Assembly (NCBI GenBank): GCA_018056765.1 | Contig: JAGPFA010000009.1 | Span: 1-64,000, forward strand | Source: Syntrophaceae bacterium | GTDB taxonomy: Bacteria; Desulfobacterota; Syntrophia; Syntrophales; Smithellaceae | Direction: 5' to 3' | DNA: 64,000 nucleotides | Shown: in pieces, positions 1 to 64,000 of the stretch | How positions within the stretch are numbered: position 1 is the first letter of the stretch | How the letters are laid out: every line of letters starts with the position of its first letter | Program-made: the position numbers and the translations under genes | Notes under the pieces: model-generated | Seen by the model: only the letters and a program-made list of their open reading frames with translations | Told to the model about the DNA's origin: nothing | The model's database searches: none

Positions 1-551
1 AGCATATTAAGAAAATCAAGTTGATCTTCGGCCGACTCCAGTCCGCCGGTGGGCTTGTCGTCCTTGAGCGCCCGCTGATAAAAGACGTGGTCCACGCCGA
101 AATCGGCCTCCACACCGATACGTGCAAGCTCCTGCATGGTCAGCATCATGGAAAGCATCCAGGGCCTGAACAGCTGGTACTGCTCAAAAGGATAACCGCG
201 CGTCCGGCAAAATTTCCGTGCCTTTTCATAAACCGCCGGCTTGAGATGATGCCTGAGTGTTGTGCCATCCGCATAGACGGCAATGGTCATGAGCTTTTGC
301 GTGTAAAGGGGGCTTTCCAGATCGCCGGGAGGCGCTTCAAAGAAAACGCGTCCGGAATCGGCATAGGCCTTTTCAAAGACGGATGGCAGCGGATGATCCG
401 AGGCACGAAGAACATGGCAGGCACCCGCCAGATAAACATTGGCTTTTTGTCCTTTGACCATCCATACGGAAGAACTTTGCGGATATGCCTTCGGAGCGCT
501 CATTAACACTGCCAGAAGAGTTAAAACAACGATTGATGCGGACTGTTTCAT
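1..551 (-). CDS. TraB/GumN family protein (3' part outside the window)
   Basis: The reading frame is open to the left edge, so only the first 183 codons are present. The N-terminus (about residues 1-24) is a hydrophobic signal sequence ending near AYPQ, so the protein is probably exported or periplasmic. The start of the mature part, with YLAGACHVL, matches the opening strand and histidine motif of the TraB/PrgY/GumN family. GVDHVFYQRA followed by GLESAEDQLD corresponds to the second conserved block of that family. The family is thought to contain metal-dependent peptidases or regulators, but the substrate is unknown here. The ATG has an AGAGG ribosome-binding site about 9 bases upstream. The assignment to the superfamily is good; the function is open. 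Confidence 0.75.
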   Translation of the reverse strand, partial: MKQSASIVVLTLLAVLMSAPKAYPQSSSVWMVKGQKANVYLAGACHVLRASDHPLPSVFEKAYADSGRVFFEAPPGDLESPLYTQKLMTIAVYADGTTLRHHLKPAVYEKARKFCRTRGYPFEQYQLFRPWMLSMMLTMQELARIGVEADFGVDHVFYQRALKDDKPTGGLESAEDQLDFLNM

Positions 552-823
552 TGCAAAACCTCTATACATTGAAGCTTCTTTCCGGCCGCCGTCTCTCAAT
601 TCCCTGCTCATGAAAAACCGGCACGTCAATATTATCCTGCCCATCGCCGCAAAAACGGTCAGACGGTTTAGCAAAGCAACGGGCATGGGCAACCGCACTG
701 AAAATCCGGCCTCCTGAAGAGGCGAACCGATGTGAAACTAGCGGAAATCACGGTTGACTTCAATAACTTTATCGAGTAAAAATTCATCAAACCGTTGCAA
801 ACCAGAGCAAGGAAAGCAAATAT

Positions 824-1585
824 ATGATTCATTCGGCGCTTTTAGCAACCCTGGGGCTTCCCCTGACCGCCTTTTTCTCATTCTGGGCAATCGTCTTTTC
901 ATTGTTTCGCAACCGGGAAGACAACGTTCATAAGGTGACGGGCATCTGGGGCAGGATCATGCTGGCGCTGTGCAACACGAAAGTTGAGGTGCACGGCGGT
1001 GAAAATGTCCTCCTCGGTAAACCGCAGGTTTTCATGGCCAATCATCAAAGCGTTTTTGACATACTGATCACTTTGGCGTATCTTCCGGGACAGTTCAGAT
1101 GGATCGCACGCAAAGAGCTTTTTGCCGTTCCTCTTCTGGGCAGGGCGATGAGATATGCGGGGCATATTGCTATAGACCGGCAAAACGATGAGCAGACTGC
1201 GCTGAGTATGGAGGAAGCGGCCGTACGCATCCGCGATGGAAAATCGGTCATGACCTTCCCGGAAGGCTCCATAAGCCGTAACGGACAGGTAAAACCTTTC
1301 GAACAGGGAATGTTTTCACTGGCCATTGAGTCCGGTGCGCCGATTGTGCCCATCAGCATCGTCGGCAGCGCGGAAATATTGCCCAGACACTCTTTAAAGA
1401 TAAGGCCTGGTAGAGTGAAAATGGTAATCGGCAAGCCGGTGCCGACAAAAAAATACACCATGGAAAACATCCCGGAACTGATACAGAAAGTTCGCAGCGT
1501 GATTATCGCCAACTACAGAGGAGCCCGGAGAACCGGCGCTCCTGGAGTCTTACAGGCCAGGCCGGAAACAAATACGAAAGACTAA
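824..1585 (+). CDS. plsC: 1-acyl-sn-glycerol-3-phosphate acyltransferase (PlsC family)
   Basis: Transfers an acyl chain to lysophosphatidic acid to make phosphatidic acid in membrane lipid synthesis, acting at the inner membrane. The 253-residue protein has the normal family length. An N-terminal membrane segment (about residues 7-27) is followed by the catalytic HX4D motif (H74 to D79, NHQSVFD) and the substrate-binding FPEGS motif (145-149). The ATG has AAGGAAAG upstream. The stop codon overlaps the ATG of ftsK by one base (TAATG), so the two are translationally coupled. Lyso-lipid acyltransferases with other acceptors share these motifs, so the exact acceptor is inferred. Confidence 0.9.
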   Translation: MIHSALLATLGLPLTAFFSFWAIVFSLFRNREDNVHKVTGIWGRIMLALCNTKVEVHGGENVLLGKPQVFMANHQSVFDILITLAYLPGQFRWIARKELFAVPLLGRAMRYAGHIAIDRQNDEQTALSMEEAAVRIRDGKSVMTFPEGSISRNGQVKPFEQGMFSLAIESGAPIVPISIVGSAEILPRHSLKIRPGRVKMVIGKPVPTKKYTMENIPELIQKVRSVIIANYRGARRTGAPGVLQARPETNTKD

Positions 1586-3819
1586 TGGAAGAACCAAACC
1601 AAAACCAGAAACTCAGAACAAAAGAAATCAAAGGCGTCATTTTTCTGGCCCTGGCGGTTTTTTTGCTTCTTTGCCTTTTTTCCTATTCCCCGCAGGATCC
1701 TTCCTTCACGCACGCTGTGCCGCCGGACGGACCGGCAACTCACAACCTGACCGGAAAAGTGGGCTCTTATACGGCGGATTCGCTGATCCGCCTTTTGGGC
1801 TTCGCCTCGTTTCTTATCCCTCTGGCACTGCTTGCCGGTGCCTTCAATTTTTTCCTGAATCCCTCCTTTAACCTGGACAAGTCACGGCTTGGCGGTTTTT
1901 TCTTTTTCACGCTGTCACTCGCCGGCCTGCTTGGCGCCCTCATCCGCGGCGGCGTAACATTCTCCGGTGAAAAACTAAAAGCAGGCGGGCTTGTCGGCAC
2001 CGGTATCGTTCAATTCCTGCTTGGCTATTTCAATCCGGCGGGCACCTACATCATTTTAATTTTAATTTTCATTGTTTCTCTTTTTTTCATCATCGAGTTT
2101 TCACTGGTCACGGTAAGCGAATCTTTTTCCAGCCTGGTAAGCTCTCTTTTTAAAAAGGTCAAAGACAGGCTGCCGGCTTTCTCCACGGGGATTTTCTCCC
2201 GGATGAAAATCAAAATCCCTTCCCCGCCGGTTACTCAAACACAAGACAGCGCACCGAAAAAGGCGAAGCCCCGGAAAATCGAGCAAACACATTTTGATTT
2301 TTCAAAACTAAAATCGGACGGTAAGTTTCAGCTCCCACCTTTAACGCTTCTGGATACGCCGCCCCGTAAAGACGGACGTGTCAAGCGTGATCAGCTGATT
2401 ACCAATTCTCGGATTTTGGAAAAAAAACTGGCCGATTTCGGTGTGGAGGCCCGCGTTGTGGAAGTCATGCCCGGTCCTGTGATAACCATGTATGAACTGG
2501 AACCGGCTCCGGGCGTGAAAATCAACCGCATCACAACGCTCAGTGACGACCTGGCGCTGGCGCTCATGGCGCCGAGCATCCGTATTCTGGCGCCGATACC
2601 CGGCAAATCCGTCATCGGCATCGAAATCCCCAATCTGAAAAGAGAGCCGGTTTTACTAAAGGAAGTGCTTGACCACGAAGTCTTTGCCAATTCCTCCCTG
2701 CGCCTGCCGGTTGCGCTGGGCGTGGACTTTATCGGCGCGCCCGTGATTACGGATCTGGCACGCATGCCACACCTGCTCATTGCCGGAACTACAGGTTCGG
2801 GAAAAAGCGTCGCACTCAACGCCATGATCTGCAGCATCCTGTTTAAAGCAAACCCAGACGACGTCAAATTTCTCATGATCGATCCCAAGCGCCTGGAGCT
2901 GTCCTCCTATGAAGGCATTCCCCATCTGATGCACCCGGTAGTGGTGGACCCGAAAAAAGCCTCACAGGTTCTGCGCTGGACAGTGGAAGAAATGGAACGC
3001 CGCTATCGGGTCATCAGCCTGCTGGGCGTGAAAAGCATCGATGCCTACAACGAACTGGCGGCCACCGGCGCCGGGAGCAAGGCAAAAGTGGCACATAAAA
3101 CACATAAACAGCAGTCCGTCCACGGGGACGACGGGGCCGCCGAGGACGAGGCCGAAGTGGAACACGTCCACCTTCCCTATATCGTTGTGGTGATCGACGA
3201 ACTGGCCGACCTTATGATGGTCGCCTCACGCGATGTGGAAGAGTCGCTCACCCGCCTGGCGCAGATGGCGCGCGCCGCCGGTATTCATCTGATTCTCGCG
3301 ACGCAAAGACCGTCCGTCGATGTCATCACGGGACTGATCAAGGCCAACTTCCCGACGCGTATCTCCTTTAAGGTTTCTTCAAAAGTCGATTCCCGCACGA
3401 TCATTGACCAGCCCGGTGCGGAACTGCTTTTGGGAGCAGGCGATATGCTTTTCATCCCCCCGGGCACCTCGCGGCTTACCCGCATTCACGGTGCTTATCT
3501 GTCGGATGCCGAAATATCGCGCGTGGTAGATTTTTTAAAGTTGCAGGGCCAGCCTACCTACGATGCGTCGATCGATAAGTTCGATTTCGATTCCGCCCAG
3601 TCACACAAGGAAGATGACGGCTACGATGAAAAGTACGATGAAGCGGTGGCCCTGGTCAGCGAACTGGGGCAGGCCTCAATCTCACTGGTCCAGCGTTACA
3701 TGAAGATCGGCTATAATCGTGCCGCGCGCCTGATCGAGCAGATGGAGCGCGAAGGCATCGTCGGTCCTTCCGACGGCGTCAAACCCCGCAAGGTACTTAT
3801 CCGGAAACTCCCGCAGTGA
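1585..3819 (+). CDS. ftsK: DNA translocase FtsK
   Basis: Septal DNA pump that clears chromosome ends and activates dimer resolution at division. The 744-residue protein has four to five N-terminal membrane segments (within residues 12-170), a short linker, and the FtsK/SpoIIIE motor with Walker A GTTGSGKS at 401-408 and Walker B VVVIDELADL. The C-terminal gamma winged helix, which reads KOPS-type polarity sites, is present (EALVSELGQ-like to the end, PRKVLIRKL). A charged insert of about 30 residues lies just before Walker B (SKAKVAHKTHKQQSVHGDD, then an acidic run). Such inserts are variable in the family. The frame starts on the last base of plsC and its stop overlaps the GTG start of rimO. 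Confidence 0.95.
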   Translation: MEEPNQNQKLRTKEIKGVIFLALAVFLLLCLFSYSPQDPSFTHAVPPDGPATHNLTGKVGSYTADSLIRLLGFASFLIPLALLAGAFNFFLNPSFNLDKSRLGGFFFFTLSLAGLLGALIRGGVTFSGEKLKAGGLVGTGIVQFLLGYFNPAGTYIILILIFIVSLFFIIEFSLVTVSESFSSLVSSLFKKVKDRLPAFSTGIFSRMKIKIPSPPVTQTQDSAPKKAKPRKIEQTHFDFSKLKSDGKFQLPPLTLLDTPPRKDGRVKRDQLITNSRILEKKLADFGVEARVVEVMPGPVITMYELEPAPGVKINRITTLSDDLALALMAPSIRILAPIPGKSVIGIEIPNLKREPVLLKEVLDHEVFANSSLRLPVALGVDFIGAPVITDLARMPHLLIAGTTGSGKSVALNAMICSILFKANPDDVKFLMIDPKRLELSSYEGIPHLMHPVVVDPKKASQVLRWTVEEMERRYRVISLLGVKSIDAYNELAATGAGSKAKVAHKTHKQQSVHGDDGAAEDEAEVEHVHLPYIVVVIDELADLMMVASRDVEESLTRLAQMARAAGIHLILATQRPSVDVITGLIKANFPTRISFKVSSKVDSRTIIDQPGAELLLGAGDMLFIPPGTSRLTRIHGAYLSDAEISRVVDFLKLQGQPTYDASIDKFDFDSAQSHKEDDGYDEKYDEAVALVSELGQASISLVQRYMKIGYNRAARLIEQMEREGIVGPSDGVKPRKVLIRKLPQ

Positions 3820-5147
3820 AAAATCTTTCAGGAAAGCTCCACATCATTTCACTGGGCTGCCCCAAGAATCTGATTGATTCGGAAGTAATGGGCGGCCTGG
3901 CCTGCCAGGCGGGCATGATTCTTGTTGACCGTCCCGAGGACGCAGATACCATTATCATCAATACCTGCAGTTTCATTCGCTCTGCCACAGAGGAGTCGCT
4001 GGACGTAATTCTAACGCTTGGGGAGACCAAAAGGAAAACCGGAAGCGCACAGAAACTGGTCGTGGCAGGCTGCCTGGCACAGCGTTACGGAAGCGATCTG
4101 GCACGCGAAATTCCGGAGGCGGATCTCATCATCGGTACAGGCGAAGTTGCCAATATCGTGAGCCATCTGAAGGCCGACAGACGCGGGACCGTGATTACGA
4201 AACCTGATTTTCTGATGAGCTCCGTCCACGAAAGACTTTTACCTCGCGGTGCGCTCACGGCATATCTCAAAATTTCCGAAGGCTGCTCCAACCGGTGCGC
4301 CTATTGTATCATTCCGTCACTGCGCGGCAAGGCGCGCAGCCGCCGGCCGGAAGACATCTGTCGCGAGGCGGAAAGTATGGCCAAACGGGGCATTCGTGAA
4401 ATAATCCTCGTCGGTCAGGATACGGCCGCCTACGGCCGTGACCTGAAAACACGACCCGGACTGCCGGAGTTGCTCTCAGGGCTTGCCTCCATCAGCAAAT
4501 TGCGCTGGATCCGGCTTATGTACACTCATCCGGCGCATCTTGGCAAGACCACCCTCGAGGCCATGGCGAGCCATAAAAAAATCTGCCGTTATATCGATCT
4601 TCCCGTCCAGCATATTGACGATACCATCCTGACCGCCATGAAACGCGGAATTTCTGCAGATCGCACCAAGAACATCATTTCGCTCGTCCGCGGGATCATG
4701 CCGGATGCGGCCCTGAGGACTTCACTGATTGTCGGGTTCCCCGGCGAAACAAAAAAGCGATTTGCGCGCCTGCTTGATTTCGTCAGGGAAACCCGTTTTG
4801 ACCATCTGGGTGTTTTCACTTATTCACGGGAAGAGGGAACCGCCGCCGCCGCAATGCCCTCACGGATCGCACAAAGGGAAAAGGAGCGCCGCCGCGAGAT
4901 CATCATGAGCGAACAGGCAACCATCTCTTATGAGCTCAACCGCAAGCTGCTCGGGTCGGTGCAGGAAGTGCTCATTGAAACAATGAGCGAAGGAGAAGAC
5001 TATCCCTTCATCGGACGATGCCGCAGGCAGGCGCCGGAAATCGACGGCGTCACCTACGTCAGGGGCGGGGGCGCCGTGCCAGGGCGTTTTGTGCGCTGCC
5101 GGATTACCGCAGCGGATCATTACGACCTTTATGCGGAAATTATTTAA
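3816..5147 (+). CDS. rimO: Ribosomal protein S12 methylthiotransferase RimO
   Basis: Radical-SAM enzyme that adds a methylthio group to an aspartate of ribosomal protein S12. The 443-residue protein has the three expected parts. The N-terminal UPF0004 domain includes SLGCPKN (C15), a second cysteine in INTCSF and a third in AGCLAQ for the auxiliary cluster. The radical-SAM domain has CSNRCAYC (C157, C161, C164). A C-terminal TRAM-like domain follows. SLGCPKNLIDSE at the N-terminus separates RimO from MiaB. The start is a GTG that overlaps the ftsK stop codon (GTGA), so translation is probably coupled. Confidence 0.95.
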   Translation: MKNLSGKLHIISLGCPKNLIDSEVMGGLACQAGMILVDRPEDADTIIINTCSFIRSATEESLDVILTLGETKRKTGSAQKLVVAGCLAQRYGSDLAREIPEADLIIGTGEVANIVSHLKADRRGTVITKPDFLMSSVHERLLPRGALTAYLKISEGCSNRCAYCIIPSLRGKARSRRPEDICREAESMAKRGIREIILVGQDTAAYGRDLKTRPGLPELLSGLASISKLRWIRLMYTHPAHLGKTTLEAMASHKKICRYIDLPVQHIDDTILTAMKRGISADRTKNIISLVRGIMPDAALRTSLIVGFPGETKKRFARLLDFVRETRFDHLGVFTYSREEGTAAAAMPSRIAQREKERRREIIMSEQATISYELNRKLLGSVQEVLIETMSEGEDYPFIGRCRRQAPEIDGVTYVRGGGAVPGRFVRCRITAADHYDLYAEII

Positions 5148-5154
5148 TTGATGT

Positions 5155-5184
5155 TTGACAAGCAGGTCTTCTTCCTCCTATAGT
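5155..5184 (+). promoter_or_regulatory. Sigma-70-type promoter for the polyprenyl synthase gene
   Basis: A perfect -35 box TTGACA (5155-5160) is separated by 18 bases from TATAGT (5179-5184), which matches five of six bases of the -10 consensus. Initiation would fall near 5191, about 20 bases before the ATG at 5213. It lies directly after the rimO stop codon, so the downstream gene can be transcribed independently. Confidence 0.7.
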
Positions 5185-5212
5185 CCTGCATCAAACTGTT
5201 ATGAGGTGAAAG

Positions 5213-6187
5213 ATGGAAATTGCAGAGGTACTGGCAGAATATAAAAACGAGCTGGCCGAGGTCGAGTCCTTTATGGAGCGCCATATCACTTCCGGCATTA
5301 AACTGATTAGCGAGGTTGCCGGCCACCTGATCGCAAGCGGCGGTAAAAGAATCCGGCCGCTTCTGCACCTGATCTCTTCGCAGCTGTGCGGCTACGCAGG
5401 CGGGGAACGGTTTCCCCTGGCGGCCGCCATTGAATATATTCATACCGCAACGCTTTTGCATGACGACGTCATCGACGAAGCGCTCGTCCGCCGGGGCAAG
5501 GCTTCTGCAAACGTTGTCTGGGGAAACGCGGTGAGTGTCCTGGTGGGTGATTATCTTTATTCCAAAGCCTTCAGCCTTTTGGCCGAAACTGGTGATTTAC
5601 GCCTCATCCGCCTGATGTCGCAAATGACCAACATCATGTCTGAAGGCGAGGTTTTTCAATTGATGAAAAGCGGCGACGCCAACCTTACCGAAGAAGAGTA
5701 TTTCAGCATTGTCGAGAAAAAAACCGCCGTCCTTATTTCCGCCGCCTGTGAAAGCGGTGCGGTTATGGGACAAGTCGATGAAGGCAGGGCGGCCGCACTG
5801 AGGAACTACGGCTACAAAATCGGCATGGCGTTTCAGATTGTCGATGACACGCTGGACTACATGGCCACACAGGAAGATTTCGGCAAAGCGATCGGTAAGG
5901 ACCTGGAAGAAGGTAAAATGACCCTGCCGCTTATCTATACGCTTGCACACTGCCTGGCAGCTGACCGGGAAATGGTGAGGGCCGCCATTGAAAAAAAAGA
6001 GCTGGCACCCGACGTCGCCGGCAACATCTTTACACTCATCCACAAATCAGGCGGCATCGACTATGCAATGCAGCGGGCGGATAATTTTATCCGCGAAGCG
6101 GCACAAGAGCTGGAGATATTTGATGATTGCCGGAAAAAGGAAGAGCTTCTTGCCGTGGCCGCGCACGTAATTGCGCGCAAGACATAA
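5213..6187 (+). CDS. Polyprenyl diphosphate synthase (IspB/octaprenyl type)
   Basis: Trans-prenyltransferase that extends farnesyl diphosphate with isopentenyl diphosphate to give the long side chain of quinones. The 324-residue length is normal. The first aspartate-rich motif is seen as LLHDDVIDEALVRRG (DDxxD), and the second as IVDDTLDY. The early GGKRIRPLLH lysine/arginine motif that binds isopentenyl diphosphate is also present. The ATG has AGGTGAAAG upstream. Chain length cannot be read with confidence from the sequence, so octaprenyl versus a neighbouring length is open. Confidence 0.9.
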   Translation: MEIAEVLAEYKNELAEVESFMERHITSGIKLISEVAGHLIASGGKRIRPLLHLISSQLCGYAGGERFPLAAAIEYIHTATLLHDDVIDEALVRRGKASANVVWGNAVSVLVGDYLYSKAFSLLAETGDLRLIRLMSQMTNIMSEGEVFQLMKSGDANLTEEEYFSIVEKKTAVLISAACESGAVMGQVDEGRAAALRNYGYKIGMAFQIVDDTLDYMATQEDFGKAIGKDLEEGKMTLPLIYTLAHCLAADREMVRAAIEKKELAPDVAGNIFTLIHKSGGIDYAMQRADNFIREAAQELEIFDDCRKKEELLAVAAHVIARKT

Positions 6188-6242
6188 AGCAGGGCCAAAA
6201 GAATCATAGCGATCCACGCCGCGAGGTGGAGGGTTGGAGGAC

Positions 6243-6298
6243 AAAGGATAAAGGCTAAAGGCTAAAGGCTAAAGGCTAAAGGATAAAGGATAAAGGTT
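6243..6298. repeat. Heptamer tandem repeat, eight copies of AAAGGNT
   Basis: Eight consecutive 7-base units read AAAGGAT, AAAGGCT (four times), AAAGGAT (twice) and AAAGGTT. Related single units recur at about 6371-6384. The array lies in the noncoding spacer between the convergent polyprenyl synthase and nifS genes. It has no visible coding role and could vary in copy number by slippage. Confidence 0.85.
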
Positions 6299-6299
6299 A

Positions 6300-6500
6300 A
6301 GGGACGCTTCGACAGGCTCAGCGACCGGAGGATTAGAGGATTAGCTAATAGCTCATGGCTCGTGGTTAAGGATAAAGGCTAAAGAACGCTGCGACAGGCT
6401 AAGAACCAACGGCAATAAAGCGCGAAGTGCACACCACTAATCTGCCCCGTTCTTCCTGAGCCTGTCGAAGCCTGCCCTGAGCTTGTCGAAGGGGGGGGGC
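6300..6500. repeat. Noncoding spacer with dispersed palindromic repeat units
   Basis: This part of the 380-base spacer holds several copies, in both orientations, of a unit around CTTCGACAGGCTCAG: near 6306, a degenerate one near 6391, and inverted copies CCTGAGCCTGTCGAAG (6455-6470) and CCCTGAGCTTGTCGAAG (6475-6491). A run of nine G follows at 6491-6499. Units of the same family occur near 44490 and near 58880 and 58950. The inverted pairs could form hairpins at the ends of the two convergent genes. No gene is seen. Confidence 0.7.
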
Positions 6501-6567
6501 CGGCGGTGGTGGAAAATAATCGTCCATAGTTTATGGTTCGCAGCGACTCACTTTGTGGAGCGGGGCG

Positions 6568-7749
6568 CTATTGAACAACGCAGGATGAGTCTTCCCGATC
6601 CCAGAAAGGCGACATCTCGCGCAGCCGGCCGATAATCGGCGGCATTTTTTCAATTACGAAATCAACCTCTTCTTCCGTGTTGTAAACGCTCAGGCTGAAG
6701 CGGATCGAGCCATGCGCCATAGTGAAAGGCACGCCCATCGCCCGCAGCACATGGGAGGGCTGCAACGAACCTGAGGTGCAGGCCGAACCGGACGAGGCGC
6801 AGATACCCAGCTCATTCATCATAAGCAGAATCGCTTCGCCTTCGACATATTCAAAGCTGATGTTTGTGGTGTTCGGCAGCCGGTTTTCAATATCGCCGTT
6901 GACACGGCTTTGCGGTATTCTTGCCAGCAGTTCATTTTCCAGTTTGTCGCGCAGCCTCTTTACGTAGGCACTTTTTATGACCAGATTCTGCCGGGCAAGC
7001 TCACAGGCTTTCCCCAGACCGATGATGCCGGGCGTGTTTTCCGTGCCGCCGCGCCTGCCTCTTTCCTGATGACCTCCCACCAAAAGGGGCGTAAACTTCG
7101 TGCCGCGGCGAAGATAGAGAACTCCCACTCCTTTGGGGGCGTGCAGTTTGTGCCCGGAAAGGGAAAGCATGTCGATGAGGTTGTTTTTCATGTTGATGGG
7201 AATCTTTCCTGCCGCCTGCACCGCGTCGGTGTGAAACAGAGCACCTTTATCGTGCGCCAGATGCGCCGCCTCTTCTACGGGAAAAATCACACCTGTCTCG
7301 TTGTTGCCCCACATCAGGCTGACCAGCGCCGTTTCCGGGGTCAGGCTTTTTTCCAATAGTTCAAGATCAAGAAGGCCGCTTTTATCCACCGGCAATTGAG
7401 TGACTCTGTATCCTTCCGTTTCCAGGCGGTCGCAAAACACGCGCACCGCCGGGTGCTCTACGCGGCTGATGATGATATGCTTTTTTTCCGGTTGCGCGGC
7501 CAGCGCCGAACGGATGGCCGCATTGTCACTTTCCGTGCCGCAGCTGGTGAAGACGATTTCGTCAGGCTCCGCGCCCAGAAGCTCGGCTACCTGGAGGCGC
7601 GCCTGCTCGATTTCCCGCCCGACCCGGCCGCCAAAGGTATGCATGCTGGAGGGATTGCCGTAAGATTCGGAAAAATAGGGTAGCATGGCCTGCAAAACTT
7701 CGTCGGCCACCTTTGAGGTAGCGTTGTTGTCCAGATAAACTGTTTTCAT
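6568..7749 (-). CDS. nifS: Cysteine desulfurase NifS
   Basis: Pyridoxal-phosphate enzyme that removes sulfur from cysteine and passes it to the NifU scaffold for iron-sulfur cluster building. At 393 residues it has the NifS/IscS length. The cofactor lysine lies in LSGHKLHAPKG, and the catalytic cysteine is in the loop SSGSACTSGS. The N-terminal YLDNNATSK is typical for the NifS branch. It overlaps the upstream nifU by four bases (ATGA), so the pair is translated together. No nitrogenase gene is visible, so the pair probably serves general cluster assembly. Confidence 0.95.
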   Translation of the reverse strand: MKTVYLDNNATSKVADEVLQAMLPYFSESYGNPSSMHTFGGRVGREIEQARLQVAELLGAEPDEIVFTSCGTESDNAAIRSALAAQPEKKHIIISRVEHPAVRVFCDRLETEGYRVTQLPVDKSGLLDLELLEKSLTPETALVSLMWGNNETGVIFPVEEAAHLAHDKGALFHTDAVQAAGKIPINMKNNLIDMLSLSGHKLHAPKGVGVLYLRRGTKFTPLLVGGHQERGRRGGTENTPGIIGLGKACELARQNLVIKSAYVKRLRDKLENELLARIPQSRVNGDIENRLPNTTNISFEYVEGEAILLMMNELGICASSGSACTSGSLQPSHVLRAMGVPFTMAHGSIRFSLSVYNTEEEVDFVIEKMPPIIGRLREMSPFWDREDSSCVVQ

Positions 7750-8570
7750 TTACCCTCCTCTTCAACGGTAATCTCCGGCAGGACCCGCTCCCTGAGCCTG
7801 TGTTCCACAAAATTTTTCAGTGTGATGCCGGAGGCCTTGCAGGTCGCGCAGGCGCCGCGGGTGGCCACAATCACACGGTTGCCGATAACGTCGACAAGCT
7901 CCAGATCCCCTCCGTCATGCCTCAGCGATGGGCGGATTTCGTTGTCTATGGTCTCTTCAATCAGCCTGATTTTCTGCAGGTTGGTGAGCCTGGGCTTTGC
8001 CTGCGGCTTAGGCTCCGCCTTCAGGCGCTCGATAATCTGGGCAATGGCCTCATGGCAGGTGCCGCATCCTCCGCCCGCCTTGGTGTAATTGGTAACCTCT
8101 TCCACGGTGGTCAAATTGTCTTCACGCACCGCCCTTTCAATCTCCTTGTCTGTAACGCCGAAACACTCGCAGATGATTTTCGTCCCCGCCTCCAGCGCCG
8201 GGGCACCACGATAGTTTTCAATTGCTTTTTCCAGCGCCTGCTTGCCCATCACGGAGCAGTGCATTTTCTCGTCCGGGAGCCCTCCCAGATATCCGGCAAT
8301 ATCCTGGTTCGTGACCCGCAGAGCTTCTTCCAGTGTCATCCCCTTAATGATTTCGGTCAGCGCCGATGAAGAGGCGATGGCACTGGCGCAGCCGAAAGTT
8401 TTGAATTTGGCATCGGCGATGCGCTGGTTTTCATCGAGTTTGAAGGTGAGCCTGAGAGCATCCCCGCAGGCCAGTGACCCTACATCCGCCACCCCGTCCG
8501 GGTTTTCAATTTCTCCCACGTTGCGCGGGTGAAGAAAATGCTCTTTGACCTTATCAGTATAATCCCACAT
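7746..8570 (-). CDS. nifU: Iron-sulfur cluster scaffold NifU (three-domain form)
   Basis: Scaffold on which clusters are built from NifS-derived sulfur. The 274-residue protein has all three domains of classical NifU. The N-terminal IscU-like domain has cysteines in SLACGD, TFGCAS and MHCSVMG. The central domain is a [2Fe-2S] BFD-like ferredoxin with CECFG and GGGCGTCHE. The C-terminal NifU domain has GACATCKAS. The ATG is preceded by GGAGGG. It is the first gene of a two-gene nifU-nifS operon. The full-length form is common in anaerobes such as Desulfobacterota and epsilonproteobacteria. Confidence 0.95.
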   Translation of the reverse strand: MWDYTDKVKEHFLHPRNVGEIENPDGVADVGSLACGDALRLTFKLDENQRIADAKFKTFGCASAIASSSALTEIIKGMTLEEALRVTNQDIAGYLGGLPDEKMHCSVMGKQALEKAIENYRGAPALEAGTKIICECFGVTDKEIERAVREDNLTTVEEVTNYTKAGGGCGTCHEAIAQIIERLKAEPKPQAKPRLTNLQKIRLIEETIDNEIRPSLRHDGGDLELVDVIGNRVIVATRGACATCKASGITLKNFVEHRLRERVLPEITVEEEGK

Positions 8571-8658
8571 AATCCCTCCTGGCTTAAGTTCGGCCGCAAG
8601 ATGGAATGGTCTTTTTTATCGCCGTTGGCCGGCGTTTGTTTTTCATAAGTCCGTGCGG

Positions 8659-10227
8659 CTATATAATAACCGGCGGAGCGTAGCAGCCGGCTTCAATGCC
8701 ATCGTCCCGGTCGGCCCTGAGCGCCGCCGGCAGGTACTCCAGTATGTCCGTGGCGGTTATGCCGTCACGCCCCTTCTCTTTGGCCGCCAGATCGCCTGCG
8801 TAACCATGCAGGAAAACGCCTTTGCGCGTAGCCTGCTCCGGGGCGAGCCCCATGCCCAGCATGGCCGCAATACAGCCGGTCAGCACATCACCGCTTCCGG
8901 CAGTGGCCATGCCCGGATTGCCCGTAAGATTTACATACACGCGCCCCTCGGTTGTGCCAATCAATGAGTGGGCCCCTTTAAAAACAACCGTGGATCGCAG
9001 CCTGCCGGCCACTTCCAGCAGGACACCTGTCTTGTCGTCATTCACCGCCGTGACGGTTTTGCCCGCCAGGCGCGCCATTTCTCCGGCATGCGGCGTCAAA
9101 ATGGTCGGTGCTTTTCTTTTCGGCAGTATTTCCGGCCTCTCGGCAATCGCCGTCAAGCCGTCGCCATCGAGTAAAAGAGGCTTTTTGATGACGGCGGACA
9201 GTTCCCGGATCAGTTTTGCCGTATCTTCCTGGAGCGACAGACCGGGCCCCATCACAACCATGTCCGCCCTTTCCGACAAAGCCAGAAGCTCCGGCTTTGC
9301 CTTTAGTGACAGAGTCAAAGATACGGTTTCTCTTTGCGGATGATAAACGATTTCCGGCCCGGCCTGCGCGATGAACGGTATGACTGACGCGGGCGCGGCA
9401 AGCCTTGCATAGCCGCCGCCGGATTTGAGAAACGACATGGCGGAAAAATAAGGGGCGCCGAAATAATTAGCTGCACCGGCGATGAATAAAACATCACCCA
9501 TTGCTCCCTTATAGGCCTGGGCATATCTGGGCGGGAGCATCACACGGTCATTGGTCCCGATGAGTAAATCATCCCGTTCGTAAAGAGACGGCGGAAAAGA
9601 GATGTGCGTCACGGCCAGAGTGCCGCAATGCTCATAGCCGGGATAGAGCAGATTCCCCGGTTTGGGCAGCCCGAAGGCCACCGTCCAGGTTGCTTTTACC
9701 GCATTTCCCAGCACGGCGCCGGTATCACCGGCGATGCCGGAGGGAATGTCGAGGCTCAGGACAGGCCGGCCGGAGTCATTTATGAGCGTGATCACGTCGG
9801 CAGCAAGCCCTTTAATGTCCCGGTCAAGACCGGTACCAAAAATCGCGTCTATCACCACGTCACAATGGGACACGTCCTGTTTGACTTCCTCCGCCCTGCC
9901 GATGAGCTGCACGTCACCGCCCAGATTGCATAAAATGTCGTAGTTGGTTTTAGCGGCTCCCTGATATTTCTTTGGGGAAACAATGAGAAACACCCTGACC
10001 ATTCCCCCCATAGAAGTGAGCAGACGCGCCAGCACAAGCCCGTCACCACCGTTATTGCCCGCGGCACAGAAGATGACAAATTTTTTGCCCGAAATGCCTG
10101 TCTCCCGCCATAGCAGGCCGGCCGCCGCCTGGGCGGCATTTTCCATCAAAATTTCTTCTGAGATTCCAAGTATTTCGATCGCATAGCGATCCATCCCGCG
10201 CATTTGCTCGACCGTTGCCAGCTTCAT
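8659..10227 (-). CDS. nnrD: Bifunctional NAD(P)H-hydrate epimerase / ADP-dependent dehydratase
   Basis: Repairs hydrated NAD(P)H: the N-terminal half interconverts the R and S epimers, and the C-terminal half dehydrates the S form using ADP or ATP. At 522 residues it is the fused form. The epimerase (about residues 1-215) shows NNGGDGLVLARLL and DIPSGI. The kinase-like dehydratase (about 225-510) shows DGDGLTAI and the ribokinase-type signature NPGMATAGSGDVLTG. The ATG follows GGGGGAGAG. It stands alone between nifU and an alcohol dehydrogenase. A short GC-rich inverted repeat at 8620-8634 lies downstream. Confidence 0.93.
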   Translation of the reverse strand: MKLATVEQMRGMDRYAIEILGISEEILMENAAQAAAGLLWRETGISGKKFVIFCAAGNNGGDGLVLARLLTSMGGMVRVFLIVSPKKYQGAAKTNYDILCNLGGDVQLIGRAEEVKQDVSHCDVVIDAIFGTGLDRDIKGLAADVITLINDSGRPVLSLDIPSGIAGDTGAVLGNAVKATWTVAFGLPKPGNLLYPGYEHCGTLAVTHISFPPSLYERDDLLIGTNDRVMLPPRYAQAYKGAMGDVLFIAGAANYFGAPYFSAMSFLKSGGGYARLAAPASVIPFIAQAGPEIVYHPQRETVSLTLSLKAKPELLALSERADMVVMGPGLSLQEDTAKLIRELSAVIKKPLLLDGDGLTAIAERPEILPKRKAPTILTPHAGEMARLAGKTVTAVNDDKTGVLLEVAGRLRSTVVFKGAHSLIGTTEGRVYVNLTGNPGMATAGSGDVLTGCIAAMLGMGLAPEQATRKGVFLHGYAGDLAAKEKGRDGITATDILEYLPAALRADRDDGIEAGCYAPPVII

Positions 10228-10514
10228 TTCGCTCTCCCCCGGGCAAGTTTAATTAATTTTTTATATTACCTGATTTCATAAAAAATAGCCCCTGCTTTTT
10301 GCCGCATATTCTCTTACAGTTTTAATCAAGTGCCCGGGATAAGAGGCTGCTTTCCCCTCGGACGGCCGCATCAGAGTGTGGACATCAACGCCTTTTCCGG
10401 CGGCAATAAAACAGATTGCCACGATTTGTCATCCTGAAGTCACGCTTTTGCCGGAACATCCTGACCAAAAATAGCCAAACAGAGAATTGATTGACCCATC
10501 GCCAGATGTATTGA

Positions 10515-11543
10515 CTAAATCATCCTCAACACTTTCGCGCCCCGGTTATGTCCCGCCTTCAATTCCGCCAGCGCCCGGTTGGCCTCACCGAATTCGTACA
10601 CTTCAACTTCCGGGATAATCGGTATGACAGATGCGATGCGTAAAAAATCCTCAATGTCGCGGCGCGTCACATTGGCCACGCTTTTGATTTCCTTTTCCTG
10701 CCACAGGTGCAGCGGATAGTCGAGCCGCATTACTTCGCTTTTATCCCTGTTCTCTTTACGAATGGCATTAATTACCAGGCGGCCGCCCGCAGCAAGATCG
10801 GCCAGCGCCTCCACCACCGGCTTCCATGCCGGAGTCGTGTCAATTATCGCGCGAAGCGGCCGGGGGCTTTTCTGGCCCGTATCTCCCGCCCAGCAGGCGC
10901 CCATCTCCACAGCGAAGCGCCGCTGGCTTTCTGAACGGGCAAAAACATAAATTTCAGATTCCGGATAGAGATGACGCGACAGTTGCAAAACAAGGTGGGC
11001 CGACGCACCAAAGCCGGTAAGCCCCAGAGGCTCACCGTTTTTTATCCCGGCCAGAACAAGCGAACGCCATCCGATGGCGCCCGCACACAAAAGCGGCGCT
11101 GCCTGCAGATCGTCAAATATCTCCGGCACCGGAAAAGCGAAGTCCTCCGCTACTGTAACATACTGGGCGTAACCACCCGGTATATCGCGCCCCGTTGCTT
11201 TGAAGTCCGGACAGAGATTCTCAAGCCCGCCCAGGCAATATGAACACTGCAAGCAGGCCAACCCGATCCAGCCGATACCCACCCGCAGACCGGCCGGATG
11301 TTTCCCGGCTTGTGGTCCATGGCCGGCCACAACACCGACAATCTGATGCCCCGGGATAAAAGGAAAAGCCACCGGAGGCGTCCGTCCTTCAATTTCGTCA
11401 AGCTCCGTATGACAGACGCCGCAGGCCGTGACACGCACCAGTATTTCTCCGCGCCCCGGCACCGGGTCGGCCAGCTCCACAAAAGAAAGCGGCGTTGGAT
11501 TTTCATTAACGTTCGTAATTTTTTCCAAAACCGCCGCTTTCAT
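10515..11543 (-). CDS. Zinc-dependent alcohol dehydrogenase family protein
   Basis: Medium-chain dehydrogenase of the MDR superfamily, expected to oxidise an alcohol or reduce an aldehyde with NAD(P). The 342-residue protein has the catalytic zinc motif CGVCHTELDEIEG and HQIVGVV. A structural-zinc loop with the usual cysteine cluster (CLQCSYCLGGLENLC) follows, then a Rossmann domain with GFGASAHLVLQ. The AdhA-type branch (alcohol dehydrogenases resembling those of Bacillus and Archaea) fits, but the substrate is not readable. It ends at 10515. About 34 bases separate it from the upstream aldolase gene, so it could be the last gene of the fbp-aldolase transcript. Confidence 0.85.
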   Translation of the reverse strand: MKAAVLEKITNVNENPTPLSFVELADPVPGRGEILVRVTACGVCHTELDEIEGRTPPVAFPFIPGHQIVGVVAGHGPQAGKHPAGLRVGIGWIGLACLQCSYCLGGLENLCPDFKATGRDIPGGYAQYVTVAEDFAFPVPEIFDDLQAAPLLCAGAIGWRSLVLAGIKNGEPLGLTGFGASAHLVLQLSRHLYPESEIYVFARSESQRRFAVEMGACWAGDTGQKSPRPLRAIIDTTPAWKPVVEALADLAAGGRLVINAIRKENRDKSEVMRLDYPLHLWQEKEIKSVANVTRRDIEDFLRIASVIPIIPEVEVYEFGEANRALAELKAGHNRGAKVLRMI

Positions 11544-11577
11544 TTTCTTCGCCTTTTGTGTCCGGCTTCCGCAGCGG

Positions 11578-12972
11578 TCAGTTCTTCAGCGCCGCGGGCA
11601 TTTTCAGGGGGACATCCACTGTTTTTACGTGCTCATCCAAAAGGGCACGCGTGTCGTTAACACTGAGCTTGTCAAACAGGAAGGCAAACTGTCTCTCCAG
11701 ACCGGCGCAAATGCCGTCGCGGATGTCGGCGGGCAAATGCCACATCTCCAGCTTAAAAGGTCCGAATCCTTTTTTACGGGTCTTGTAGATAAACTGCTCT
11801 TGTGTGTCGCCTTCCTTCCATTCATCCTTCATTTCCGCTTTCAGGTGATCATAAATTTTTTCGCGCAGCTCTGCGGGGAAAAGTTCACTGTCATAAATCA
11901 TGTTCTGAAAACCTGTTGCCAGGTGGATTTCTGCTGTGCCGGTGGCCGGAAAACGGTCGAACGCCTCATCCGGCAATGTGGAAGCGCCGTGCTGTACAGC
12001 TCCGGCCAGGCCATAGTCAGTACGCGACGTCTCGGATAATTTTTGCAAAACGTCAAAATCAATCTTAACTTTGGCCACTGTCCCGTCGGCCAGCGGCACA
12101 CCACCGTGCGTGGTCCCCGTCTGCACACTGATCTTGCTGATTCCTTTGTAGTCCTCGCCGTTCTTTTTAAGTTCAGACAGATAGCCGTCCATAAATGCCT
12201 TGAGCTCTTCGACGGTGGAATTTTTACCGCCCACCTCCCCGATTTCCCCGCCCACGGAAATCGTAATACCTTCAGGCTCCAGATCACGGATCATCACGGT
12301 CAGCTGCGCCGCCAGTGAAAAGTTTGTCCGCTGCTGCTCTGTGACATCGGGCTTGGACAAGTCCACCAGAGTGGAAGTGTCGATATCGATATTGTAAAAT
12401 CCATTTTCAATCGCTTCCCAAATCAAATTCTTCACGGTTTGCGTCTCTGTCTCCGCATCTCGGGCGAACTTCCCGGCGTTAATCTGAAAGTGATCGCCCT
12501 GCACAAAAATCGGTCCTCTCCAGCCTGTTTTCACGGCGGCCGCCGTCACCGCACAGATATACTCCTGCGGCCGCTGTAACGTATAACCGATTTCCGAACG
12601 GGCAATTTCAAAAATGACCGGCCCGACCTTGCCTTTGATGGCCGCACGAAACACGGCCTGGGCCACATCATAGGTCAGCCCCCGGATGTTGATTGCGGGA
12701 ACAGTGAAACCTGCCGCTTCCTTTCTTCCCATTGCCTCATAAAGTGTTTGAATCGACGAAGAGAAGATACCCAGCGCCGCCGCTCCCCGGCGGATCAGGA
12801 ATGCCGCCGCCTCCTTTGTCGCCGGATCCGGGCTGAAGACAACCGTATAAATCAGGTCATCTATCAGTTTTTTCCGGAACCTGTCCTCATCCAAAATATG
12901 GACGTCCCCGCCGTCACAGGCAAGAACCAACTCACATTCTCTTTTCAACTGATCTTTATTTTCGCAAATCAT
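11578..12972 (-). CDS. Class II fructose-bisphosphate aldolase-like protein (long form)
   Basis: Likely a zinc-dependent aldolase that condenses or splits fructose-1,6-bisphosphate. Visible class II features are the aspartate-histidine pair in VQGDHFQIN, GGEIGEVGG (a metal-ligand loop like EGELG in the family), NIDIDTSTL, and GTTHGGVPL, which resembles the phosphate-binding HGGS loop. At 464 residues it is far longer than common class II enzymes (about 280-360), so its chemistry could differ. The start is placed at the ATG at 12972, which has AAGGAG five bases upstream. A longer GTG reading would overlap that ribosome site. The neighbouring fbp gene supports a gluconeogenic role, which is inference. 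Confidence 0.7.
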   Translation of the reverse strand: MICENKDQLKRECELVLACDGGDVHILDEDRFRKKLIDDLIYTVVFSPDPATKEAAAFLIRRGAAALGIFSSSIQTLYEAMGRKEAAGFTVPAINIRGLTYDVAQAVFRAAIKGKVGPVIFEIARSEIGYTLQRPQEYICAVTAAAVKTGWRGPIFVQGDHFQINAGKFARDAETETQTVKNLIWEAIENGFYNIDIDTSTLVDLSKPDVTEQQRTNFSLAAQLTVMIRDLEPEGITISVGGEIGEVGGKNSTVEELKAFMDGYLSELKKNGEDYKGISKISVQTGTTHGGVPLADGTVAKVKIDFDVLQKLSETSRTDYGLAGAVQHGASTLPDEAFDRFPATGTAEIHLATGFQNMIYDSELFPAELREKIYDHLKAEMKDEWKEGDTQEQFIYKTRKKGFGPFKLEMWHLPADIRDGICAGLERQFAFLFDKLSVNDTRALLDEHVKTVDVPLKMPAALKN

Positions 12973-12989
12973 GACCACTCCTTGATTCG

Positions 12990-13931
12990 TTATTGCTGTT
13001 TCAGATATTCGCCCGCCATTTTTACTTCTGTCGCCGAACCGATATAGATCGGCGAGCGCTGATTAACCGTGGTGACCTCAATGGACAGGATGTCATTCTT
13101 GCCGTCCGTGGCCATGCCGCCGGCCTGCTCGATGATAAAAGCCATTGGCTGCAGTTCAAACAGCAGGCGCAGCTTCCCCTGAGGTGATTTCTTCAGTGCG
13201 GGATAGGTAAAAAGGCCGCCCCGCTTGATGATCACCTGGTTGATGTCCGGCACGAACCCGCCGCTGTAGCGCAGCTTGTAGCCTTCTCTCTCCAGGGCAT
13301 CGACGAATTTCAAATGATTGTCCGTCCAGTCTTTGCGCAGGCCTCCCGGCGAAAAAATTGACCCTTTTTCTTTGAGCCGGATATTTTCTTCAGACAGGAC
13401 ATATTCGCCTTCCCGGTCCAGAACAAACTCATGAGCGCCCTTGCCGGCCGAATAGATCATGGTAATCAGCGGCCCGTAGGTGATGTAGAGCGCGCCCACC
13501 ATGGAATTCCGTCCACAGTCAAAAAGCGACTTTTTGTGAATACCGATAATGGTGCCGATGGCCAGGTTTGTGTCCACCAGTGACGACCCGTCGAGCGGAT
13601 CGGCAGTTACGATATAAGATTCGTTTCCCTTGCCGATGTTGACAATGTCATCGCGCTCCTCCGAGGCGTATTGGCTCACAAATCCGGAGTGCTGCAGTTT
13701 GTTTTTGATAATTTCGTCACTGATGCGATCCAATGCCAACTGATCTTCTCCATATACGTTTTTGAACCCCGCCAGCTTCCGGTTGGACTCGTGAATCTTG
13801 GCGGAGATATATTTGCCGACCACGGCAATTTGCCAGATCAGGCGGCGCAACTCCACCTCCACGCCGGCAAGCCACATATGGCGCCTCAAATCAACGATGT
13901 TTTTTGTAAAATCATTTATTCTTTCTCCCAT
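12990..13931 (-). CDS. fbp: Fructose-1,6-bisphosphatase, class 1
   Basis: Removes the 1-phosphate from fructose-1,6-bisphosphate, the committed step of gluconeogenesis. The metal-binding signature DPLDGSS is present, as is the preceding region with ASEERDD. The C-terminal GGMATDG motif corresponds to the substrate site. The 313-residue length is close to the class 1 norm (about 330). The ATG follows AAGGAG. It lies 17 bases upstream of the aldolase, so both enzymes would be made from one message, and its 5' end overlaps the stop of the upstream hybrid kinase by 16 bases. Confidence 0.93.
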   Translation of the reverse strand: MGERINDFTKNIVDLRRHMWLAGVEVELRRLIWQIAVVGKYISAKIHESNRKLAGFKNVYGEDQLALDRISDEIIKNKLQHSGFVSQYASEERDDIVNIGKGNESYIVTADPLDGSSLVDTNLAIGTIIGIHKKSLFDCGRNSMVGALYITYGPLITMIYSAGKGAHEFVLDREGEYVLSEENIRLKEKGSIFSPGGLRKDWTDNHLKFVDALEREGYKLRYSGGFVPDINQVIIKRGGLFTYPALKKSPQGKLRLLFELQPMAFIIEQAGGMATDGKNDILSIEVTTVNQRSPIYIGSATEVKMAGEYLKQQ

Positions 13932-15961
13932 AAATTCTCCTTCGCGTTCTTATCTTGGGGCCGCGCCAGACTTCTTTCCAGCGTGCCTCTCAGGTCGTCA
14001 AGTGAGTAGGGCTTGGCCAGGGCGCCGGAGAACCCGTATTTCCAGTACTCCTCGATTATCGGATCTTTCGAATAGCCGCTGGAAATGACCGCCCTTACTT
14101 CCGGGTATTCCTCTTTCCATCGCCTTATCGCCGTTTCTCCGGGCTCATCACCTCGCATGGTCAAATCCATGATCATCAGGGCAAATGGATCCCCTTCGCG
14201 CCGGGCCTGCCGGTAAAGCTCCCTTCCTTCGGCATGGCTTTTTGCTGTTTTAATGTCATATCCGAGGTGCTCCAGCATACTGCCTGCCACATCCAGGAGA
14301 ATCTGCTCATCGTCGATGAGAAGAATTTTCTGTTTGTCCCCTGACGGTGATTTGCTCACAGGCGGTGCTTCCGGCCTTGCGTGCTCATCGCTGACGGCCG
14401 GTAAAAAGACCGTAAACACGGACCCCTCCCCCGGTGCCGACTCGACAGAGATAATTCCGTCGTGGCTTTTCACAATGGAATGGCAAATGGCCAGCCCCAG
14501 CCCTATCCCTTTTACGCTGTTGAGGGGTTTCGTGGTGAAGTACGGGTCAAAGACCCGCCTCACGTATTCCGGAGGCATGCCGGCGCCATGGTCACGTACA
14601 TACCAGCGAATGTACCTTCCTGCTTTGAGCTTCTCATTCCTGTCTTCGGCAAATTCGGTATTTTCAGCGCCGATTTCCACAATGCCGCCCAGAGGCATGG
14701 CCTCACAGGCGTTGGTCACGAGAGAATGAACTACCTGGCGCATCTGGCCTTCGTCAATCTGTGCCGGCCACAATCCGTCCGGAAGTAAAAGTCTGCATTC
14801 CACATTTTTACCGCTCAGGGCGAAATCGGCCGCTTCCCGGATAGCGTCGGCAATCGCCATCGTTTTCCTCTGGAAAGTACCTCCGCCGGAATAGGTGAGC
14901 AACTTGCGTGTCAGAGCTCTGGCCTTCATGCAATGTTCTTCGGCACTTGTCAGTAAGGTATAGACAGGACTCTGGGGAACAGATTTAAGCTTGGCCAGAG
15001 ACAAAGACCCGAAGACAGCCATAAGAATATTATTGAAATCATGGGCGATCCCACCAGCCAGAAGACCGATCGATTCCAGCTTCTGCGCCCGGGCCAGTTC
15101 CGTCTCCATAAGGCGCCTGAGGGTAATATCGCGTCCCATGCACTCAAGGCAAATCAGCAGGCCGTCCCCGTCGCGAACGGCAACGACGGTATAGTCCATG
15201 ACAACCGTCTGTCCGGTTTTTGAAGTTCCCATTACGATCATGTTTCTCAGGACGCTTTTTTCGTTCCCGCCCCGCCCCAGCTCATCGGCCCACGCCTGAA
15301 TGTGGCCGGAACCGATAACCTTCTGCCTGATGCCTTCGTTGCTTTGGTATTCTTCCAAAGAGTAACCGAATGTATTGCCTGCCGCAGTGTTGATAAAGGT
15401 AATCACACCGCCCGGCATCCCGATACGAAAAAGGGCCTCATCCGAGTATTGCGCCAGCCGCTCATAAACAGCTCTGACTTCGTCTTTTTCAGCCCTGACT
15501 TTACTATACTCGGCACGATCTCTGATGATGGCGACAATGCCCGCCAACTGGCCGTTCTGATTATAATAGGGTCCGGCATTGATCAGAAATGGCCCGCGGC
15601 ATTCACCGGAAAGATCCAGATAGCATGCCTCATCCACCATCTGTTTTCCGGTCTCCAGGCTCCTTTGCAAAATGGAGTAAGCCTGCCCCGGGGCACTTCC
15701 CGTGCATTTGAAGTCCCAGCGGGGATCGTCCAAAGCCCCGCCGAGAATGTCTCCGAGACAGCAGCCGACCATATCTTCCATTGCTTCATTGACGTACGTG
15801 ATGCAACCCTGGCGATCAATGATCATAAGACCGTCACTGACCAGGGACAACAGGTGGGTAAAAGACCGTTTTAATTCATTGAGGGCGGCGACGTCCGATT
15901 GTAATTTTTCTACTTCCTTGTGCAAATCATCCGCCGTTGAGTTTGGCTTCATGGTTTCCAT
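13916..15961 (-). CDS. PAS-domain hybrid histidine kinase with C-terminal receiver
   Basis: A 681-residue soluble sensor kinase. A short coiled coil (about 10-35) leads into a PAS domain (about 35-150), a second PAS domain (about 165-285), a HisKA domain with the phospho-accepting histidine in GGIAHDFNN (H307), an ATPase domain with TNACEAM, DHGAGMPP and KGIGLGLA, and a receiver with LIDDE and the aspartate in IMDLTM. No membrane segment is visible, so it senses a cytoplasmic signal. HisKA sequences of this AQKLESIG type often act in phosphorelays. The cysteines around VGCCLGD and the WDFKC region of PAS1 could bind a cofactor, which is speculative. No partner output regulator is adjacent. 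Confidence 0.9.
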   Translation of the reverse strand: METMKPNSTADDLHKEVEKLQSDVAALNELKRSFTHLLSLVSDGLMIIDRQGCITYVNEAMEDMVGCCLGDILGGALDDPRWDFKCTGSAPGQAYSILQRSLETGKQMVDEACYLDLSGECRGPFLINAGPYYNQNGQLAGIVAIIRDRAEYSKVRAEKDEVRAVYERLAQYSDEALFRIGMPGGVITFINTAAGNTFGYSLEEYQSNEGIRQKVIGSGHIQAWADELGRGGNEKSVLRNMIVMGTSKTGQTVVMDYTVVAVRDGDGLLICLECMGRDITLRRLMETELARAQKLESIGLLAGGIAHDFNNILMAVFGSLSLAKLKSVPQSPVYTLLTSAEEHCMKARALTRKLLTYSGGGTFQRKTMAIADAIREAADFALSGKNVECRLLLPDGLWPAQIDEGQMRQVVHSLVTNACEAMPLGGIVEIGAENTEFAEDRNEKLKAGRYIRWYVRDHGAGMPPEYVRRVFDPYFTTKPLNSVKGIGLGLAICHSIVKSHDGIISVESAPGEGSVFTVFLPAVSDEHARPEAPPVSKSPSGDKQKILLIDDEQILLDVAGSMLEHLGYDIKTAKSHAEGRELYRQARREGDPFALMIMDLTMRGDEPGETAIRRWKEEYPEVRAVISSGYSKDPIIEEYWKYGFSGALAKPYSLDDLRGTLERSLARPQDKNAKENLWEKE

Positions 15962-16140
15962 CTTTCCGGCACTGATACTATAATTGACGGTTCGTCACAT
16001 ATCGTAAGTCACTAATCAAATATCTACCGCCTTGACAAGCACAAAATTATCGTGAAAAAACGTCGGCCGTAAACGTAGAGAGAGAAATAATGTGATATTA
16101 TTGTGGATTACTGTTTTCCGACTCTTTTGGCAGATGTTTT

Positions 16141-17061
16141 TCAGGACGGCTGCCTTTTGTCGATCCTGTAGCAGCTTCCCTGATGCTGTTTGGCGAATTT
16201 TTTCATTTCGGCGGCGATCTGTGCAATCTCACCGAAATGTGTGAAGGCGCGGCCGCGGGTTTCAGCAATACCAATGGAAATTCCCATCAGCGGAAACTGC
16301 GAAGCTTTTCCGCGGCGGTCGAAGGACTTTATATAACCCCGTTTCAGATCCAATGGATCATAAAGCCCGGTAATCAGGCTGTCGAAGGCCTTGATAATCT
16401 CCACAGCCGCCTCTTCCGCCAGCGATTGATCGATTATAAAAACAAAATCATCACCGCCGATATGGCCGACAAAGCTGCCCTGAGGCTGTTTACTTTTAAT
16501 GACACCAAGAATAATCCGGCCGGTCATTTTGATGGCTTCATCACCACGGCTGAAACCGTAGCGGTCATTAAAAGGCTTGAAAAAATCGAGGTCCGCGTAG
16601 CCAAAGGCAAACTCGCTGCGTCCGTCAATGCGTTCCTGGATTTTCTTGTTGATGGAAATATTGCCGGGCAGTCGCGTCAGCGGGTTGATTTCCACGATGC
16701 GCTCCGAACGCAGTATGGATAAATTCACCCGTGCCGCAAGATCCGTCTCCAGATCGGCGCGGCGTATATAATCCTCAACCAGCCACCTGTCCCAGTCCGG
16801 CTTGCCGAAAGCCTCGGACAAAACCGCCAGCACAGGCAGTTGCTGGAACATCGGATCGGATTTCAATGCGTTCAAAACCGCGACACTGTCCTCTTCTTCG
16901 CCGGTCATATTCATCACGATGAGATTGGGAACAGCATTATAAATATAATCAAGCGCAGAGGACATGTTGCTGAAAACAACAACCTGATAAATATCTTTCA
17001 GATGACGCTCAATGATCCCATTGAGAATTACGTCTTTGGAAACAACGGCAATGTTTTTCAT
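16141..17061 (-). CDS. Diguanylate cyclase-type (GGDEF) response protein
   Basis: A 306-residue protein with an N-terminal receiver-like domain (about 1-120: AVVSKDVI, then LIVMNMTG) and a C-terminal GGDEF domain. In the receiver the phospho-acceptor position appears to be asparagine (MNMTG) rather than aspartate, so classical phosphorylation is doubtful. The cyclase signature is GGDDF, preceded by YADLDFFKPFNDRYG, which is the intact substrate-binding strand. GGDDF retains the acidic residues, so activity is possible. The start is placed at MKNIAVV with GGAG upstream, not at the longer frame beginning further out. It sits downstream of an HDOD gene and a PilZ gene, giving a small c-di-GMP neighbourhood. 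Confidence 0.85.
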   Translation of the reverse strand: MKNIAVVSKDVILNGIIERHLKDIYQVVVFSNMSSALDYIYNAVPNLIVMNMTGEEEDSVAVLNALKSDPMFQQLPVLAVLSEAFGKPDWDRWLVEDYIRRADLETDLAARVNLSILRSERIVEINPLTRLPGNISINKKIQERIDGRSEFAFGYADLDFFKPFNDRYGFSRGDEAIKMTGRIILGVIKSKQPQGSFVGHIGGDDFVFIIDQSLAEEAAVEIIKAFDSLITGLYDPLDLKRGYIKSFDRRGKASQFPLMGISIGIAETRGRAFTHFGEIAQIAAEMKKFAKQHQGSCYRIDKRQPS

Positions 17062-17210
17062 CTTCTCCGCTTCCTTCCGTTTACAGTCCGCCGACGGCAA
17101 CGGACAGCCGCATGCCCGCTTTGGCTGCCTTGAGATGGCCCGGAAGCGAGACGGACATCAGATACACGGGCAACGTACTTCCCGAAGACGAAGCTCCCAT
17201 GATAAAGACG

Positions 17211-18035
17211 CTATGATATATCCTCGGCGGTGGCCATATTGTTTTCCGTCTCCTGAAGAACTTCCAGTATGTCCTGCTCGGAGAGACCAAGCAATTCAAA
17301 AGCCACCGGATGAACTTCCGGTACAAGTTTCTCGCCGGCAAAACCGAAACCGCGTGCCCGTGTCAGCAGATCGGCCAGGTGCACAATGGCGGTTTCCAAA
17401 GGGGCGCTTTTTGCCGTGGTCGGCTGGTGGTGACAGGCGATCACTTCAATCAGATTTGCCGGGAAGCGCCATTTCTCAGCCAGCCACCCCCCTACATCGG
17501 CATGCGTGGCGTTGAATTGTTTTTTCTCCGCTTCGTAAATGGAAATATTCCGGCGTGCGGCTTCCGTCATTGCTTGCTCATATTCGGCGGCAAATTCCAG
17601 AATCAACACAACTTTTCCAATATCGTGCAGTAAACCGGCAACTGATACTTCCTCCGGCTCCTTGAGGTTTTTTTTCTGCGCGATGACGCGCGAGGCTATC
17701 GCCGTGGCCAGAGAATGCTCGTACAATCCACTCATCGTTTTCTGCATCAGATCAAAAACCGAAACCCCCAGAAGCAGCCCTTTGATCACGTTAAGCCCCA
17801 AAAGCATCGTCGCATGGGAAACGGAGGCAATTCTCCCGGGAAACCCGTAAATCGCGGAATTGACCATCTTGAGCACCTTTGTCGTCAGTGCCGGGTCATT
17901 CGATATAAACGAACTGATTTCCACGATGGTTACCCGTGGTTTTTCAAGAATCGTCGACAGTCTCTTGAGTACGCCCGGAATAGTCGGCAGCGTGCTGATG
18001 TTTTCAACCTTATGGCGCAATATTTTCGGATCCAT
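17211..18035 (-). CDS. HDOD domain signalling protein
   Basis: A 274-residue HDOD protein. The early part LPTIPGVLKRL and KMVNSAIYGFPGRI match the HDOD signature, and AGLLHDIGKV retains a histidine-aspartate pair. HDOD proteins are related to HD-GYP phosphodiesterases but usually lack the full metal site, and act as regulatory or scaffold parts in signalling. The ATG overlaps the stop codon of the upstream small gene by one base (TAATG), so the two are coupled. The GGDEF gene lies 149 bases downstream. Confidence 0.88.
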   Translation of the reverse strand: MDPKILRHKVENISTLPTIPGVLKRLSTILEKPRVTIVEISSFISNDPALTTKVLKMVNSAIYGFPGRIASVSHATMLLGLNVIKGLLLGVSVFDLMQKTMSGLYEHSLATAIASRVIAQKKNLKEPEEVSVAGLLHDIGKVVLILEFAAEYEQAMTEAARRNISIYEAEKKQFNATHADVGGWLAEKWRFPANLIEVIACHHQPTTAKSAPLETAIVHLADLLTRARGFGFAGEKLVPEVHPVAFELLGLSEQDILEVLQETENNMATAEDIS

Positions 18036-18331
18036 TATTTATACAGCCCCTTTGTATGTTCTCTGACGGCTTTTTTGATAAGCCCCATAAACGGCTTATC
18101 ATTGACAAGGGCAAAACGGGCCTCGAGCTCGGCCAGCGCCTCCTCCTCCGGAATTGCCTGAACGGGGGATCCCTCGATAGAGACAATGGCTATTTCCATG
18201 TCCCGGACTCTTTCGATCCATTTTTCGTTGAGCTCCGTGCCCTGAGCAAGCATCACCATGCCGGTGGGCCCGGTGATGGGTTTGGCCAGAATCATTCCAG
18301 GCTCAAGCTTATCCACGGTAATTTTTCGCAT
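18035..18331 (-). CDS. Small DUF3391-like protein
   Basis: A 98-residue protein starting MRKITVDKLEPGMILAKPI. This resembles the first strand block of DUF3391, the N-terminal domain often found in HD-GYP phosphodiesterases (the LxPGM pattern). The remainder is helical and charged. Here it is a separate protein directly coupled to an HDOD protein, as if an HD-GYP-type architecture had been split. The start is set at ATG 18331, four bases after GGGGGTG; an in-frame ATG two codons into the longer reading has a poorer ribosome site. Function beyond that is unknown. Confidence 0.65.
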   Translation of the reverse strand: MRKITVDKLEPGMILAKPITGPTGMVMLAQGTELNEKWIERVRDMEIAIVSIEGSPVQAIPEEEALAELEARFALVNDKPFMGLIKKAVREHTKGLYK

Positions 18332-18399
18332 TGTCACCCCCATGATCACTTGCCCCGCGGCACGGCATCCCGCCGGCCGCCCTGCCTGCGGCTCGGGCT

Positions 18400-18753
18400 T
18401 CAGGTAAAGGCAGGTTTGCTCAGCTCTTTTTCGATCTGTTCTGAATCTGCGGCATTGTACATCATTATCTTTTTTAAATGATAAAAACTATTTTCATCCA
18501 TCTCCAGAAAGGTGGCGATTGTTTCACGGTCTTGAGAACGCAAAATCCTCGCTTCCATTTTCAGATCCACTTCTTTATTCAAACGCAAATGCACCACGCA
18601 TCTGGCTCCCGGCGCAAATTTACGGTCAGAGCTGAAACTGACACCGGCCAGACTGATGTTGTTGGTCTGAACCGGAATTGCCTCGCCCAGCATCACAATG
18701 TGCAGATCAAAATTAACCGGCACTCTGGTTCGTTTCCTTCGCTCCCGGACCAT
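18400..18753 (-). CDS. PilZ domain protein
   Basis: A 117-residue stand-alone PilZ domain, predicted to bind c-di-GMP. The expected arginine motif is RRKRTRVPV, and the second motif is NISLAGVSF, matching the (D/N)xSxxG pattern. The start is the ATG at 18753, six bases after AAGGAG. An ATG immediately adjoining that site is too close to be used. It is 68 bases upstream of the small DUF3391-like gene, and the three genes plus GGDEF run in the same direction, which suggests shared control. Confidence 0.88.
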   Translation of the reverse strand: MVRERRKRTRVPVNFDLHIVMLGEAIPVQTNNISLAGVSFSSDRKFAPGARCVVHLRLNKEVDLKMEARILRSQDRETIATFLEMDENSFYHLKKIMMYNAADSEQIEKELSKPAFT

Positions 18754-18821
18754 GGACATCTCCTTTTGCCAAAAAAGCTAATAAAGCTAAATAACATAAA
18801 CATTTACTCGCGCTATTATGT

Positions 18822-19829
18822 TCATATCGGCCGTTTTAGGTCAAGTCTGATTTTATTCAAATCGGGGAAAACAACCCTGTCCGGTTCCAGGCGGCAGCTC
18901 ACAACATTCACGCCGATGCTCGCCAGCGGCTGGTGATATTTATTCAGGAGCTGCTCCGGAAGCACAATAACCGCCCCGGGCCGGCCCCCTTCGGAAGCTT
19001 TTCCGATGAGAACCTCTGCCGCAGCCGACAAAATGCTTCTTTCACTGCTATCGGATGCTACGGCGAAAACATAAGCTGGTTTGCCGCCGCCCGGTTCCAT
19101 CACAAACAACTCCCTTTTCTCATCATTCCCCGTCGTGTATCCTCGGCTCGCCAGTAATTCAGCCAGACTGCCGACAATCAGCGCGTGATCACAGGCTTCG
19201 GCGATATGGCAGGCAAACTCGGAGGAAGGCCGACCGACCAGCTCTTCGCGGAAGGCAACTTGTGGAAAGCACAGATGCGTCTGCGGAGAAGTGGAAGCCA
19301 GATCTTTGAGCTTCCCGATTTTTCTTACAAACAAAGCTGCCTGCAAAGCGAAGCGCGGGCTGTCCAAAGCGCCGATCAGAGCAACTCTTGTCCGGGCGCG
19401 TCCGTCTTCCATCGTTGCCCACACCCCGCGGTAATGATCCCAAAACAGTGATTTACCGATGCCCTTTTTCCCACCGCCGATAATGCCGCGATGAACCGCA
19501 TAGGCACGCCCTGAAGCGTCCATCGCGAAAGCGGCTCCTGTTCTGCGGTCGATGCCCTCCCGGGGAAAATTAATTTCCGCGGTAATCGTCAGCTGACTGT
19601 CTTTCTCCGGCCTGCCTGTGCCAAATACATTCCAGTAGCGGACTCCTTTGACGTTTTTAGAAAATACCCATATCCCAAGTTTTTCTGACCAGCGCACACG
19701 TGCCGCGAAACTCGCCCCCTGATGCCCCAGTTTCACTTTAACCGGCTCGCCGGCAAAAGGTTTGAATTTCCTGGTAAAAAGCCCGGCATACTTCCTCGTG
19801 AGCTTTTCATCGTCAATGACCTTGAGCAT
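18822..19829 (-). CDS. Unrecognised protein with a restriction-endonuclease-like C-terminal half
   Basis: A 335-residue protein I cannot place in a named family. The N-terminal half is rich in aromatic residues and beta strands (RVRWSEKLGIWVF, FWDHYRGVWATMEDG). The C-terminal third reads like a nuclease fold of the type found in many restriction and defence proteins: a strand ELFVMEPGGG, then YVFAVASDSSERSILSAA, where the family usually has a helix with A-G-Q, then AVIVLPEQLL, GVNVVSC and VVFPDLNKI. The usual E-x-K catalytic pair is not obvious, so it may be inactive or misread. AAGGA precedes the ATG. It lies between PilZ and ABC export genes with no coupling to either. Confidence 0.6.
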   Translation of the reverse strand: MLKVIDDEKLTRKYAGLFTRKFKPFAGEPVKVKLGHQGASFAARVRWSEKLGIWVFSKNVKGVRYWNVFGTGRPEKDSQLTITAEINFPREGIDRRTGAAFAMDASGRAYAVHRGIIGGGKKGIGKSLFWDHYRGVWATMEDGRARTRVALIGALDSPRFALQAALFVRKIGKLKDLASTSPQTHLCFPQVAFREELVGRPSSEFACHIAEACDHALIVGSLAELLASRGYTTGNDEKRELFVMEPGGGKPAYVFAVASDSSERSILSAAAEVLIGKASEGGRPGAVIVLPEQLLNKYHQPLASIGVNVVSCRLEPDRVVFPDLNKIRLDLKRPI

Positions 19830-19874
19830 TTTTCCTTCTCTCCGTGCGGATACTGACAGCCTTTATCTTCTAAC

Positions 19875-20996
19875 CTAATCCAGCCGTTTTTTGAAGCGGG
19901 CAATTGCACCTGCAAAAACAACCCCCCCCAGAATAGTCATCAAAAGATAGTGAGACCAAAGAACATCAAGCCCCACACCTTTGAGAAAAATTCCTCTGAG
20001 GATAATCAGAAAATATTTAAGCGGGTTAAGGTAGGTAAGCCACTGGACGGGCAGGGGCATGTTCGCAATCGGGAAAACAAAACCGCTGAGCATGAAAAAA
20101 GGAAGAATAAAAAAGAAAGTCGTCATCATCGCCTGCTGCTGTGTCGCGGAAACGGTGGAAATGAACAAACCGATCCCCAGCGTAGAGAGCAAAAATATGC
20201 AGGCGGCCAGAAACAAAAGGACGATGCTGCCCACCATTGGGATTTCAAACCAGAAGACGGCCAGGCTGCTGACCACCGTCAACTGAAGAAGCGAAAGAAG
20301 AGCGTAGGGGATGGTTTTCCCGAGAATCAGCTCAGAGGGCTTCAATGGGGTGACAATAAGCTGTTCCATCGTCCCCGCTTCTTTTTCCCGGATGATGGCG
20401 ATCGAAGTCAACAGCAGGGAAATCAGCATGATGACAAACGCTACGATGCCCGGCACAAAAAAATGCTGGCTTTCCACATTCGGGTTATACCAGGCGCGGA
20501 TACGCGCATCGATCCTGCCGTAATTCATCCGGGCACCCATAAGCTCTCCAAGCATCTCGCGGTTGAACCTCTCCAGCACGCTTGCCGTATATGACAGGCG
20601 CAAAGCTGCCATGTTGCTCATTGATCCGTCCACGATAATCTGCACCGGCGCGGTCTTTCCCGCGCGGATCAGAGAAGCGAAATCCGGCGCGATTTTGATG
20701 CCCATGTCCACCCGGCCGCGCAAAAGAAGATCTTCAAGAGCACGATCGTCAGCCGGCTTATGCGTGATATGAAAAATCCCGCCGCCGCTGAAGGCATCGG
20801 CCAGCCCTCTGCTTTCCACCGTCCGCGAATGATCAATCAGTGCGACACGGATGTACCGGATATCGTAGTTAACCACGTAACCGAAAACGAACATCTGAAT
20901 CAGCGGCGCAACAAAGAGAATCAGGCGGTTGCGCTTGTCTCTCAGGAGCTGTATAAATTCCTTGCGCACCAATTCACGAACCCTGATGCGATTCAC
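19875..20996 (-). CDS. ABC-2 type transport permease (second of a pair, YbhR-like)
   Basis: A 373-residue inner-membrane permease. One membrane segment near residues 20-40 is followed by a large extracytoplasmic domain and five segments in the C-terminal half, with EKEAGTMEQLIVTPL, the coupling-helix signature of ABC-2 permeases. The start is GTG at 20996 with AAAGGAGG upstream. It overlaps the stop of the upstream permease by four bases (GTGA). The frame that continues further upstream is only the shadow of that gene. It is probably one half of a heterodimeric exporter for drugs or other hydrophobic compounds. Confidence 0.9.
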   Translation of the reverse strand: MNRIRVRELVRKEFIQLLRDKRNRLILFVAPLIQMFVFGYVVNYDIRYIRVALIDHSRTVESRGLADAFSGGGIFHITHKPADDRALEDLLLRGRVDMGIKIAPDFASLIRAGKTAPVQIIVDGSMSNMAALRLSYTASVLERFNREMLGELMGARMNYGRIDARIRAWYNPNVESQHFFVPGIVAFVIMLISLLLTSIAIIREKEAGTMEQLIVTPLKPSELILGKTIPYALLSLLQLTVVSSLAVFWFEIPMVGSIVLLFLAACIFLLSTLGIGLFISTVSATQQQAMMTTFFFILPFFMLSGFVFPIANMPLPVQWLTYLNPLKYFLIILRGIFLKGVGLDVLWSHYLLMTILGGVVFAGAIARFKKRLD

Positions 20997-22126
20997 AGCC
21001 CCTCCTTTTTCAGCCAAATGAAATTGAGTACAATCATCAGCACGCCCATGCCTCCCAGCACGGCCATGTCCGGCCACAGATAATCCAGCCCGGTATTTCG
21101 CAGGTAAACGCCCGCCAGAAGATCAATGTAGTACCTTGCCGGCACAAGATAGGTAAACCACTGCAACACAACCGGCATATTGATAATGGGAAAAACAAAA
21201 TTGGATAAAAGCAAAGAAGGCAAATACGTGATCATGACCGCCGCCTGATTGGCCATGAGCTGCGACTTGGCAGCGGTGGAAATAAGCAGCCCCAGCGCCA
21301 GAGCACACACCAGGAACAAGGACGTGCCCGCCAGCATCAGCCAGAAACTCCCTTTGAGCGCAATGCCAAAAAGCACCTGCCCCAACAGCATCGCCACGAG
21401 CACATTGATCAGTGTGATAAAAAAATAGGGAATTGCCTTGCCCAGCAACAATTCCCCCGCCGTAACAGGCAGCGACTTGATTGTTTCCATCGTGCCGCCC
21501 TCGAATTCCCGGGCGATTACCAGCGCCGTGAGCATCGCTCCGACAATCATGATAATGATCGCCATCATGCCGGGAATAATAAAATTGCGGCTTTCCAGAT
21601 CTTCATTGAACCATACGCGCACCCGACCGTCCACCGGAGGATTCGTCGGCGCCAATCCCTGGCGATTTAAAAAAGAGGCAATTAACCGTGAGTTGTAAGC
21701 TTCGACAAATCCGTTCACGTACCCGCGCACCGCGCCGGCAAAAACCGGATCACTGCCGTCAATGATCACCTGCAACTGCGCTTCCCGATCCGCCTTTAAT
21801 CTTTTCATGAAACCGGGCGGCACGATGATCGCCACCGACGCCTTTTCTGTATCCAGATAATCAGCCACCTGCCCGGATGAATCAATTCCGGCAACAAAAT
21901 CAAAATAGGGGGATGCGTCGAGCTTTTCCACAAATTCACGGCTAAGCGGTGTTTTGTCGTAATCCGCCACGACGGTCTTTACCGAATCCACATCAAGGCT
22001 CAAGGCATAACCGAAAAGGATAATCAGAAGCAAAGGAATGGCAAATGCCAGGTACAGACTGCGGTAATCACGCACCAAGTGATAAAACTCCTTGCGGACA
22101 ATGGCTTTAAGTCTGATGGGATTCAC
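20993..22126 (-). CDS. ABC-2 type transport permease (first of a pair, YbhS-like)
   Basis: A 377-residue permease with the same architecture as its downstream neighbour: an N-terminal segment after IVRKEFYHLVRD, a large periplasmic domain with DPVFAGAVRGYVN, and C-terminal segments starting near IIPGMMAIIIMIVGAML, including EFEGGTMETIKSLP. The GTG start at 22126 lies in GTGA overlap with the ATPase gene and has AGAGG seven bases upstream. The two permeases share the motif VRKEF at their N-termini and clearly arose by duplication. Confidence 0.9.
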   Translation of the reverse strand: MNPIRLKAIVRKEFYHLVRDYRSLYLAFAIPLLLIILFGYALSLDVDSVKTVVADYDKTPLSREFVEKLDASPYFDFVAGIDSSGQVADYLDTEKASVAIIVPPGFMKRLKADREAQLQVIIDGSDPVFAGAVRGYVNGFVEAYNSRLIASFLNRQGLAPTNPPVDGRVRVWFNEDLESRNFIIPGMMAIIIMIVGAMLTALVIAREFEGGTMETIKSLPVTAGELLLGKAIPYFFITLINVLVAMLLGQVLFGIALKGSFWLMLAGTSLFLVCALALGLLISTAAKSQLMANQAAVMITYLPSLLLSNFVFPIINMPVVLQWFTYLVPARYYIDLLAGVYLRNTGLDYLWPDMAVLGGMGVLMIVLNFIWLKKEGL

Positions 22127-22878
22127 GCGCCGCCTCTTTTCATCAAAGCTACAAAAGCATCGCCCAAATCCGCGTCCGGCCTTCCGGGACAGGCCTGCCC
22201 GATAATGGTCTCCGGTGTGCCGATCGCCACAATGCTTCCCGCGTTGATCATCGCAATGCGCTGGCAAAAGCGGGCCTCATCCATGTAGTGGGTGGTCACA
22301 AAAACGGTCGTACCGTCCGCAGCCAGACGTCTGATAAAATCCCAGAAGTGACCGCGCGTAAGGGGATCGACGCCGGAGGTCGGCTCGTCGAGAAACAAAA
22401 CCTGCGGTCTGTGCAACAGCGCACAGCCCAGCGCCAGCCGCTGGCGCCATCCCGGCGGCAATTCACCAGTCAGGCGATCACGCACGTCATTCAAGCGTGT
22501 CAGGGTCAAAATCCACCTGGTGCGTTCCGGCCATTGGTGCTGAGGAATATTATAGACGCCCAGATAAAAGCGTACGTTTTCAGCAGGCGTCAGATCCTCA
22601 TACAAAGAAAACTTCTGCGACATATACCCTATCGCCTGCCTGATGCCCTCCGGCTCGCGGAGAATATCAAAGCCGGCGACGCTGCCGCTTCCCGAGGTGG
22701 GCGTGATGATACCGCACAGCATGCGGATGGTCGTTGATTTACCGGAACCGTTCGAGCCCAGAAAACCGAATATCTCGCCTTTTTTCACGGAAAAAGAGAT
22801 CCTGTTGACTGCGACAAAATCTCCGAACTTCTTTTCCAGCCCGCTTACGACAATCGCATCAGTATTCGAAAGAGTCAT
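22123..22878 (-). CDS. ABC transporter ATP-binding protein (second ATPase of the exporter)
   Basis: A 251-residue ATPase with Walker A GSNGSGKST, the Q loop MSQKFSLY, and Walker B VLFLDEPTSGVDP, all as in the ABC-2 exporter family. The ABC signature is unusual: the position reads LTGELPPGWRQRLALG, where LSGG is normal, as also seen in the second half of fused YbhF-type ATPases. The start is placed at ATG 22878, which overlaps the end of the upstream ATPase gene by 20 bases. A longer reading is the shadow of that gene. The two ATPases together correspond to the fused double ATPase of the enterobacterial ybhGFSR system. Confidence 0.9.
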   Translation of the reverse strand: MTLSNTDAIVVSGLEKKFGDFVAVNRISFSVKKGEIFGFLGSNGSGKSTTIRMLCGIITPTSGSGSVAGFDILREPEGIRQAIGYMSQKFSLYEDLTPAENVRFYLGVYNIPQHQWPERTRWILTLTRLNDVRDRLTGELPPGWRQRLALGCALLHRPQVLFLDEPTSGVDPLTRGHFWDFIRRLAADGTTVFVTTHYMDEARFCQRIAMINAGSIVAIGTPETIIGQACPGRPDADLGDAFVALMKRGGA

Positions 22879-23632
22879 CTGCCAGCCCTTCGTCCACCTG
22901 TCTGATCCGGTCGACGACTGCCGTCTCCAACGACGGATAATCCCCCTGCATCCTTGCCGGCTCGTTTTGCTCCAGAAGATTTCCTGCATGCATCAGGGCC
23001 AGCCGGTCGCATTTTTTCGCTTCGTCCAAATAAGCGGTCGCAACCAGAATCGTCATACCTTCACTTCTCATCTGTCCCAGCATATCCCAGAACTCACGGC
23101 GTGACACGGGATCAACACCATTGGTCGGCTCATCGAGAATCAGCAACTCCGGTTCATGCACCAAAACACACGCCAGACCCAGTTTTTGTTTCATGCCCCC
23201 GGACAGGTTCCCCGCCTGCCTGTCCAAAAAAGGCAACAAATTGGAAAAACCCAGATATTTCTCTTTCCGCCTTTTTCTTTCCGCGCGGACGATGCCAAAA
23301 ATATCCATGAAAAAATCCATGTTCTCCCCGACGGTGAGGTCGGGATAGAGACCAAAGCGCTGGGGCATGTAGCCGATAAGGCGTTTGATTTTCCTGCGGC
23401 CGGTGACCGAATCAAGAGAGCCGATAAAAATTTTACCTGCCGACGGTCTGATCATGCCCGCCACAAGCCTGAGCACACTGGATTTACCCGCCCCGTCGGA
23501 GCCGACCAGTCCAAAGATAGTTCCCCGCTGGACACCAAACGAAATATCTTTCAGGGCCTGAACCCGTCCGAAAGACAGATAAACACTCCTGGCGTCCACA
23601 TAAGGACGGGCATCCTGGACCGAGTCAGCCAT
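22859..23632 (-). CDS. ABC transporter ATP-binding protein (first ATPase of the exporter)
   Basis: A 257-residue ATPase with Walker A GSDGAGKSS, Q loop MPQRFGLYPD, signature NLSGGMKQKLGLA and Walker B LLILDEPTNGVDP. The start is ATG 23632 with GGAG six bases upstream. A TTG two codons earlier lies too close to that site. It starts 11 bases after the stop of the HlyD gene. Order (tetR, adaptor, ATPase, ATPase, permease, permease) and motifs match the multidrug-type export operons regulated by CecR-like TetR proteins. Confidence 0.92.
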   Translation of the reverse strand: MADSVQDARPYVDARSVYLSFGRVQALKDISFGVQRGTIFGLVGSDGAGKSSVLRLVAGMIRPSAGKIFIGSLDSVTGRRKIKRLIGYMPQRFGLYPDLTVGENMDFFMDIFGIVRAERKRRKEKYLGFSNLLPFLDRQAGNLSGGMKQKLGLACVLVHEPELLILDEPTNGVDPVSRREFWDMLGQMRSEGMTILVATAYLDEAKKCDRLALMHAGNLLEQNEPARMQGDYPSLETAVVDRIRQVDEGLADDSFEY

Positions 23633-23643
23633 AGGCAACTCCG

Positions 23644-24657
23644 CTACTGATGGAGGCGTGCATCCGCGGGCATTCCCGCCTTGAGCTGACGCGAAGGATT
23701 ATCAATGGAAATCTTGACCAGATAAACAAGCTTTACCCGTTCTTTTTTCGTTTGAATTATCTTGGGAGTAAATTCCCCTTCGGGAGACACAAAAGCGACA
23801 ACTCCGGAAAAAGTTTTATCCGGAAAAGTGTCGATTTTTACATCCGCACGCGCACCCGGCCTGATTTTACCGATTTGAGTTTCCGGGACGTATATTTTCA
23901 AATCGACACGCGACAAATCGGAGATGGCGATAACTTCCCGTCCGGGATTTACCGTTTCTCCGGGCTCGACGTTTCTGCTGATTACCACACCGTCCAAAGG
24001 CGATTTAAGTTGCGTATAATCAAGCTGAACCGCCGCCTGAGCCTGTGCCGCCAGGGTCACATTAACCTGTGCCGCAGCCGCATCGATGTCCCGCCGGGCA
24101 ATATCAATTTTGACCAAATTGCCCTGGGCCAATTTGACGAGCGATTTGCTTTCCTCCAGACGCGAGCGGGCGACCTCGCAGGCCAGTCTGACGGAATCAC
24201 GGTCCTTTTCTGTTACCACCCCCTCGGCAAACAACCCTTCGAAGCGCAGATAATTCTTTTCGGCGTCAGCCAGCACATCCTGCGCACTTTTCAGGCCCGC
24301 TTCGGCGCGGGCGACTTCGGCGGGCAGTGTTTTTACGGCGGCAAGATAAGCCATTTGAGCCTGTTTCTGAGACTGGCGGGAACGCTCCACAGCGGCACTT
24401 GCCTGATCATAGCGCGCCTGATATTCAGCGCGGTCAAGCTCGGCAATCAACTCATCTTTCGATACATTCTGACCCTCGCGTACATGCACTACGGCCACGC
24501 GGCCCGGTGCCTGAAAAGACAGGTTGGCCTGGGTCGTTTCAATGATGCCTGAAAAAAAAAGCGAGTCGGAATGAGAATTTTTCTTTGCAAAATAAACGCC
24601 GGCGCCGACCGCCGTAAAAAGCAGGACAAACACAATAACAATCACTTTAGTTTTCAA
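23644..24657 (-). CDS. HlyD-family periplasmic adaptor (YbhG-like)
   Basis: A 337-residue membrane-fusion protein. An N-terminal anchor (about 4-25, VIVFVLLFTAVGAGVYF) is followed by a lipoyl-like barrel (GRVAVVHVREGQNVSKDEL), a long alpha-hairpin with coiled coil (about 75-200), the returning barrel half (LKSPLDGVVISRNVEPGETV), and a beta-barrel domain. It would bridge the inner-membrane exporter to the outer membrane. The start is a TTG at 24657, six bases after GGAGG; no ATG is better placed. It is the second gene of the operon. Confidence 0.92.
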   Translation of the reverse strand: MKTKVIVIVFVLLFTAVGAGVYFAKKNSHSDSLFFSGIIETTQANLSFQAPGRVAVVHVREGQNVSKDELIAELDRAEYQARYDQASAAVERSRQSQKQAQMAYLAAVKTLPAEVARAEAGLKSAQDVLADAEKNYLRFEGLFAEGVVTEKDRDSVRLACEVARSRLEESKSLVKLAQGNLVKIDIARRDIDAAAAQVNVTLAAQAQAAVQLDYTQLKSPLDGVVISRNVEPGETVNPGREVIAISDLSRVDLKIYVPETQIGKIRPGARADVKIDTFPDKTFSGVVAFVSPEGEFTPKIIQTKKERVKLVYLVKISIDNPSRQLKAGMPADARLHQ

Positions 24658-24669
24658 TGAATACCTCCG

Positions 24670-25311
24670 CTATTTCCCGATCGCCCCAAGCACTAGAGCA
24701 GTTACCGCCTGCCCGGTTGAACCTTTTGGTTTTTTATCGAAGCGCTTTAAACCGGCGGGCAGCCTGGCCTGCCTGTCCTTAATTGTGGCGGACTTTTTAT
24801 ACATCAGGATTGTTCCCATGATCATACAATGAATCAGAAACGGATTGACATCAGCAAAGATGCCATCCTTTTTTCCTTCCGCAAGAATAGCCGCCAGCAT
24901 CGTCACTACGCGGGCAATGTCCGCGACTACGACGTGCGGCAGGTGAGCCCCGTCAGAGGCTACCTCCCTCAGCATGATCGGGGGTATCTCCGGGTTACCA
25001 TCGACGGCGGTATCGATTACCTCAATGTAAGCGGCAAGCTTTTCATTTGGGTGGTCCGCCTCCGCCACGGCGTTGGCTATCTTCGATGCCACATCCCCCA
25101 ATACCTGATGAATAACACCGGCATAAAGAGTAGCCTTATCCCCTATCTGATAGTATATAGTAGCTTTGTTCACTCCGGCACGGCAGGCGATTTCATCCAT
25201 ACGTGCACCGCTGTAACCTCTTTCGGCAAAAACGGCACGCGCTGCTTTGAGTATTTTCAGTGCAACCTCAGCTGTATTATCCTTTTCGTCGCCCTGCTTC
25301 ATCATCTGCAT
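24670..25311 (-). CDS. TetR-family repressor of the ABC export operon (CecR-like)
   Basis: A 213-residue regulator with the standard N-terminal helix-turn-helix (about 15-60; FAERGYSGARMDEIACRAGV, then KATIYYQIGDKATLY). The C-terminal ligand domain resembles the type found in CecR, including ILMYKKSATIK. It is the first gene of the operon, 12 bases before the adaptor gene, so it very likely represses its own message and is released by the exported compound or a related ligand. An operator candidate overlaps the predicted promoter about 130 bases upstream of the start. Confidence 0.88.
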   Translation of the reverse strand: MQMMKQGDEKDNTAEVALKILKAARAVFAERGYSGARMDEIACRAGVNKATIYYQIGDKATLYAGVIHQVLGDVASKIANAVAEADHPNEKLAAYIEVIDTAVDGNPEIPPIMLREVASDGAHLPHVVVADIARVVTMLAAILAEGKKDGIFADVNPFLIHCMIMGTILMYKKSATIKDRQARLPAGLKRFDKKPKGSTGQAVTALVLGAIGK

Positions 25312-25441
25312 TTCCCCGACATCATGATGAAAATCCTTTCACGGACAAATCGCCGCCTGTTTTTGTCCCGCCACGAAACACACAGGAAAAACATAAAGCC
25401 GTCAGTGTCCATCCGCAGGCAGCCTGCTTCAACCGGACGGT

Positions 25442-25479
25442 TTAACCAAATAGTTAAGGAATTATTCAGGTAAAGTCAA
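25442..25479 (-). promoter_or_regulatory. Promoter with overlapping palindromic operator for the tetR-export operon
   Basis: On the minus strand TTGACT (25474-25479) is followed after 17 bases by TAACTA (25451-25456), a good sigma-70 pair. The -10 box lies inside the inverted repeat TTAACNNNNNNGTTAA (25442-25457). A repressor bound there would block polymerase directly. The size (16 bases) and position fit a TetR-family operator, with the adjacent TetR protein as the likely binder. Confidence 0.6.
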
Positions 25480-25508
25480 GATGATTCTGGGGAAGTAAAA
25501 GACAAAAG

Positions 25509-25536
25509 TGCCCTGACGGATTTTACCGTCAGGGCA
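25509..25536 (-). terminator. Intrinsic terminator after the prohibitin-family gene
   Basis: A perfect 11-base stem, TGCCCTGACGG and CCGTCAGGGCA, encloses a six-base loop. On the minus strand it is followed by CTTTTGTCTTTTACTT, a moderately T-rich tail. It ends the prohibitin-family gene, 15 bases after its stop codon, and insulates it from the tetR promoter. Confidence 0.75.
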
Positions 25537-25551
25537 CCCCGAAGACAATCA

Positions 25552-26352
25552 TTATTTATCGATCTGGATAAAAGGTACAGCGCCTCCCGTCACATTCGGC
25601 ATTTTACCGTCCCACTTCTCAATGGCTTTTATCTGCGCTTCAATCTTTCTGAGTTGAATCAGTTCCGGAGAAATCACCTGTCTTTGCAGACGCAGCGCCT
25701 CGGCCTCTGCTTTGGCGGAAGTTATTTTCTGCTCCGCCTCCACCTTGATGCGCTCAAGGTCTCTCTTGGCTCGTAACGCGTTTTGCTCTGCCGTTTGCTT
25801 GGACTCAATCGCCTTATTGAACTCCGACGAAAACTCGAAGTCCGTAATGGACAGATCAACGACAACGATACCGTAAACTCCGAGACGATCGCGCAGATAG
25901 TTACGCACTTCTGTCTTGAGGGTTTCCCTCTTGGAAATCAGCTCTTCAGCCGTGTAGCGGGCCGCCGCCGCCTTGAAACTCTCTTTGAGTGCGGGGTCAA
26001 TCACCCGTTCATTGTAATTAAGACCGATGTTGGCATACATGGAGCCTGCTTTAGCCGGATCGAGATTATAGTTGAGCACCATCGTCGTTTGGACCGTCTG
26101 GAGGTCCCGGCTGGCCGCTTCCGTTTTCGTCGTTGTTTTTTCCACACGCACCGACATAAACACAACTTCTTCCGCAAGCGGTATTTTGAAATGCGGTCCC
26201 GGCTCCACCACTCGGTTGACTTCACCAAAACGAAGCACCACACCACGCTCTCCGGCATCGACACCAAAATAGGTGGCTATGATCAAAAAGAAAATCGCGA
26301 TTGCCGCGATAACGATACCGGCCATTTTGCCTGGTATTTTTTGTCCGTTCAT
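25552..26352 (-). CDS. Prohibitin/HflC-type SPFH domain membrane protein
   Basis: A 266-residue protein with one N-terminal membrane segment (about 11-29), an SPFH/Band-7 domain (about 30-200; GERGVVLRFGEVNRVVEPG, FEFSSEFNKAIESKQTAEQ) and a coiled coil of alternating Lys and Glu (about 185-235). Proteins of this type form large ring or cage assemblies at the membrane and modulate proteases such as FtsH. It stands alone, without an HflK partner, which fits the single-protein prohibitin branch better than HflKC. The ATG follows GGGGAGGAATAGTT. Confidence 0.9.
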   Translation of the reverse strand: MNGQKIPGKMAGIVIAAIAIFFLIIATYFGVDAGERGVVLRFGEVNRVVEPGPHFKIPLAEEVVFMSVRVEKTTTKTEAASRDLQTVQTTMVLNYNLDPAKAGSMYANIGLNYNERVIDPALKESFKAAAARYTAEELISKRETLKTEVRNYLRDRLGVYGIVVVDLSITDFEFSSEFNKAIESKQTAEQNALRAKRDLERIKVEAEQKITSAKAEAEALRLQRQVISPELIQLRKIEAQIKAIEKWDGKMPNVTGGAVPFIQIDK

Positions 26353-26440
26353 AACTATTCCTCCCCTTTGTATATTCCTGCCGCTGAGGACAGCTTAAAG
26401 CTCTTATGCAGTTGACTGACAGGCATTTTTAGTGAAAATG

Positions 26441-26468
26441 AACTTAGCAGAATTCTTCGCTGTGTCAA
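26441..26468 (-). promoter_or_regulatory. Candidate promoter for the prohibitin-family gene
   Basis: On the minus strand a perfect TTGACA (26463-26468) precedes TAAGTT (26441-26446) with 16 bases between. Initiation would fall near 26435, about 80 bases before the ATG at 26352. The rest of the 337-base spacer 26353-26689 holds only this and the terminator at 26621-26648. Confidence 0.5.
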
Positions 26469-26620
26469 TATATTTCGGTGGCTTTTTCTTTTCGTGTAAT
26501 CTTATTTGCGCCGTGTGGTTTAATTTTCAGGCCGGAACCCTGTTGGTATTATATTCCCGCTGGAAACGAAATCGCTAGCAAAGGCGGGGTCACAGGTATA
26601 GACAGGAAATACAATAAAAC

Positions 26621-26648
26621 AGGCGGCAGCCCCGAAGGACTGCCGCCT
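26621..26648 (-). terminator. Intrinsic terminator after the DUF3426 gene
   Basis: The stem AGGCGGCAG with CTGCCGCCT (nine pairs) encloses a ten-base loop. On the minus strand it runs into GTTTTATTGTATTTCC, a T-rich tail. It lies 42 bases after the stop of the gene at 26690-27817 and closes the long minus-strand signalling cluster. Confidence 0.7.
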
Positions 26649-26689
26649 TTAATGACCAGGCCCATATATAGCAATGTAAGGTATCATGG

Positions 26690-27817
26690 TTAGTGTCTGT
26701 CAAAATCCGTGATTTTTACAGACATCCTGTGAACCCCCTCCATCTGAGTGGTTAAAATGACCATAAATGGGGTCTGCCCCCCCGGAGGAATGATCTCTTT
26801 GGAGGCATTTGCTTTCCCGAGCTCCGCGAGCAGTACGTTTTCATCCAGGCTTTCCAGCTTGGCATCGCTAAGAAGATTACCGCCGAGCGTCTCTTTCGTC
26901 ATCAAAAGTGATCCGTCGGCATTATACAGATTAGCGGCTATTTTAATGTCGGAAACAGGGAAGGATGCCGAATTTTCTGCAACCCCCTCGATAATCCGGA
27001 TGCTTCTGCCCAGTTTGGCGTTATAAACCAGTCTCTGGCGTACGTTGATGAGTTTAATCTCTTTGACGGAGGAACCGGGAACACTCAAACCGGTTTTGAA
27101 CAAATCTCCTATCGCACCGACGGAAGGCCCTGAGGAGAACCAGTAATATCCGCCGGCCAACGCAAGTAAAAGTACAAGGACAATCAGCACCGCCCATTTG
27201 AGTCCTCCTCCTTTTCTGGTCGGGGCAAAATCGTAAACCTCACCATCTCTTTTCTTCTCGGAAGTAACATCGTCGGAGAGGCTTTCTCGTTCACCACGTT
27301 TGCCTTGCTGAGCCGGAGTATGTCTTTTCTTTTCCCCCTCCAGAGACAATTCCGTAACAGGCGCCCCTTCATACTTAATCGTTCCGTCGTAGCGCGTCAT
27401 GGTTTTAAAACTTTCCAGAGGTTTTACAACCGGCGCCGAAACCACGCGCGGTGTTACAGGCCTTTGCTCATCATCCAAACCAAACGGGGAGGGCTCTTTA
27501 TCCTCCGGCACACCCGTTGCGTCTTTTGTTTTTGCGGGCGTTTCTTCCAGGGTGAGCTCAGGAATGAATTCGTCGATGCCTGTATCGACGGTTTCTTTTG
27601 CGGGCGAACTCTCCAGTGTGCTGTAATCCGAACCTCCCCGCACAGACGTTCGGGACTCAAACCCGCTGTCAGCGGTAACGGGGGGAACATCTTTCAGCGC
27701 GGTACTTTCCGCCACGGGAAAACCCTCGACAATCTCTTCCGCTGCGATAGTGGCCAAAAAATCATCCAGCTCCCGCTTTTCCCGCGCCAAATCAAACATC
27801 TCGTTTTTACTATCCAT
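26690..27817 (-). CDS. DUF3426-type membrane protein
   Basis: A 375-residue protein. The N-terminal 200 residues are acidic and low-complexity (many Glu, Pro, Ser, Thr), followed by one membrane segment (about 206-226: VLIVLVLLLALAGGYYWF) and a periplasmic C-terminal domain with LINVRQRLVYNAKLG, ENSASFPVSDIKIAANLY and IPPGGQTPFMVILT, which matches DUF3426. Such proteins often carry an N-terminal zinc ribbon of MJ0042 type; here that ribbon is a separate gene just upstream (27856-28041). The role is unknown. AAGGA precedes the ATG. Confidence 0.75.
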   Translation of the reverse strand: MDSKNEMFDLAREKRELDDFLATIAAEEIVEGFPVAESTALKDVPPVTADSGFESRTSVRGGSDYSTLESSPAKETVDTGIDEFIPELTLEETPAKTKDATGVPEDKEPSPFGLDDEQRPVTPRVVSAPVVKPLESFKTMTRYDGTIKYEGAPVTELSLEGEKKRHTPAQQGKRGERESLSDDVTSEKKRDGEVYDFAPTRKGGGLKWAVLIVLVLLLALAGGYYWFSSGPSVGAIGDLFKTGLSVPGSSVKEIKLINVRQRLVYNAKLGRSIRIIEGVAENSASFPVSDIKIAANLYNADGSLLMTKETLGGNLLSDAKLESLDENVLLAELGKANASKEIIPPGGQTPFMVILTTQMEGVHRMSVKITDFDRH

Positions 27818-27855
27818 GCAATCGTCCTTCCGGCAAATCGATCAGGGTTAATACT

Positions 27856-28041
27856 TTACTTATACACGTCAAGCCCTTTCGGTTCCTCCGCGGCTTTGTC
27901 TGTATGATTCTGCTGTGGCTTTTGAGCCGGGATCCGAATTATATCATTGCAGTTACGGCAGATGAAAATCATGGCGGCGCCTTTCAATTCTTCTGCCTCA
28001 ATGACATATTTTTCCCCACACTCCTCACAAAATATAATCAT
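27856..28041 (-). CDS. Small zinc-ribbon protein (MJ0042-like)
   Basis: A 61-residue protein with two CxxC pairs, FCEECGEKYVI and FICRNCNDIIRI, which should bind one zinc ion. The pattern CxxCxxxYxI matches the MJ0042-type ribbon usually fused to the N-terminus of DUF3426 proteins. In this genome the ribbon is encoded separately, 38 bases upstream of the DUF3426 gene. Its tail is hydrophilic. The ribosome site is weak, so the exact start is uncertain. Confidence 0.7.
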   Translation of the reverse strand: MIIFCEECGEKYVIEAEELKGAAMIFICRNCNDIIRIPAQKPQQNHTDKAAEEPKGLDVYK

Positions 28042-28147
28042 CTTACGGATACCTGTTTCAGGGTTCCGCCGAAAACCATGCTCTCATCTGCGAGAACCAA
28101 AACCCCAAACACTAACTTAAACATGCCAAAGCCAGGCAAGTCACCCG

Positions 28148-29404
28148 TTAACGTCCGCCCTTAAGAAACCTGATCTCTTCTCTTAAGGCGTCTATCTCGG
28201 CCTGGAACGTTTTTTTCATTTCTTCGACGGCGTAAACAACTGCCTCGTGCGGCGACAGCTCTTTTATGGCCGCAACCTTATCTTCAAAATCCTTTTCCGG
28301 TGACGGCAATTGTACCTCTTCGGTCATCACCGCTTCTTCACCAAACACCCTCGGTGCAGGAACCTCCGGTGCCGTGTCAACTGCTTCGAATGCCTGTGCG
28401 GCGAACTCAACGACCGGCTGTTCTTCCGGTTTGGCTTCGGACTCCTCTTCGGCGGCTGTTTCAACAGCAGGAAGATCAAACTCCTCACTTTCCGTCGGGA
28501 TCTTTGTTTCACCGGCATCATCGACGACGGGGATTTCTTCTTTCTCTTCCTCTATTGGAGCGGGAACCAGGGACTCTTCGGCAACTGGTTCTTCAGGGAC
28601 AATTTCCCCGCCGGCCTCAAGGTTGGCGCTCACGGCCCATGCCCGGTATTTTCTAATACTATCAACCAAGACGGCCTGTTTTCTTGATTCATTCATCCCG
28701 CCTTGAATCATGACGCTTTCAAACTGGTCATAAACTGATAACAGCAGATTGGCGGAATCCTGATTCGTACGCGTCCCGCGGACACGGATATATCTGCCGA
28801 GAAAACGGAGGATCCTCAAGAAGCCCTGGATAATACGGTCTCCCGTATAAAACAAATACAATTTATTTATTTCCTCTTCCAGCTGTTCAAGAATTCCCTC
28901 ATTGATTTCCCATTCAATGGACAAAATAATGCTCTTCATGTCCTTGAGAGGTGAGTTGTAAACAACGGACGAGGGGGCGGAGAATTCTTCTTCCTGTATG
29001 TTTTGCTCATCGGTATCACCGAATCCCTGAGCGGCTTCAACCATTATGTTTTTTAAATCATTTTGCTCGTCGGCCTGCATGGGAGCGGCCGCTTCTTTAT
29101 CATCGGGGCCGAATATTGCCGCAAACCTTTGTTCAATTTCGGTCATGAATTTTGACGCGCCCTGTGGGGGCGTATTGTCCTGCGGCACCTCTTCCATTTG
29201 CTCGATATTGTTCTCTGGACCGGTGCTTTCCGACTCATCAGAGACTTCGGAGGTCTGTGCATCTTCTGCCGGAGGAGGTTTTACATTTTCCGCAGGCACA
29301 GGCTCACTGGTTTTCACTTTCTGCTCATGATCATCTTCGGCAAACAAACTGTCCAGACGGCTTTCGACCCCCTGAAGAAATGCTGATTCTTCCTTCATCT
29401 TCAT
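28148..29404 (-). CDS. Acidic multi-segment protein of the MglA-type cluster, function unknown
   Basis: A 418-residue soluble protein I do not recognise. Segments 1-150 and 255-370 are acidic and rich in Glu, Pro, Ala and Val, typical of disordered linkers. A folded helical middle (about 155-260: DMKSIILSIEWEINEGILEQ, LRILRFLGRYIRVRG, LLLSVYDQFESVM) and a short C-terminal coiled coil (KKTFQAEIDALREEIRFL) stand out. Two short motifs, RLDSLFAEDD and RFAAIFGPDD, repeat at residues about 16 and 90, suggesting a short linear binding motif present twice. It follows the GTPase gene by ten bases, so it is likely a partner or adaptor. GGAG lies eight bases before the ATG. Confidence 0.6.
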   Translation of the reverse strand: MKMKEESAFLQGVESRLDSLFAEDDHEQKVKTSEPVPAENVKPPPAEDAQTSEVSDESESTGPENNIEQMEEVPQDNTPPQGASKFMTEIEQRFAAIFGPDDKEAAAPMQADEQNDLKNIMVEAAQGFGDTDEQNIQEEEFSAPSSVVYNSPLKDMKSIILSIEWEINEGILEQLEEEINKLYLFYTGDRIIQGFLRILRFLGRYIRVRGTRTNQDSANLLLSVYDQFESVMIQGGMNESRKQAVLVDSIRKYRAWAVSANLEAGGEIVPEEPVAEESLVPAPIEEEKEEIPVVDDAGETKIPTESEEFDLPAVETAAEEESEAKPEEQPVVEFAAQAFEAVDTAPEVPAPRVFGEEAVMTEEVQLPSPEKDFEDKVAAIKELSPHEAVVYAVEEMKKTFQAEIDALREEIRFLKGGR

Positions 29405-29414
29405 TTTACGGCTC

Positions 29415-30020
29415 CTATTGCAGTTGCTTTTCCAGAGACGACATTGTCAGGTAAATAATCTTCTTAAGCGTCAGAACAACATTTGTCCCTTCCACAGCAC
29501 TGGCTTCAAACGTGGGAACTTTGAGCTCCGAATTCAAATCTTCATCTAATGTTTTGACGTCCAGAATTTCTACGCCCTGCTTTTCCAGATCTCTTTTATT
29601 GTATTGAATCACCAAAGGAATTTCGCGAATGTCTTTATTATAGAGTGTCAGGTTTTCTTCCAGGTTGCGGATGGAGATGATATTTTTATTACGACGGTCG
29701 GCGGCGGAATCGGCGACAAAAACAACCCCGTCGACTCCTTTGAGCACAAGTCGTCTCGTGGAATTGTATTTTACCTGACCGGGAACCGTGTAGAGCTGAA
29801 TTTTCACGTCATAGCCGCTGATTTTTCCCATATCGAAGGGGAAAAAATCAAAAAAAAGCGTCCGATCACCCTGAGTTTTGACTGTTACCATCTCGGAATT
29901 AACCTGTGTACGGCACTTGTCATAAACATACTCAAGATTCGTTGTCTTTCCGCACCTCCCTGGGCCGTAGTAAACTATCTTGGCTTGAATAACCTTGTCT
30001 TTTAAATTAATAAACGCCAA
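29415..30020 (-). CDS. MglA-type small GTPase
   Basis: A 201-residue Ras-like GTPase of the MglA/SRPRB-like branch. G1 is GPGRCGKTT (19-27), the switch II region is TVPGQVKYN (in place of the usual DTPGQ aspartate), and G4 is NKRDL. MglA proteins set cell polarity and control type IV pili and gliding in Myxococcus and relatives, using a roadblock protein (MglB) as GAP. A roadblock gene follows the same direction immediately upstream. The start is a TTG at 30020 with AGGGGGG five bases before it. The threonine in place of the switch II aspartate is the MglA-type variant. Confidence 0.9.
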   Translation of the reverse strand: MAFINLKDKVIQAKIVYYGPGRCGKTTNLEYVYDKCRTQVNSEMVTVKTQGDRTLFFDFFPFDMGKISGYDVKIQLYTVPGQVKYNSTRRLVLKGVDGVVFVADSAADRRNKNIISIRNLEENLTLYNKDIREIPLVIQYNKRDLEKQGVEILDVKTLDEDLNSELKVPTFEASAVEGTNVVLTLKKIIYLTMSSLEKQLQ

Positions 30021-30071
30021 ACTTGCCCCCCTGCAAATTCAACACTATCTTGCATGCCTCACCGGATCCGG

Positions 30072-30458
30072 CTATGATTCCAATACCTCAAGCAGCTCTT
30101 CGACCACCTTGGACATTTTCAGCCTCAGAAAACCAAGCGAGATCTGATTATTAAAAACATTAACCAGCAACAACTCTTCATTTACCTTGCAAAAATAAAT
30201 ATTTTCCTTCTCGCCCTTATGGAACAGCAACGAGAACTCATCCTCGCCGACGATCCTGGCCATACAGCTCATGGCACCGAAATTGGCGGCGGCGAGCGCC
30301 GCCAATGAATATAAGTCTATGGTTTCCTGGCCTTCATTAATTGACGCGATGACATTACCGGCCGTGTCAATAAGCATCACATTCTGAACGCCGGAACCAA
30401 TAAGATTTTCAGTTAAAGTCTCATGAATTTTATCAAGCTGCTTTTGACCTAAAATCAT
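30072..30458 (-). CDS. Roadblock/LC7 protein (MglB-like)
   Basis: A 128-residue roadblock domain, with NVMLIDTAGNVIASI, LAALAAANFGAMSCMARIVG and a final helix. Such proteins act as GTPase-activating or nucleotide-exchange partners of MglA-type GTPases and form homodimers. It lies 51 bases upstream of the GTPase gene in the same direction, so the two are almost certainly a functional pair. The ATG has GAGGAAAG upstream. Confidence 0.88.
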   Translation of the reverse strand: MILGQKQLDKIHETLTENLIGSGVQNVMLIDTAGNVIASINEGQETIDLYSLAALAAANFGAMSCMARIVGEDEFSLLFHKGEKENIYFCKVNEELLLVNVFNNQISLGFLRLKMSKVVEELLEVLES

Positions 30459-30625
30459 AATTGTCTTTCCTCATATTCAGAATATTTTTAACACAAATCA
30501 CCGTTTGGCCCGGCTCCATACAGATTAAACATCACGCTTGCCACCCCCGTCGGCTTGCTTTAACGACACAAAAACCACCACCGGGATGTGTAAATTATAC
30601 ATATTAACCAAGAGTATTATATTAT

Positions 30626-30808
30626 TTATGAATTTTTTTCAAGTATAGAACTTGCGGTATCTTTCAGCTTTTTAACCAGCTCTTCCGTGTCGCGGATCTG
30701 CGTCGCTTTGTTCAGCGAAAGCCCCGACCTGGTGGCAAGCTCCATCCTTCCCTTCAGCCCCGCCTGTTCCTGGACTATTTCAAAAATACGCACCAATCTT
30801 TCTCCCAT
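30626..30808 (-). CDS. Small protein of unknown function in the signalling cluster
   Basis: A 60-residue protein, highly charged and mostly helical, with MELATRSGLSLNKATQ in the middle and ELVKKLKDTASSIL at the end. The middle part hints at a small helix-turn-helix (about residues 20-42), but I cannot assign a family. The start is ATG 30808 with GGAGGGGGG upstream; the longer in-frame reading overlaps the neighbouring gene. Its place between two roadblock-type genes suggests involvement in the same system. Confidence 0.55.
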   Translation of the reverse strand: MGERLVRIFEIVQEQAGLKGRMELATRSGLSLNKATQIRDTEELVKKLKDTASSILEKNS

Positions 30809-30833
30809 GATCCCCCCTCCGTCCCTCCAGAAC

Positions 30834-31205
30834 TTAGGAAACAACGGCGTCCTCAAAAGCGTTGATGACCGCCGGCAGAACTATATTGAGCAAAAGTCCG
30901 AGTTTGACAAGTTTTTTATTTATCGTCACCGTCCATTGATAATCGCCGAACGGAATGACCAAAACGGCCATATTTCCCGCAACATCAATATAATAGTATT
31001 GTCCCAGCTCCGCCGGGTATGTTTTAAGCGCGCTTCTTATCAATGACGTGGCATCATTGAGGAGCGTCGCCTCTGCGATATTCGCCCGATCGGTCGCCAG
31101 GAGCACCTGCCCGTCATCGGTGGTGATGATGCAAGAAGCCACAAAACCATCTCCCAAATCCTTTTTCAGAATGTCCATGCAAACATTCAATTTCTGTATG
31201 TTCAT
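30834..31205 (-). CDS. Roadblock-like protein, paralog of the C-terminal half of the DUF4388 gene
   Basis: A 123-residue protein whose whole length resembles residues about 165-285 of its upstream neighbour: both have GD(G/M)..VA(S/A)xI, a short strand GQVLLATD or SKIVASLHD, GxYYILD or GQYYYIDV, and end in LGLLxNxxIPxxxxAF. The fold is most likely roadblock/LC7. It may form hetero-oligomers with the neighbour and with the MglB-like protein. The ATG follows AGGAGG. Confidence 0.7.
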   Translation of the reverse strand: MNIQKLNVCMDILKKDLGDGFVASCIITTDDGQVLLATDRANIAEATLLNDATSLIRSALKTYPAELGQYYYIDVAGNMAVLVIPFGDYQWTVTINKKLVKLGLLLNIVLPAVINAFEDAVVS

Positions 31206-31224
31206 GAAGCCTCCTTTTTTATAA

Positions 31225-32082
31225 TCACACTATATTCACTTCATTAAATGCTTTCAGCGTTTTGGGAATAATCACATTACGTAAAAGACCCAATGTGCAC
31301 TTATCATTTTTAAATAAAACACACCATTGATATTGCTCGATAATGAGAACCAACAGGGTCTGCCTGTCCTTTAAATCCAGAATGTAATATTCGCCCAGGC
31401 CCCCGGCCGTTGTGTCGGTTAATGATTTTCTGAAAAATTTCGTCAAACGCAGAACAGCCGCCGTCGATTCTGGGGCGTCATGCAGGGAGGCCACGATTTT
31501 GCTTTCATCGATATGGGAAATGCTTGCCGCGACAAGCGCCTCACCCATGTCTCCGGCCATAATTTCCAAGCAGGCGCTCAATTTTTCGTATTGGATACCG
31601 TCCTCAATGTCTTCGGTCGTTTCTCCCCCGTCCGCCTCTTCGAGTCCGGCGTCATCTCCGTCGGCGGTAATCTCGTCACGGAGACGGGAACCTTCCATCA
31701 GCAGCAGCATGAGATTTTTGTCTATTTTCCTGACCAGACCGCTGGTATTAAGAATCTGTTTGATATTGAGCCGCACGTTTTCCCATGTAATCATCTCCAG
31801 TGCGGCTTTTTCAGCTTCCAGATCGCCGCAAACCGCGTCGTACAGCTCCCCCTGTATAAGGCAAAAATGCCCCCAGCGCTTCGAGTCCAGATAAACTTCC
31901 ATGATGCAGGTTTGCCGCTCCATGGAAATAACCTGCAGAAAACTGCCCACGGACAGACCAAACAGCGGCCAGCGTTGTAGTTCATCTTTCATACCTGGAT
32001 CGGTCGCCGGTGCATTATCCAGATCATCGTTGTCAATAATCAGAGTAAAATCCTTTTTCACCACTACCTCATTGTTAAACAT
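31225..32082 (-). CDS. DUF4388 protein with C-terminal roadblock-like domain
   Basis: A 285-residue protein. Residues about 35-130 fit DUF4388: LSVGSFLQVISMERQTCIMEV, then HFCLIQGELYDAVCGDLEAEKA and LEMITWENVRLNI. An acidic linker (about 135-165) joins it to a roadblock-like domain (about 165-285). DUF4388 proteins are common next to receivers and MglA-type GTPases in Deltaproteobacteria. Its 3' end is followed after 19 bases by the single roadblock paralog. The ribosome site is poor, so the start codon is provisional. Confidence 0.75.
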   Translation of the reverse strand: MFNNEVVVKKDFTLIIDNDDLDNAPATDPGMKDELQRWPLFGLSVGSFLQVISMERQTCIMEVYLDSKRWGHFCLIQGELYDAVCGDLEAEKAALEMITWENVRLNIKQILNTSGLVRKIDKNLMLLLMEGSRLRDEITADGDDAGLEEADGGETTEDIEDGIQYEKLSACLEIMAGDMGEALVAASISHIDESKIVASLHDAPESTAAVLRLTKFFRKSLTDTTAGGLGEYYILDLKDRQTLLVLIIEQYQWCVLFKNDKCTLGLLRNVIIPKTLKAFNEVNIV

Positions 32083-32158
32083 TATGTGAACTTAATTATT
32101 ACAGTTACCGTTCAATCCGAACATTCCTTCAGGGCAAATCCCGATGAAACCTCCTGTT

Positions 32159-32671
32159 TCATTGTGCCGCCAGGCCCTGCTTCCTTTGATTTTTTGAAAC
32201 TGTATGCCCCTCTGTGATGGACAGGGCATCCAGGATATTGTCAGCGACACTGTTAATATCCAGCGGCTTTTCCAGATAGCGGAAAACTCCCATGCTGCCG
32301 ACGATCTCTTCAATCTTGGGGGTGCCGAATGCTGTCATCAAAATAACCGGAATTTTGGGATAATTTCTGTTCATATAGGCCAAAAGTTCAAAACCATCCA
32401 TCTTCGGCATGCTCAAATCCGTTACTACCAGATCAATAACAGGGACGGATTTGAGAATCTTTACCGCATCGGCCCCATTGGTGGCCGTATGCAAATTAAA
32501 ATACTGCTTATATATACTCAACCCCTCGGCAATAGTCAGCAAAAGAGGCTCCTCGTCGTCCACGATCAGCACTTCGCGAAGCCGCCATTGCTTGTCGCTT
32601 GCACCATCTGTCTCCGGGAAAGCCCCACTGTGACCGCCTGGTTTGCCAAAGTCATCTGGTAAATTTGCCAT
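32159..32671 (-). CDS. Single-domain response regulator
   Basis: A 170-residue protein consisting of one receiver domain (about 33-155) with LIVDDEEPL, the phospho-acceptor in VVTDLSMPKMDG, ILMTAFG and the lysine in YLEKPLD. The short N-terminal tail and C-terminal tail are hydrophilic, and no output domain is present. It could be phosphorylated by a distant kinase and pass the signal by protein contact, for example to the roadblock proteins downstream. The ATG lies just after GGTGGG, a tight spacing, so the start is a little uncertain. Confidence 0.88.
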   Translation of the reverse strand: MANLPDDFGKPGGHSGAFPETDGASDKQWRLREVLIVDDEEPLLLTIAEGLSIYKQYFNLHTATNGADAVKILKSVPVIDLVVTDLSMPKMDGFELLAYMNRNYPKIPVILMTAFGTPKIEEIVGSMGVFRYLEKPLDINSVADNILDALSITEGHTVSKNQRKQGLAAQ

Positions 32672-33105
32672 AACCCACCATTCTCAAAAGGATCAAGGTT
32701 TTCTTGCCAGTCGTCGAAAACACATAAAGCAAAAGACATGCCCAACTCCATAACCATGACAACCTCCTGTATTATCAGCAAATTACCTTCGGACATATCG
32801 TGAGCATCCTGCCCACCTGAGTAAGTCGAACCGTTCATTTTGGTCAATATGGGAAGAGCTTCTATCATAAAACAAATAAAAAAACCGCCATTAAAATTAT
32901 CTTGACAATGCCATCCCCCCCAAGTAATCTTAATTACTGAAAGTCCCTGACAAAAAGGCAGGCCAAGCGCTTTATTTGGGGGACAATTGGGTTAATTCGC
33001 CGGTTTTGGCAATACGGAAAAACATTAGGCGATAAGGCGTCACCAGCAACGAGTATTGGTGTAAGTCATTACAATCAACAAAATTACGAGAGAGGTGCCT
33101 ACAAT
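32672..33105. other. Intergenic region between response regulator and receptor genes
   Basis: This 434-base region between divergent genes holds the plus-strand promoter (32902-32930) and the long leader. An open frame on the minus strand (about 32566-32868) overlaps the receiver gene by more than 100 bases and shows no family features, so I do not call it a gene. A run of eight C at 32913-32920 lies in the promoter spacer. Confidence 0.5.
32902..32930 (+). promoter_or_regulatory. Sigma-70-type promoter for the chemoreceptor-like gene
   Basis: TTGACA (32902-32907) and TAATCT (32925-32930) are 17 bases apart, a strong pair on the plus strand. Initiation near 32937 leaves an untranslated leader of about 170 bases before the ATG at 33106. 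The leader contains a short hairpin around 33040-33060 (CACCA with TGGTG). I found no match to a known riboswitch consensus in it. Confidence 0.65.
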
Positions 33106-34062
33106 ATGAGCTCAAACAATAATCTCAACGCTGGACAAAAAGCACTTTCGACAAAGTTGACAGGATTGATTGCGGTTATTGTCCTTGTTGCGCTGGCCGG
33201 TTTATTTGTGCAAAAACTTACCAGCGGCGGCAACGCCTTTAGTGATTATCAAAAAAGTGTTAAGCTTTTCAACGACGTCAATGCCGTCCATGCAAATCTA
33301 TATAAGATGAAATACATGGTGGCAACCAGTCAAAGCAAGCAGGACATTACTCAATTCTCCACGCAGCAGACATCCGCACTTAACCAATACCTCAACCAGG
33401 CCAGGCAGGCTCAGGATAGTGGTATCAGTAAAGAACAAAAGACATACTATAAGGCCATTGCGGAAAACCTGGCGGAATATCAAAAGTCGGTCGCACAAGT
33501 AATACGTCTTGCCCCTCTGGGGTCGGACACGGCATACTTTACCATCGCAAATGAAAAAATTGACGCCGTTAATCAGCTTTTTAATCAGTTGATCGAGTTT
33601 GAAGGAAAAAACGCGGAAAAAGAACAAGGCACTTCCATTGTGTCTTACCTGTTTGCCATCTTGCTCATTGCCATACTTGTTGTCTACAGTATCGTGATTC
33701 CGTCATTCATCAAAAAAATGATGGACAGCAATGTTGTCGAGCCGCTGCAGGAAGCATCGGGTGTTCTTCGCGAATATGCGGCGGGAAAATATGGCAGACA
33801 GGTCAACTGGGATGCCGATGACGCCATCGGTGAATTGGCGCAGGCGGTAAACGGACTCAGGACTAAAATCAGTTCGACAGGCGCGCCCAAAGCCCCCGCA
33901 GCTCCTGTGCAGGCGCCCAAAGCCCCCGAGCAGGCTCCACACGAAGTTGAAGACAAAACCAAATCCTTGTCGGATATGGTCAAAAAATCACCCGAAGGCA
34001 AAGAAGTGGAGCATTTGGTCACGTCATCGAAAAAAGCCATCGACAAACTGCAGGAGATTTAA
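33106..34062 (+). CDS. Chemoreceptor-like membrane sensor lacking a signalling domain
   Basis: A 318-residue protein with the front half of a methyl-accepting receptor: a membrane segment (about 18-37), a helical periplasmic sensor domain (about 40-180) of the four-helix-bundle kind with alternating Gln-rich helices, a second membrane segment (about 186-207: VSYLFAILLIAILVVYSIV), and a HAMP-like domain (about 208-260: VVEPLQEASGVLREYAAGKYG). It then ends in a Pro-Ala-rich stretch (about 265-285: GAPKAPAAPVQAPKAPEQAP) and a short charged helix. There is no MCP signalling hairpin, no methylation region and no kinase. It must therefore signal by protein contact or work as an assembly factor. AGAGGTG precedes the ATG. 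Confidence 0.75.
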   Translation: MSSNNNLNAGQKALSTKLTGLIAVIVLVALAGLFVQKLTSGGNAFSDYQKSVKLFNDVNAVHANLYKMKYMVATSQSKQDITQFSTQQTSALNQYLNQARQAQDSGISKEQKTYYKAIAENLAEYQKSVAQVIRLAPLGSDTAYFTIANEKIDAVNQLFNQLIEFEGKNAEKEQGTSIVSYLFAILLIAILVVYSIVIPSFIKKMMDSNVVEPLQEASGVLREYAAGKYGRQVNWDADDAIGELAQAVNGLRTKISSTGAPKAPAAPVQAPKAPEQAPHEVEDKTKSLSDMVKKSPEGKEVEHLVTSSKKAIDKLQEI

Positions 34063-34122
34063 TAGCGGTCAAATGACCGCAGAAAGAAATTGCCGGATAA
34101 TTTCCGGGGCACACAAGAACAG

Positions 34123-34170
34123 ACAACGCCCCCCGCTTCCCGTGAACACAGAAGCGGGGGGCGTTGTTTT
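34123..34170 (+). terminator. Strong intrinsic terminator after the receptor-like gene
   Basis: A 17-base stem, ACAACGCCCCCCGCTTC paired with GAAGCGGGGGGCGTTGT, with an eleven-base loop, is followed by TTTT. It ends 60 bases after the receptor-like stop codon and sits between two convergent genes, so it may serve both. Confidence 0.9.
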
Positions 34171-34209
34171 CGAAAACCTGTACCACTTTCGTGGCATCAG
34201 GTCGCTTCT

Positions 34210-36507
34210 TTAGCGCATCGTCTGGCAGACTCTGTGTATCTGCTTGACATCCGTCACACCCTGAAAGGCTTTGAGTATTCCGTCCTGATAAAGAGTCAGC
34301 ATGCCTTCCGACATGGCGATATTTCTGATCACCTCTATACTTTCACGTCGTTCGATGGAGCGCTTTTTTATTTCCTCACTATTGAGAAGAAGCTCATGGA
34401 TTCCTATTCTTCCCCTGTAGCCTGTTTTATCACAAGCTTCACAGCCTTTGGGGCGGTAGAGCCTGAGGTTTTTTGAGTAGGAAATTTTCTGTAGTTTAAA
34501 ATATTCAGGACCGTAACTTTCGACAATACGATCGAATTCCTCCTGTGTCGGGTTATAGGCTTCCTTGCATTTTTCGCAAAGTACACGCACCAGACGTTGC
34601 GCCAGAACCCCCAAAAGTGAATCCGCAAAATTAAGAGGGTCAATCCCCATATCCAGCAGTCGCGAAATGGTTTCGGGGGCACTGTTGGTGTGCAACGTGC
34701 TTAAAACCAGATGACCGGTCAGGGAAGCCTCAACGGCGATTTTTGCCGTTTCAAAGTCTCTCATCTCACCGACCATAATGATGTCCGGATCCGCTCGCAG
34801 GAAGGAGCGCATGGCGGCCGCAAAATCGAAGCCGATTTTAGGCTGTACCTGAACCTGCCTGAGTCCTCTTTGTGTGATTTCCACAGGATCCTCGGCTGTC
34901 CAAATCTTTCTGTCCGGTTTATTGATATGGCGTAAGATCGCGTGAAGGGTCGTTGTTTTGCCCGAACCGGTCGGTCCGACACAAAGGATCATGCCGTAGG
35001 GCTGCTCGCAGATCCTCAAAATTTCGCGGTAATTCCGCGGGGTCATGCTCATGGCTTCCAGAGGCAAAGTATCTCCCTTGGCCAGGATACGCATCACCAC
35101 ATCTTCCACCCCGCCCTGTGTCGGAATGGTCGCCACGCGCAGCTCGATTTCGCCCACTCCGGGTTTTTTGATTTTGATTTTGCCGTCCTGCGGGACTCTT
35201 TTGATGGTAATGTCCAGATTGGACATCACTTTTATTCTGGAAACAATGGCCGCCCGGTAACTGTAGGGCAACGTCTGATAAAGGGCACAGTCGCCGTCAA
35301 CCCGGTAGCGCACAAGAACATTTTTGTCCATGACGTCCGGCTCGATATGAATATCGGACGCCCGACGTAAAAACGCGTCATTGATTATTTTGTTCACCAG
35401 CTGAATAACCGCACTGTCTGATTCGCGTATAGCCTCCTCATGCTCATCGTCCGTGGCCTCCTCGCCCGCATCGAGCCTGCCGATCAGCTCCGTAAAAGTC
35501 GCTTCCTGTGCATTTTCCCTGTAGAAGAATTCGATGTATTTGAGAATATCCTCTTTCAGGGCAAACTCATATTTTATGTTTTTAGTCTTCAGAATACTCT
35601 CGATCGTATCACGTTTTAGGATATTCTGGGGGTCGTCGACGATAACCCGTATATTCTTGTCATGCCGTGCCAGCGGCACCCATTTCTCCCTCATCAAATA
35701 TTCTTTTTTCAAATTTTTAAGCAAATCGCCGGGAATGGGTGTGCTATGATCGAACACTACGAAATTACTCTGATAAAAAAATTCAAGAGACTGGCCGAGA
35801 TCATTTTTACTGATTTTATAATCACGCATCAGGACATCTTCAAGCGATTCCCTTTTCTCGAGAGCTTCTTTTTTCGCCTGGTTCAAATCTTCTTCTGTGA
35901 TCAGATTATTGGACAACAAATAACCGAACTTCGTTCTCTTGGTCTTAGGATCGATCCTCAACTGATTGTAAATTGCGACTCCCAGCACCTCGGAAATTTC
36001 CTGCAGGAGCACCGGCTCTTCGTCACTGAACGGCCCGTCGCCCTGTTTTCTGTTGATAATTTCAACGGCCCCCATAATTTCTCCGCCGTAGACAATCGGC
36101 ATGGCCAGAATCTGACGGATATTGACGCCGAACCGGGAGTCTCTGTTGGACTCCAAAAGAAGATCTGAATACTGATTGATTTGCAAATTATTGCTGAAGT
36201 CTGAAATGTTGAGCAACCGTCCCGTATTGGTTACATACCCGGGGATGGTCTCATTGCTCACGGCAGTTTTTCTTTCTTTAATTTGGCCGTCCACCTGCAA
36301 CAGGGTCATGATCTCTTTTTTATTTTTGTTATTGACAATATAGATGTGTGCGGCCTCCACCTGAAAAAGATCGACAATCAGAGGGCGGCTGTTGATCAAT
36401 ATTTCTTTTATATTCTGCGCGCTGTTGATGCTGCCGGTCACCTCCTGCAGCCCCTTTTCCAAACGGAGAATATTTTGCAGTTCAGCAAGTCCTGAGCTGT
36501 CTGTCAT
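34210..36507 (-). CDS. GAF-domain type IV pilus assembly ATPase (PilB/GspE family)
   Basis: A 765-residue assembly ATPase with an unusual front. Residues about 14-180 form a GAF domain (AAHIYIVNNKNKKEI, ILAMPIVYGGEIMGAVEIIN). About 190-330 is an MshEN-type N-domain, and about 365-765 is the hexameric ATPase. The ATPase has Walker A GPTGSGKTTT (511-520), the Asp/Glu box RADPDIIMVGEMRD (571-584), the His box STLHTNSA (603-610), and two zinc CxxC pairs (C644/C647 and C689/C692) typical of PilB/GspE. A GAF domain on such an ATPase implies that pilus extension or secretion is gated by a small ligand, possibly a cyclic nucleotide. No pilin or PilC gene is nearby, so this could drive either type IV pili or type II secretion. 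Confidence 0.9.
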   Translation of the reverse strand: MTDSSGLAELQNILRLEKGLQEVTGSINSAQNIKEILINSRPLIVDLFQVEAAHIYIVNNKNKKEIMTLLQVDGQIKERKTAVSNETIPGYVTNTGRLLNISDFSNNLQINQYSDLLLESNRDSRFGVNIRQILAMPIVYGGEIMGAVEIINRKQGDGPFSDEEPVLLQEISEVLGVAIYNQLRIDPKTKRTKFGYLLSNNLITEEDLNQAKKEALEKRESLEDVLMRDYKISKNDLGQSLEFFYQSNFVVFDHSTPIPGDLLKNLKKEYLMREKWVPLARHDKNIRVIVDDPQNILKRDTIESILKTKNIKYEFALKEDILKYIEFFYRENAQEATFTELIGRLDAGEEATDDEHEEAIRESDSAVIQLVNKIINDAFLRRASDIHIEPDVMDKNVLVRYRVDGDCALYQTLPYSYRAAIVSRIKVMSNLDITIKRVPQDGKIKIKKPGVGEIELRVATIPTQGGVEDVVMRILAKGDTLPLEAMSMTPRNYREILRICEQPYGMILCVGPTGSGKTTTLHAILRHINKPDRKIWTAEDPVEITQRGLRQVQVQPKIGFDFAAAMRSFLRADPDIIMVGEMRDFETAKIAVEASLTGHLVLSTLHTNSAPETISRLLDMGIDPLNFADSLLGVLAQRLVRVLCEKCKEAYNPTQEEFDRIVESYGPEYFKLQKISYSKNLRLYRPKGCEACDKTGYRGRIGIHELLLNSEEIKKRSIERRESIEVIRNIAMSEGMLTLYQDGILKAFQGVTDVKQIHRVCQTMR

Positions 36508-36701
36508 AACCGACCTTCCTTTTAAATTTTGTTATTCCCTGACAAAGTAAAAGCTTTGTGGAAAACATCTGCATGATCGCCCGTTTCATCCCGCCTGTTC
36601 GAATTCATCTCATATCAGGAAAAACATTGTTGCCGAAGTCACATCAGCGAGGCTAATCCTTAAATATCCCCAACGCATGTCCAAGAATCGCAAACACAGT
36701 A

Positions 36702-36730
36702 AAATTAAACCATACCGGAAAATGAGTCAA
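36702..36730 (-). promoter_or_regulatory. Sigma-70-type promoter for the GAF-PilB gene
   Basis: On the minus strand TTGACT (36725-36730) and TAATTT (36702-36707) are 17 bases apart. Initiation near 36695 leaves a leader of about 190 bases before the ATG at 36507. The 358-base spacer 36508-36865 otherwise shows no gene or clear structure. Confidence 0.6.
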
Positions 36731-36865
36731 GGCCAAAATTGGTCCTTCAACATGTAAGCATCAAATATTAAAGCGGAAATAATCAATCCCCCAAAACAGA
36801 CAATCACTTCTACTGTTATTTGACAAAAACCTTCAGATACCAAAATGGCGGGGGGATTCTTTGCG

Positions 36866-36913
36866 TGGAGCCGATGCGCGGATTTGAACCGCCGACCTAC
36901 TGATTACGAATCA
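36866..36913 (-). other. Attachment-site-like fragment of tRNA-Thr(CGT)
   Basis: The 48 bases match positions 44218-44265 of the intact tRNA, from the CCA end through the T arm, variable region and anticodon loop, with two differences. One difference breaks a base pair of the T stem. No D arm or 5' acceptor half follows; the similarity stops abruptly after AATCA. It is thus not a working tRNA but a recombination scar, most likely the second attachment site of the island. Confidence 0.75.
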
Positions 36914-36987
36914 AAGAAAACTACCTATTTATGCACATTGAATGGTGTTGCGTAGCTAGCTAAAAACTAATTTAAATAAAACATATA

Positions 36988-37676
36988 AGCTGTTTCACCT
37001 ATTGGCTTAAATTGAAACATCGGCCAGGTTATCTTGAAACGGACACGGTCGCCCATTGCGGTGATTCTCGGACGGCATGTTTGCCTACATGGTTGACTTT
37101 GTGGATATCGCTACGGGTCGGACGGAACAAAGAGCGGTCTGGGGCAAAGGAGGAAAAGGAGTGCTGGAACAAATCCGAGATGTCGAAAAAATGCTCCCGT
37201 TTCCGCTCCTGGGCTTTGATTCAGACAACGGCAGTGAGTTTCTCAATTATCACCTTCTTCGTCATTTCACCGAGCGAAAACAGCCCGTAAACTTCACACG
37301 CAGCAGGGCCTATCACAAAAACGATAACGCCAACATCGAACAGAAAAACTGGACGCATGTCCGCCAGTGGCTGGGGTATCAAAGACTGGACAATCACAAG
37401 GTGGTCCCCCTCATGAATAATCTATACCGCAACGAATGGCGGCTCTTCCATAACTTCTTTCTACCCTCGGTCAAACTAATTGAAAAAGAACGTATCGGAT
37501 CTAAAACTATAAAAATACATGATGACCCAAAAACACCATATCAAAGAATCATGGAACCAATATACATCAATGAATCGGTCAAACCTGCACTGACAAAACA
37601 ACTTGAAAACTTAAACCCCTTTGAGCTAAACAACATTATACAAATGAGGCTCAAAAAGATTACCAGGTTTCGGTAA
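36988..37676 (+). pseudogene. Truncated, frameshifted DDE integrase/transposase (IS481-like)
   Basis: The 5' part is missing; an in-frame stop precedes the first recognisable codons. From about 37012 the frame reads LKHRPGYLETDTVAHCG, which holds the first catalytic aspartate. Near 37065-37080 the frame changes, and the rest (from MFAYMVDFVDIATGRTEQRA) continues to 37676. DSDNGSEF gives the second aspartate and NANIEQKNW the glutamate, a standard rve-type DDE core. The frameshift and truncation mean it is inactive. It lies just inside the left attachment copy of the island. Confidence 0.8.
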
Positions 37677-37745
37677 CATCTTTTGTGGAGCAACGTTCTC
37701 AATACTCACTCTTTCTTCGGTAACATTTATTATTAATGAGGCAAC
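37669..37745. repeat. Direct repeat pair after the integrase remnant
   Basis: TTCGGTAACAT occurs at 37669-37679 and again at 37716-37726, each followed after a few bases by a GAG(G)CAAC string. Such iterated motifs are found at the ends of the IS481-like elements this integrase resembles, where the transposase binds. The rest of 37677-37939 contains no gene. Confidence 0.5.
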
Positions 37746-37939
37746 AGGATCATCGCACAGAGGCCAATCGGTTGTTTCTGCAAATATATTATATTGGGCC
37801 GAATCTGAGTCTGCTGACATGACCTAAGGGGGTCCCACAAAAACCGCCCTTGACCATACCATTATTCTTGACCCTTCCCTGACTTGATGCTAAAAGAGAC
37901 TGATCCTTGGTCAAATCACCATCACCCTTGCCATTCGGT

Positions 37940-39263
37940 CATGCCGAGCTATAGTCAAATGTTGTGTATGAGGCATTAGGCGGCGATCCTTTTTTGTTCT
38001 ATACCGTTGACAAACTTAACCCCTTTAACGACTTCAGCCAAACGTTCAGGGCAATGTAAACGAATCCATTTCTTCTGAGCGCATTGACATAATTTAAAAG
38101 CCATCATGATTACCGTGTTGGCGGAAAAACAGCCTCTCACTTTATTTGTTCGCAAACGAACAGTCGCAAAGGTCGATTCAATCGGATTCGTCGTCCGAAT
38201 ATGCCGCCAGTGTTCAGCAGGAAAAACATAAAAGGTCAGCAAAGAATCTCTACCCTTTTCCAGACACTGGGTTGCTTTGGGATATTTTGCTTCATAAGTG
38301 TTCACAAAGTCGTCAAAATAGCGGTTTGCTTCATCCTTATCGGCCGCCTGCCATATTTGATGCAATTGGGCTTTTGCTTTGGATTGAAGGCTCTTGGGCA
38401 AATTATTCAGGACATTGGCTGTTTTGTGTACCCAGCACCTCTGCCAGCGGGTATTATCATAAACTTTGCTCAATGCGCTCCAGAAACCCAGAGAGCCATC
38501 GCCAATAGCGAGTTGGGGAGCAGTGATTAAACCTCTAGATTTTAAATCTAAAAGCAGTTGCCGCCAGGAAAGCTCGCTCTCCCGGAATCCGCCCTCGATG
38601 GCTAACAGTTCCTTTACGCCATCAGCAGTGGCACCCATAATGACCAGAAGGCACTGTTGCTTCCATTGCCGAAACTCATCTTGCCATACAGTTTTAAGGC
38701 GACTGATTGTGGCAGGGGATAATCCCGGAGCATCTTTGCCGACTAAGGCTGCTAAGGCATCGCTGAAATCGCCGGTGGAAACTCCTTTTAAATACAACCA
38801 GGGAATCAATTGCTCCAGACTCCTTGTCTTCCGCAGATATGGCGGCAATATCGCTGAACTGAATGTTATCCTCTCTGAGTCTTGACAAAATCTGTCCCGC
38901 GTCCGAGGCACTTTCACACAAACCGCTCCGATACCTGTTTGAATCTGCCTTTCCGGCATATATCCATTGCGGACATCCGTCGGCAGCCGGATTTGTCCCT
39001 TAAATCTTTATATTGACTTAAGAATAGTTCTATCTCTGCTTCTAATGCCTGAGCCATCAAGCTTCTTGCTCCCTGTCGTAAAATCTCCGCTAGCGGATCT
39101 TCTTCATTTTCTGCTGGATTATTTATCCTTGCTAAACTATCTTTCTTCATGGTGCGTGTATCCTTTCCTTTTTTATTTAGCCGGACGACTGTCGCGAAGC
39201 AACCATCCGGTGGACACACAACCTATAGTCCTAAACACAACTTTTTATTATATCTCGGTCATG
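37940..39263 (-). mobile_element. IS256-family insertion sequence (inactive copy)
   Basis: Inverted repeats of about 30 bases flank the transposase gene. The left one, CATG-CCGAGCTATAGT and onward to TTGTGT (37940-37967), matches the right one read on the opposite strand, CATGACCGAGATATAAT onward to TTGTGT (39236-39263). The total length, about 1.32 kb, is normal for the family. The transposase is broken, so the element can only move with help in trans. Its right end lies 37 bases from the start codon of the big hybrid kinase. Confidence 0.75.
37976..39150 (-). pseudogene. IS256-family transposase, frameshifted and internally deleted
   Basis: The first part (39150 to about 38960) reads as the N-terminus of an IS256 transposase, MKKDSLARINN up to YKDLRDKSG. 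The frame then shifts, and the rest continues from MPERQIQTGIGAVCVKVPR to the stop at 37976. In addition, WKQQCLLVIMGATADG joins two segments that are normally separated by about 27 residues containing the first catalytic aspartate (WADGIY-like region). This piece is deleted here. The remaining catalytic parts, GDGSLGFW and TTNPIESTFATVR, are intact. The combination makes the gene certainly inactive. Confidence 0.85.
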
Positions 39264-39300
39264 CCTGACCGTGATATGTGAAGGAGGACGAAACAGCAAA

Positions 39301-42300
39301 ATGGATACCCTGCCATCCACGGAACCAGAACTCAGTTGCCGGATCACCCGGACCCTGCTCATGTATGTGCGCGAGGAGAACAACGGCTCCCTCGGCAACC
39401 TGTTAGAGGGGCTGGAGCTTGATGAGTCCTACCTCATGGACGACAATAACTGGATTTCTCACGATTTTATGCAAACCCTTTATCGACGGATGATCGAAAT
39501 CCTTGGCGACGAGGACGCGGTTTACAAAATGGCGATAGCGACCATGCGATTCAGGTCGTTCGGTATCCTGGACCGGATCGCCCGGCTCATCAACGATCCC
39601 AAAATCGCTTATTCCCACATCCCCAAGTACAATCGGATGATAAGAGCCAAGGGCGACGTGTTTGTCCATGAACTGGGGGATTCGTGGGCCCTTGTGGAGG
39701 AGCGCTACCACGACGGCAGCCGAAAGACCCACTATGACTGTGATTACATGCGGGGGGTTCTGGCCGGGATACCCACCTTTTTCCACATGCCGGTCGCTCA
39801 CGTGGAGGAAATCGAATGCCAGGTATCGGTCGATATGTATGGCGATAGGACATGGCCGGACGCCCCCGTTTACGGGGCCAAAGGCTGCCTGTACCGGGTC
39901 CGCTTCGCCTCCCGCGGCCCGGCTTCTTTTTGGAAGCGGGTGTTTCGACGGAGGCAGGCATACCAAAACGCCGTCGAAGATCTTCTGGACGCCAATCAAC
40001 GTATACAGGAGAAATATAACGAGGCCCGCAAACTTACTTTCGACCTGGCGGAGGCTAACAAACAGCTCGTTCTATCCAAAAAACAATTCGAATCCAAATC
40101 CGCCGATTTGGAGGTTTCGGAGCGCCAGTATCGGCTCCTAGCCGAAAACGCGACAGATACCATATGGGTCCTGAACCTGGAAACCATGCGCTTCGATTAT
40201 ATTAGCCCGTCTGTTCAAAAACTGATGGGCTTTTCCGCGGAAGAGGCGATGGAAGTCGGCATTGAACGGCTAATCGTCCCTGAATCGTTAGAAAAGGCCT
40301 TGAACAGATTGTCGGAGGAGATGAACAAAGAAAAAACCGGCTTGGCTGACCCCGGTCGATCAGAAGCCTTCGAGCTCCTTCAGAGACGCAAGGACGGGAC
40401 TCATGTCTGGGTCGAAGCCAAGATGAACTTTATCCGCGACGAGCACGGCCGGCCCATGGCTATCCAGGGTGTCTCCCGGGATATTTCGGAGCGTAAACAG
40501 GCTGAAGAGGCGAGGAAACGGACCAAGGCCACGCTCCGGGGTGTTTTTCTCGCCGCCCCCGTCGGCCTCTGTACGATGCAGGACCAGACATTTCAGACGG
40601 CAAACCGTGCCTGGTATGAAATCACGGGTTATACCGAGGAGGAAATCATCGGGAAAACCCCACATATGTTGTCCGACGACGAGGAAGAATTTAAAAGGGT
40701 AGAGAGGGAGTTGTATGACGGCGCGCCGAAGAACGGCGTGAACACGGTGCGGACAAAACTGCGCAGAAAAGACGGCGTGTATCGCGACCTTGTTTTGCGG
40801 GCGGCACCCTTGAATCGGGAAGGTCTTACCGATTTGACCATTGTGGCCATCGAGGATGTCACCGACCGGATCCTCACAGAGCGGGCCCTCAGGGAAAGTG
40901 AGGAGATGTATCGCACCCTCATGGATACCTCGCCGGATGCCATCGTCGTTTTTTCCCTTTCCGGGGAGCTCATTGCCGTCAGCCGTCAGACCGCCCGTAT
41001 TTACGGGGTGGAGAGTGTCGAAGAATTCCTTGAGGAGGTGCGGACGGTATTTGATCTCCTTACGGAGGAGGGAAAGGCCGCAGCCGCGGTGAATATCCCC
41101 ACGGTTATCACCCGCGGCCTATCCCGGGGCAATGAATATGAGATCCGCATCCGTGGGGGCAAGACCATCGTCATGGAGATGAACACCTCGGTGATCAAGG
41201 ATATGGACGGCAACCCCAAGGCTTTTATCAGCGTACTGCGGGATATTACGGAAAAGAAACTGGCGGACAAGATCTTGCGAATCCAGCAGGATCTGGGCAT
41301 GGCCCTGGCCAGGGCGGTGTCCCTCGAGGAATCCCTGGAGCTGTGCCTCGAAGCGGCCGTTGCCGCGGCAGGATGCGACGCCGGGGGCATATATATCCGC
41401 GATCCCGCCTCGGGGTCCTTCAGTCTGCAAACCGTCACCGGCATTTCCCGGGAATATGCGGAGGAGCTGCGCCGCTACGAGGCCGGCTCGGAGCGGGCGA
41501 TGCTCCTGGATGCGGGCTCCCCTATCTACCTGGACGGCGCGGCGGAGATGACCGCATTGAACCTTGCGGACGCCGTAGCCGAGGGGATGCAATCCGCGGC
41601 GCTGATCCCCATCCATTCTCAGGACCAGGTCATCGGCGGTTTTACCCTAGGGGCACGGTATCCCAACGGCATCCCCACCACCGTCCGGGACACCCTGGAG
41701 ACGATCGGCAGTCGGGTCGGATCCGTCATTGCGCGGCTTCAGGCGGAGCAGCTTCTCCGGGAGTCGGAGAGGAAGTTCCGGGATCTGACGGAAAAATCCC
41801 TCGTCGGCATCTACCTGCTCCAGGATAGGCGCTTCAAATACGTCAATGAGGAAATGACGAATATTTTCGGCCATACCGCCGAAGAGATGATCGACCATAT
41901 GGGACTTCAGGAGGTCATTTACCCGGAAGATCTGCCCCTGCTGGTGCAGAACGTTCGCCAGCAAAATGCCCGGGGCTTCAAATCCATGCATCATGAATTT
42001 CGCATCGTCACCAGGGAAGGAGAGGTCCGAAACGTCGAGATGCTCGGCTCCCGAACCCTCTATCAGGGGAGGCCGGCGGTGATCGGCACGCTTCTCGACA
42101 TTACGGAACGGCACCGGGCGCAAGAGGAGTTGCAGCGTCTGAGCACCGCGGTGGAACAGGCGGCGGAAGACATCATCATTACGGACCCGGAGGGGATAAT
42201 CCAATATGTAAATCCGGCTTTCGAAAAGATTACGGGTTACTCCCGGGCAGAGGCGATAGGCCGCAACCCGAGATTTCTCCAGAGCGGCCGGCACGATTCG

Positions 42301-43680
42301 GCCTTCTACAAACGGCTCTGGGATACGCTCAGGGACGGGAGGATCTGGACCGGACATCTTATCGACCGGCGCAAGGACGGGGACATTATCGAGGAAGACA
42401 CCACAATCAGCCCCCTCACCACATCCACCGGGAAGCTCATGGGTTATGTGGCACTGAAGCGTGATGTGACCGAGACGGTGCGGATCGAGGCGCAGCTCCG
42501 TCAAGCCCAGAAGATGGAGGCCATCGGTGTCCTGGCCGGCGGTATCGCCCATGATTTCAACAATATCCTGGGAGCGCTGATGGGTTACGCCGAACTGGCA
42601 AAATTAAAGACGACGGATAAGGGCATCCTTCCTCACCTGGAGCGGATTCTCAAGGCCTGCGACCGTTCTCGTGATCTGATCAAGCAGATCCTAGACTTCA
42701 GCCGCCAGGGGGAGTACAACGTCCAGCCCGTGTCAGTCATCCCCATCGTCAAGGAGGCGATGAAACTGCTGCGCTCTACTATGCCAGCGACGGTGGAGAT
42801 CCGCCAAGTCTATAACACCAGCCATGATATGGTATTGACCGACCCCACCCAGATTCATCAGGTGCTGGTCAATCTCTGCACCAATGCCCTTTATGCCATG
42901 CGAAATCAGGAGGGTGTTCTGGAGGTACGTATCGAGGAGCAGCAGTACTCCGGAGAGGGCCCCCCAGGCGCGCCGCAGTTGAAGGAAGGCGGTTACCTCC
43001 AGATCACCGTGAGCGATACGGGCGAAGGGATCGATCCCGCCTGGAAAGACAGGATCTTCGAACCCTTCTTCACCACCAAGAAGGTAGGCGAGGGCACCGG
43101 ACTGGGGTTGTCGGTTGTTTACGGCATCGTCAGGGACTGTGGTGGTGCCATCACCATTGATAGCGAACCATCCAGGGGAACCGCTGTTACGATCTACTTG
43201 CCCCTTCTCGACGCCGACAGCAGCGCCAAAGAGGAGAAAACGGAAGAAATCCTCCGGGGCCGGGGCCGCATCCTTCTGGTTGACGACGAGGAACCGATCG
43301 CCTCTTTAGGACAGGAGATTCTCTCTTCCCTGGGTTATGAAGTTGACGTGCGGTACAGCAGCAACGATGCCTTGGAGGCGTTTCAGGCGCACCCGGACCG
43401 TTACGACCTGGTGATCACGGATATGACAATGCCGAATATGACCGGCGCCGGACTGGCGAGGGAACTGCTGAAGATCCGCCCCGATCTGCCGATCATTCTA
43501 ACCACCGGTTACAGCGACCGCATAGACGAGGAACAAGCGAAAAAAATCGGGTTCCGGGAGTTTTTAATGAAGCCCGTTTCCCTGATCGAACTCTCTAGGG
43601 TCGTGAAAGAGCAACTTGCCGTCCCCCTGGGGGCCGGAGACCCTCCTGGTGTCTCGGTGCCGGAAAAGACGTACCGGTAA
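39301..43680 (+). CDS. Multi-PAS/GAF hybrid histidine kinase with receiver (1459 residues)
   Basis: A very large soluble kinase. Residues about 10-215 form an N-terminal sensor domain with DDNNWIS, of a type seen in other deltaproteobacterial PAS kinases and distantly like V4R/heme-NO-binding domains. A coiled coil (about 225-270) leads to PAS (about 272-395), PAS (400-520), PAS (525-650), GAF (655-815), PAS (815-945) and PAS (945-1070). Then come HisKA with H1084 in GGIAHDFNN, an ATPase domain with NLCTNALYAM and GTGLGLSV, and a receiver with D1374 in VITDMTMP. No membrane segment is seen. The start is ATG 39301, with AAGGAGG 13 bases upstream; a GTG further upstream lies nearly on the IS right end. 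Codon use is rather GC-rich compared with the IS region. Confidence 0.9.
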   Translation: MDTLPSTEPELSCRITRTLLMYVREENNGSLGNLLEGLELDESYLMDDNNWISHDFMQTLYRRMIEILGDEDAVYKMAIATMRFRSFGILDRIARLINDPKIAYSHIPKYNRMIRAKGDVFVHELGDSWALVEERYHDGSRKTHYDCDYMRGVLAGIPTFFHMPVAHVEEIECQVSVDMYGDRTWPDAPVYGAKGCLYRVRFASRGPASFWKRVFRRRQAYQNAVEDLLDANQRIQEKYNEARKLTFDLAEANKQLVLSKKQFESKSADLEVSERQYRLLAENATDTIWVLNLETMRFDYISPSVQKLMGFSAEEAMEVGIERLIVPESLEKALNRLSEEMNKEKTGLADPGRSEAFELLQRRKDGTHVWVEAKMNFIRDEHGRPMAIQGVSRDISERKQAEEARKRTKATLRGVFLAAPVGLCTMQDQTFQTANRAWYEITGYTEEEIIGKTPHMLSDDEEEFKRVERELYDGAPKNGVNTVRTKLRRKDGVYRDLVLRAAPLNREGLTDLTIVAIEDVTDRILTERALRESEEMYRTLMDTSPDAIVVFSLSGELIAVSRQTARIYGVESVEEFLEEVRTVFDLLTEEGKAAAAVNIPTVITRGLSRGNEYEIRIRGGKTIVMEMNTSVIKDMDGNPKAFISVLRDITEKKLADKILRIQQDLGMALARAVSLEESLELCLEAAVAAAGCDAGGIYIRDPASGSFSLQTVTGISREYAEELRRYEAGSERAMLLDAGSPIYLDGAAEMTALNLADAVAEGMQSAALIPIHSQDQVIGGFTLGARYPNGIPTTVRDTLETIGSRVGSVIARLQAEQLLRESERKFRDLTEKSLVGIYLLQDRRFKYVNEEMTNIFGHTAEEMIDHMGLQEVIYPEDLPLLVQNVRQQNARGFKSMHHEFRIVTREGEVRNVEMLGSRTLYQGRPAVIGTLLDITERHRAQEELQRLSTAVEQAAEDIIITDPEGIIQYVNPAFEKITGYSRAEAIGRNPRFLQSGRHDSAFYKRLWDTLRDGRIWTGHLIDRRKDGDIIEEDTTISPLTTSTGKLMGYVALKRDVTETVRIEAQLRQAQKMEAIGVLAGGIAHDFNNILGALMGYAELAKLKTTDKGILPHLERILKACDRSRDLIKQILDFSRQGEYNVQPVSVIPIVKEAMKLLRSTMPATVEIRQVYNTSHDMVLTDPTQIHQVLVNLCTNALYAMRNQEGVLEVRIEEQQYSGEGPPGAPQLKEGGYLQITVSDTGEGIDPAWKDRIFEPFFTTKKVGEGTGLGLSVVYGIVRDCGGAITIDSEPSRGTAVTIYLPLLDADSSAKEEKTEEILRGRGRILLVDDEEPIASLGQEILSSLGYEVDVRYSSNDALEAFQAHPDRYDLVITDMTMPNMTGAGLARELLKIRPDLPIILTTGYSDRIDEEQAKKIGFREFLMKPVSLIELSRVVKEQLAVPLGAGDPPGVSVPEKTYR

Positions 43681-43805
43681 AGAGGACGAAGAGCCCATCG
43701 TCGCCCTGCCATCGACGGAAGCCGCGGTGACTGCCGAATGACAGCGCGGCATGACGATTCCCGCTCAGGCTGTACCGCGGAACACTATCACGAGGACTGA
43801 ACCGT

Positions 43806-43945
43806 TACTGTTGTTTCCCCCGGCCAGTGATCACGGAAATCATTCCCGCCGCTCGCACTTCCTCCACCGAGGATTATCACCAGGATTACAGCCGCCGGAA
43901 TCCGTTACGTTGCAGGCAATACTGTCGAGGTGCTGGCTGCTCAGG
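43806..43945 (+). pseudogene. Remnant of peptide-methionine sulfoxide reductase MsrA
   Basis: The frame VITEIIPAARTSSTEDYHQD followed by YSRRNPLRCRQYC closely resembles the C-terminal part of MsrA proteins, which usually read VxTEIxPA..F..AEDYHQDY.R.NP. Nothing upstream in this frame forms the rest of the enzyme; the catalytic GCFW region is absent. A second short string (TAEHYHED at about 43772-43797) may be another such scrap. It lies in the 537-base noncoding end of the island, 43681-44217, where no intact gene is seen. Confidence 0.55.
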
Positions 43946-44217
43946 CCTTACCCAAGCGCACCCGTTATTGAAAGTCCAAAGGGCATCGGCGGCGGAAGTA
44001 GTGAAGATTTTTAAATTGTTTCGCCTCAAGCGTCCCTACTACTGAATTCTTGACAGCTATGGATTTGAAAATTTCCAAGACACTGAAGCACGAGCAAATT
44101 GTCATGACACAAAGTGGCTTAGCAGCCGCTTTTTTGTGCCGGAATTTCAAAAAATAGCTACACAGAGGCTACATTTCAGAGTCTCGAAAACTGGTGATAT
44201 TGTAAGCGCTTGATTTT

Positions 44218-44293
44218 TGGAGCCGATGCGCGGATTCGAACCGCGGACCTACTGATTACGAATCAGTTGCTCTGCCAGCTGAGCTACATCGGC
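44218..44293 (-). tRNA. tRNA-Thr(CGT)
   Basis: A 76-base cloverleaf with encoded CCA. The acceptor stem GCCGATG pairs with CATCGGC. The D arm is TAGCTCAGCTGGCAGAGCA, and the anticodon stem ACTGA/TCAGT encloses the loop TTCGTAA with anticodon CGT at 44258-44260 on the plus-strand scale. The T arm CGCGG-TTCGAAT-CCGCG is intact. It reads ACG codons for threonine. Its 3' half is duplicated at 36866-36913, which marks it as an integration site. Confidence 0.95.
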
Positions 44294-44379
44294 CTTCCCG
44301 AAGAGATGACGTATCTATATCAAGGGGGTGAGCTTGTCAACAGCAAATCACCGCCTGTTGGCGCATTAGTAATGATATT

Positions 44380-44565
44380 GCAGGCGAAAGGAAGGTTGGG
44401 GGGATTAGAGGACTAGAAGATTAGAGGATTAGAGGCGTAGAGGAATGGTGGATAGCGATTAGCTTGTGGTTCATGGTTGCCCGTTCATGCTTCGACGCGC
44501 TCAGCACGAACGTGCATTTGAAAGCTCACCATGAACAGCCAATTAAAGCGCGAAGCGCGCCACAG
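44380..44565. repeat. Noncoding spacer with dispersed repeat units
   Basis: The region repeats AGAGGATTAGAGG-like strings (also seen at about 6330-6345), then a unit CTTCGACGCGCTCAGCACGAACG around 44490-44513 of the same family as the units at 6300-6500 and 58875-58960, and TTAAAGCGCGAAG-type text around 44544-44556 that also occurs near 6414. The composite arrangement shared with the 6.3-kb spacer suggests one older composite repeat copied to both places. No gene is seen between the tRNA and 44659. Confidence 0.6.
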
Positions 44566-44658
44566 ACTCACGGCAGGTTAGAATTCACCTTTTGGCGGCA
44601 ATTGACTTTACAATCGTTTTTAGCTAGCTTCTCACCAGCAAATGAGCCCGGGTGCACT

Positions 44659-45783
44659 ATGATTTTGTTTCTACTGACTTTTTTTTGCCTTTACGGCGGC
44701 ATTAATTTTTACTTCTTTTTCCGAGCGCGAAGTATTCTCCATTTATCCGGTCCGGCACAGGGCGTGATTCTCGTGGCCGTCATTGTCCTCATCTTCGCCC
44801 CCATACTGATTAGAATACTGGAATCATTCCACTGGGAGGGCCTGGCACGGGCGCTGGCTTATATCGGCTACGTTTGGATGGCCTTTGTCTTTCTTTTCTT
44901 CTTTTTGAGTATTTCCACTGAACTCGTCCGCATCGTCCACAAACTTTTTGTCCCGGATGCGGCAAGACTGGCTCTTAAGACCGCCACTTTCTATCTGTCC
45001 GTAGTGGTCGCAGCCGGACTGGTCATCTACGGTTATTTTGACGCACAGCATCTGCGCGTGAGGCACCTGGCGCTTACCACAAATCACACTCTCCCTAACG
45101 GAGGAAAACTGAGGATTGTCCAGATCTCCGATGTGCATGTTGGAATCATCATTCGCGAAAATCGGCTGGCTGATCTGCTGGAAAAAATCCGCGCCGCCAG
45201 GCCCGACATTCTCGTTTCCACAGGCGATCTGCTCGACGGCGAACTTGATAATATCATGCATGAGGCGAAATATTTTGCCTCCATGGAGGCCCCCTACGGG
45301 AAATATGCAGTTTTAGGCAACCACGAGTATTATGCAGGACTGAAACGCTCCATCGAATTTACCAGGGCGGCCGGATTTGATTTGCTGCGTGACTCCATGA
45401 CGCAGACCGCAGGCATCACGATTTACGGCCAGGATGACATCACCGGCCGCACAGCAGCCAATGCAAAAAAAAGAGAAGCATTTAACAATGAACTTCGCAA
45501 AAAGCAGGATAATTTTACACTGCTTTTAAAACATCAACCGCGCGTTGATGGGGAGGCCAAATTTGATTTACAGCTCTCCGGTCATACCCATGGCGGCCAG
45601 ATTTATCCGTTCGGACTGGTCGTAAAATTATACTTCCCAAAGATTTATGGTCTGCACCGACTCACCTCCGGCGGCCTTCTATATATCAGTCGCGGCTCCG
45701 GCACCTGGGGCCCGCCCGTTCGCGTTTTCGCACCACCGGAAATCACCGTCATAGACCTGGAGGGGAAACAGGTGAAAATGTAA
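44659..45783 (+). CDS. Membrane metallophosphoesterase (YkuE/YaeI-like)
   Basis: A 374-residue protein. Four membrane segments lie in the first 140 residues (starting MILFLLTFFCLYGGINFYF), followed by a calcineurin-type phosphoesterase domain (about 145-374). The metal ligands are all visible: SDVHVG, TGDLLDG, GNHEYY, LKHQPR and SGHTHGGQ. The similar YkuE and YaeI proteins are implicated in lipid or UDP-sugar phosphate hydrolysis at the membrane, so the substrate here is unknown. The start is placed at the ATG that opens the membrane segment; the longer in-frame reading has no protein features. Confidence 0.9.
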   Translation: MILFLLTFFCLYGGINFYFFFRARSILHLSGPAQGVILVAVIVLIFAPILIRILESFHWEGLARALAYIGYVWMAFVFLFFFLSISTELVRIVHKLFVPDAARLALKTATFYLSVVVAAGLVIYGYFDAQHLRVRHLALTTNHTLPNGGKLRIVQISDVHVGIIIRENRLADLLEKIRAARPDILVSTGDLLDGELDNIMHEAKYFASMEAPYGKYAVLGNHEYYAGLKRSIEFTRAAGFDLLRDSMTQTAGITIYGQDDITGRTAANAKKREAFNNELRKKQDNFTLLLKHQPRVDGEAKFDLQLSGHTHGGQIYPFGLVVKLYFPKIYGLHRLTSGGLLYISRGSGTWGPPVRVFAPPEITVIDLEGKQVKM

Positions 45784-45919
45784 ATCTCTATGGGTTGGGA
45801 AAGCGCAAAGATCTTTTGCTCGTGACACACAGCCTGATCCTTCAAGCTCAATACATGCAAAAAGGAATGTGGGAAAAAAGACGGAGCAGACCGGGCAGCC
45901 TGCCCCTCAGGTTAACATC

Positions 45920-46180
45920 TTAAAGAGCGTTTACTTTTTTGGTCAGGCGGGAAATTTTACGGGCAGCGTTTTTCTTGTGAATAAGACCCTTAGCGGCCGC
46001 CTTGGCAAGCGCCGGAGCCGCCGCCTTCAGCGCGCTGGCCGACTTTTCTTTGTCTTTTTCGCTCACTGCCGCGGCAACGGCTTTGACTTTTGTTCTGACG
46101 GCGGCTTTCGCCGACATATTGCGTTGCTTACGTGCCTTGCTCTGGCGATCTCGTTTTTCTGCTGATTTATGTGTTGCCAA
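45920..46180 (-). CDS. rpsT: 30S ribosomal protein S20
   Basis: An 86-residue basic protein with the invariant start ATHKSAEKR, RKQRN and Ala-Lys-rich helices, ending AARKISRLTKKVNAL. It binds 16S rRNA in the small subunit. The true start is a TTG at 46180, eight bases after AGGAGG. An ATG two codons upstream is only two bases from that site and would give an extra MHL. TTG initiation for rpsT is also the known state in E. coli (where UUG limits expression), so it may be conserved regulation. Confidence 0.95.
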   Translation of the reverse strand: MATHKSAEKRDRQSKARKQRNMSAKAAVRTKVKAVAAAVSEKDKEKSASALKAAAPALAKAAAKGLIHKKNAARKISRLTKKVNAL

Positions 46181-46218
46181 ATGCATCTCCTCCTGCGCTT
46201 AGTTAATCAATGTGCGGG

Positions 46219-46247
46219 TCTTTAACCTAATTACATTTGTCTGTCAA
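46219..46247 (-). promoter_or_regulatory. Candidate promoter for rpsT
   Basis: On the minus strand a perfect TTGACA (46242-46247) is followed after 17 bases by TAAAGA (46219-46224), a weaker -10. Initiation near 46212 would leave about 30 bases before the TTG start. The perfect -35 and the closeness to the gene make it plausible. Confidence 0.5.
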
Positions 46248-46317
46248 GCGTAATTTAACTATTTTCGACATAACAGGCCAATGATATCAAGCAATTATCA
46301 ACGGAAGGAAGAAATAA

Positions 46318-46345
46318 GCCGCCAGGTTCACCCGAACCCGGCGGC
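46318..46345 (-). terminator. Terminator after the thiolase gene
   Basis: GCCGCC-A-GGTTC pairs with GAACC-C-GGCGGC around a short loop, with one mismatch in the stem. On the minus strand it runs into TTATTTCTTCCTTCC. It lies 50 bases after the thiolase stop codon. Confidence 0.6.
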
Positions 46346-46394
46346 ACAGACGGCATGAATTTATTTTTCGTCTTTTGGAAAAATGCCGCACCGC

Positions 46395-47606
46395 TCAGAA
46401 GGTCAGATTTTCGACAACGCACGCAACTCCCAGACCACCACCGCAACAGGAACTGAAGCAGCCGTATTTGCCGCCCTTGTCCATAAGCTCGCGCATGGTG
46501 AAAATCCCGATCCGTGCGCCGGACGCACCGTTGGGGTGACCGTAGCTGATTGCTCCGCCGTTGGGATTCCATTTTTCCCAATCGACCTTCTCTCCCAGTT
46601 GCTTTTCCAGCTCAGCGGCGACTGCCAGGTTCTGAACCGCAAATGCTTCGTTGCACTCCATAACATCTATCTGACTCATTTTCAGACCGGCCATTTTGAG
46701 CGCTTTGGGAACAGCGTAAGCCGGAGCAATGCCCATAATGGTGGGATCAACTCCCTGGTCGCCGCCCGCCAGCCACTTCGCCCACGGCTTGTAGCCAAGC
46801 TGCCGGGCCTTCTCTTTGGTCATCATCAAAACAAAAGCGGCACCATCATTGCGGCCGGAAGCGTTTCCCGCCGTTACCGTTCCGCCTTTAATGAAGGCGG
46901 GCGGCAGCTTGGCCAGACCAGCCATTGTCGTGTCGCCTTTGGGAAATTCATCAACCACAAAATCATAAGCGGGCGTTTTTTTCTGAGCCGGTATGTTTAT
47001 CGGGACAATGTCGCGGGAACAGAAGCCTGATTCCATCGCCTTTTTCGTTCTCATCTGACTGCGAAAGGCAAATTCATCCTGGGCTTCCCGAGAAATGTTG
47101 TACATCTTCTGCAACTTCTCCGCGGTAAGCCCCATGTTCATGGTTGCCTCATCACGTGTAGGGGCCAAAGACATAAGCACCGGCAGAGGTGGAATCATGC
47201 GGAAGGGCGGCGTGTTCATCGGGAAACGTGCCGCCGCACTGCTATAGGATTCGTAGCCGCCGGCGATGATAACGTCTGCCTGACCGGCCAGTATTTTCCA
47301 GGCGGCATGATTGATGGAGTCGATTGCCGAGCCGCACTGCATTTCGACGTAAGAGGCCGAAGTGGTATCCGGCAGGCCGGCGGCCAGAACCGGCCAGCGC
47401 GCACCATTGATCGCCGTCAGAGGACCGATGGCCGATCCCATAAAGCAGCAATCCACCGCACCGCCTCTTTCGACAATCCCGGATCTCTGAACAAGGCCTT
47501 TAATGCAGGCACCGGCAAGCTCCTCGCCCATAATGCCGCTTAAGGTTCGCCCCAGTGTGCCGAAGGCTGTTCTCATTCCGTCAACAAATACTACTTCTCT
47601 GTTCAT
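46395..47606 (-). CDS. Thiolase (acetyl-CoA acyltransferase family)
   Basis: A 403-residue thiolase that joins or splits acyl-CoA and acetyl-CoA. Catalytic residues are visible: C91 in VEMQCGSAIDSI, the histidine in GHPNGASGAR, and the C-terminal cysteine in CCGGGLG. NEAFA is also intact. The start is ATG 47606 with AGGAGGAG three bases upstream; the longer frame is not supported. A repressor-like palindrome pair lies upstream at 47739-47767. Together with the dehydratase and enoyl-CoA hydratase downstream, it points to beta-oxidation-like turnover of C4 acids, though the exact chain length is unknown. Confidence 0.93.
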   Translation of the reverse strand: MNREVVFVDGMRTAFGTLGRTLSGIMGEELAGACIKGLVQRSGIVERGGAVDCCFMGSAIGPLTAINGARWPVLAAGLPDTTSASYVEMQCGSAIDSINHAAWKILAGQADVIIAGGYESYSSAAARFPMNTPPFRMIPPLPVLMSLAPTRDEATMNMGLTAEKLQKMYNISREAQDEFAFRSQMRTKKAMESGFCSRDIVPINIPAQKKTPAYDFVVDEFPKGDTTMAGLAKLPPAFIKGGTVTAGNASGRNDGAAFVLMMTKEKARQLGYKPWAKWLAGGDQGVDPTIMGIAPAYAVPKALKMAGLKMSQIDVMECNEAFAVQNLAVAAELEKQLGEKVDWEKWNPNGGAISYGHPNGASGARIGIFTMRELMDKGGKYGCFSSCCGGGLGVACVVENLTF

Positions 47607-47733
47607 AAACTCCTCCTGTTTTTTAATCGATTTAAGCTCCATTTGCGTGACGAATTATGATGAACACAACCCAGCCTCGTCAATCAAAAAGACCGTGATA
47701 AAGTAGCACAGCTCATAATCACGGTCAAGAATA

Positions 47734-47767
47734 TTATAACGCTCGTTGTAAAAAAAAACGATCGTTT
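47734..47767 (-). promoter_or_regulatory. Promoter with paired palindromic operators upstream of the thiolase
   Basis: Two 10-base palindromes, AACGCTCGTT (47739-47748) and AACGATCGTT (47758-47767), lie with their centres 19 bases apart. Immediately downstream on the minus strand is a perfect -10 box, TATAAT (47734-47739), so the first site touches the -10 and the second overlaps the -35 region. A weaker second promoter (TTGACC, 47727-47732) lies further on. The AACGNTCGTT symmetry is typical of TetR-family operators in acyl-CoA gene control. Confidence 0.55.
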
Positions 47768-47929
47768 TATTCCGGTGTGCATTTCTGACACGCAGGGGTG
47801 CATACCTGACATTCTTACATATAAATTATTACGGCCCCGGCCGTGGACTTAATTTTATTCCCGGGGCCCGAGCCCCGGGAATATCGATTTGCCGGATATC
47901 TGAATTGCCTGGCAAGCGGACGTCAAAAA

Positions 47930-48727
47930 CTAAAGGTGGGTACCAAGCAGGAGGGCTCCGTCGACGATGATCTCTGTACCGGAGGTGTAGCTTGACGCCT
48001 CGGAGGCCAGATAAATGGCCGCCCCGGCAATTTCGTCCGGATGGCCGATCCGGCAGGTGGGCAAATGTGCACAAAGTTTTTCGCGTTCTTTGGCCGCTTC
48101 TTCCGGGGTCAGGTGGAACCAGTGCGAATTGAGCATCTTTGTTTCAATCGGCCCCGGCAGAATCGTGTTCACCTGAATGTTATCCCGGGCCAGCTCCATG
48201 GCGAAGGCGCGGGAAATCTGGCGGACACCTGCCTTCGAAACGGAATAGACGCTCACTCCCGGTTCGGGGTTCACTCCGTCAATGGAAGCGATATTGATAA
48301 TTTTCCCGCCCCCCTGTTTTTTCATGACCTTGGCGGCCGCCTGACTCATAAAATAAACCCCTTTGAGGTTGACGTTCATGATCGTCTCCCACAGGCGTTC
48401 GTCAGTGTCCAGCACGGAGGCGATGGCGGGACTGGCGCCTGCATTGTTGACCAGAATATCGAGACGGCCGAACTTTTGCAGCACAGTATCCACCACCCGC
48501 TGAATTTCATCGAATTTACCCAGATGGGCGGGTATCACCAGCGTTTCACAACCCACATCTTCCATCTGGCAGGCGGTTGCTTCCAGATCCGGCGCTTTGC
48601 GGCTGGTAATAGCGACTTTCGCACCCGCCCGGGCAAAACCAAAGGCGATGGCCTGACCGATACCCCGACCCCCGCCGGTGACGAGCGCAACTTTATCCTT
48701 CAGTGAAAATTGATTCAGATCGAACAT
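47930..48727 (-). CDS. Short-chain dehydrogenase/reductase (SDR)
   Basis: A 265-residue classical SDR with the nucleotide-binding motif TGGGRGIGQ, the NNAGAS strand and the catalytic pair in VYSVSKAGV (Tyr-x-x-x-Lys), preceded by the serine IASIDG. The family reduces or oxidises a hydroxy or keto group with NAD(P). It follows the dehydratase gene by 119 bases that hold a hairpin. Co-location with a 4-hydroxybutyryl-CoA dehydratase-type gene would fit a hydroxyacyl substrate; that is inference. AGGAG precedes the ATG. Confidence 0.88.
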   Translation of the reverse strand: MFDLNQFSLKDKVALVTGGGRGIGQAIAFGFARAGAKVAITSRKAPDLEATACQMEDVGCETLVIPAHLGKFDEIQRVVDTVLQKFGRLDILVNNAGASPAIASVLDTDERLWETIMNVNLKGVYFMSQAAAKVMKKQGGGKIINIASIDGVNPEPGVSVYSVSKAGVRQISRAFAMELARDNIQVNTILPGPIETKMLNSHWFHLTPEEAAKEREKLCAHLPTCRIGHPDEIAGAAIYLASEASSYTSGTEIIVDGALLLGTHL

Positions 48728-48768
48728 GGCGTTATTCTCCTGGATGTTAGTATAGACATCAGCTCACT

Positions 48769-48800
48769 CCCGCCCGCCGGTATTTAAACCAGCGGGCGGG
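48769..48800. other. GC-rich hairpin between the dehydratase and SDR genes
   Basis: CCCGCCCGC (48769-48777) pairs perfectly with GCGGGCGGG (48792-48800) around a 14-base loop. No T-run follows on the minus strand, so it is not a standard terminator for the upstream gene. On the plus strand TTTTCTTT follows. It may act as an mRNA processing or stability element between the two coding regions. Confidence 0.5.
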
Positions 48801-48846
48801 GTGATGCTTTTCTTTGCCGGAAAACAAACCGGCTGGTATACTTCGT

Positions 48847-50364
48847 TTACTTGTCAATCGGCTTGTTGTTGAAGTTATCCTTTGCCAGCGCCTCGCGATC
48901 GCCGCCGCTCATGCCGGCAATGTATTTCACCAGCTTCTTTCGTGATTCGATATCGTATTGCGTGGTGATGGCAATCTGCTCCATGACGGGGGAGCCGCCG
49001 CCGTGATAGTTGCCCAGGTTGGCGATGCCGCCCATTGCGGAACACAACACGTCGCCCAGGTAGCGCCAGAACTGCGCCTGATCTTCTGCGGACATATTCG
49101 GGTTACGCTTGGTGTATTTCAAAAGCAGATCGGCGAGATCCGGGTTGGCAAAGTCTTTCTCATACGGGAAAGTCGCTGTCACACCGCCGGAGATGTCGCA
49201 CAGAATTTCCGCTTCTCTGAAAACCGCCTCGCCGGTCAGACAGCGGCCGACGTTACAGTAAATGGAATGCGGAATAAAAGAACCAGGACCGAACGGCACA
49301 AAGCCTAAGCCGGGAATGTAAACTTCCGGCTTGCCCAAGTCGGAGGCTGTGTAGCCTGCCGCATAACCAAGCTCGGAAGTCATGATAATTTCCGCCAGTT
49401 TTTCACGCACGTGTTCCGCTTTATGGATGTTGTTGACTTCCGCCGCCAGTGCCGCCGAGCCAAGAATGACATCGCCGATGGCCGGTTTGCAGCCGGAGTA
49501 GGAATGGCGGTGGAACAGGGCGAACAATAGCGCCAAAATGCCGCCGTGCTGGTGTTCGCCGGCCAGGAAGACTCTCTCCCACGGGACAAAACAGTTGTCA
49601 AAAATCATGTAGGAATCCGTGGCGCCGGGCATAAAACCGCGTTTGTAATGGGCGCGGGGACGATAGTTATGTATCGAAACCACCTGCTTGAGGCCGTCCC
49701 AGTCGCCGGGGATGGCGAAAGACACGGCGTAGTCCTTGTCTTTTTCACGCAGGGCGCGGGTCGGCACTACCAGCACCTCGTCGGCGACCGACGCTTCGGA
49801 AATATGAAGCTTGCAGCCTTCGACAACGATGCCGTCTTTGAGCCTTTCCTTGATATACACGTATGAGCCGGGGTTGGGCTGATCCGCGGGCCGCAGCATA
49901 CGGTCGCCTTTCACATCCGTCTGGGCGCAGCAGCCGACCAAATCTTCGTTCTGGAAACGGATAAGCCACTTTTTGAAATTCTCATGGTATTGGGTGGCGC
50001 CGTTATGCACTTTATCCGCTTCATAAGAAACATTATAAATAGCGTTGGTGGCATCGATTCCCATGCAGCGCTGGATGCAGCCGCCCACTTTCTGGCACAG
50101 CATCCGGGTCATGTCCTGCTTTCTATGCAGGTCTGTCGTGCTCATGTGAATGTGATTGAAGCGGTTGATCTTTTGTCCGGTCAGATGGGACGTGGCCGTC
50201 ATCAACAATTCATTTTCCGGCTTGGCGGCTTCATCATAAGTCGTTCCGATAACGTCCAGACAGGGCATCTGCAATTCATCATCACGATCAATGAGCTGGC
50301 CGTCAAAGTAAATATTTCTTTTCATCTTCTTCAGACCGTTAATATACTCCTGTTTAGTTCTCAT
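48847..50364 (-). CDS. 4-hydroxybutyryl-CoA dehydratase / vinylacetyl-CoA isomerase family protein
   Basis: A 505-residue flavin and [4Fe-4S] enzyme of the family that includes AbfD and 4-hydroxyphenylacetate 3-monooxygenase. The four AbfD cluster ligands are all in place by spacing: C96 and C100 in GGCIQRCMG, H285 and C292 in HRHSYSGC. This supports a radical dehydratase rather than the monooxygenase branch, which lacks them. The reaction would convert 4-hydroxybutyryl-CoA to crotonyl-CoA, or isomerise vinylacetyl-CoA. The ATG overlaps the upstream tetR stop by four bases and has AAGGAG. The substrate remains to be shown. Confidence 0.85.
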   Translation of the reverse strand: MRTKQEYINGLKKMKRNIYFDGQLIDRDDELQMPCLDVIGTTYDEAAKPENELLMTATSHLTGQKINRFNHIHMSTTDLHRKQDMTRMLCQKVGGCIQRCMGIDATNAIYNVSYEADKVHNGATQYHENFKKWLIRFQNEDLVGCCAQTDVKGDRMLRPADQPNPGSYVYIKERLKDGIVVEGCKLHISEASVADEVLVVPTRALREKDKDYAVSFAIPGDWDGLKQVVSIHNYRPRAHYKRGFMPGATDSYMIFDNCFVPWERVFLAGEHQHGGILALLFALFHRHSYSGCKPAIGDVILGSAALAAEVNNIHKAEHVREKLAEIIMTSELGYAAGYTASDLGKPEVYIPGLGFVPFGPGSFIPHSIYCNVGRCLTGEAVFREAEILCDISGGVTATFPYEKDFANPDLADLLLKYTKRNPNMSAEDQAQFWRYLGDVLCSAMGGIANLGNYHGGGSPVMEQIAITTQYDIESRKKLVKYIAGMSGGDREALAKDNFNNKPIDK

Positions 50365-51110
50365 TTCTCTTTCTCCTTTTTCTGTGCTGTTTTTTTGTGT
50401 TGCTTATTTGTTGTTATATGCTCCTGATCGCTTCTGCTATCGGCAAGAAGACCCGCAAGTGAGCGGACGTCTTCCAAATTCACACGCAGCAAAACACCAT
50501 CTTGCTCTTTCCTGGCGCGAATCCCGCAAAAAACCATCTCCAGGAAGGAATCGAGCATATCCACCATGGTCTTGCGCTCATTCGGCATCCCCTGCATATG
50601 CCAGTGGATAAAAACATGTTCAATCGTGCCCATCAACATAGAGCGCACCAGGTAGGCGTCCACATCTTTACGGAATGTGCCATCGGCGATACCTTCGCGG
50701 ATACAATCCAAAAGACCGTGAGCGGCACGGCGTATGGCTGCGTGAGCGGCTGTCTGACGAAATCGTTTGTTGGACATCAACTGCAGCAGAACCAGTGCCG
50801 AATAATCGGGATTGCCGTGATACAAACGGATATAACTGTACATGATGGCGCGCAGCCTGCCCTCCGCATCCTTGATGTAAGGAAGAACCATTTGCGATTC
50901 TTCAAAAGTGTCATTGGAGATTTTCTCGGGGATGGCAAAAAGAAGGTCTTCTTTGGTTCCGAAATATTCATAAATGGTCGCTTCGGAAACACCTGCTTCC
51001 TTGCTTATTTCGGAAATGGTGGCGTCAGCAAAACTCTTTTCGGCAAAAATACGCAGAGCCGCGTCCATAATGCGGTCTTTTCTGGTTTTGGGCCGGGCGT
51101 GATCAGCCAT
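50361..51110 (-). CDS. TetR-family regulator of the dehydratase operon
   Basis: A 249-residue TetR regulator. The helix-turn-helix lies at about 14-60 (FAEKSFADATISEISKEAGV and EATIYEYFGTKEDLL). The ligand domain is helical and ends in a lysine-rich tail. It is the first gene of an operon and is translationally coupled to the dehydratase. Two ATAGT-N3-ACTRT sites over its own promoter (51148-51160 and 51179-51191) suggest autoregulation. It differs in symmetry from the AACGNTCGTT sites near the thiolase, so those probably belong to another regulator. Confidence 0.88.
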   Translation of the reverse strand: MADHARPKTRKDRIMDAALRIFAEKSFADATISEISKEAGVSEATIYEYFGTKEDLLFAIPEKISNDTFEESQMVLPYIKDAEGRLRAIMYSYIRLYHGNPDYSALVLLQLMSNKRFRQTAAHAAIRRAAHGLLDCIREGIADGTFRKDVDAYLVRSMLMGTIEHVFIHWHMQGMPNERKTMVDMLDSFLEMVFCGIRARKEQDGVLLRVNLEDVRSLAGLLADSRSDQEHITTNKQHKKTAQKKEKEK

Positions 51111-51134
51111 TACAATACCTCTCTCTTGGTTCTT

Positions 51135-51191
51135 AAGCTACATCATCATAGTCTCACTGTCAAGTATTATTTTATTTTATAGTTGGACTAT
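51135..51191 (-). promoter_or_regulatory. Promoter and twin operator sites of the tetR-dehydratase operon
   Basis: On the minus strand TTGACA (51158-51163) and TAGCTT (51135-51140) stand 17 bases apart. The sequence ATAGTCTCACTGT (51148-51160) overlaps the -35 and spacer, and ATAGTTGGACTAT (51179-51191) lies upstream. They share the pattern ATAGT-N3-ACTRT; the second is a perfect palindrome. Their centres are 31 bases apart, close to three helical turns, so two dimers could bind on the same face. Confidence 0.55.
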
Positions 51192-51380
51192 GAAATTATA
51201 CGCAGAATTATAGAGAGGATAAATAACTCATCTTTGCGGGCCTTTGCCGAGGCCAGGTCGTGCGCCGCCCGTTGCGGGGAGAGCGTCATCGCTTGGCATC
51301 CGCTTTGCCGAGAAGATACAAGGTCTTGTTTTTTAAAGTATCTTGTGCGGGAAGATTGAAAAACACCTGGTCGAATAAAA

Positions 51381-51412
51381 AAAGCCCTGCCGAACATAAG
51401 CGGTAGGGCTTT
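51381..51412 (-). terminator. Strong intrinsic terminator after the enoyl-CoA hydratase gene
   Basis: AAAGCCCTGCCG pairs with CGGTAGGGCTTT (12 pairs, one G-T) around an eight-base loop. On the minus strand it is followed by a long T-run (TTTTTTTATTC). It ends the transcript of the hydratase gene 36 bases after its stop. The stretch 51192-51380 between it and the tetR promoter holds no gene. Confidence 0.88.
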
Positions 51413-51448
51413 ATAAATGCCAAAATTGTAACGTCTTGAAATCAGGAA

Positions 51449-52216
51449 CTATTTCTTTCTCGCGGCGGCAAGTTTCTCCTGAAGCGCATCGATGCGCCGG
51501 TGGTTATCCTCTGAACCTATATAGGATCTGAAGAGCCATTCATGCACCCGCATCGCCCCGTCAAGATCTTCATTGAGCACCTTGTGGGCAAGAGCCTTTG
51601 TTTCCTTCAGGCAGCCATGATCATAGGCCGCCATTTCACGAGCTATCTCGGCAACCGATTCCAGCAGCTTCCCTTCGGGAAACACCTTGCTGACATAACC
51701 CATTTTTTCCGCCTCGTAAGCATCATAGATCCGACCGGTAAGAGTCACCTCCTTGGCGCGGCCCAGCCCAATGATACGCCACAGCGGATCCATAATCGGC
51801 GTCAGGGAAAGCAGGATTTCCCGCTGGCCGAATTTCGCGCGCTCGGAGGCGTAGCGGATATCGCACATCATCGTCAGGTCAAACCCGCCCGCGATCGCCG
51901 GACCGCCCACAGCACAAATAACGGGTTGCTGACAGAACAAAATGGAGCGATAGGCCCGGTGAAATAAATTAATATAGGCCTCATTGGAAACCTTCTCCAG
52001 CTTACGGATCTCGTTCAAATCGAAACCGGCAGAAAAGTATTTCTCGCCCCCGGTAAGCACCACCACATTGACATCGTCGCGCGTAGCCAGCGAGGTAAAC
52101 AAAGCGGCCAGCTCACCGAGTACCTGCGGTGCCAGGGCATTGCCCTTTTCGGGCCGGTTGATTGTCACGGTGGCCACCTTCTCGTTCTCTGTCAACAGCA
52201 AATATTTTAAATCCAC
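51449..52216 (-). CDS. Enoyl-CoA hydratase/isomerase family protein
   Basis: A 255-residue crotonase-fold protein, starting VDLKYLLLT, with the oxyanion region FSAGFDLNEI and GGPAIAGGFDLTMMCDIRYAS. The standard hydratase glutamates are not clearly both present, so isomerase or other crotonase chemistry is possible. The start is a GTG at 52216, six bases after GGAGG. A TTGACA (52301-52306) on the minus strand lies upstream, but a matching -10 is weak. It is set apart from the tetR-dehydratase operon by the terminator. Confidence 0.85.
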   Translation of the reverse strand: MDLKYLLLTENEKVATVTINRPEKGNALAPQVLGELAALFTSLATRDDVNVVVLTGGEKYFSAGFDLNEIRKLEKVSNEAYINLFHRAYRSILFCQQPVICAVGGPAIAGGFDLTMMCDIRYASERAKFGQREILLSLTPIMDPLWRIIGLGRAKEVTLTGRIYDAYEAEKMGYVSKVFPEGKLLESVAEIAREMAAYDHGCLKETKALAHKVLNEDLDGAMRVHEWLFRSYIGSEDNHRRIDALQEKLAAARKK

Positions 52217-52323
52217 ATCCGTCCTCCAAAAATGTTTTCTTCTTCTGCAGCCGCCGCATAGGGTCAGTTACTGGACCTTCGCATAACTAATTTTGTTTTT
52301 TGTCAAGTTAAAATATAGCAAGT

Positions 52324-52492
52324 TTCGCGGGGAGTTTCCAGTTCCCAGTTCCCGGTTCCCGGTTCAAGATACTGTTATTTCTGATGCGTCAATACAACTC
52401 CGCCTTTTGGGTTACTGGTGCAACCGAAAAGGCGGGGATGAAAAAAACTGATTATTGAAAACCGGTAACTGGAAACTGTCAACTGTAGTTAT
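52324..52492. repeat. Noncoding block downstream of the first lipoprotein paralog
   Basis: This block is one of two near-copies (the other is 53633-53814). Its core is a hairpin, CCGCCTTTTGGGTT with AACCGAAAAGGCGG (52400-52435, one mismatch), flanked by a second, outer inverted repeat: AGTTTCCAGTT...CCCGGTT near 52333-52357 and AACCGGTAACTGGAAACT at 52460-52477. On the minus strand there is no T-run after the hairpin. The nested inverted repeats look like a small non-autonomous mobile element or recombination block rather than a terminator. Confidence 0.65.
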
Positions 52493-53596
52493 TTACCTTG
52501 TCAAAATGTATTTGCCGTTCTGGTAGCGGAAGAACATGGGGTAGCGTTCAGAGCCGACACCATCAAGCTTGTTGACGTAGTTAATGATGATTGCTGGTTC
52601 CATCCCACGCCGTATCAAGCTTGCTATCTTTTTGTTTGTTTCCAATTGGAAGCCAACACTACGTATTCTCAGCCCCACCAGTTCCTGATTGCCTTCCTTC
52701 ATGTCCTTGATCGTGCTTGCGAAGGCATCGCGCAACTCTGCCTCCATTGTACCGGGCTCGAGATAAAAGGCCATATCCAGTTCACGGTTTCGCTCCGCAA
52801 ACATCGGCATGATGGCATCGACATTGTGTTTTTCCAGTGCGCCGTATACCTTCTGGTACTCTGCATACAGGGGCGCTATTGCGCGGTCCAGCTCTTCGTC
52901 TGTTTTTAAATTGACTTGGTAATCCGGCATCTCTTCGCTGTTGAAAAAGGCCCATAGCGGCAACGATGAGGGAATGTCAATCTTGCGGGTATAGGTCCAG
53001 GAGTTGGCGTAACTCGGCCTGGCTACGGCCGTCACATCAAAGACCTGCACATCGCCATCTTTGTCCGGTGCAAATCCTTTGGTCGAATTAAAAACGCCCG
53101 ACGGACTGCTGCCGCCTGTGTGTGATTTGTTTGCATCCGCCGTCCCGTGAAAGTGCAAAGTGGCAACTGTGTAGATGTTTTTTTGGTCGGTAAGCTCACA
53201 AACCGTCAGGGCAATTTTTACATGACTGTTCGGGTTGATCTGTTCACCTCGTTTGGGGGGAAGCACGTCGAAAGCGATCGTATTTTCTCCCGAGCGCATG
53301 AGGTGGTTGACAGGCAGGGTCACGGTTGTCTGTCCCCACGAACTGGTATCAAACGTCACGATAACACCATTTACTTCAATGTAATTTGATACACCAAAGG
53401 CTTCCACCTTCAGTCTGTAAACCGGTTTTTTAAATAATAAACTCATCTTGTTCCCCTTTGTTCTTGTTTTCGGTTGTTCTTTGGCGCATCCTGCAGTGGC
53501 AAATAAAAGCAGCACCATAAGAGCCGCCGCCATGATACGGGAAAGACGCCATAAAGTGCTATAAATCGAGCTTGTCAAAACTTGTTCTTTTTGCAT
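52493..53596 (-). CDS. Lipoprotein of unknown function, paralog 1 (possible immunity protein)
   Basis: A 367-residue protein with a type II signal peptide ending in the lipobox LLLFATAGC (cysteine about residue 37), so it is membrane-anchored on the periplasmic side. The mature part has a beta-sandwich-like first half (VEAFGVSNYIEVNGVIVTF, VNHLMRSGENTIAFDVLPP) and a helical second half ending in YQNGKYILTR. It is about 60 percent similar by eye to the protein at 53815-54876. The pattern VNGxxVxxD...xPVNxWMxSGENTI recalls lipoproteins found next to toxin genes in secretion loci. A function as an immunity protein is inference. AGGAAGGA precedes the ATG. Confidence 0.6.
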   Translation of the reverse strand: MQKEQVLTSSIYSTLWRLSRIMAAALMVLLLFATAGCAKEQPKTRTKGNKMSLLFKKPVYRLKVEAFGVSNYIEVNGVIVTFDTSSWGQTTVTLPVNHLMRSGENTIAFDVLPPKRGEQINPNSHVKIALTVCELTDQKNIYTVATLHFHGTADANKSHTGGSSPSGVFNSTKGFAPDKDGDVQVFDVTAVARPSYANSWTYTRKIDIPSSLPLWAFFNSEEMPDYQVNLKTDEELDRAIAPLYAEYQKVYGALEKHNVDAIMPMFAERNRELDMAFYLEPGTMEAELRDAFASTIKDMKEGNQELVGLRIRSVGFQLETNKKIASLIRRGMEPAIIINYVNKLDGVGSERYPMFFRYQNGKYILTR

Positions 53597-53632
53597 CGGG
53601 TTTTTTCCTTCCTCATATTTTGGCGGGGCCGC

Positions 53633-53814
53633 CTCGCGGGGAGTTCCCAGTTCCCGGTTCCCGGTTTCCGGTTAAAGATACTGTTATTTCTGATGAGTCA
53701 ATAAAGCTCCGCCTTTTGGGTTACTGGTGCAACCGAAAAGGCGGGGATTGATGATATTTATTTTTTGTGCCGGAAAATGAAAACCTGTAACTGGAAACTG
53801 TCAACCGTGGTTAT
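53633..53814. repeat. Noncoding block downstream of the second lipoprotein paralog
   Basis: A near-copy of 52324-52492. The hairpin CCGCCTTTTGGGTT/AACCGAAAAGGCGG is at 53709-53744, with identical stem and loop. The 75 bases from AGATACTGTTATTTCTGATG through the hairpin are almost identical in both copies, and the outer ends are also conserved. The two blocks are about 1310 bases apart, one repeat unit of the tandem gene duplication. Confidence 0.7.
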
Positions 53815-54876
53815 TTACCTTGTCAAAATGTATTTGCCGTTCTGGTAGCGGAATAGCATGGGGTAGCTTTTCGATCCTAGATCCTTTTTCTTATTGACGT
53901 AGTTCAATATGATGGCATGATCCAGCCCTGTTCTTCGTAAACTGACGATCTTCTTGTTGTCTTCTAGGTGGTAGTCCACATTGCGAGGGCCTAATTCAAG
54001 TAATTCCAGATTGCCATTTTTTAAATCTGTCAAGGTGCTCATAAGAGATTCCCGCATACGCTTAGCTGTAGTGCCAGGTTCCATGTAAAACGCCATATCC
54101 GTCTCGCGGTTGCGCTCTTCAAACATCGGCAGAATCGCGTCAATGTCTTTTTTAGCCAGGGCGTCATGCACTTTTCGGTACTCAGCGAAGAGGGGTGCCA
54201 TAGCCGCCTCATACTCATCATCGCTCCGGGAATTCATTCTATGATCCGGCATCTCTTCGCTTTGGAAAAAGGTCCAGAGCGGAAGGGATGAGGGGATATT
54301 GATTTTGCGTTTAAAAGTCATTGCGCCTGCAAAATCTTCGTCTGCCGGCATCGGAGCGCCTGTTGCGTCAAAGACCTCGATATCGCCGGCTTTGTCCGGC
54401 GCGAAGTTTTTGAGAGAGCTATACATACCTGAGGGACTGCTGCCGGTCGTGTGAGATTGATGCTCGTCCTTTGTGGCGCTGAAATGCAGGGTCGCAACCG
54501 TATATTCCTTTTCTGGATCGGAAAGCTCATGAACCATCAGGGTGATCCGAACATAACTCCCGGGTTTGAACGGCTTACCCGGCTCGGGAGGGAAAAGATC
54601 ATAGCTGATCGTATTTTCCCCTGATCGCATCCAGTGGTTGATAGGCACTACAACCGCTGATTGACCTTCGTCGTCCACATCAAAAATAACAGTGCAGTCA
54701 TTTACATTAATAAAGTGGGAAACACCAAATGTCTCTACTTTCAGTGTGTACACAGGTTTTTTTTGCAGGATGCTCATGGTTTTGCCTTTCATCTTTTCTT
54801 TTGATTGCGCTTTTGTACATCCGCTGCTCACGGGCAGCAACAATATTACTGCGACGAGCAGCGCGAGCAAATGCAC
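53815..54876 (-). CDS. Lipoprotein of unknown function, paralog 2 (possible immunity protein)
   Basis: A 353-residue lipoprotein. The start is a GTG at 54876 opening MHLLALLVAVILLLPVSSGC, a normal lipoprotein signal with the lipobox cysteine at about residue 20. The longer in-frame reading runs 228 bases further, overlaps the upstream gene by more than 200 bases and has no signal character, so it is not used. The mature part parallels paralog 1 throughout: INVNDCTVIFDVD, PINHWMRSGENTISYDL, ATLHFSATKDEH, SSPSGMYSSLKNFAPDKAGD, and the common end YQNGKYILTR. It starts 16 bases after the stop of the 736-residue gene, so the two are probably cotranscribed. Confidence 0.6.
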   Translation of the reverse strand: MHLLALLVAVILLLPVSSGCTKAQSKEKMKGKTMSILQKKPVYTLKVETFGVSHFINVNDCTVIFDVDDEGQSAVVVPINHWMRSGENTISYDLFPPEPGKPFKPGSYVRITLMVHELSDPEKEYTVATLHFSATKDEHQSHTTGSSPSGMYSSLKNFAPDKAGDIEVFDATGAPMPADEDFAGAMTFKRKINIPSSLPLWTFFQSEEMPDHRMNSRSDDEYEAAMAPLFAEYRKVHDALAKKDIDAILPMFEERNRETDMAFYMEPGTTAKRMRESLMSTLTDLKNGNLELLELGPRNVDYHLEDNKKIVSLRRTGLDHAIILNYVNKKKDLGSKSYPMLFRYQNGKYILTR

Positions 54877-54892
54877 AGTGTTTCTCTCTTTC

Positions 54893-57103
54893 TCAGATAT
54901 CGAGCTTTTCAAATCCAGCCCCTTTCTGCTTATCTTTTTCGCTGCTCCATTCCGGCCACGTGCGCGGTTTGAAGAGCTCATATTTACCGCTTTTTTCTTC
55001 TCTTCGAGTAAAAACTTTATTTTTTGTGCTGGTTCCTTTACCTTTTTTTCCGCTTCCTCCCCATCCCCCATTGCTTTTGCTGCCGTTTTTGTTTTCTTCC
55101 ACACTCACTTCCGCATAATACAGATAGTAGATCGTTGCACCCGTGAAGATGAATTCACCGCCGACGGCTGGTTTTCCTTCGGCGGTAGTGGCAAAGAGGT
55201 CCATGACACCGCCGATGCCTTCCGTCTGACTGCGCGCGCCCTTGAGCTCGAAGCCGGCGCCGACCGTGATCTTAACATAAAAGATTTTGGCTTTCGCCTT
55301 AATCTTGCCTATCAGACTCACCGTCAGGGAGACGGAGCGATTGGCGGTTTTTTCTCCTTCGATGCTCAGCCATTTGTCTTTCGCCTTCTTTTGCCACGCC
55401 AGCGAAGCCCCCGCCTTACCGGAAATGATCAGATTGAGTTCAACCACCGCTTGGGCTGCCACTTTATTATTTCCGATGCCCTGGGCTGCTCTTTCACGCA
55501 CCATGGTCAGAAACGAGGAAATGCCTGGCGCACGTTTGATCAGCAGCTGGAGAATATCAACATGGACATCAGCGCCGATGAGCGGATCGAGCTTAAACTC
55601 GATTTTCCCCCCGAAATCGACATCATAATCGCCCTTGGACTCCAGTAATTCGACATTGGCACCCAGGGCCACTTTTGATTGAAGTTGCACTTTGACGATT
55701 TTCCCGTATTTCTTGTTTTCTTCTTCGGCTTCACTGGTCAGGGCGTCGATTCCCCTGGCAACACTTCCGGCAGCTGCACCAAGTTTAGGAAAATAGTCCT
55801 CGATCCTGCCTTTGTTGAATTTCCAGGTTGAATCACCGACGTAGTAACCCAACTCGCCTTCCAGAAACCAGGCGTCGAGGAATCTTTCTGCATTTCCGGA
55901 TTTAGTCTTTGCTTTGTCCGGATTGTAGCCGAAGTTGATTTTTCCCCACGATTTGAAAGGCGGGAAGGAATGAATCGTAGCGCGACGGGCGCTCCCGGCG
56001 GAACATCCCCGCGCGGAAATAATGTATTCTTCAGGAACCAGGGCATCCAGGTCAGGGACAAGGAAGCGCTTTATAAAAAGACCGAAGCGGTCAGTCATTT
56101 CAGTGGTTTTGTATTTTACTTTGAACTGGTGCGGGCTCTTCCAGGTTTCCTCGCCGCCATTTACCTTTATGGCGGGACAGCCCCTTTTCCCGAAACCGCA
56201 ATTTCCGGCAAAATTGACAGTCATTTCGTCAAATTTGTTCTGCTCGGATACCACCTGCAAGAGGTAGCGGGCCCCATCCGTTGGTCGGCCGCCCAGTACG
56301 TCCAGGACGTAGCCGCGATCGCCGTGTCCGCATTGCAGGCTGAATGCGGTAATGCTGCATTCGGGAACAAATTCCTGGGGGGACTTAAGCGGGGCTGCTA
56401 CAGCCGGTTTAACAGCCGTTGTGCCTGTACTGTAGTTTCGTTTCAGTATGGGGTTTTCCAGCAGGGCTTCGCGGTTTTTCGAGACGGTTTGGGCAAAGTC
56501 ATCGCCCAGAGAGCTTTGCCTGAGGCCCTGTTCCAGTTCGTCAACGCCTGCCTCGCCTTTGGTTTCCAAATGACGCACGGAAGCTTCCAGAACGCCGCGG
56601 TAAACAAAGGCCAGACCTTCGGCCAGACGCTCCGACGCCAGAAATACATCGCCGTCACCATACAATCTGAAGTCGTTGTCTTTTTCATCGGTTTGCCCCC
56701 AAGCATAGCTCACGCCCCGTTCCAGACTGTGTGAGGCTTCCCGCAAGCGCCGGCCCATTTCCTGTCCGGTGAAGGGCAATCGAAGCGTCTCGCGAATCCA
56801 GTCTCCCGACCAGAAGGCATGAGAAGGCACACGGACCACCGCGACAAGCGGCTCGCGCAGACCGAGGCGATTCAGATGCCAACTCGAACCGAAACCAATG
56901 CGGTTTTCCATAATGTTATGGGCCAGCACACGAAGTAAGGCAGGTGTGGTTTCACCCACAGGCAGCAGGACACCTGTCTCGCGCCGGACGATCGCTTCTA
57001 CCTTGCCGTTGCCGGCAAACCACAGGGCGTTTCTGACCTGTCCAGCCCGCTTCTTGTTTTCGGATTCCCTGAAGGGATCATATCTGTAAAAGATTGGTGG
57101 CAT
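54893..57103 (-). CDS. Large protein of unknown function, possible secreted effector (736 residues)
   Basis: I do not recognise a family. Residues about 1-230 are alpha-rich and hold GSSWHLNRLGLREPLVAVV and GVSYAWGQTDEKDNDFRLYG. Residues about 240-370 form a cysteine-containing block (VPECSITAFSLQCGHGDRGY, FAGNCGFGKRGCPAIKVNGG, ISARGCSAG). About 440-650 is a strongly repetitive beta/alpha part (KVALGANVELLESKGDYDVD, AGFELKGARSQTEGIGG), followed by PAVGGEFIFTGATIYYLYYAEV, after which a Gly-Lys-Ser-rich, positively charged tail ends the protein. There is no N-terminal signal peptide. The upstream promoter is strong (57243-57271). Large soluble proteins ending in such FTGxxxYYxxYAE blocks occur in type VI secretion loci, and lipoprotein genes follow, so a toxin role is my inference only. 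Confidence 0.55.
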   Translation of the reverse strand: MPPIFYRYDPFRESENKKRAGQVRNALWFAGNGKVEAIVRRETGVLLPVGETTPALLRVLAHNIMENRIGFGSSWHLNRLGLREPLVAVVRVPSHAFWSGDWIRETLRLPFTGQEMGRRLREASHSLERGVSYAWGQTDEKDNDFRLYGDGDVFLASERLAEGLAFVYRGVLEASVRHLETKGEAGVDELEQGLRQSSLGDDFAQTVSKNREALLENPILKRNYSTGTTAVKPAVAAPLKSPQEFVPECSITAFSLQCGHGDRGYVLDVLGGRPTDGARYLLQVVSEQNKFDEMTVNFAGNCGFGKRGCPAIKVNGGEETWKSPHQFKVKYKTTEMTDRFGLFIKRFLVPDLDALVPEEYIISARGCSAGSARRATIHSFPPFKSWGKINFGYNPDKAKTKSGNAERFLDAWFLEGELGYYVGDSTWKFNKGRIEDYFPKLGAAAGSVARGIDALTSEAEEENKKYGKIVKVQLQSKVALGANVELLESKGDYDVDFGGKIEFKLDPLIGADVHVDILQLLIKRAPGISSFLTMVRERAAQGIGNNKVAAQAVVELNLIISGKAGASLAWQKKAKDKWLSIEGEKTANRSVSLTVSLIGKIKAKAKIFYVKITVGAGFELKGARSQTEGIGGVMDLFATTAEGKPAVGGEFIFTGATIYYLYYAEVSVEENKNGSKSNGGWGGSGKKGKGTSTKNKVFTRREEKSGKYELFKPRTWPEWSSEKDKQKGAGFEKLDI

Positions 57104-57242
57104 AATGCTTCTCTTTCTTGGCTAAGCAGCAAAGTGTTATTAAGCCGCGCGCAATGACAATGCGTTAACACCAGGCGCTGACGCAATGATTCCACGCTGC
57201 AAATTGTAAGTGTTGAATCTGTTACTGTTATTTGTGAGGGGT

Positions 57243-57271
57243 TAAATAATGTGTCACAAAAGATTTGTCAA
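57243..57271 (-). promoter_or_regulatory. Sigma-70-type promoter for the effector-like gene
   Basis: On the minus strand a perfect TTGACA (57266-57271) is followed after 17 bases by TATTTA (57243-57248). Initiation near 57236 would leave about 130 bases before the ATG at 57103. It controls the 736-residue gene and probably the paralog-2 lipoprotein as well. The 298-base spacer 57104-57401 contains no other feature. Confidence 0.65.
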
Positions 57272-57401
57272 GAAAAAAATTGCTTGACTGCGGCAAAGGA
57301 AAAAACAGAGATTTGGTTTTTATGCATGCCACCGCCGGTAGACGGCCGGGCTAGCCGCCGCATAGCGGCCAAAACAGCGATGGCTTTTTTGTCTTTTTGC
57401 G

Positions 57402-57743
57402 TCAGAGTTTTGCACAGGAAGAGACAAAATCGGCAATTTGCGTTTCATTCAGCCCCAGACCAGGCTTGCCGTCGAGACGCTTGACGATCATACCTTTTTC
57501 AAAAAGCACAAGCGTGGGAAAAACATCGATTCCGTATAAATCGGCGATACGTTCCTCATCATCGATCACCAAAAGCAGATTGTCCGCGCCCGCAAGCCTT
57601 TGCTTTTCAAACACCGGCAGCGCCTTGCGGCAATAAGGACACCATGTGACGTAAATCATGGCGACGACCCTGGGGCTTCCGGCAAGCGCCCTTTCCAGAT
57701 CGATTACATTATCGACGGTTGGACACGACTCGTCCCGGTTCAT
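57402..57743 (-). CDS. Thioredoxin-like protein
   Basis: A 113-residue thioredoxin-fold protein with the active site TWCPYCRKAL (CPYC, as in glutaredoxin-like or thioredoxin-like proteins) and the cis-proline region DVFPTLVLFEKG. It has no signal peptide, so it works in the cytoplasm as a disulfide reductase. The start is ATG 57743, five bases after GGGAGG; the longer reading adds seven codons without support. It is separated from the effector-like promoter by the spacer. Confidence 0.85.
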   Translation of the reverse strand: MNRDESCPTVDNVIDLERALAGSPRVVAMIYVTWCPYCRKALPVFEKQRLAGADNLLLVIDDEERIADLYGIDVFPTLVLFEKGMIVKRLDGKPGLGLNETQIADFVSSCAKL

Positions 57744-57824
57744 CTGTGCCTCCCTGTAAAACACTGTTCAGCCGATGCGCGCCGAGTCCGGCCGACGCGC
57801 ATCGGCGGGTCTTTTGCACTGCTT

Positions 57825-58613
57825 TTATTTTTTCAGGGGCCCTCCTGATACAAACCTTTGCTGCAGGCTTCTCATGCCTTTGAGCCACCGGTCGTAATCC
57901 GCCGCCTTGCGTTGCATATAGGATTTGACTTCCTTATGGGGCAGAATCAAAAATTCATCGGCGGCAAATGACTCCATCACCGCATCCGCCAGTTGCTCCA
58001 CTTTCATCAGTCCATCCACGCCGGCTACTCCTCCGCCCGCATAGCCGCGGGTCATCTCCGACTCGACCGCCTGCGGGCACAGCAAAAATATCTGAATACC
58101 CTGATCCCCGTAAGTGATAGAGAGGTTCTCGGCCAGCCCCACAGCGGCATGCTTCGTTACCGAATAGGGTAAAGAACCGATCTGGCTTAAAAGCCCAGCC
58201 GCCGAGGCGGTAATCATGATCGCGCCACCTCCCTGTCTGATCATATCCGGGATAACCGCACGTGCCACAAATACATGCGCCAGCACGTTGATTTCCCAGA
58301 TGCGCTGCCATATATCGTTGGCCACTTCATAGCCGCCGGGTGCACCGAGAATTCCCGCGTTGGAACAAACGAGATCCACCCGCCCGTATTTATCCCGGGC
58401 GAATTTTGCCAGTCGGATCACATCATCTTCTTTGCTTACATCACACAGCAGGGCATCTCCTTTAATTTCAGCCGCTGTCTCTTTCGCGCCCGCCTCGTTG
58501 ACGTCTGCCGCAATAACGGCTTGGGCGCCTTCTTTGGCAAACCTCTGGCACAACCCACGGCCGATGCCGGAGGCCGCGCCTGTCACAATAATTATTTTTC
58601 CCTTAATTTCCAT
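57825..58613 (-). CDS. Short-chain dehydrogenase/reductase (SDR)
   Basis: A 262-residue classical SDR with the motif TGAASGIGRGLC, the NAGILG strand and the catalytic SVTKHAAVG preceded by the serine ITASAAG. The catalytic tyrosine-lysine pair is YSVTK. Substrate is unknown; the family covers 3-hydroxy and 3-oxoacyl-type compounds. GAGG precedes the ATG. It is the upstream gene of the thioredoxin-like gene, 81 bases apart. Confidence 0.85.
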   Translation of the reverse strand: MEIKGKIIIVTGAASGIGRGLCQRFAKEGAQAVIAADVNEAGAKETAAEIKGDALLCDVSKEDDVIRLAKFARDKYGRVDLVCSNAGILGAPGGYEVANDIWQRIWEINVLAHVFVARAVIPDMIRQGGGAIMITASAAGLLSQIGSLPYSVTKHAAVGLAENLSITYGDQGIQIFLLCPQAVESEMTRGYAGGGVAGVDGLMKVEQLADAVMESFAADEFLILPHKEVKSYMQRKAADYDRWLKGMRSLQQRFVSGGPLKK

Positions 58614-59183
58614 TTCATATCCTCACTTCTTTATTTTTCCATCGCGGTGATTGCTCCCCCCGCGCTTCTCGCCTGATGCATCCAACATCAGCCCGCTTAC
58701 AAAAGCAAAGCTTTGAAAAACTACTCTTATTCGTCATGCCGGCGCAGGCAGGCCTTCGCGCGGGTATGACGACATTGCCGGTTGGCAGGGTTTGGCAAAT
58801 CTGTCACGAGCCATGAGCCATCCACCATTCACCAGCGTCCACCCCCGGCCTGCTAGGGCAGGCCACCCCTCGCCACCCTTCGACAGGCTCAGGGCGAGCG
58901 GGGGACACGAAGGATGCGCTGCGCGTTTTTATTGACCGTTCGTGCTGAGCGTGTCGAAGCATGAGATCTTTGAATAATACCTCCTCCACTCATTCCGGGC
59001 TTGACCCGGAATCCCCAAAGCACTTGATAACACTGGATACAGGCTTTCGCCTGTATGACGACATTGCCGGTTGGCAGGGTTTGGCAAAGCTCTCTGAAGC
59101 TGATGAAAACGGACTGTCGATCATTTTTTGTGCCACATAGCATCTAACTCTTGAGTGATGATTGGCGAAATCTCATGCGCCAA
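58614..59183. repeat. Repeat-filled spacer between the SDR and proC genes
   Basis: No gene is seen in this 570-base spacer. A 36-base sequence at 58764-58799 recurs exactly at 59053-59088. The palindrome ATTCCGGG-CTTGA-CCCGGAAT lies at 58992-59012. Around 58731-58772, TCGTCAT is matched inversely by ATGACGA, and another, CAGGCTTTCGCCTG, lies near 59040-59053. Units of the CTTCGACAGGCTCAG family occur near 58878 and, inverted, near 58950. The layout is typical of accumulated noncoding repeats (REP or MITE-like) rather than regulation. Confidence 0.75.
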
Positions 59184-60008
59184 TCACATTTTTTGGTTGC
59201 CGGCAAGCTCTTTGGCGCGCTTTGCCGCCGCCTCGACAGCGTCGATCAAAGTGGCCCGGATTTTACCTTCTTCAAGAACTTTCAAGCCGGCGGCGGTTGT
59301 CCCTCCCGGTGAGGTGACCATATTTTTGAGCTGCGCCGGGTGCTTGGCCCCCATCAAGCACAAACTTGCCGCGCCGAGCATGGTCTGGGCAGCCAGCTTT
59401 TCGGCAAGCTCTCGCGTCAGGCCCAGTTGCACACCGGCATCGGCAAGGGCTTCAATCATCACAAAGCAATAGGCAGGACCGCTGCCGCTCAAGCCGGTGA
59501 CCGCATCCATCATTTTTTCATCTACCTCCATCGCGAGACCGACCGCGTTGAAGATGGCCAGAGCGTAATTTACGTCTTCCTTTTTGGCATACCTGCCGGC
59601 GGCAACGGCGGCGGCTCCCTGACCCGCCAGCGCGTTGACGTTGGGCATTACACGCACAACACGCGGTTTTTTGGTCAAAAGCTTTTCGATGGCATCACTG
59701 GAGACACCCGCCGCGATGGAAATAAAGAGTTTACCGGCATTGACCGCAGGGCGAATATTTTTCAGGACTTTCTCAAACTGCTGCGGCTTGACGGCCAGCA
59801 CAATAATGTCCGCCTCCTGGACCGCTTTTTTGTTATCGCGGCTTACCTGCACCTTTAAAGAAGTGGCAAGTTCTTTAAGCCTCGGCTGGTCGATATCCGT
59901 TACGGTGATGCTCTTCGAAGGGGCTATTCTGCGCCTGATCATTCCCCGCACAAGAATGCTCCCCATCTTCCCGCCACCGATAAACGCTATTTTTTTGCCG
60001 GCAAACAT
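59184..60008 (-). CDS. proC: Pyrroline-5-carboxylate reductase
   Basis: Last step of proline synthesis, reducing pyrroline-5-carboxylate with NAD(P)H. The 274-residue protein has the N-terminal dinucleotide-binding motif GGGKMGSIL and the C-terminal proC signature around AVTGLSGSGPAYCF. The start is ATG 60008 with GGGGGAGGAG upstream; an 11-codon longer reading is not needed. It stands next to the plus-strand hydrolase with a short divergent gap (60009-60135). Confidence 0.95.
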   Translation of the reverse strand: MFAGKKIAFIGGGKMGSILVRGMIRRRIAPSKSITVTDIDQPRLKELATSLKVQVSRDNKKAVQEADIIVLAVKPQQFEKVLKNIRPAVNAGKLFISIAAGVSSDAIEKLLTKKPRVVRVMPNVNALAGQGAAAVAAGRYAKKEDVNYALAIFNAVGLAMEVDEKMMDAVTGLSGSGPAYCFVMIEALADAGVQLGLTRELAEKLAAQTMLGAASLCLMGAKHPAQLKNMVTSPGGTTAAGLKVLEEGKIRATLIDAVEAAAKRAKELAGNQKM

Positions 60009-60135
60009 GGTCTCCTCCCCCTTGCCAATAATTTGATACATGCCTTTTTTACCCTTGTGCTGTCAATATAAATCCAATCTTCCATTGCATAAAAAATCGT
60101 TTTTGTGATAGTCAGGCTCATGGCGGAGATAAATA

Positions 60136-60924
60136 ATGCTTAAATATTTCAACGTGAACGACAAAAAAATAGCATGCTGGGTCAATCCGGTTGATTTCGG
60201 CGCACACGCTCAGTCTCTGGTGTTCATTCACGGCTCGGGCGGCACATCCGATGTGTGGACAATGCAATACTCAAAAATGCATACACGGTTTAACATCCTT
60301 GCCGTGAACCTGCCGGGTCACGGTAAATCAGAAGGAGCAGCCGAACAAAGCATTGACGGATGCGTTGCACGCCTCAGGGAAATTATCGGCGCGGCGGGAC
60401 TGTCGCGTCCCCTGCTGGTGGGGCACTCACTGGGTGCCGCCATCGCCCTGTCATTTGCCTTGCACCACCCCGACGAACCAAGCGGTGTGGCGGCAGTGGG
60501 AGGCGGGCTGGCCATGCCCGTCAACCCGGACATCTTAAGCGGTTTTCAAACAAACCCGGAACTGGTCATGGATATGATGTGCAAGTTTTCTCTGGCCAGA
60601 CAAAACCGGGCAAAGCTATATGACACGGCACGCGCCCGGCTCGCCGAGGCGGATCCCGGCGTGGTGTACGCCAATATGCTGGCCTGCAGCAGATTCGATA
60701 TCACCCGCGAGGCAAAAAACATTCGCGTGCCGGTGCTGGCTGTCTGCGGACGTGAAGACAAAATGACGCCGCCGGCTGCGTCGGAAGCGATAGCGGCGGC
60801 CATTGAAGGCACAAAACTTGTCATTATTGAAGAGGCCGGTCACATGGTCATGATGGAGCAGCCCGACGCCTTCAATACGGCGCTGCTCGATTTTGCGGCT
60901 GAAATCTTTGCGCCTCCTTGTTGA
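60136..60924 (+). CDS. Alpha/beta hydrolase
   Basis: A 262-residue alpha/beta-fold hydrolase. The oxyanion motif FIHGSGGTSDVW, the nucleophile elbow GHSLGAA and the histidine in EEAGHMVMMEQPD are visible. The N-terminal MLKYFNVNDKKIACWVN is typical of proteins with small-molecule ester or ether substrates. The ATG has GGCGGAG upstream. It heads a plus-strand run of four genes (this one, yggT, yggU, murJ), although spacing suggests only partial coupling. No signal peptide is seen. The substrate is unknown. Confidence 0.85.
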   Translation: MLKYFNVNDKKIACWVNPVDFGAHAQSLVFIHGSGGTSDVWTMQYSKMHTRFNILAVNLPGHGKSEGAAEQSIDGCVARLREIIGAAGLSRPLLVGHSLGAAIALSFALHHPDEPSGVAAVGGGLAMPVNPDILSGFQTNPELVMDMMCKFSLARQNRAKLYDTARARLAEADPGVVYANMLACSRFDITREAKNIRVPVLAVCGREDKMTPPAASEAIAAAIEGTKLVIIEEAGHMVMMEQPDAFNTALLDFAAEIFAPPC

Positions 60925-60949
60925 CGGCCGCAGCGAAGGAATTCTTATT

Positions 60950-61252
60950 ATGTTGAATATCGCCACCGGCAATCTGATTGTTGCCATTGCAAAAGTCATC
61001 GATATAATACTTACCGTGTATATGTGGATTATTATCGCGCGCGCCGTGATCTCCTGGGTGAATCCCGACCCCTACAACAAAATCGTTATCTTTTTGTACC
61101 GTGTGACCGAGCCGCTGCTGGCGCCGATACGCAGAATCATTCCCGCTCACTCTCTGCCTGTGGACTTTTCTCCGCTGATCGTCCTGTTGGTCATCATTTT
61201 TTTGCAGCAGTTTCTTGTGAAGACGATGATACAGATCGCCGGCGGCATTTAG
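60950..61252 (+). CDS. yggT: YggT family membrane protein
   Basis: A 100-residue protein with two membrane segments (about 6-35 and 70-95) and the family motif WIIIARAVISWVNPDPYN followed by TEPLLAPIRRIIP. YggT proteins are linked to osmotic stress and cell division in other bacteria. The start is ATG 60950 with AAGGA nine bases upstream; the longer reading overlaps the hydrolase gene. yggU follows after 13 bases. Confidence 0.9.
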   Translation: MLNIATGNLIVAIAKVIDIILTVYMWIIIARAVISWVNPDPYNKIVIFLYRVTEPLLAPIRRIIPAHSLPVDFSPLIVLLVIIFLQQFLVKTMIQIAGGI

Positions 61253-61265
61253 AAAGGTTTGTAAA

Positions 61266-61583
61266 TTGGCCCAGACGCTTCTGATTCGCGAAATGAAAAG
61301 CGGCCTTTCTTTCGGCATCCAGGTCAATCCACACTCATCAAGGGCGGAAATAGCCGGCATCGCGGACGGCCTGCTCAAAGTCAGAGTGACCGCACCGCCG
61401 GTGGAAGGGGCGGCCAACGATGCCGTCATCGCCCTTTTGTCCAAAAAACTCGGCTTGAAAAAAAGTCAAATGGCCATCGCCGCAGGAACGAGAGGAAGAA
61501 AAAAGTCCATCGTCGTGAGCGGCGTTTCCCGTACAGAACTCGAACGAAAGATTGACGCACTGTCGATTGAAGACCGGGACTAG
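61266..61583 (+). CDS. DUF167/YggU family protein
   Basis: A 105-residue protein of the DUF167 family, with the characteristic LKVRVTAPPVEGAANDAVI. The exact biochemical role is unknown. The start is a TTG at 61266 with AAAGG nine bases upstream. No ATG or GTG in the frame is better placed. It commonly follows yggT, and does so here. Confidence 0.9.
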   Translation: MAQTLLIREMKSGLSFGIQVNPHSSRAEIAGIADGLLKVRVTAPPVEGAANDAVIALLSKKLGLKKSQMAIAAGTRGRKKSIVVSGVSRTELERKIDALSIEDRD

Positions 61584-61619
61584 CTTTTTCCAGGCGTAAA
61601 GCGACGCGCACTTATAATT

Positions 61620-63206
61620 ATGGGAAACCACAACCAGAAATCGGAAAATGCCAGGGTTGCCAAAGCAGCCGGAATTGTCGGCGGCGCCACAATGGTAAGC
61701 CGGGTCTTTGGTGTCGCCCGCGATATAGTCATTGCCGCCTTCTTCGGCGCAAGCTGGATGACCGACGCCTTTTGGGTGGCGTTTCGTATTCCCAACATGC
61801 TGCGGCGTCTGCTGGGCGAAGGCTCCCTGACCATTTCTTTCGTGCCGGTTTTCACCGAATACTTAAACACTAAATCACGCCACGATGCCCTGGAGCTGGC
61901 CAACAATGTCTTTACGATTCTGTCTGCTATTCTCGCCGCCGTGACCATCCTGGGTATTGTCCTGTCTCCCCTGATTGTCACACTCATCGCGCCGGGGTTT
62001 GTCGCCGATGCGGATAAATTCGGCCTGACTGTTTTTCTGAACCGTCTGATGTTCCCCTATATTTTTTTCATCGCATTGGTGGCGCTGTGCATGGGGATTC
62101 TCAACTCTTTTCGACACTTCACCATGCCCGCTCTGTCACCGGTCATGCTCAACATCGCCATGATCGCCGCGGCTTTCTTTTTGCGCCCCTACTTTGCTTA
62201 CCCGATTACCGCTCTGGCCATCGGTGTGCTGGCGGGCGGGGCGCTGCAACTGGCCATGCAGTGGCCGGCACTTGTCAAATTCGGAGTGAAGCTGAAATTC
62301 AGTTTTAACCTGCGCCATCCGGGCCTCAAACAAATCGGCCTGCTCATGCTGCCGGCGGTTTTAGGTGCCGGCGTGGGCACAATAAATGTATTTATCGGCA
62401 CAGTGCTCGCATCACTTTTACCCGGAGGTTCCGTCACATATCTTTTTTATGCCGACCGCATCATGGAGTTTCCGCTGGGCATTTTTGCCATTGCCGTAGG
62501 GACGGCGGCACTGCCGAGTTTTTCCAGCCATGTGGCGGCAGGTCGTATGGACGATTTGAAATCCGGAATTTCTTTTTCCCTCCGGCTTTTGCTTTTCCTG
62601 ACCATTCCTGCGATGCTGGCCTTGATGGCGCTGCATTTGCCGATCATCTCGGTACTGTTCCAAAGGGGAGCATTCGACGAAGAGGCTGTCGTTAAAACTG
62701 GTCAGGCGCTATTTTGCTATGCTCTGGGACTGTGGGCTTATTCAATACTGCGTGTCTTTGTTTCTTCGTTTTATTCCCTTCAGGACTCACGCTGGCCGCT
62801 GAAGGCCGCCATCGCCGCGCTTGTTGTCAATGTGCTGGCTAGTCTGGCGCTGATGATTCCGCTCAGGCATAACGGCATTGCGCTGGCCGGTTCACTTTCC
62901 GCAATGGTTAATGTGGCGATTCTGGCTTTCGTTTTAAAAAGAAAAATCGGTATATATCTGGACCGCACTTTTTACGTTTCCTTCTTCAAAATCGTGATTT
63001 CCTCGCTGGCGATGCTGGCCGCCATCGGGGCCATTGAGTACTTCATGACCTGGCAGACAAACGCCGCCTTTAAAACGAGACTGATTCACCTCGCCGCATC
63101 CGTCGCAGCAGGCGGGTCAGCTTACTTGCTTTGCGCCTACCTTCTGAAAAGCCCGGAAATGCAGGCACTTATAAGCAGGCTAAAAGACAGGAAAAGGGCC
63201 TCCTGA
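61620..63206 (+). CDS. murJ: Lipid II flippase MurJ
   Basis: Flips lipid-linked peptidoglycan precursors across the inner membrane. The 528-residue protein has about 14 membrane segments and the MVF-type features SRVFGVARDIVIAAFFG, FRIPNMLRRLLGEGSL and YADRIMEFPLGIFAIAV. All helices appear intact. The ATG has no clear ribosome site, so translation may rely on coupling to yggU, 36 bases upstream. Confidence 0.95.
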   Translation: MGNHNQKSENARVAKAAGIVGGATMVSRVFGVARDIVIAAFFGASWMTDAFWVAFRIPNMLRRLLGEGSLTISFVPVFTEYLNTKSRHDALELANNVFTILSAILAAVTILGIVLSPLIVTLIAPGFVADADKFGLTVFLNRLMFPYIFFIALVALCMGILNSFRHFTMPALSPVMLNIAMIAAAFFLRPYFAYPITALAIGVLAGGALQLAMQWPALVKFGVKLKFSFNLRHPGLKQIGLLMLPAVLGAGVGTINVFIGTVLASLLPGGSVTYLFYADRIMEFPLGIFAIAVGTAALPSFSSHVAAGRMDDLKSGISFSLRLLLFLTIPAMLALMALHLPIISVLFQRGAFDEEAVVKTGQALFCYALGLWAYSILRVFVSSFYSLQDSRWPLKAAIAALVVNVLASLALMIPLRHNGIALAGSLSAMVNVAILAFVLKRKIGIYLDRTFYVSFFKIVISSLAMLAAIGAIEYFMTWQTNAAFKTRLIHLAASVAAGGSAYLLCAYLLKSPEMQALISRLKDRKRAS

Positions 63207-63228
63207 TGCGGGCAAACAGACAAAAGCG

Positions 63229-63257
63229 TTGACTTCAAAACACCGAAGTGGTAGAAA
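63229..63257 (+). promoter_or_regulatory. Sigma-70-type promoter for serS
   Basis: TTGACT (63229-63234) and TAGAAA (63252-63257) are 17 bases apart in the 99-base gap between murJ and serS. Initiation near 63264 leaves a leader of about 40 bases before the ATG at 63306. Confidence 0.6.
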
Positions 63258-63305
63258 ATCGCAACTTGTTAAGATGCAAACAGCGAAAGTAGAAACAGGT
63301 GATTT

Positions 63306-64000
63306 ATGCTGGATATCAAATACTTACGACAGAACATCGAACTGGTCCAAAAGAAAATGGACGAGCGCGGCCAGAAAATCGACTTCGGCCGCTTTCTGGA
63401 TCTGGAGGCAAAAAGAAGAGACATCCTGCAGGCGGTAGAAGCGCTGCGTAACGAACGCAACAGCGTCTCCAAGCAGGTTGGTGAGTTGAAAAAGAAAAAA
63501 GAAGACGCCTCCGGGCTGATTGCCAAAATGGGCGAGGTGTCGGCAAAAATCAAGGAATACGACGAGAGCCTCAAAGCCACCGAAGAAGAACTTGGCGCTT
63601 TTGTCATGATCATTCCCAATGTGCAGCATGAGTCCGTGCCCGTGGGAAGTAATCCGGAGGACAACGCGGTGGTGCGCACCTGGGGGGAAATACCTTTTTT
63701 CAACTTTGAACCCAAACAGCATTTCGACCTGGGCGAAAACCTCAACATCCTCGATTTTGCGCGGGGTGCAAAAATCACCGGCGCCCGCTTCACGTTATAC
63801 CGCGGCGCAGCCGCCCAACTGGAGCGTGCCATCACCAACTTCATGCTGGATCTGCACACCTCCGAACACGGCTATACGGAAGTCTTCACCCCCTTTATGG
63901 TCAACGCCGAAAGCATGACGGGCACGGGGCAGCTTCCCAAATTCAAAGAAGACCTGTTCAAAATCGAGGGCATGGAATACTACCTGATTCCGACTGCGGA
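63306..64000 (+). CDS. serS: Seryl-tRNA synthetase (3' part outside the window)
   Basis: Charges tRNA-Ser with serine. The first 231 codons are present and open to the right edge. The N-terminal two-helix coiled coil that binds the tRNA (about residues 30-100) is followed by the start of the class II core, including ARGAKITGARFTLYRG. The ATG has AGGTGA five bases upstream. All visible family landmarks agree; class II motifs 2 and 3 would lie beyond the window. Confidence 0.95.
   Translation, partial: MLDIKYLRQNIELVQKKMDERGQKIDFGRFLDLEAKRRDILQAVEALRNERNSVSKQVGELKKKKEDASGLIAKMGEVSAKIKEYDESLKATEEELGAFVMIIPNVQHESVPVGSNPEDNAVVRTWGEIPFFNFEPKQHFDLGENLNILDFARGAKITGARFTLYRGAAAQLERAITNFMLDLHTSEHGYTEVFTPFMVNAESMTGTGQLPKFKEDLFKIEGMEYYLIPTA

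Follow-up and report, generated by a model that had tools for sequence, protein, structure and literature searches.

A compact MglA-type GTPase locus as a candidate switch for a second type IVa pilus extension ATPase in a Smithellaceae bacterium

Most of what is known about the route from MglA-GTP to the pilus motor, and about the route from a response regulator to the GTPase, comes from Myxococcus. The polarity module of Myxococcus xanthus consists of MglA, MglB, MglC, RomR/RomX and RomY, and SgmX acts on PilB (PMC10329633, PMC7519303, PMC11580455). In this species, RomR, MglC and MglB form a receiver-roadblock-roadblock chain (PMC10329633), and the TPR protein SgmX connects MglA-GTP to PilB (PMC7519303). 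In Synechocystis, the PATAN-receiver protein PixE is reported to act through PilB1 (PMC7690835). Wuichet and Sogaard-Andersen 2014 place MglA and MglB genes near PATAN proteins, citing Makarova 2006, and describe the Streptomyces conservons, which contain a histidine kinase, a roadblock protein, a protein of unknown function and a Ras-like GTPase (PMC4316618).

The window is the whole stretch of DNA analysed here, 64,000 nt from a Syntrophaceae bacterium (Smithellaceae; GCA_018056765.1, contig JAGPFA010000009.1, positions 1–64,000). The host is a sulfate-reducer-related bacterium. The initial annotation named ten genes between positions 26690 and 36507, and all of them are present in the order that it gave. 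An eleventh, conserved gene that it did not list is located at 30626–30808. All of the genes are on the reverse strand except that of the sensor. Nine genes, from the receiver to the DUF3426 gene, are co-directional and separated by gaps of 11–168 bp. Because the sensor gene lies on the opposite strand, PilB is probably outside the transcription unit of the remaining genes. All eleven genes are under purifying selection relative to the nearest genome (dN/dS 0.02–0.23) and their order is kept in other genomes, so the locus is more than a chance arrangement.

By analogy, the locus would best be read as the Myxococcus RomR-MglC-MglB-MglA-(SgmX)-PilB circuit condensed into an operon. MglA and MglB are closely similar in sequence to those of Myxococcus, and each system includes a further roadblock protein and a receiver and is linked to a pilus extension ATPase. 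The Myxococcus genes are scattered, whereas those of the window form one compact locus that also contains a PATAN-roadblock fusion, a new adaptor family and a dedicated PilB with a fused GAF domain (or TPR repeats). RomR has a receiver, a disordered linker and a long acidic C-terminal helix that binds MglC; the window receiver stops shortly after the REC domain and does not have this architecture. The window locus also has no separate TPR protein of the SgmX type, and in the operons of Desulfobacterales and Desulfurivibrio the TPR repeats are fused to PilB. As in the cyanobacterial regulators PixE, PixG and LsiR (PMC7690835), PATAN and a receiver are tied to a pilus extension ATPase. Unlike in these regulators, the window PATAN carries a roadblock domain, and MglA and MglB are present. 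Receiver and PATAN are separate chains in the window. The single-chain arrangement of PixE is found instead in the Desulfobacterales, where the two are fused, and in a pilT-linked protein of this genome, a further tie between PATAN and a pilus motor that favours the reading given below. The conservons share an operon of a sensor-type protein, a roadblock protein and a small GTPase, but as described in PMC4316618 they have no pilus ATPase, PATAN or receiver, and their protein of unknown function differs from that of the window.

The module had been put forward as undescribed, which holds for some of its parts. The MglA-PATAN neighbourhood was reported in 2006 and 2014 (PMC4316618) and is found again in the window, and MglA was already known to control PilB in Myxococcus. 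The available text of that paper mentions neither a link to PilB nor the adaptor, the additional roadblock proteins or the organization of the operon. In the literature searched, no earlier report was found of the motor link, the PATAN-roadblock coupler or the adaptor family. A search on the DUF4388-roadblock combination found no paper, and a search on DUF4388/PATAN returned unrelated matches alone.

The MglA-type Ras-like GTPase (29415–30020) has four PDB matches at E 1e-10 or better, all of them MglA, and the best is 6hjh (E 1e-54). Its catalytic motifs are intact (GPGRCGKTTN, DRTLFFDF, TVPGQ and NKRD align with 6hjh), and the protein has the Ras-like fold, the P-loop, the Thr before PGQ and the catalytic Arg and Gln of the MglA type. 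The gene directly upstream encodes the MglB-type roadblock protein (30072–30458; Pfam Robl_LC7, 45.6 bits). The MglB profile matches Myxococcus MglB structures (E 7e-39), and the protein is the putative GAP of MglA. At the other end of the locus, the DUF3426 protein (26690–27817; Pfam, 41.6 bits) has a single membrane-helix-like segment and no zinc ribbon. The ribbon is split off, as had been noted, and forms a separate 61-aa ORF (27856–28041; Zn_ribbon_4, 31.4 bits). In relatives, the zinc ribbon is likewise a separate gene and the DUF3426 gene likewise comes after the adaptor.

The acidic adaptor (28148–29404) contains the two repeated short motifs described for it, VESRLDSLF and IEQRFAAIF, both of which are N-terminal (29342–29368 and 29111–29137). 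These are followed by a helical domain (28625–28969) and a C-terminal coiled-coil-like helix (28154–28252). The adaptor has no Pfam family, its domain has no Pfam relative, and comparison of the domain with PDB sequences gives no meaningful match. Residues 151–260 are predicted by AF2 with a pLDDT of about 90–97. CheA P1 is among the best folds for the helical domain (Foldseek prob 0.92–1.00 but E 0.04–0.3; VIA Z 12.4), with scores that are within the chance range for helical bundles. No conserved His that could serve as an HPt phosphoacceptor is present in the Smithella-type adaptors. The adaptor is probably a scaffold bound to MglA or MglB, and it represents an undescribed family tied to MglA.

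Two further roadblock-like proteins had been proposed, and the roadblock fold is borne out for both, by a predicted structure in one case and by sequence relationship in the other. The first (31225–32082) combines DUF4388 (31672–31959; Pfam, 30.8 bits) with a C-terminal roadblock region (31228–31605). We take DUF4388 to be the PATAN domain; among the control genomes, that of Synechococcus contains the DUF4388 family, which also supports this. The other is a small protein, rob2 (30834–31205). Rob2 has no Pfam match to any roadblock family, and in profile-profile comparison neither protein matches MglB. Since Pfam and the profile comparison with MglB were blind to both proteins, structure prediction was needed to establish their membership. 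In the AF2 model, the C-terminus of the DUF4388 protein matches MglB 6hjm (Foldseek E 1.5e-5) and superimposes on MglB with VIA Z 14.4 and an rmsd of 2.4 over 119 residues. The model is weak overall (mean pLDDT 57) and the DUF4388 half is of modest confidence; the C-terminus has the predicted alpha-beta-beta-alpha-beta-beta-beta-alpha order of the roadblock fold. Rob2 aligns with the roadblock half of the DUF4388 protein (hhalign E 1e-29) and, through this homology, is assigned the same fold; its dN/dS is 0.02 relative to the nearest genome. The eleventh gene, which encodes a 60-aa protein, is kept beside rob2 in modules across the order, some of which have two copies, and has a dN/dS of 0.06–0.20. 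A small F13 protein that precedes TPR-PilB in the Desulfobacterales appears roadblock-like by eye, but its hhalign comparison with rob2 is not significant and it was dropped.

The receiver (32159–32671; 170 aa; Response_reg, 80 bits) is a stand-alone protein, in agreement with its annotation as an orphan. The phosphoacceptor is in VVTDLSMPK, and the motifs DDEE, MTAFG and EKP are present. The receiver also adjoins rob2 and GAF-PilB in genomes without MglA, where it takes the form of REC with a long charged helix. The membrane sensor (33106–34062, forward strand) has four-helix-bundle-like and HAMP-like regions, the domain matches in Pfam being weak and below curated cut-offs. It has no MCP or kinase domain, as had been stated for its lack of a signalling domain. 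Its place and orientation are the same in four related genomes and are conserved only in close relatives; beyond these the sensor is poorly conserved. The Desulfobacterales counterpart is a different HAMP-ended receptor.

On balance, we favour a reading in which the locus is a compact MglA polarity or activity switch whose genes lie mostly in a single operon and which serves a dedicated second ATPase for extension of the cell's ordinary type IVa pilus. One unit would consist of MglB as GAP, MglA as GTPase, the adaptor, the zinc ribbon and the membrane DUF3426 protein. The receiver, GAF-PilB and rob2, which occupies the place that MglC has in Myxococcus, would make up the other. The PATAN-roadblock protein, which occurs only where both units are present, would couple them. 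A kinase would phosphorylate the receiver, which would act on rob2 and the PATAN-roadblock protein. These two may touch MglB and MglA via roadblock-roadblock contacts, and the PATAN domain may be the contact to PilB. The GTP state of MglA would then set whether or where GAF-PilB powers the shared pilus machine (PilMNOPQ, PilC and PilT). The gene content, the folds, the conserved linkage, the pattern of presence and the separateness of the T2SS and T4P machineries are observed here, and from them we infer all of the physical contacts, the direction of signalling, the polarity output and the GAF ligand in this circuit. A tentative extension, possible without being likely, is that MglB, rob2 and the PATAN-roadblock protein stack as a mixed platform on the Rag-Ragulator principle. 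This platform would read the GTP state of MglA and the phosphorylation of the receiver and hand the result directly to the dedicated pilus ATPase, and the adaptor would belong to a new family of MglA effectors or scaffolds, with short docking motifs that are repeated and a domain that resembles HPt but has lost its phosphoacceptor. The compact Desulfobacterota locus (receiver, roadblock proteins, GTPase and PilB, with TPR-PilB in one branch) provides a ready list of testable contacts and suggests a function for DUF4388 in this phylum.

Rare co-location of the genes elsewhere would have spoken against the initial annotation, and the opposite is observed. The MglB-MglA-adaptor arrangement is nearly invariant in the Desulfobacterota, and 28 of 30 adaptor loci have MglA next to the adaptor. 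A PilB-type ATPase is present within about 10 kb in 21 of the 47 adaptor loci with enough sequence; the background density of T2SSE genes is roughly one per 0.5 Mb. MglB-MglA-adaptor, a PilB-type ATPase and REC or REC-DUF4388 occur together in Smithella-type Syntrophales, Desulfobacterales and Desulfurivibrio, where the operon's PilB carries GAF in the Syntrophales and TPR repeats in the other two. This pairing of the MglA switch and its regulators with a pilus motor recurs in many relatives, and it is probably a built-in switch for when or where the motor works.

A doubtful alternative is that two independent systems are neighbours. An MglA-MglB-adaptor system would have its own output (polarity, envelope or gliding), a receiver-roadblock unit would regulate PilB, and their proximity would reflect co-regulation only. 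Consistent with this, 26 of the 47 loci, those of the Desulfonema and Desulfocapsa types among them, have no PilB near the operon, so the MglA unit also functions without a linked motor. REC, rob2 and GAF-PilB are adjacent without MglA in five genomes, and the window PilB sits past the oppositely oriented sensor gene. The presence of MglA, the module PilB paralogue and the two extra roadblock proteins was scored in 20 genomes of the genus. Three Smithella-type genomes (G003, G008 and G012) contain MglA but not the PilB paralogue, and another three contain the paralogue but not MglA. Against independence, both extra roadblock proteins, the PATAN-roadblock protein among them, are present in all eight genomes with this MglA and this PilB and in none of the other twelve (0/3 with MglA only, 0/3 with this PilB only and 0/6 with neither). 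The linked forms also recur on distant branches, with TPR in place of GAF. An input path from sensor, receiver and roadblock proteins to the GTPase and the motor had been proposed; the involvement of the receiver and roadblock proteins in motor control is supported by this presence pattern and by the MglA-free REC-roadblock-GAF-PilB clusters.

The favoured switch would act on GAF-PilB (34210–36507), a T2SSE ATPase (34231–35424) with an N-terminal MshEN domain (35515–35748) and a GAF domain (35971–36378) in Pfam. It scores 504.4 bits with NCBIfam PilB (TIGR02538; cut-off 675.65) and is therefore classed as PilB-like rather than certified PilB. With NCBIfam GspE it scores 485 bits, also under the cut-off (630). 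The closeness of these two scores would fit a type II secretion-like or other pilin-based machine as the client of the ATPase and switch. We consider this improbable, as a gsp locus that looks complete is present in the genome and encodes a GspE and a GspF that both score above cut-off, pilMNOPQ, pilC and pilT are located apart from both this locus and the module, no pilin or secretin genes were found within the module, and the ATPase has its closest paralogue in the GAF-PilB that adjoins glyS throughout the order. The module PilB is 72–89% identical to the module PilBs of Smithella-type relatives and about 60% identical to the glyS-linked paralogue, and these values identify it as a second, module-specific paralogue of the order's GAF-PilB. 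The idea that it is the sole candidate extension ATPase of the genome is ruled out by L234, a fragment of the GAF-PilB beside glyS that lies at the end of a contig. Module-bearing genomes retain this other GAF-PilB beside glyS, so a housekeeping extension motor exists. This retention would allow a main role in motility-independent signalling (for example, exopolysaccharide or cell-cell contact in filamentous or syntrophic species) with the module paralogue as a sensor-regulator, a very improbable reading given its intact Walker A (GPTGSGKTTT), Walker B and four-cysteine zinc site and its dN/dS of 0.05.

Input of c-di-GMP through MshEN was considered and is unsupported. The MshEN c-di-GMP motif (NF053729) scores 22.1 bits against a cut-off of 38, and the key Gly and Gln are unconserved by eye. 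Elsewhere in the genome, pilT directly precedes a gene that encodes an MshEN-REC-DUF4388 protein.

The module at positions 26690-36507 is real and conserved. Its gene order is retained in Smithella-type genomes; of the named relatives in the genome contigs searched, a Smithella sp. draft is closest, with 95% identity in MglA, and Syntrophaceae come next. In Desulfobacterales, MglB, MglA and the adaptor are followed by a winged-helix protein and a zinc ribbon-Cache-HAMP receptor that lacks a signalling domain. Next come an unknown protein, a PAS-PAS-HisKA protein, a REC-DUF4388 protein, a small protein and a PilB that carries TPR in place of GAF. In Desulfurivibrio-type loci, MglB, MglA and an adaptor-like protein precede a TPR-PilB and a REC-containing homologue of protein family F5. 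Downstream sequence of at least 9 kb was available for 47 adaptor loci, with one genome entered twice (L039, L210); a PilB-type ATPase is present in 21 of these loci, and REC or REC-DUF4388 proteins in 22. Most genomes have 4-8 matches to such ATPases in 2-4 Mb, so that a PilB-type ATPase would be expected nearby by chance at a few percent of loci. In the MglA tree, one supported clade holds most adaptor-linked MglAs. The GAF-PilB form falls in one subclade (Syntrophales), and TPR-PilB forms occur elsewhere, including on a deeper branch.

Several loci depart from these arrangements. At L218:7394-8404, the place of TPR-PilB is taken by a 337-aa protein with a TPR-like N-terminus and no ATPase; its C-terminus is PilZ-like by eye and has no Pfam match. 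Desulfonema-type operons (L033, L035, L037, L043, L054) have a second MglB immediately after MglA and no module-type PilB nearby. The gene after the adaptor in L036 and L037 encodes a zinc ribbon joined to a domain that looks FHA-like by eye. Desulfobacterales (L056:4821-8095, L058-L063) also have a second type of MglA, with about 56-61% identity to that of the window. It has conserved neighbours of its own (families F29, F33 and F32) and neither adaptor nor PilB beside it.

The window is contig C43 of a draft genome of 2.5 Mb (80 contigs, 96.9% complete). All ten genes named in the initial annotation are present, and a 60-aa gene (30626-30808) is added to its list. Nine genes, including the latter, run on the minus strand from the receiver (32671) to DUF3426 (26690) with gaps of 11-168 bp. 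GAF-PilB lies upstream on the same strand, with the oppositely oriented sensor gene in between. All eleven genes are under purifying selection relative to the nearest genome (G018), most strongly the small roadblock gene rob2 (30834-31205), MglB and MglA (dN/dS 0.02-0.04). A Mutator-family transposase gene (37976-38959) separates the PilB end of the module from a 1469-aa PAS/GAF hybrid kinase-like protein (39271-43680).

Parts of the module also occur separately. In five MglA-less Syntrophales genomes, an NtrC-like regulator stands in a row with the same receiver, rob2 and GAF-PilB. In the two of these clusters examined in full, a histidine kinase precedes the row and the receiver has a long charged helix. 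Three Smithella-type genomes (L023, L024, and L027, where the contig ends close to MglA) contain MglB-MglA-adaptor-DUF3426 and, in its vicinity, neither PilB nor the receiver nor the extra roadblock proteins. Of the 20 genomes of the genus, eight have both this MglA and this paralogue of PilB; all eight carry both extra roadblock proteins, and the remaining 12 carry neither. The chance of this split, 1 in 125,970 if genomes are independent, takes no account of relatedness or draft completeness. On contig C56 of the window's own genome (L176:2254-7494), a histidine kinase-like protein, an NtrC-like regulator and a divergent 855-aa GAF-MshEN-T2SSE protein form a row resembling the MglA-less PilB clusters of relatives.

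MglB is clear from sequence. Rob2 and the DUF4388 protein (31225-32082), whose DUF4388 domain we take to be PATAN, have no roadblock match in Pfam, and profile comparison with MglB also fails. Their assignment to the roadblock fold comes from structure prediction and homology. In the AF2 model, residues 158-281 of the DUF4388 protein form helix-strand-strand-helix-strand-strand-strand-helix. The top structural match of this C-terminal domain is MglB (Foldseek E 1.5e-5; VIA Z 14.4, rmsd 2.4 A, 119 residues); further roadblock proteins and Rag/Ragulator subunits come next. Rob2 is homologous to the same domain (hhalign E 1e-29). Pfam would call only one roadblock protein in this genome, and both extra ones are therefore missed by routine annotation.

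The adaptor matches no Pfam family. Its helical domain is present in 60 of 394 genomes sampled across the phylum, and MglA is the immediate neighbour in 28 of the 30 best loci. The AF2 model shows this domain with confidence (residues ~151-260), together with a long C-terminal helix and disordered acidic linkers; some families carry two or three copies of the domain in a single long protein. Its fold looks like the CheA P1 (HPt) bundle, a likeness that cannot be told from chance similarity among helical bundles, and Smithella-type adaptors have no conserved phosphoacceptor His. The N-terminal motif [VIL]xxR[LFY]xx[LIV]F occurs in one or two copies in 33/38 homologues and once among the other neighbourhood proteins (96,771 residues in all), a descriptive contrast because the pattern derives from the adaptor family itself.

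In Myxococcus, the TPR protein SgmX mediates the action of MglA-GTP on PilB, and two-hybrid tests gave no direct MglA-PilB binding (PMC7519303). There, the receiver protein RomR forms a chain with the roadblock proteins MglC and MglB, whose contact is broken by MglA-GTP; its authors liken this chain to Rag-Ragulator (PMC10329633). The window locus probably works in a similar way. The family-defining features of RomR and SgmX, when checked, are absent from the window, and its proteins are therefore not classed in either family. The Synechocystis PATAN-receiver protein PixE reportedly interacts with PilB1 (PMC7690835), and an earlier paper already notes MglA/MglB near PATAN genes (PMC4316618). 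The open literature searched gave no earlier description of a locus that unites these elements, of the adaptor family or the PATAN-roadblock protein, or of operon PilBs alternating between GAF and TPR. The initial annotation read the sensor, receiver and roadblock proteins as an input path to the GTPase and so to the motor ATPase; this is plausible and is strengthened by the linkage, the contacts being putative.

The module ATPase scores below both the PilB and GspE cut-offs. The gsp locus of this genome has its own GspE and GspF, above curated cut-offs. Type IVa pilus genes are separate, with pilM-Q-like genes on contig C26, a PilC-like gene on C35 (PilC is the best NCBIfam match, below its cut-off) and PilT on C41. 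A further GAF-PilB starts next to glyS, as in related genomes, and is truncated where the contig ends. These separate loci suggest that the module ATPase most likely serves a shared pilus as a second, regulated extension ATPase. Directly after pilT on C41 (L174:5633-8670) is a 666-aa MshEN-REC-DUF4388 protein, giving this genome a second predicted connection between a pilus motor and PATAN and receiver domains.
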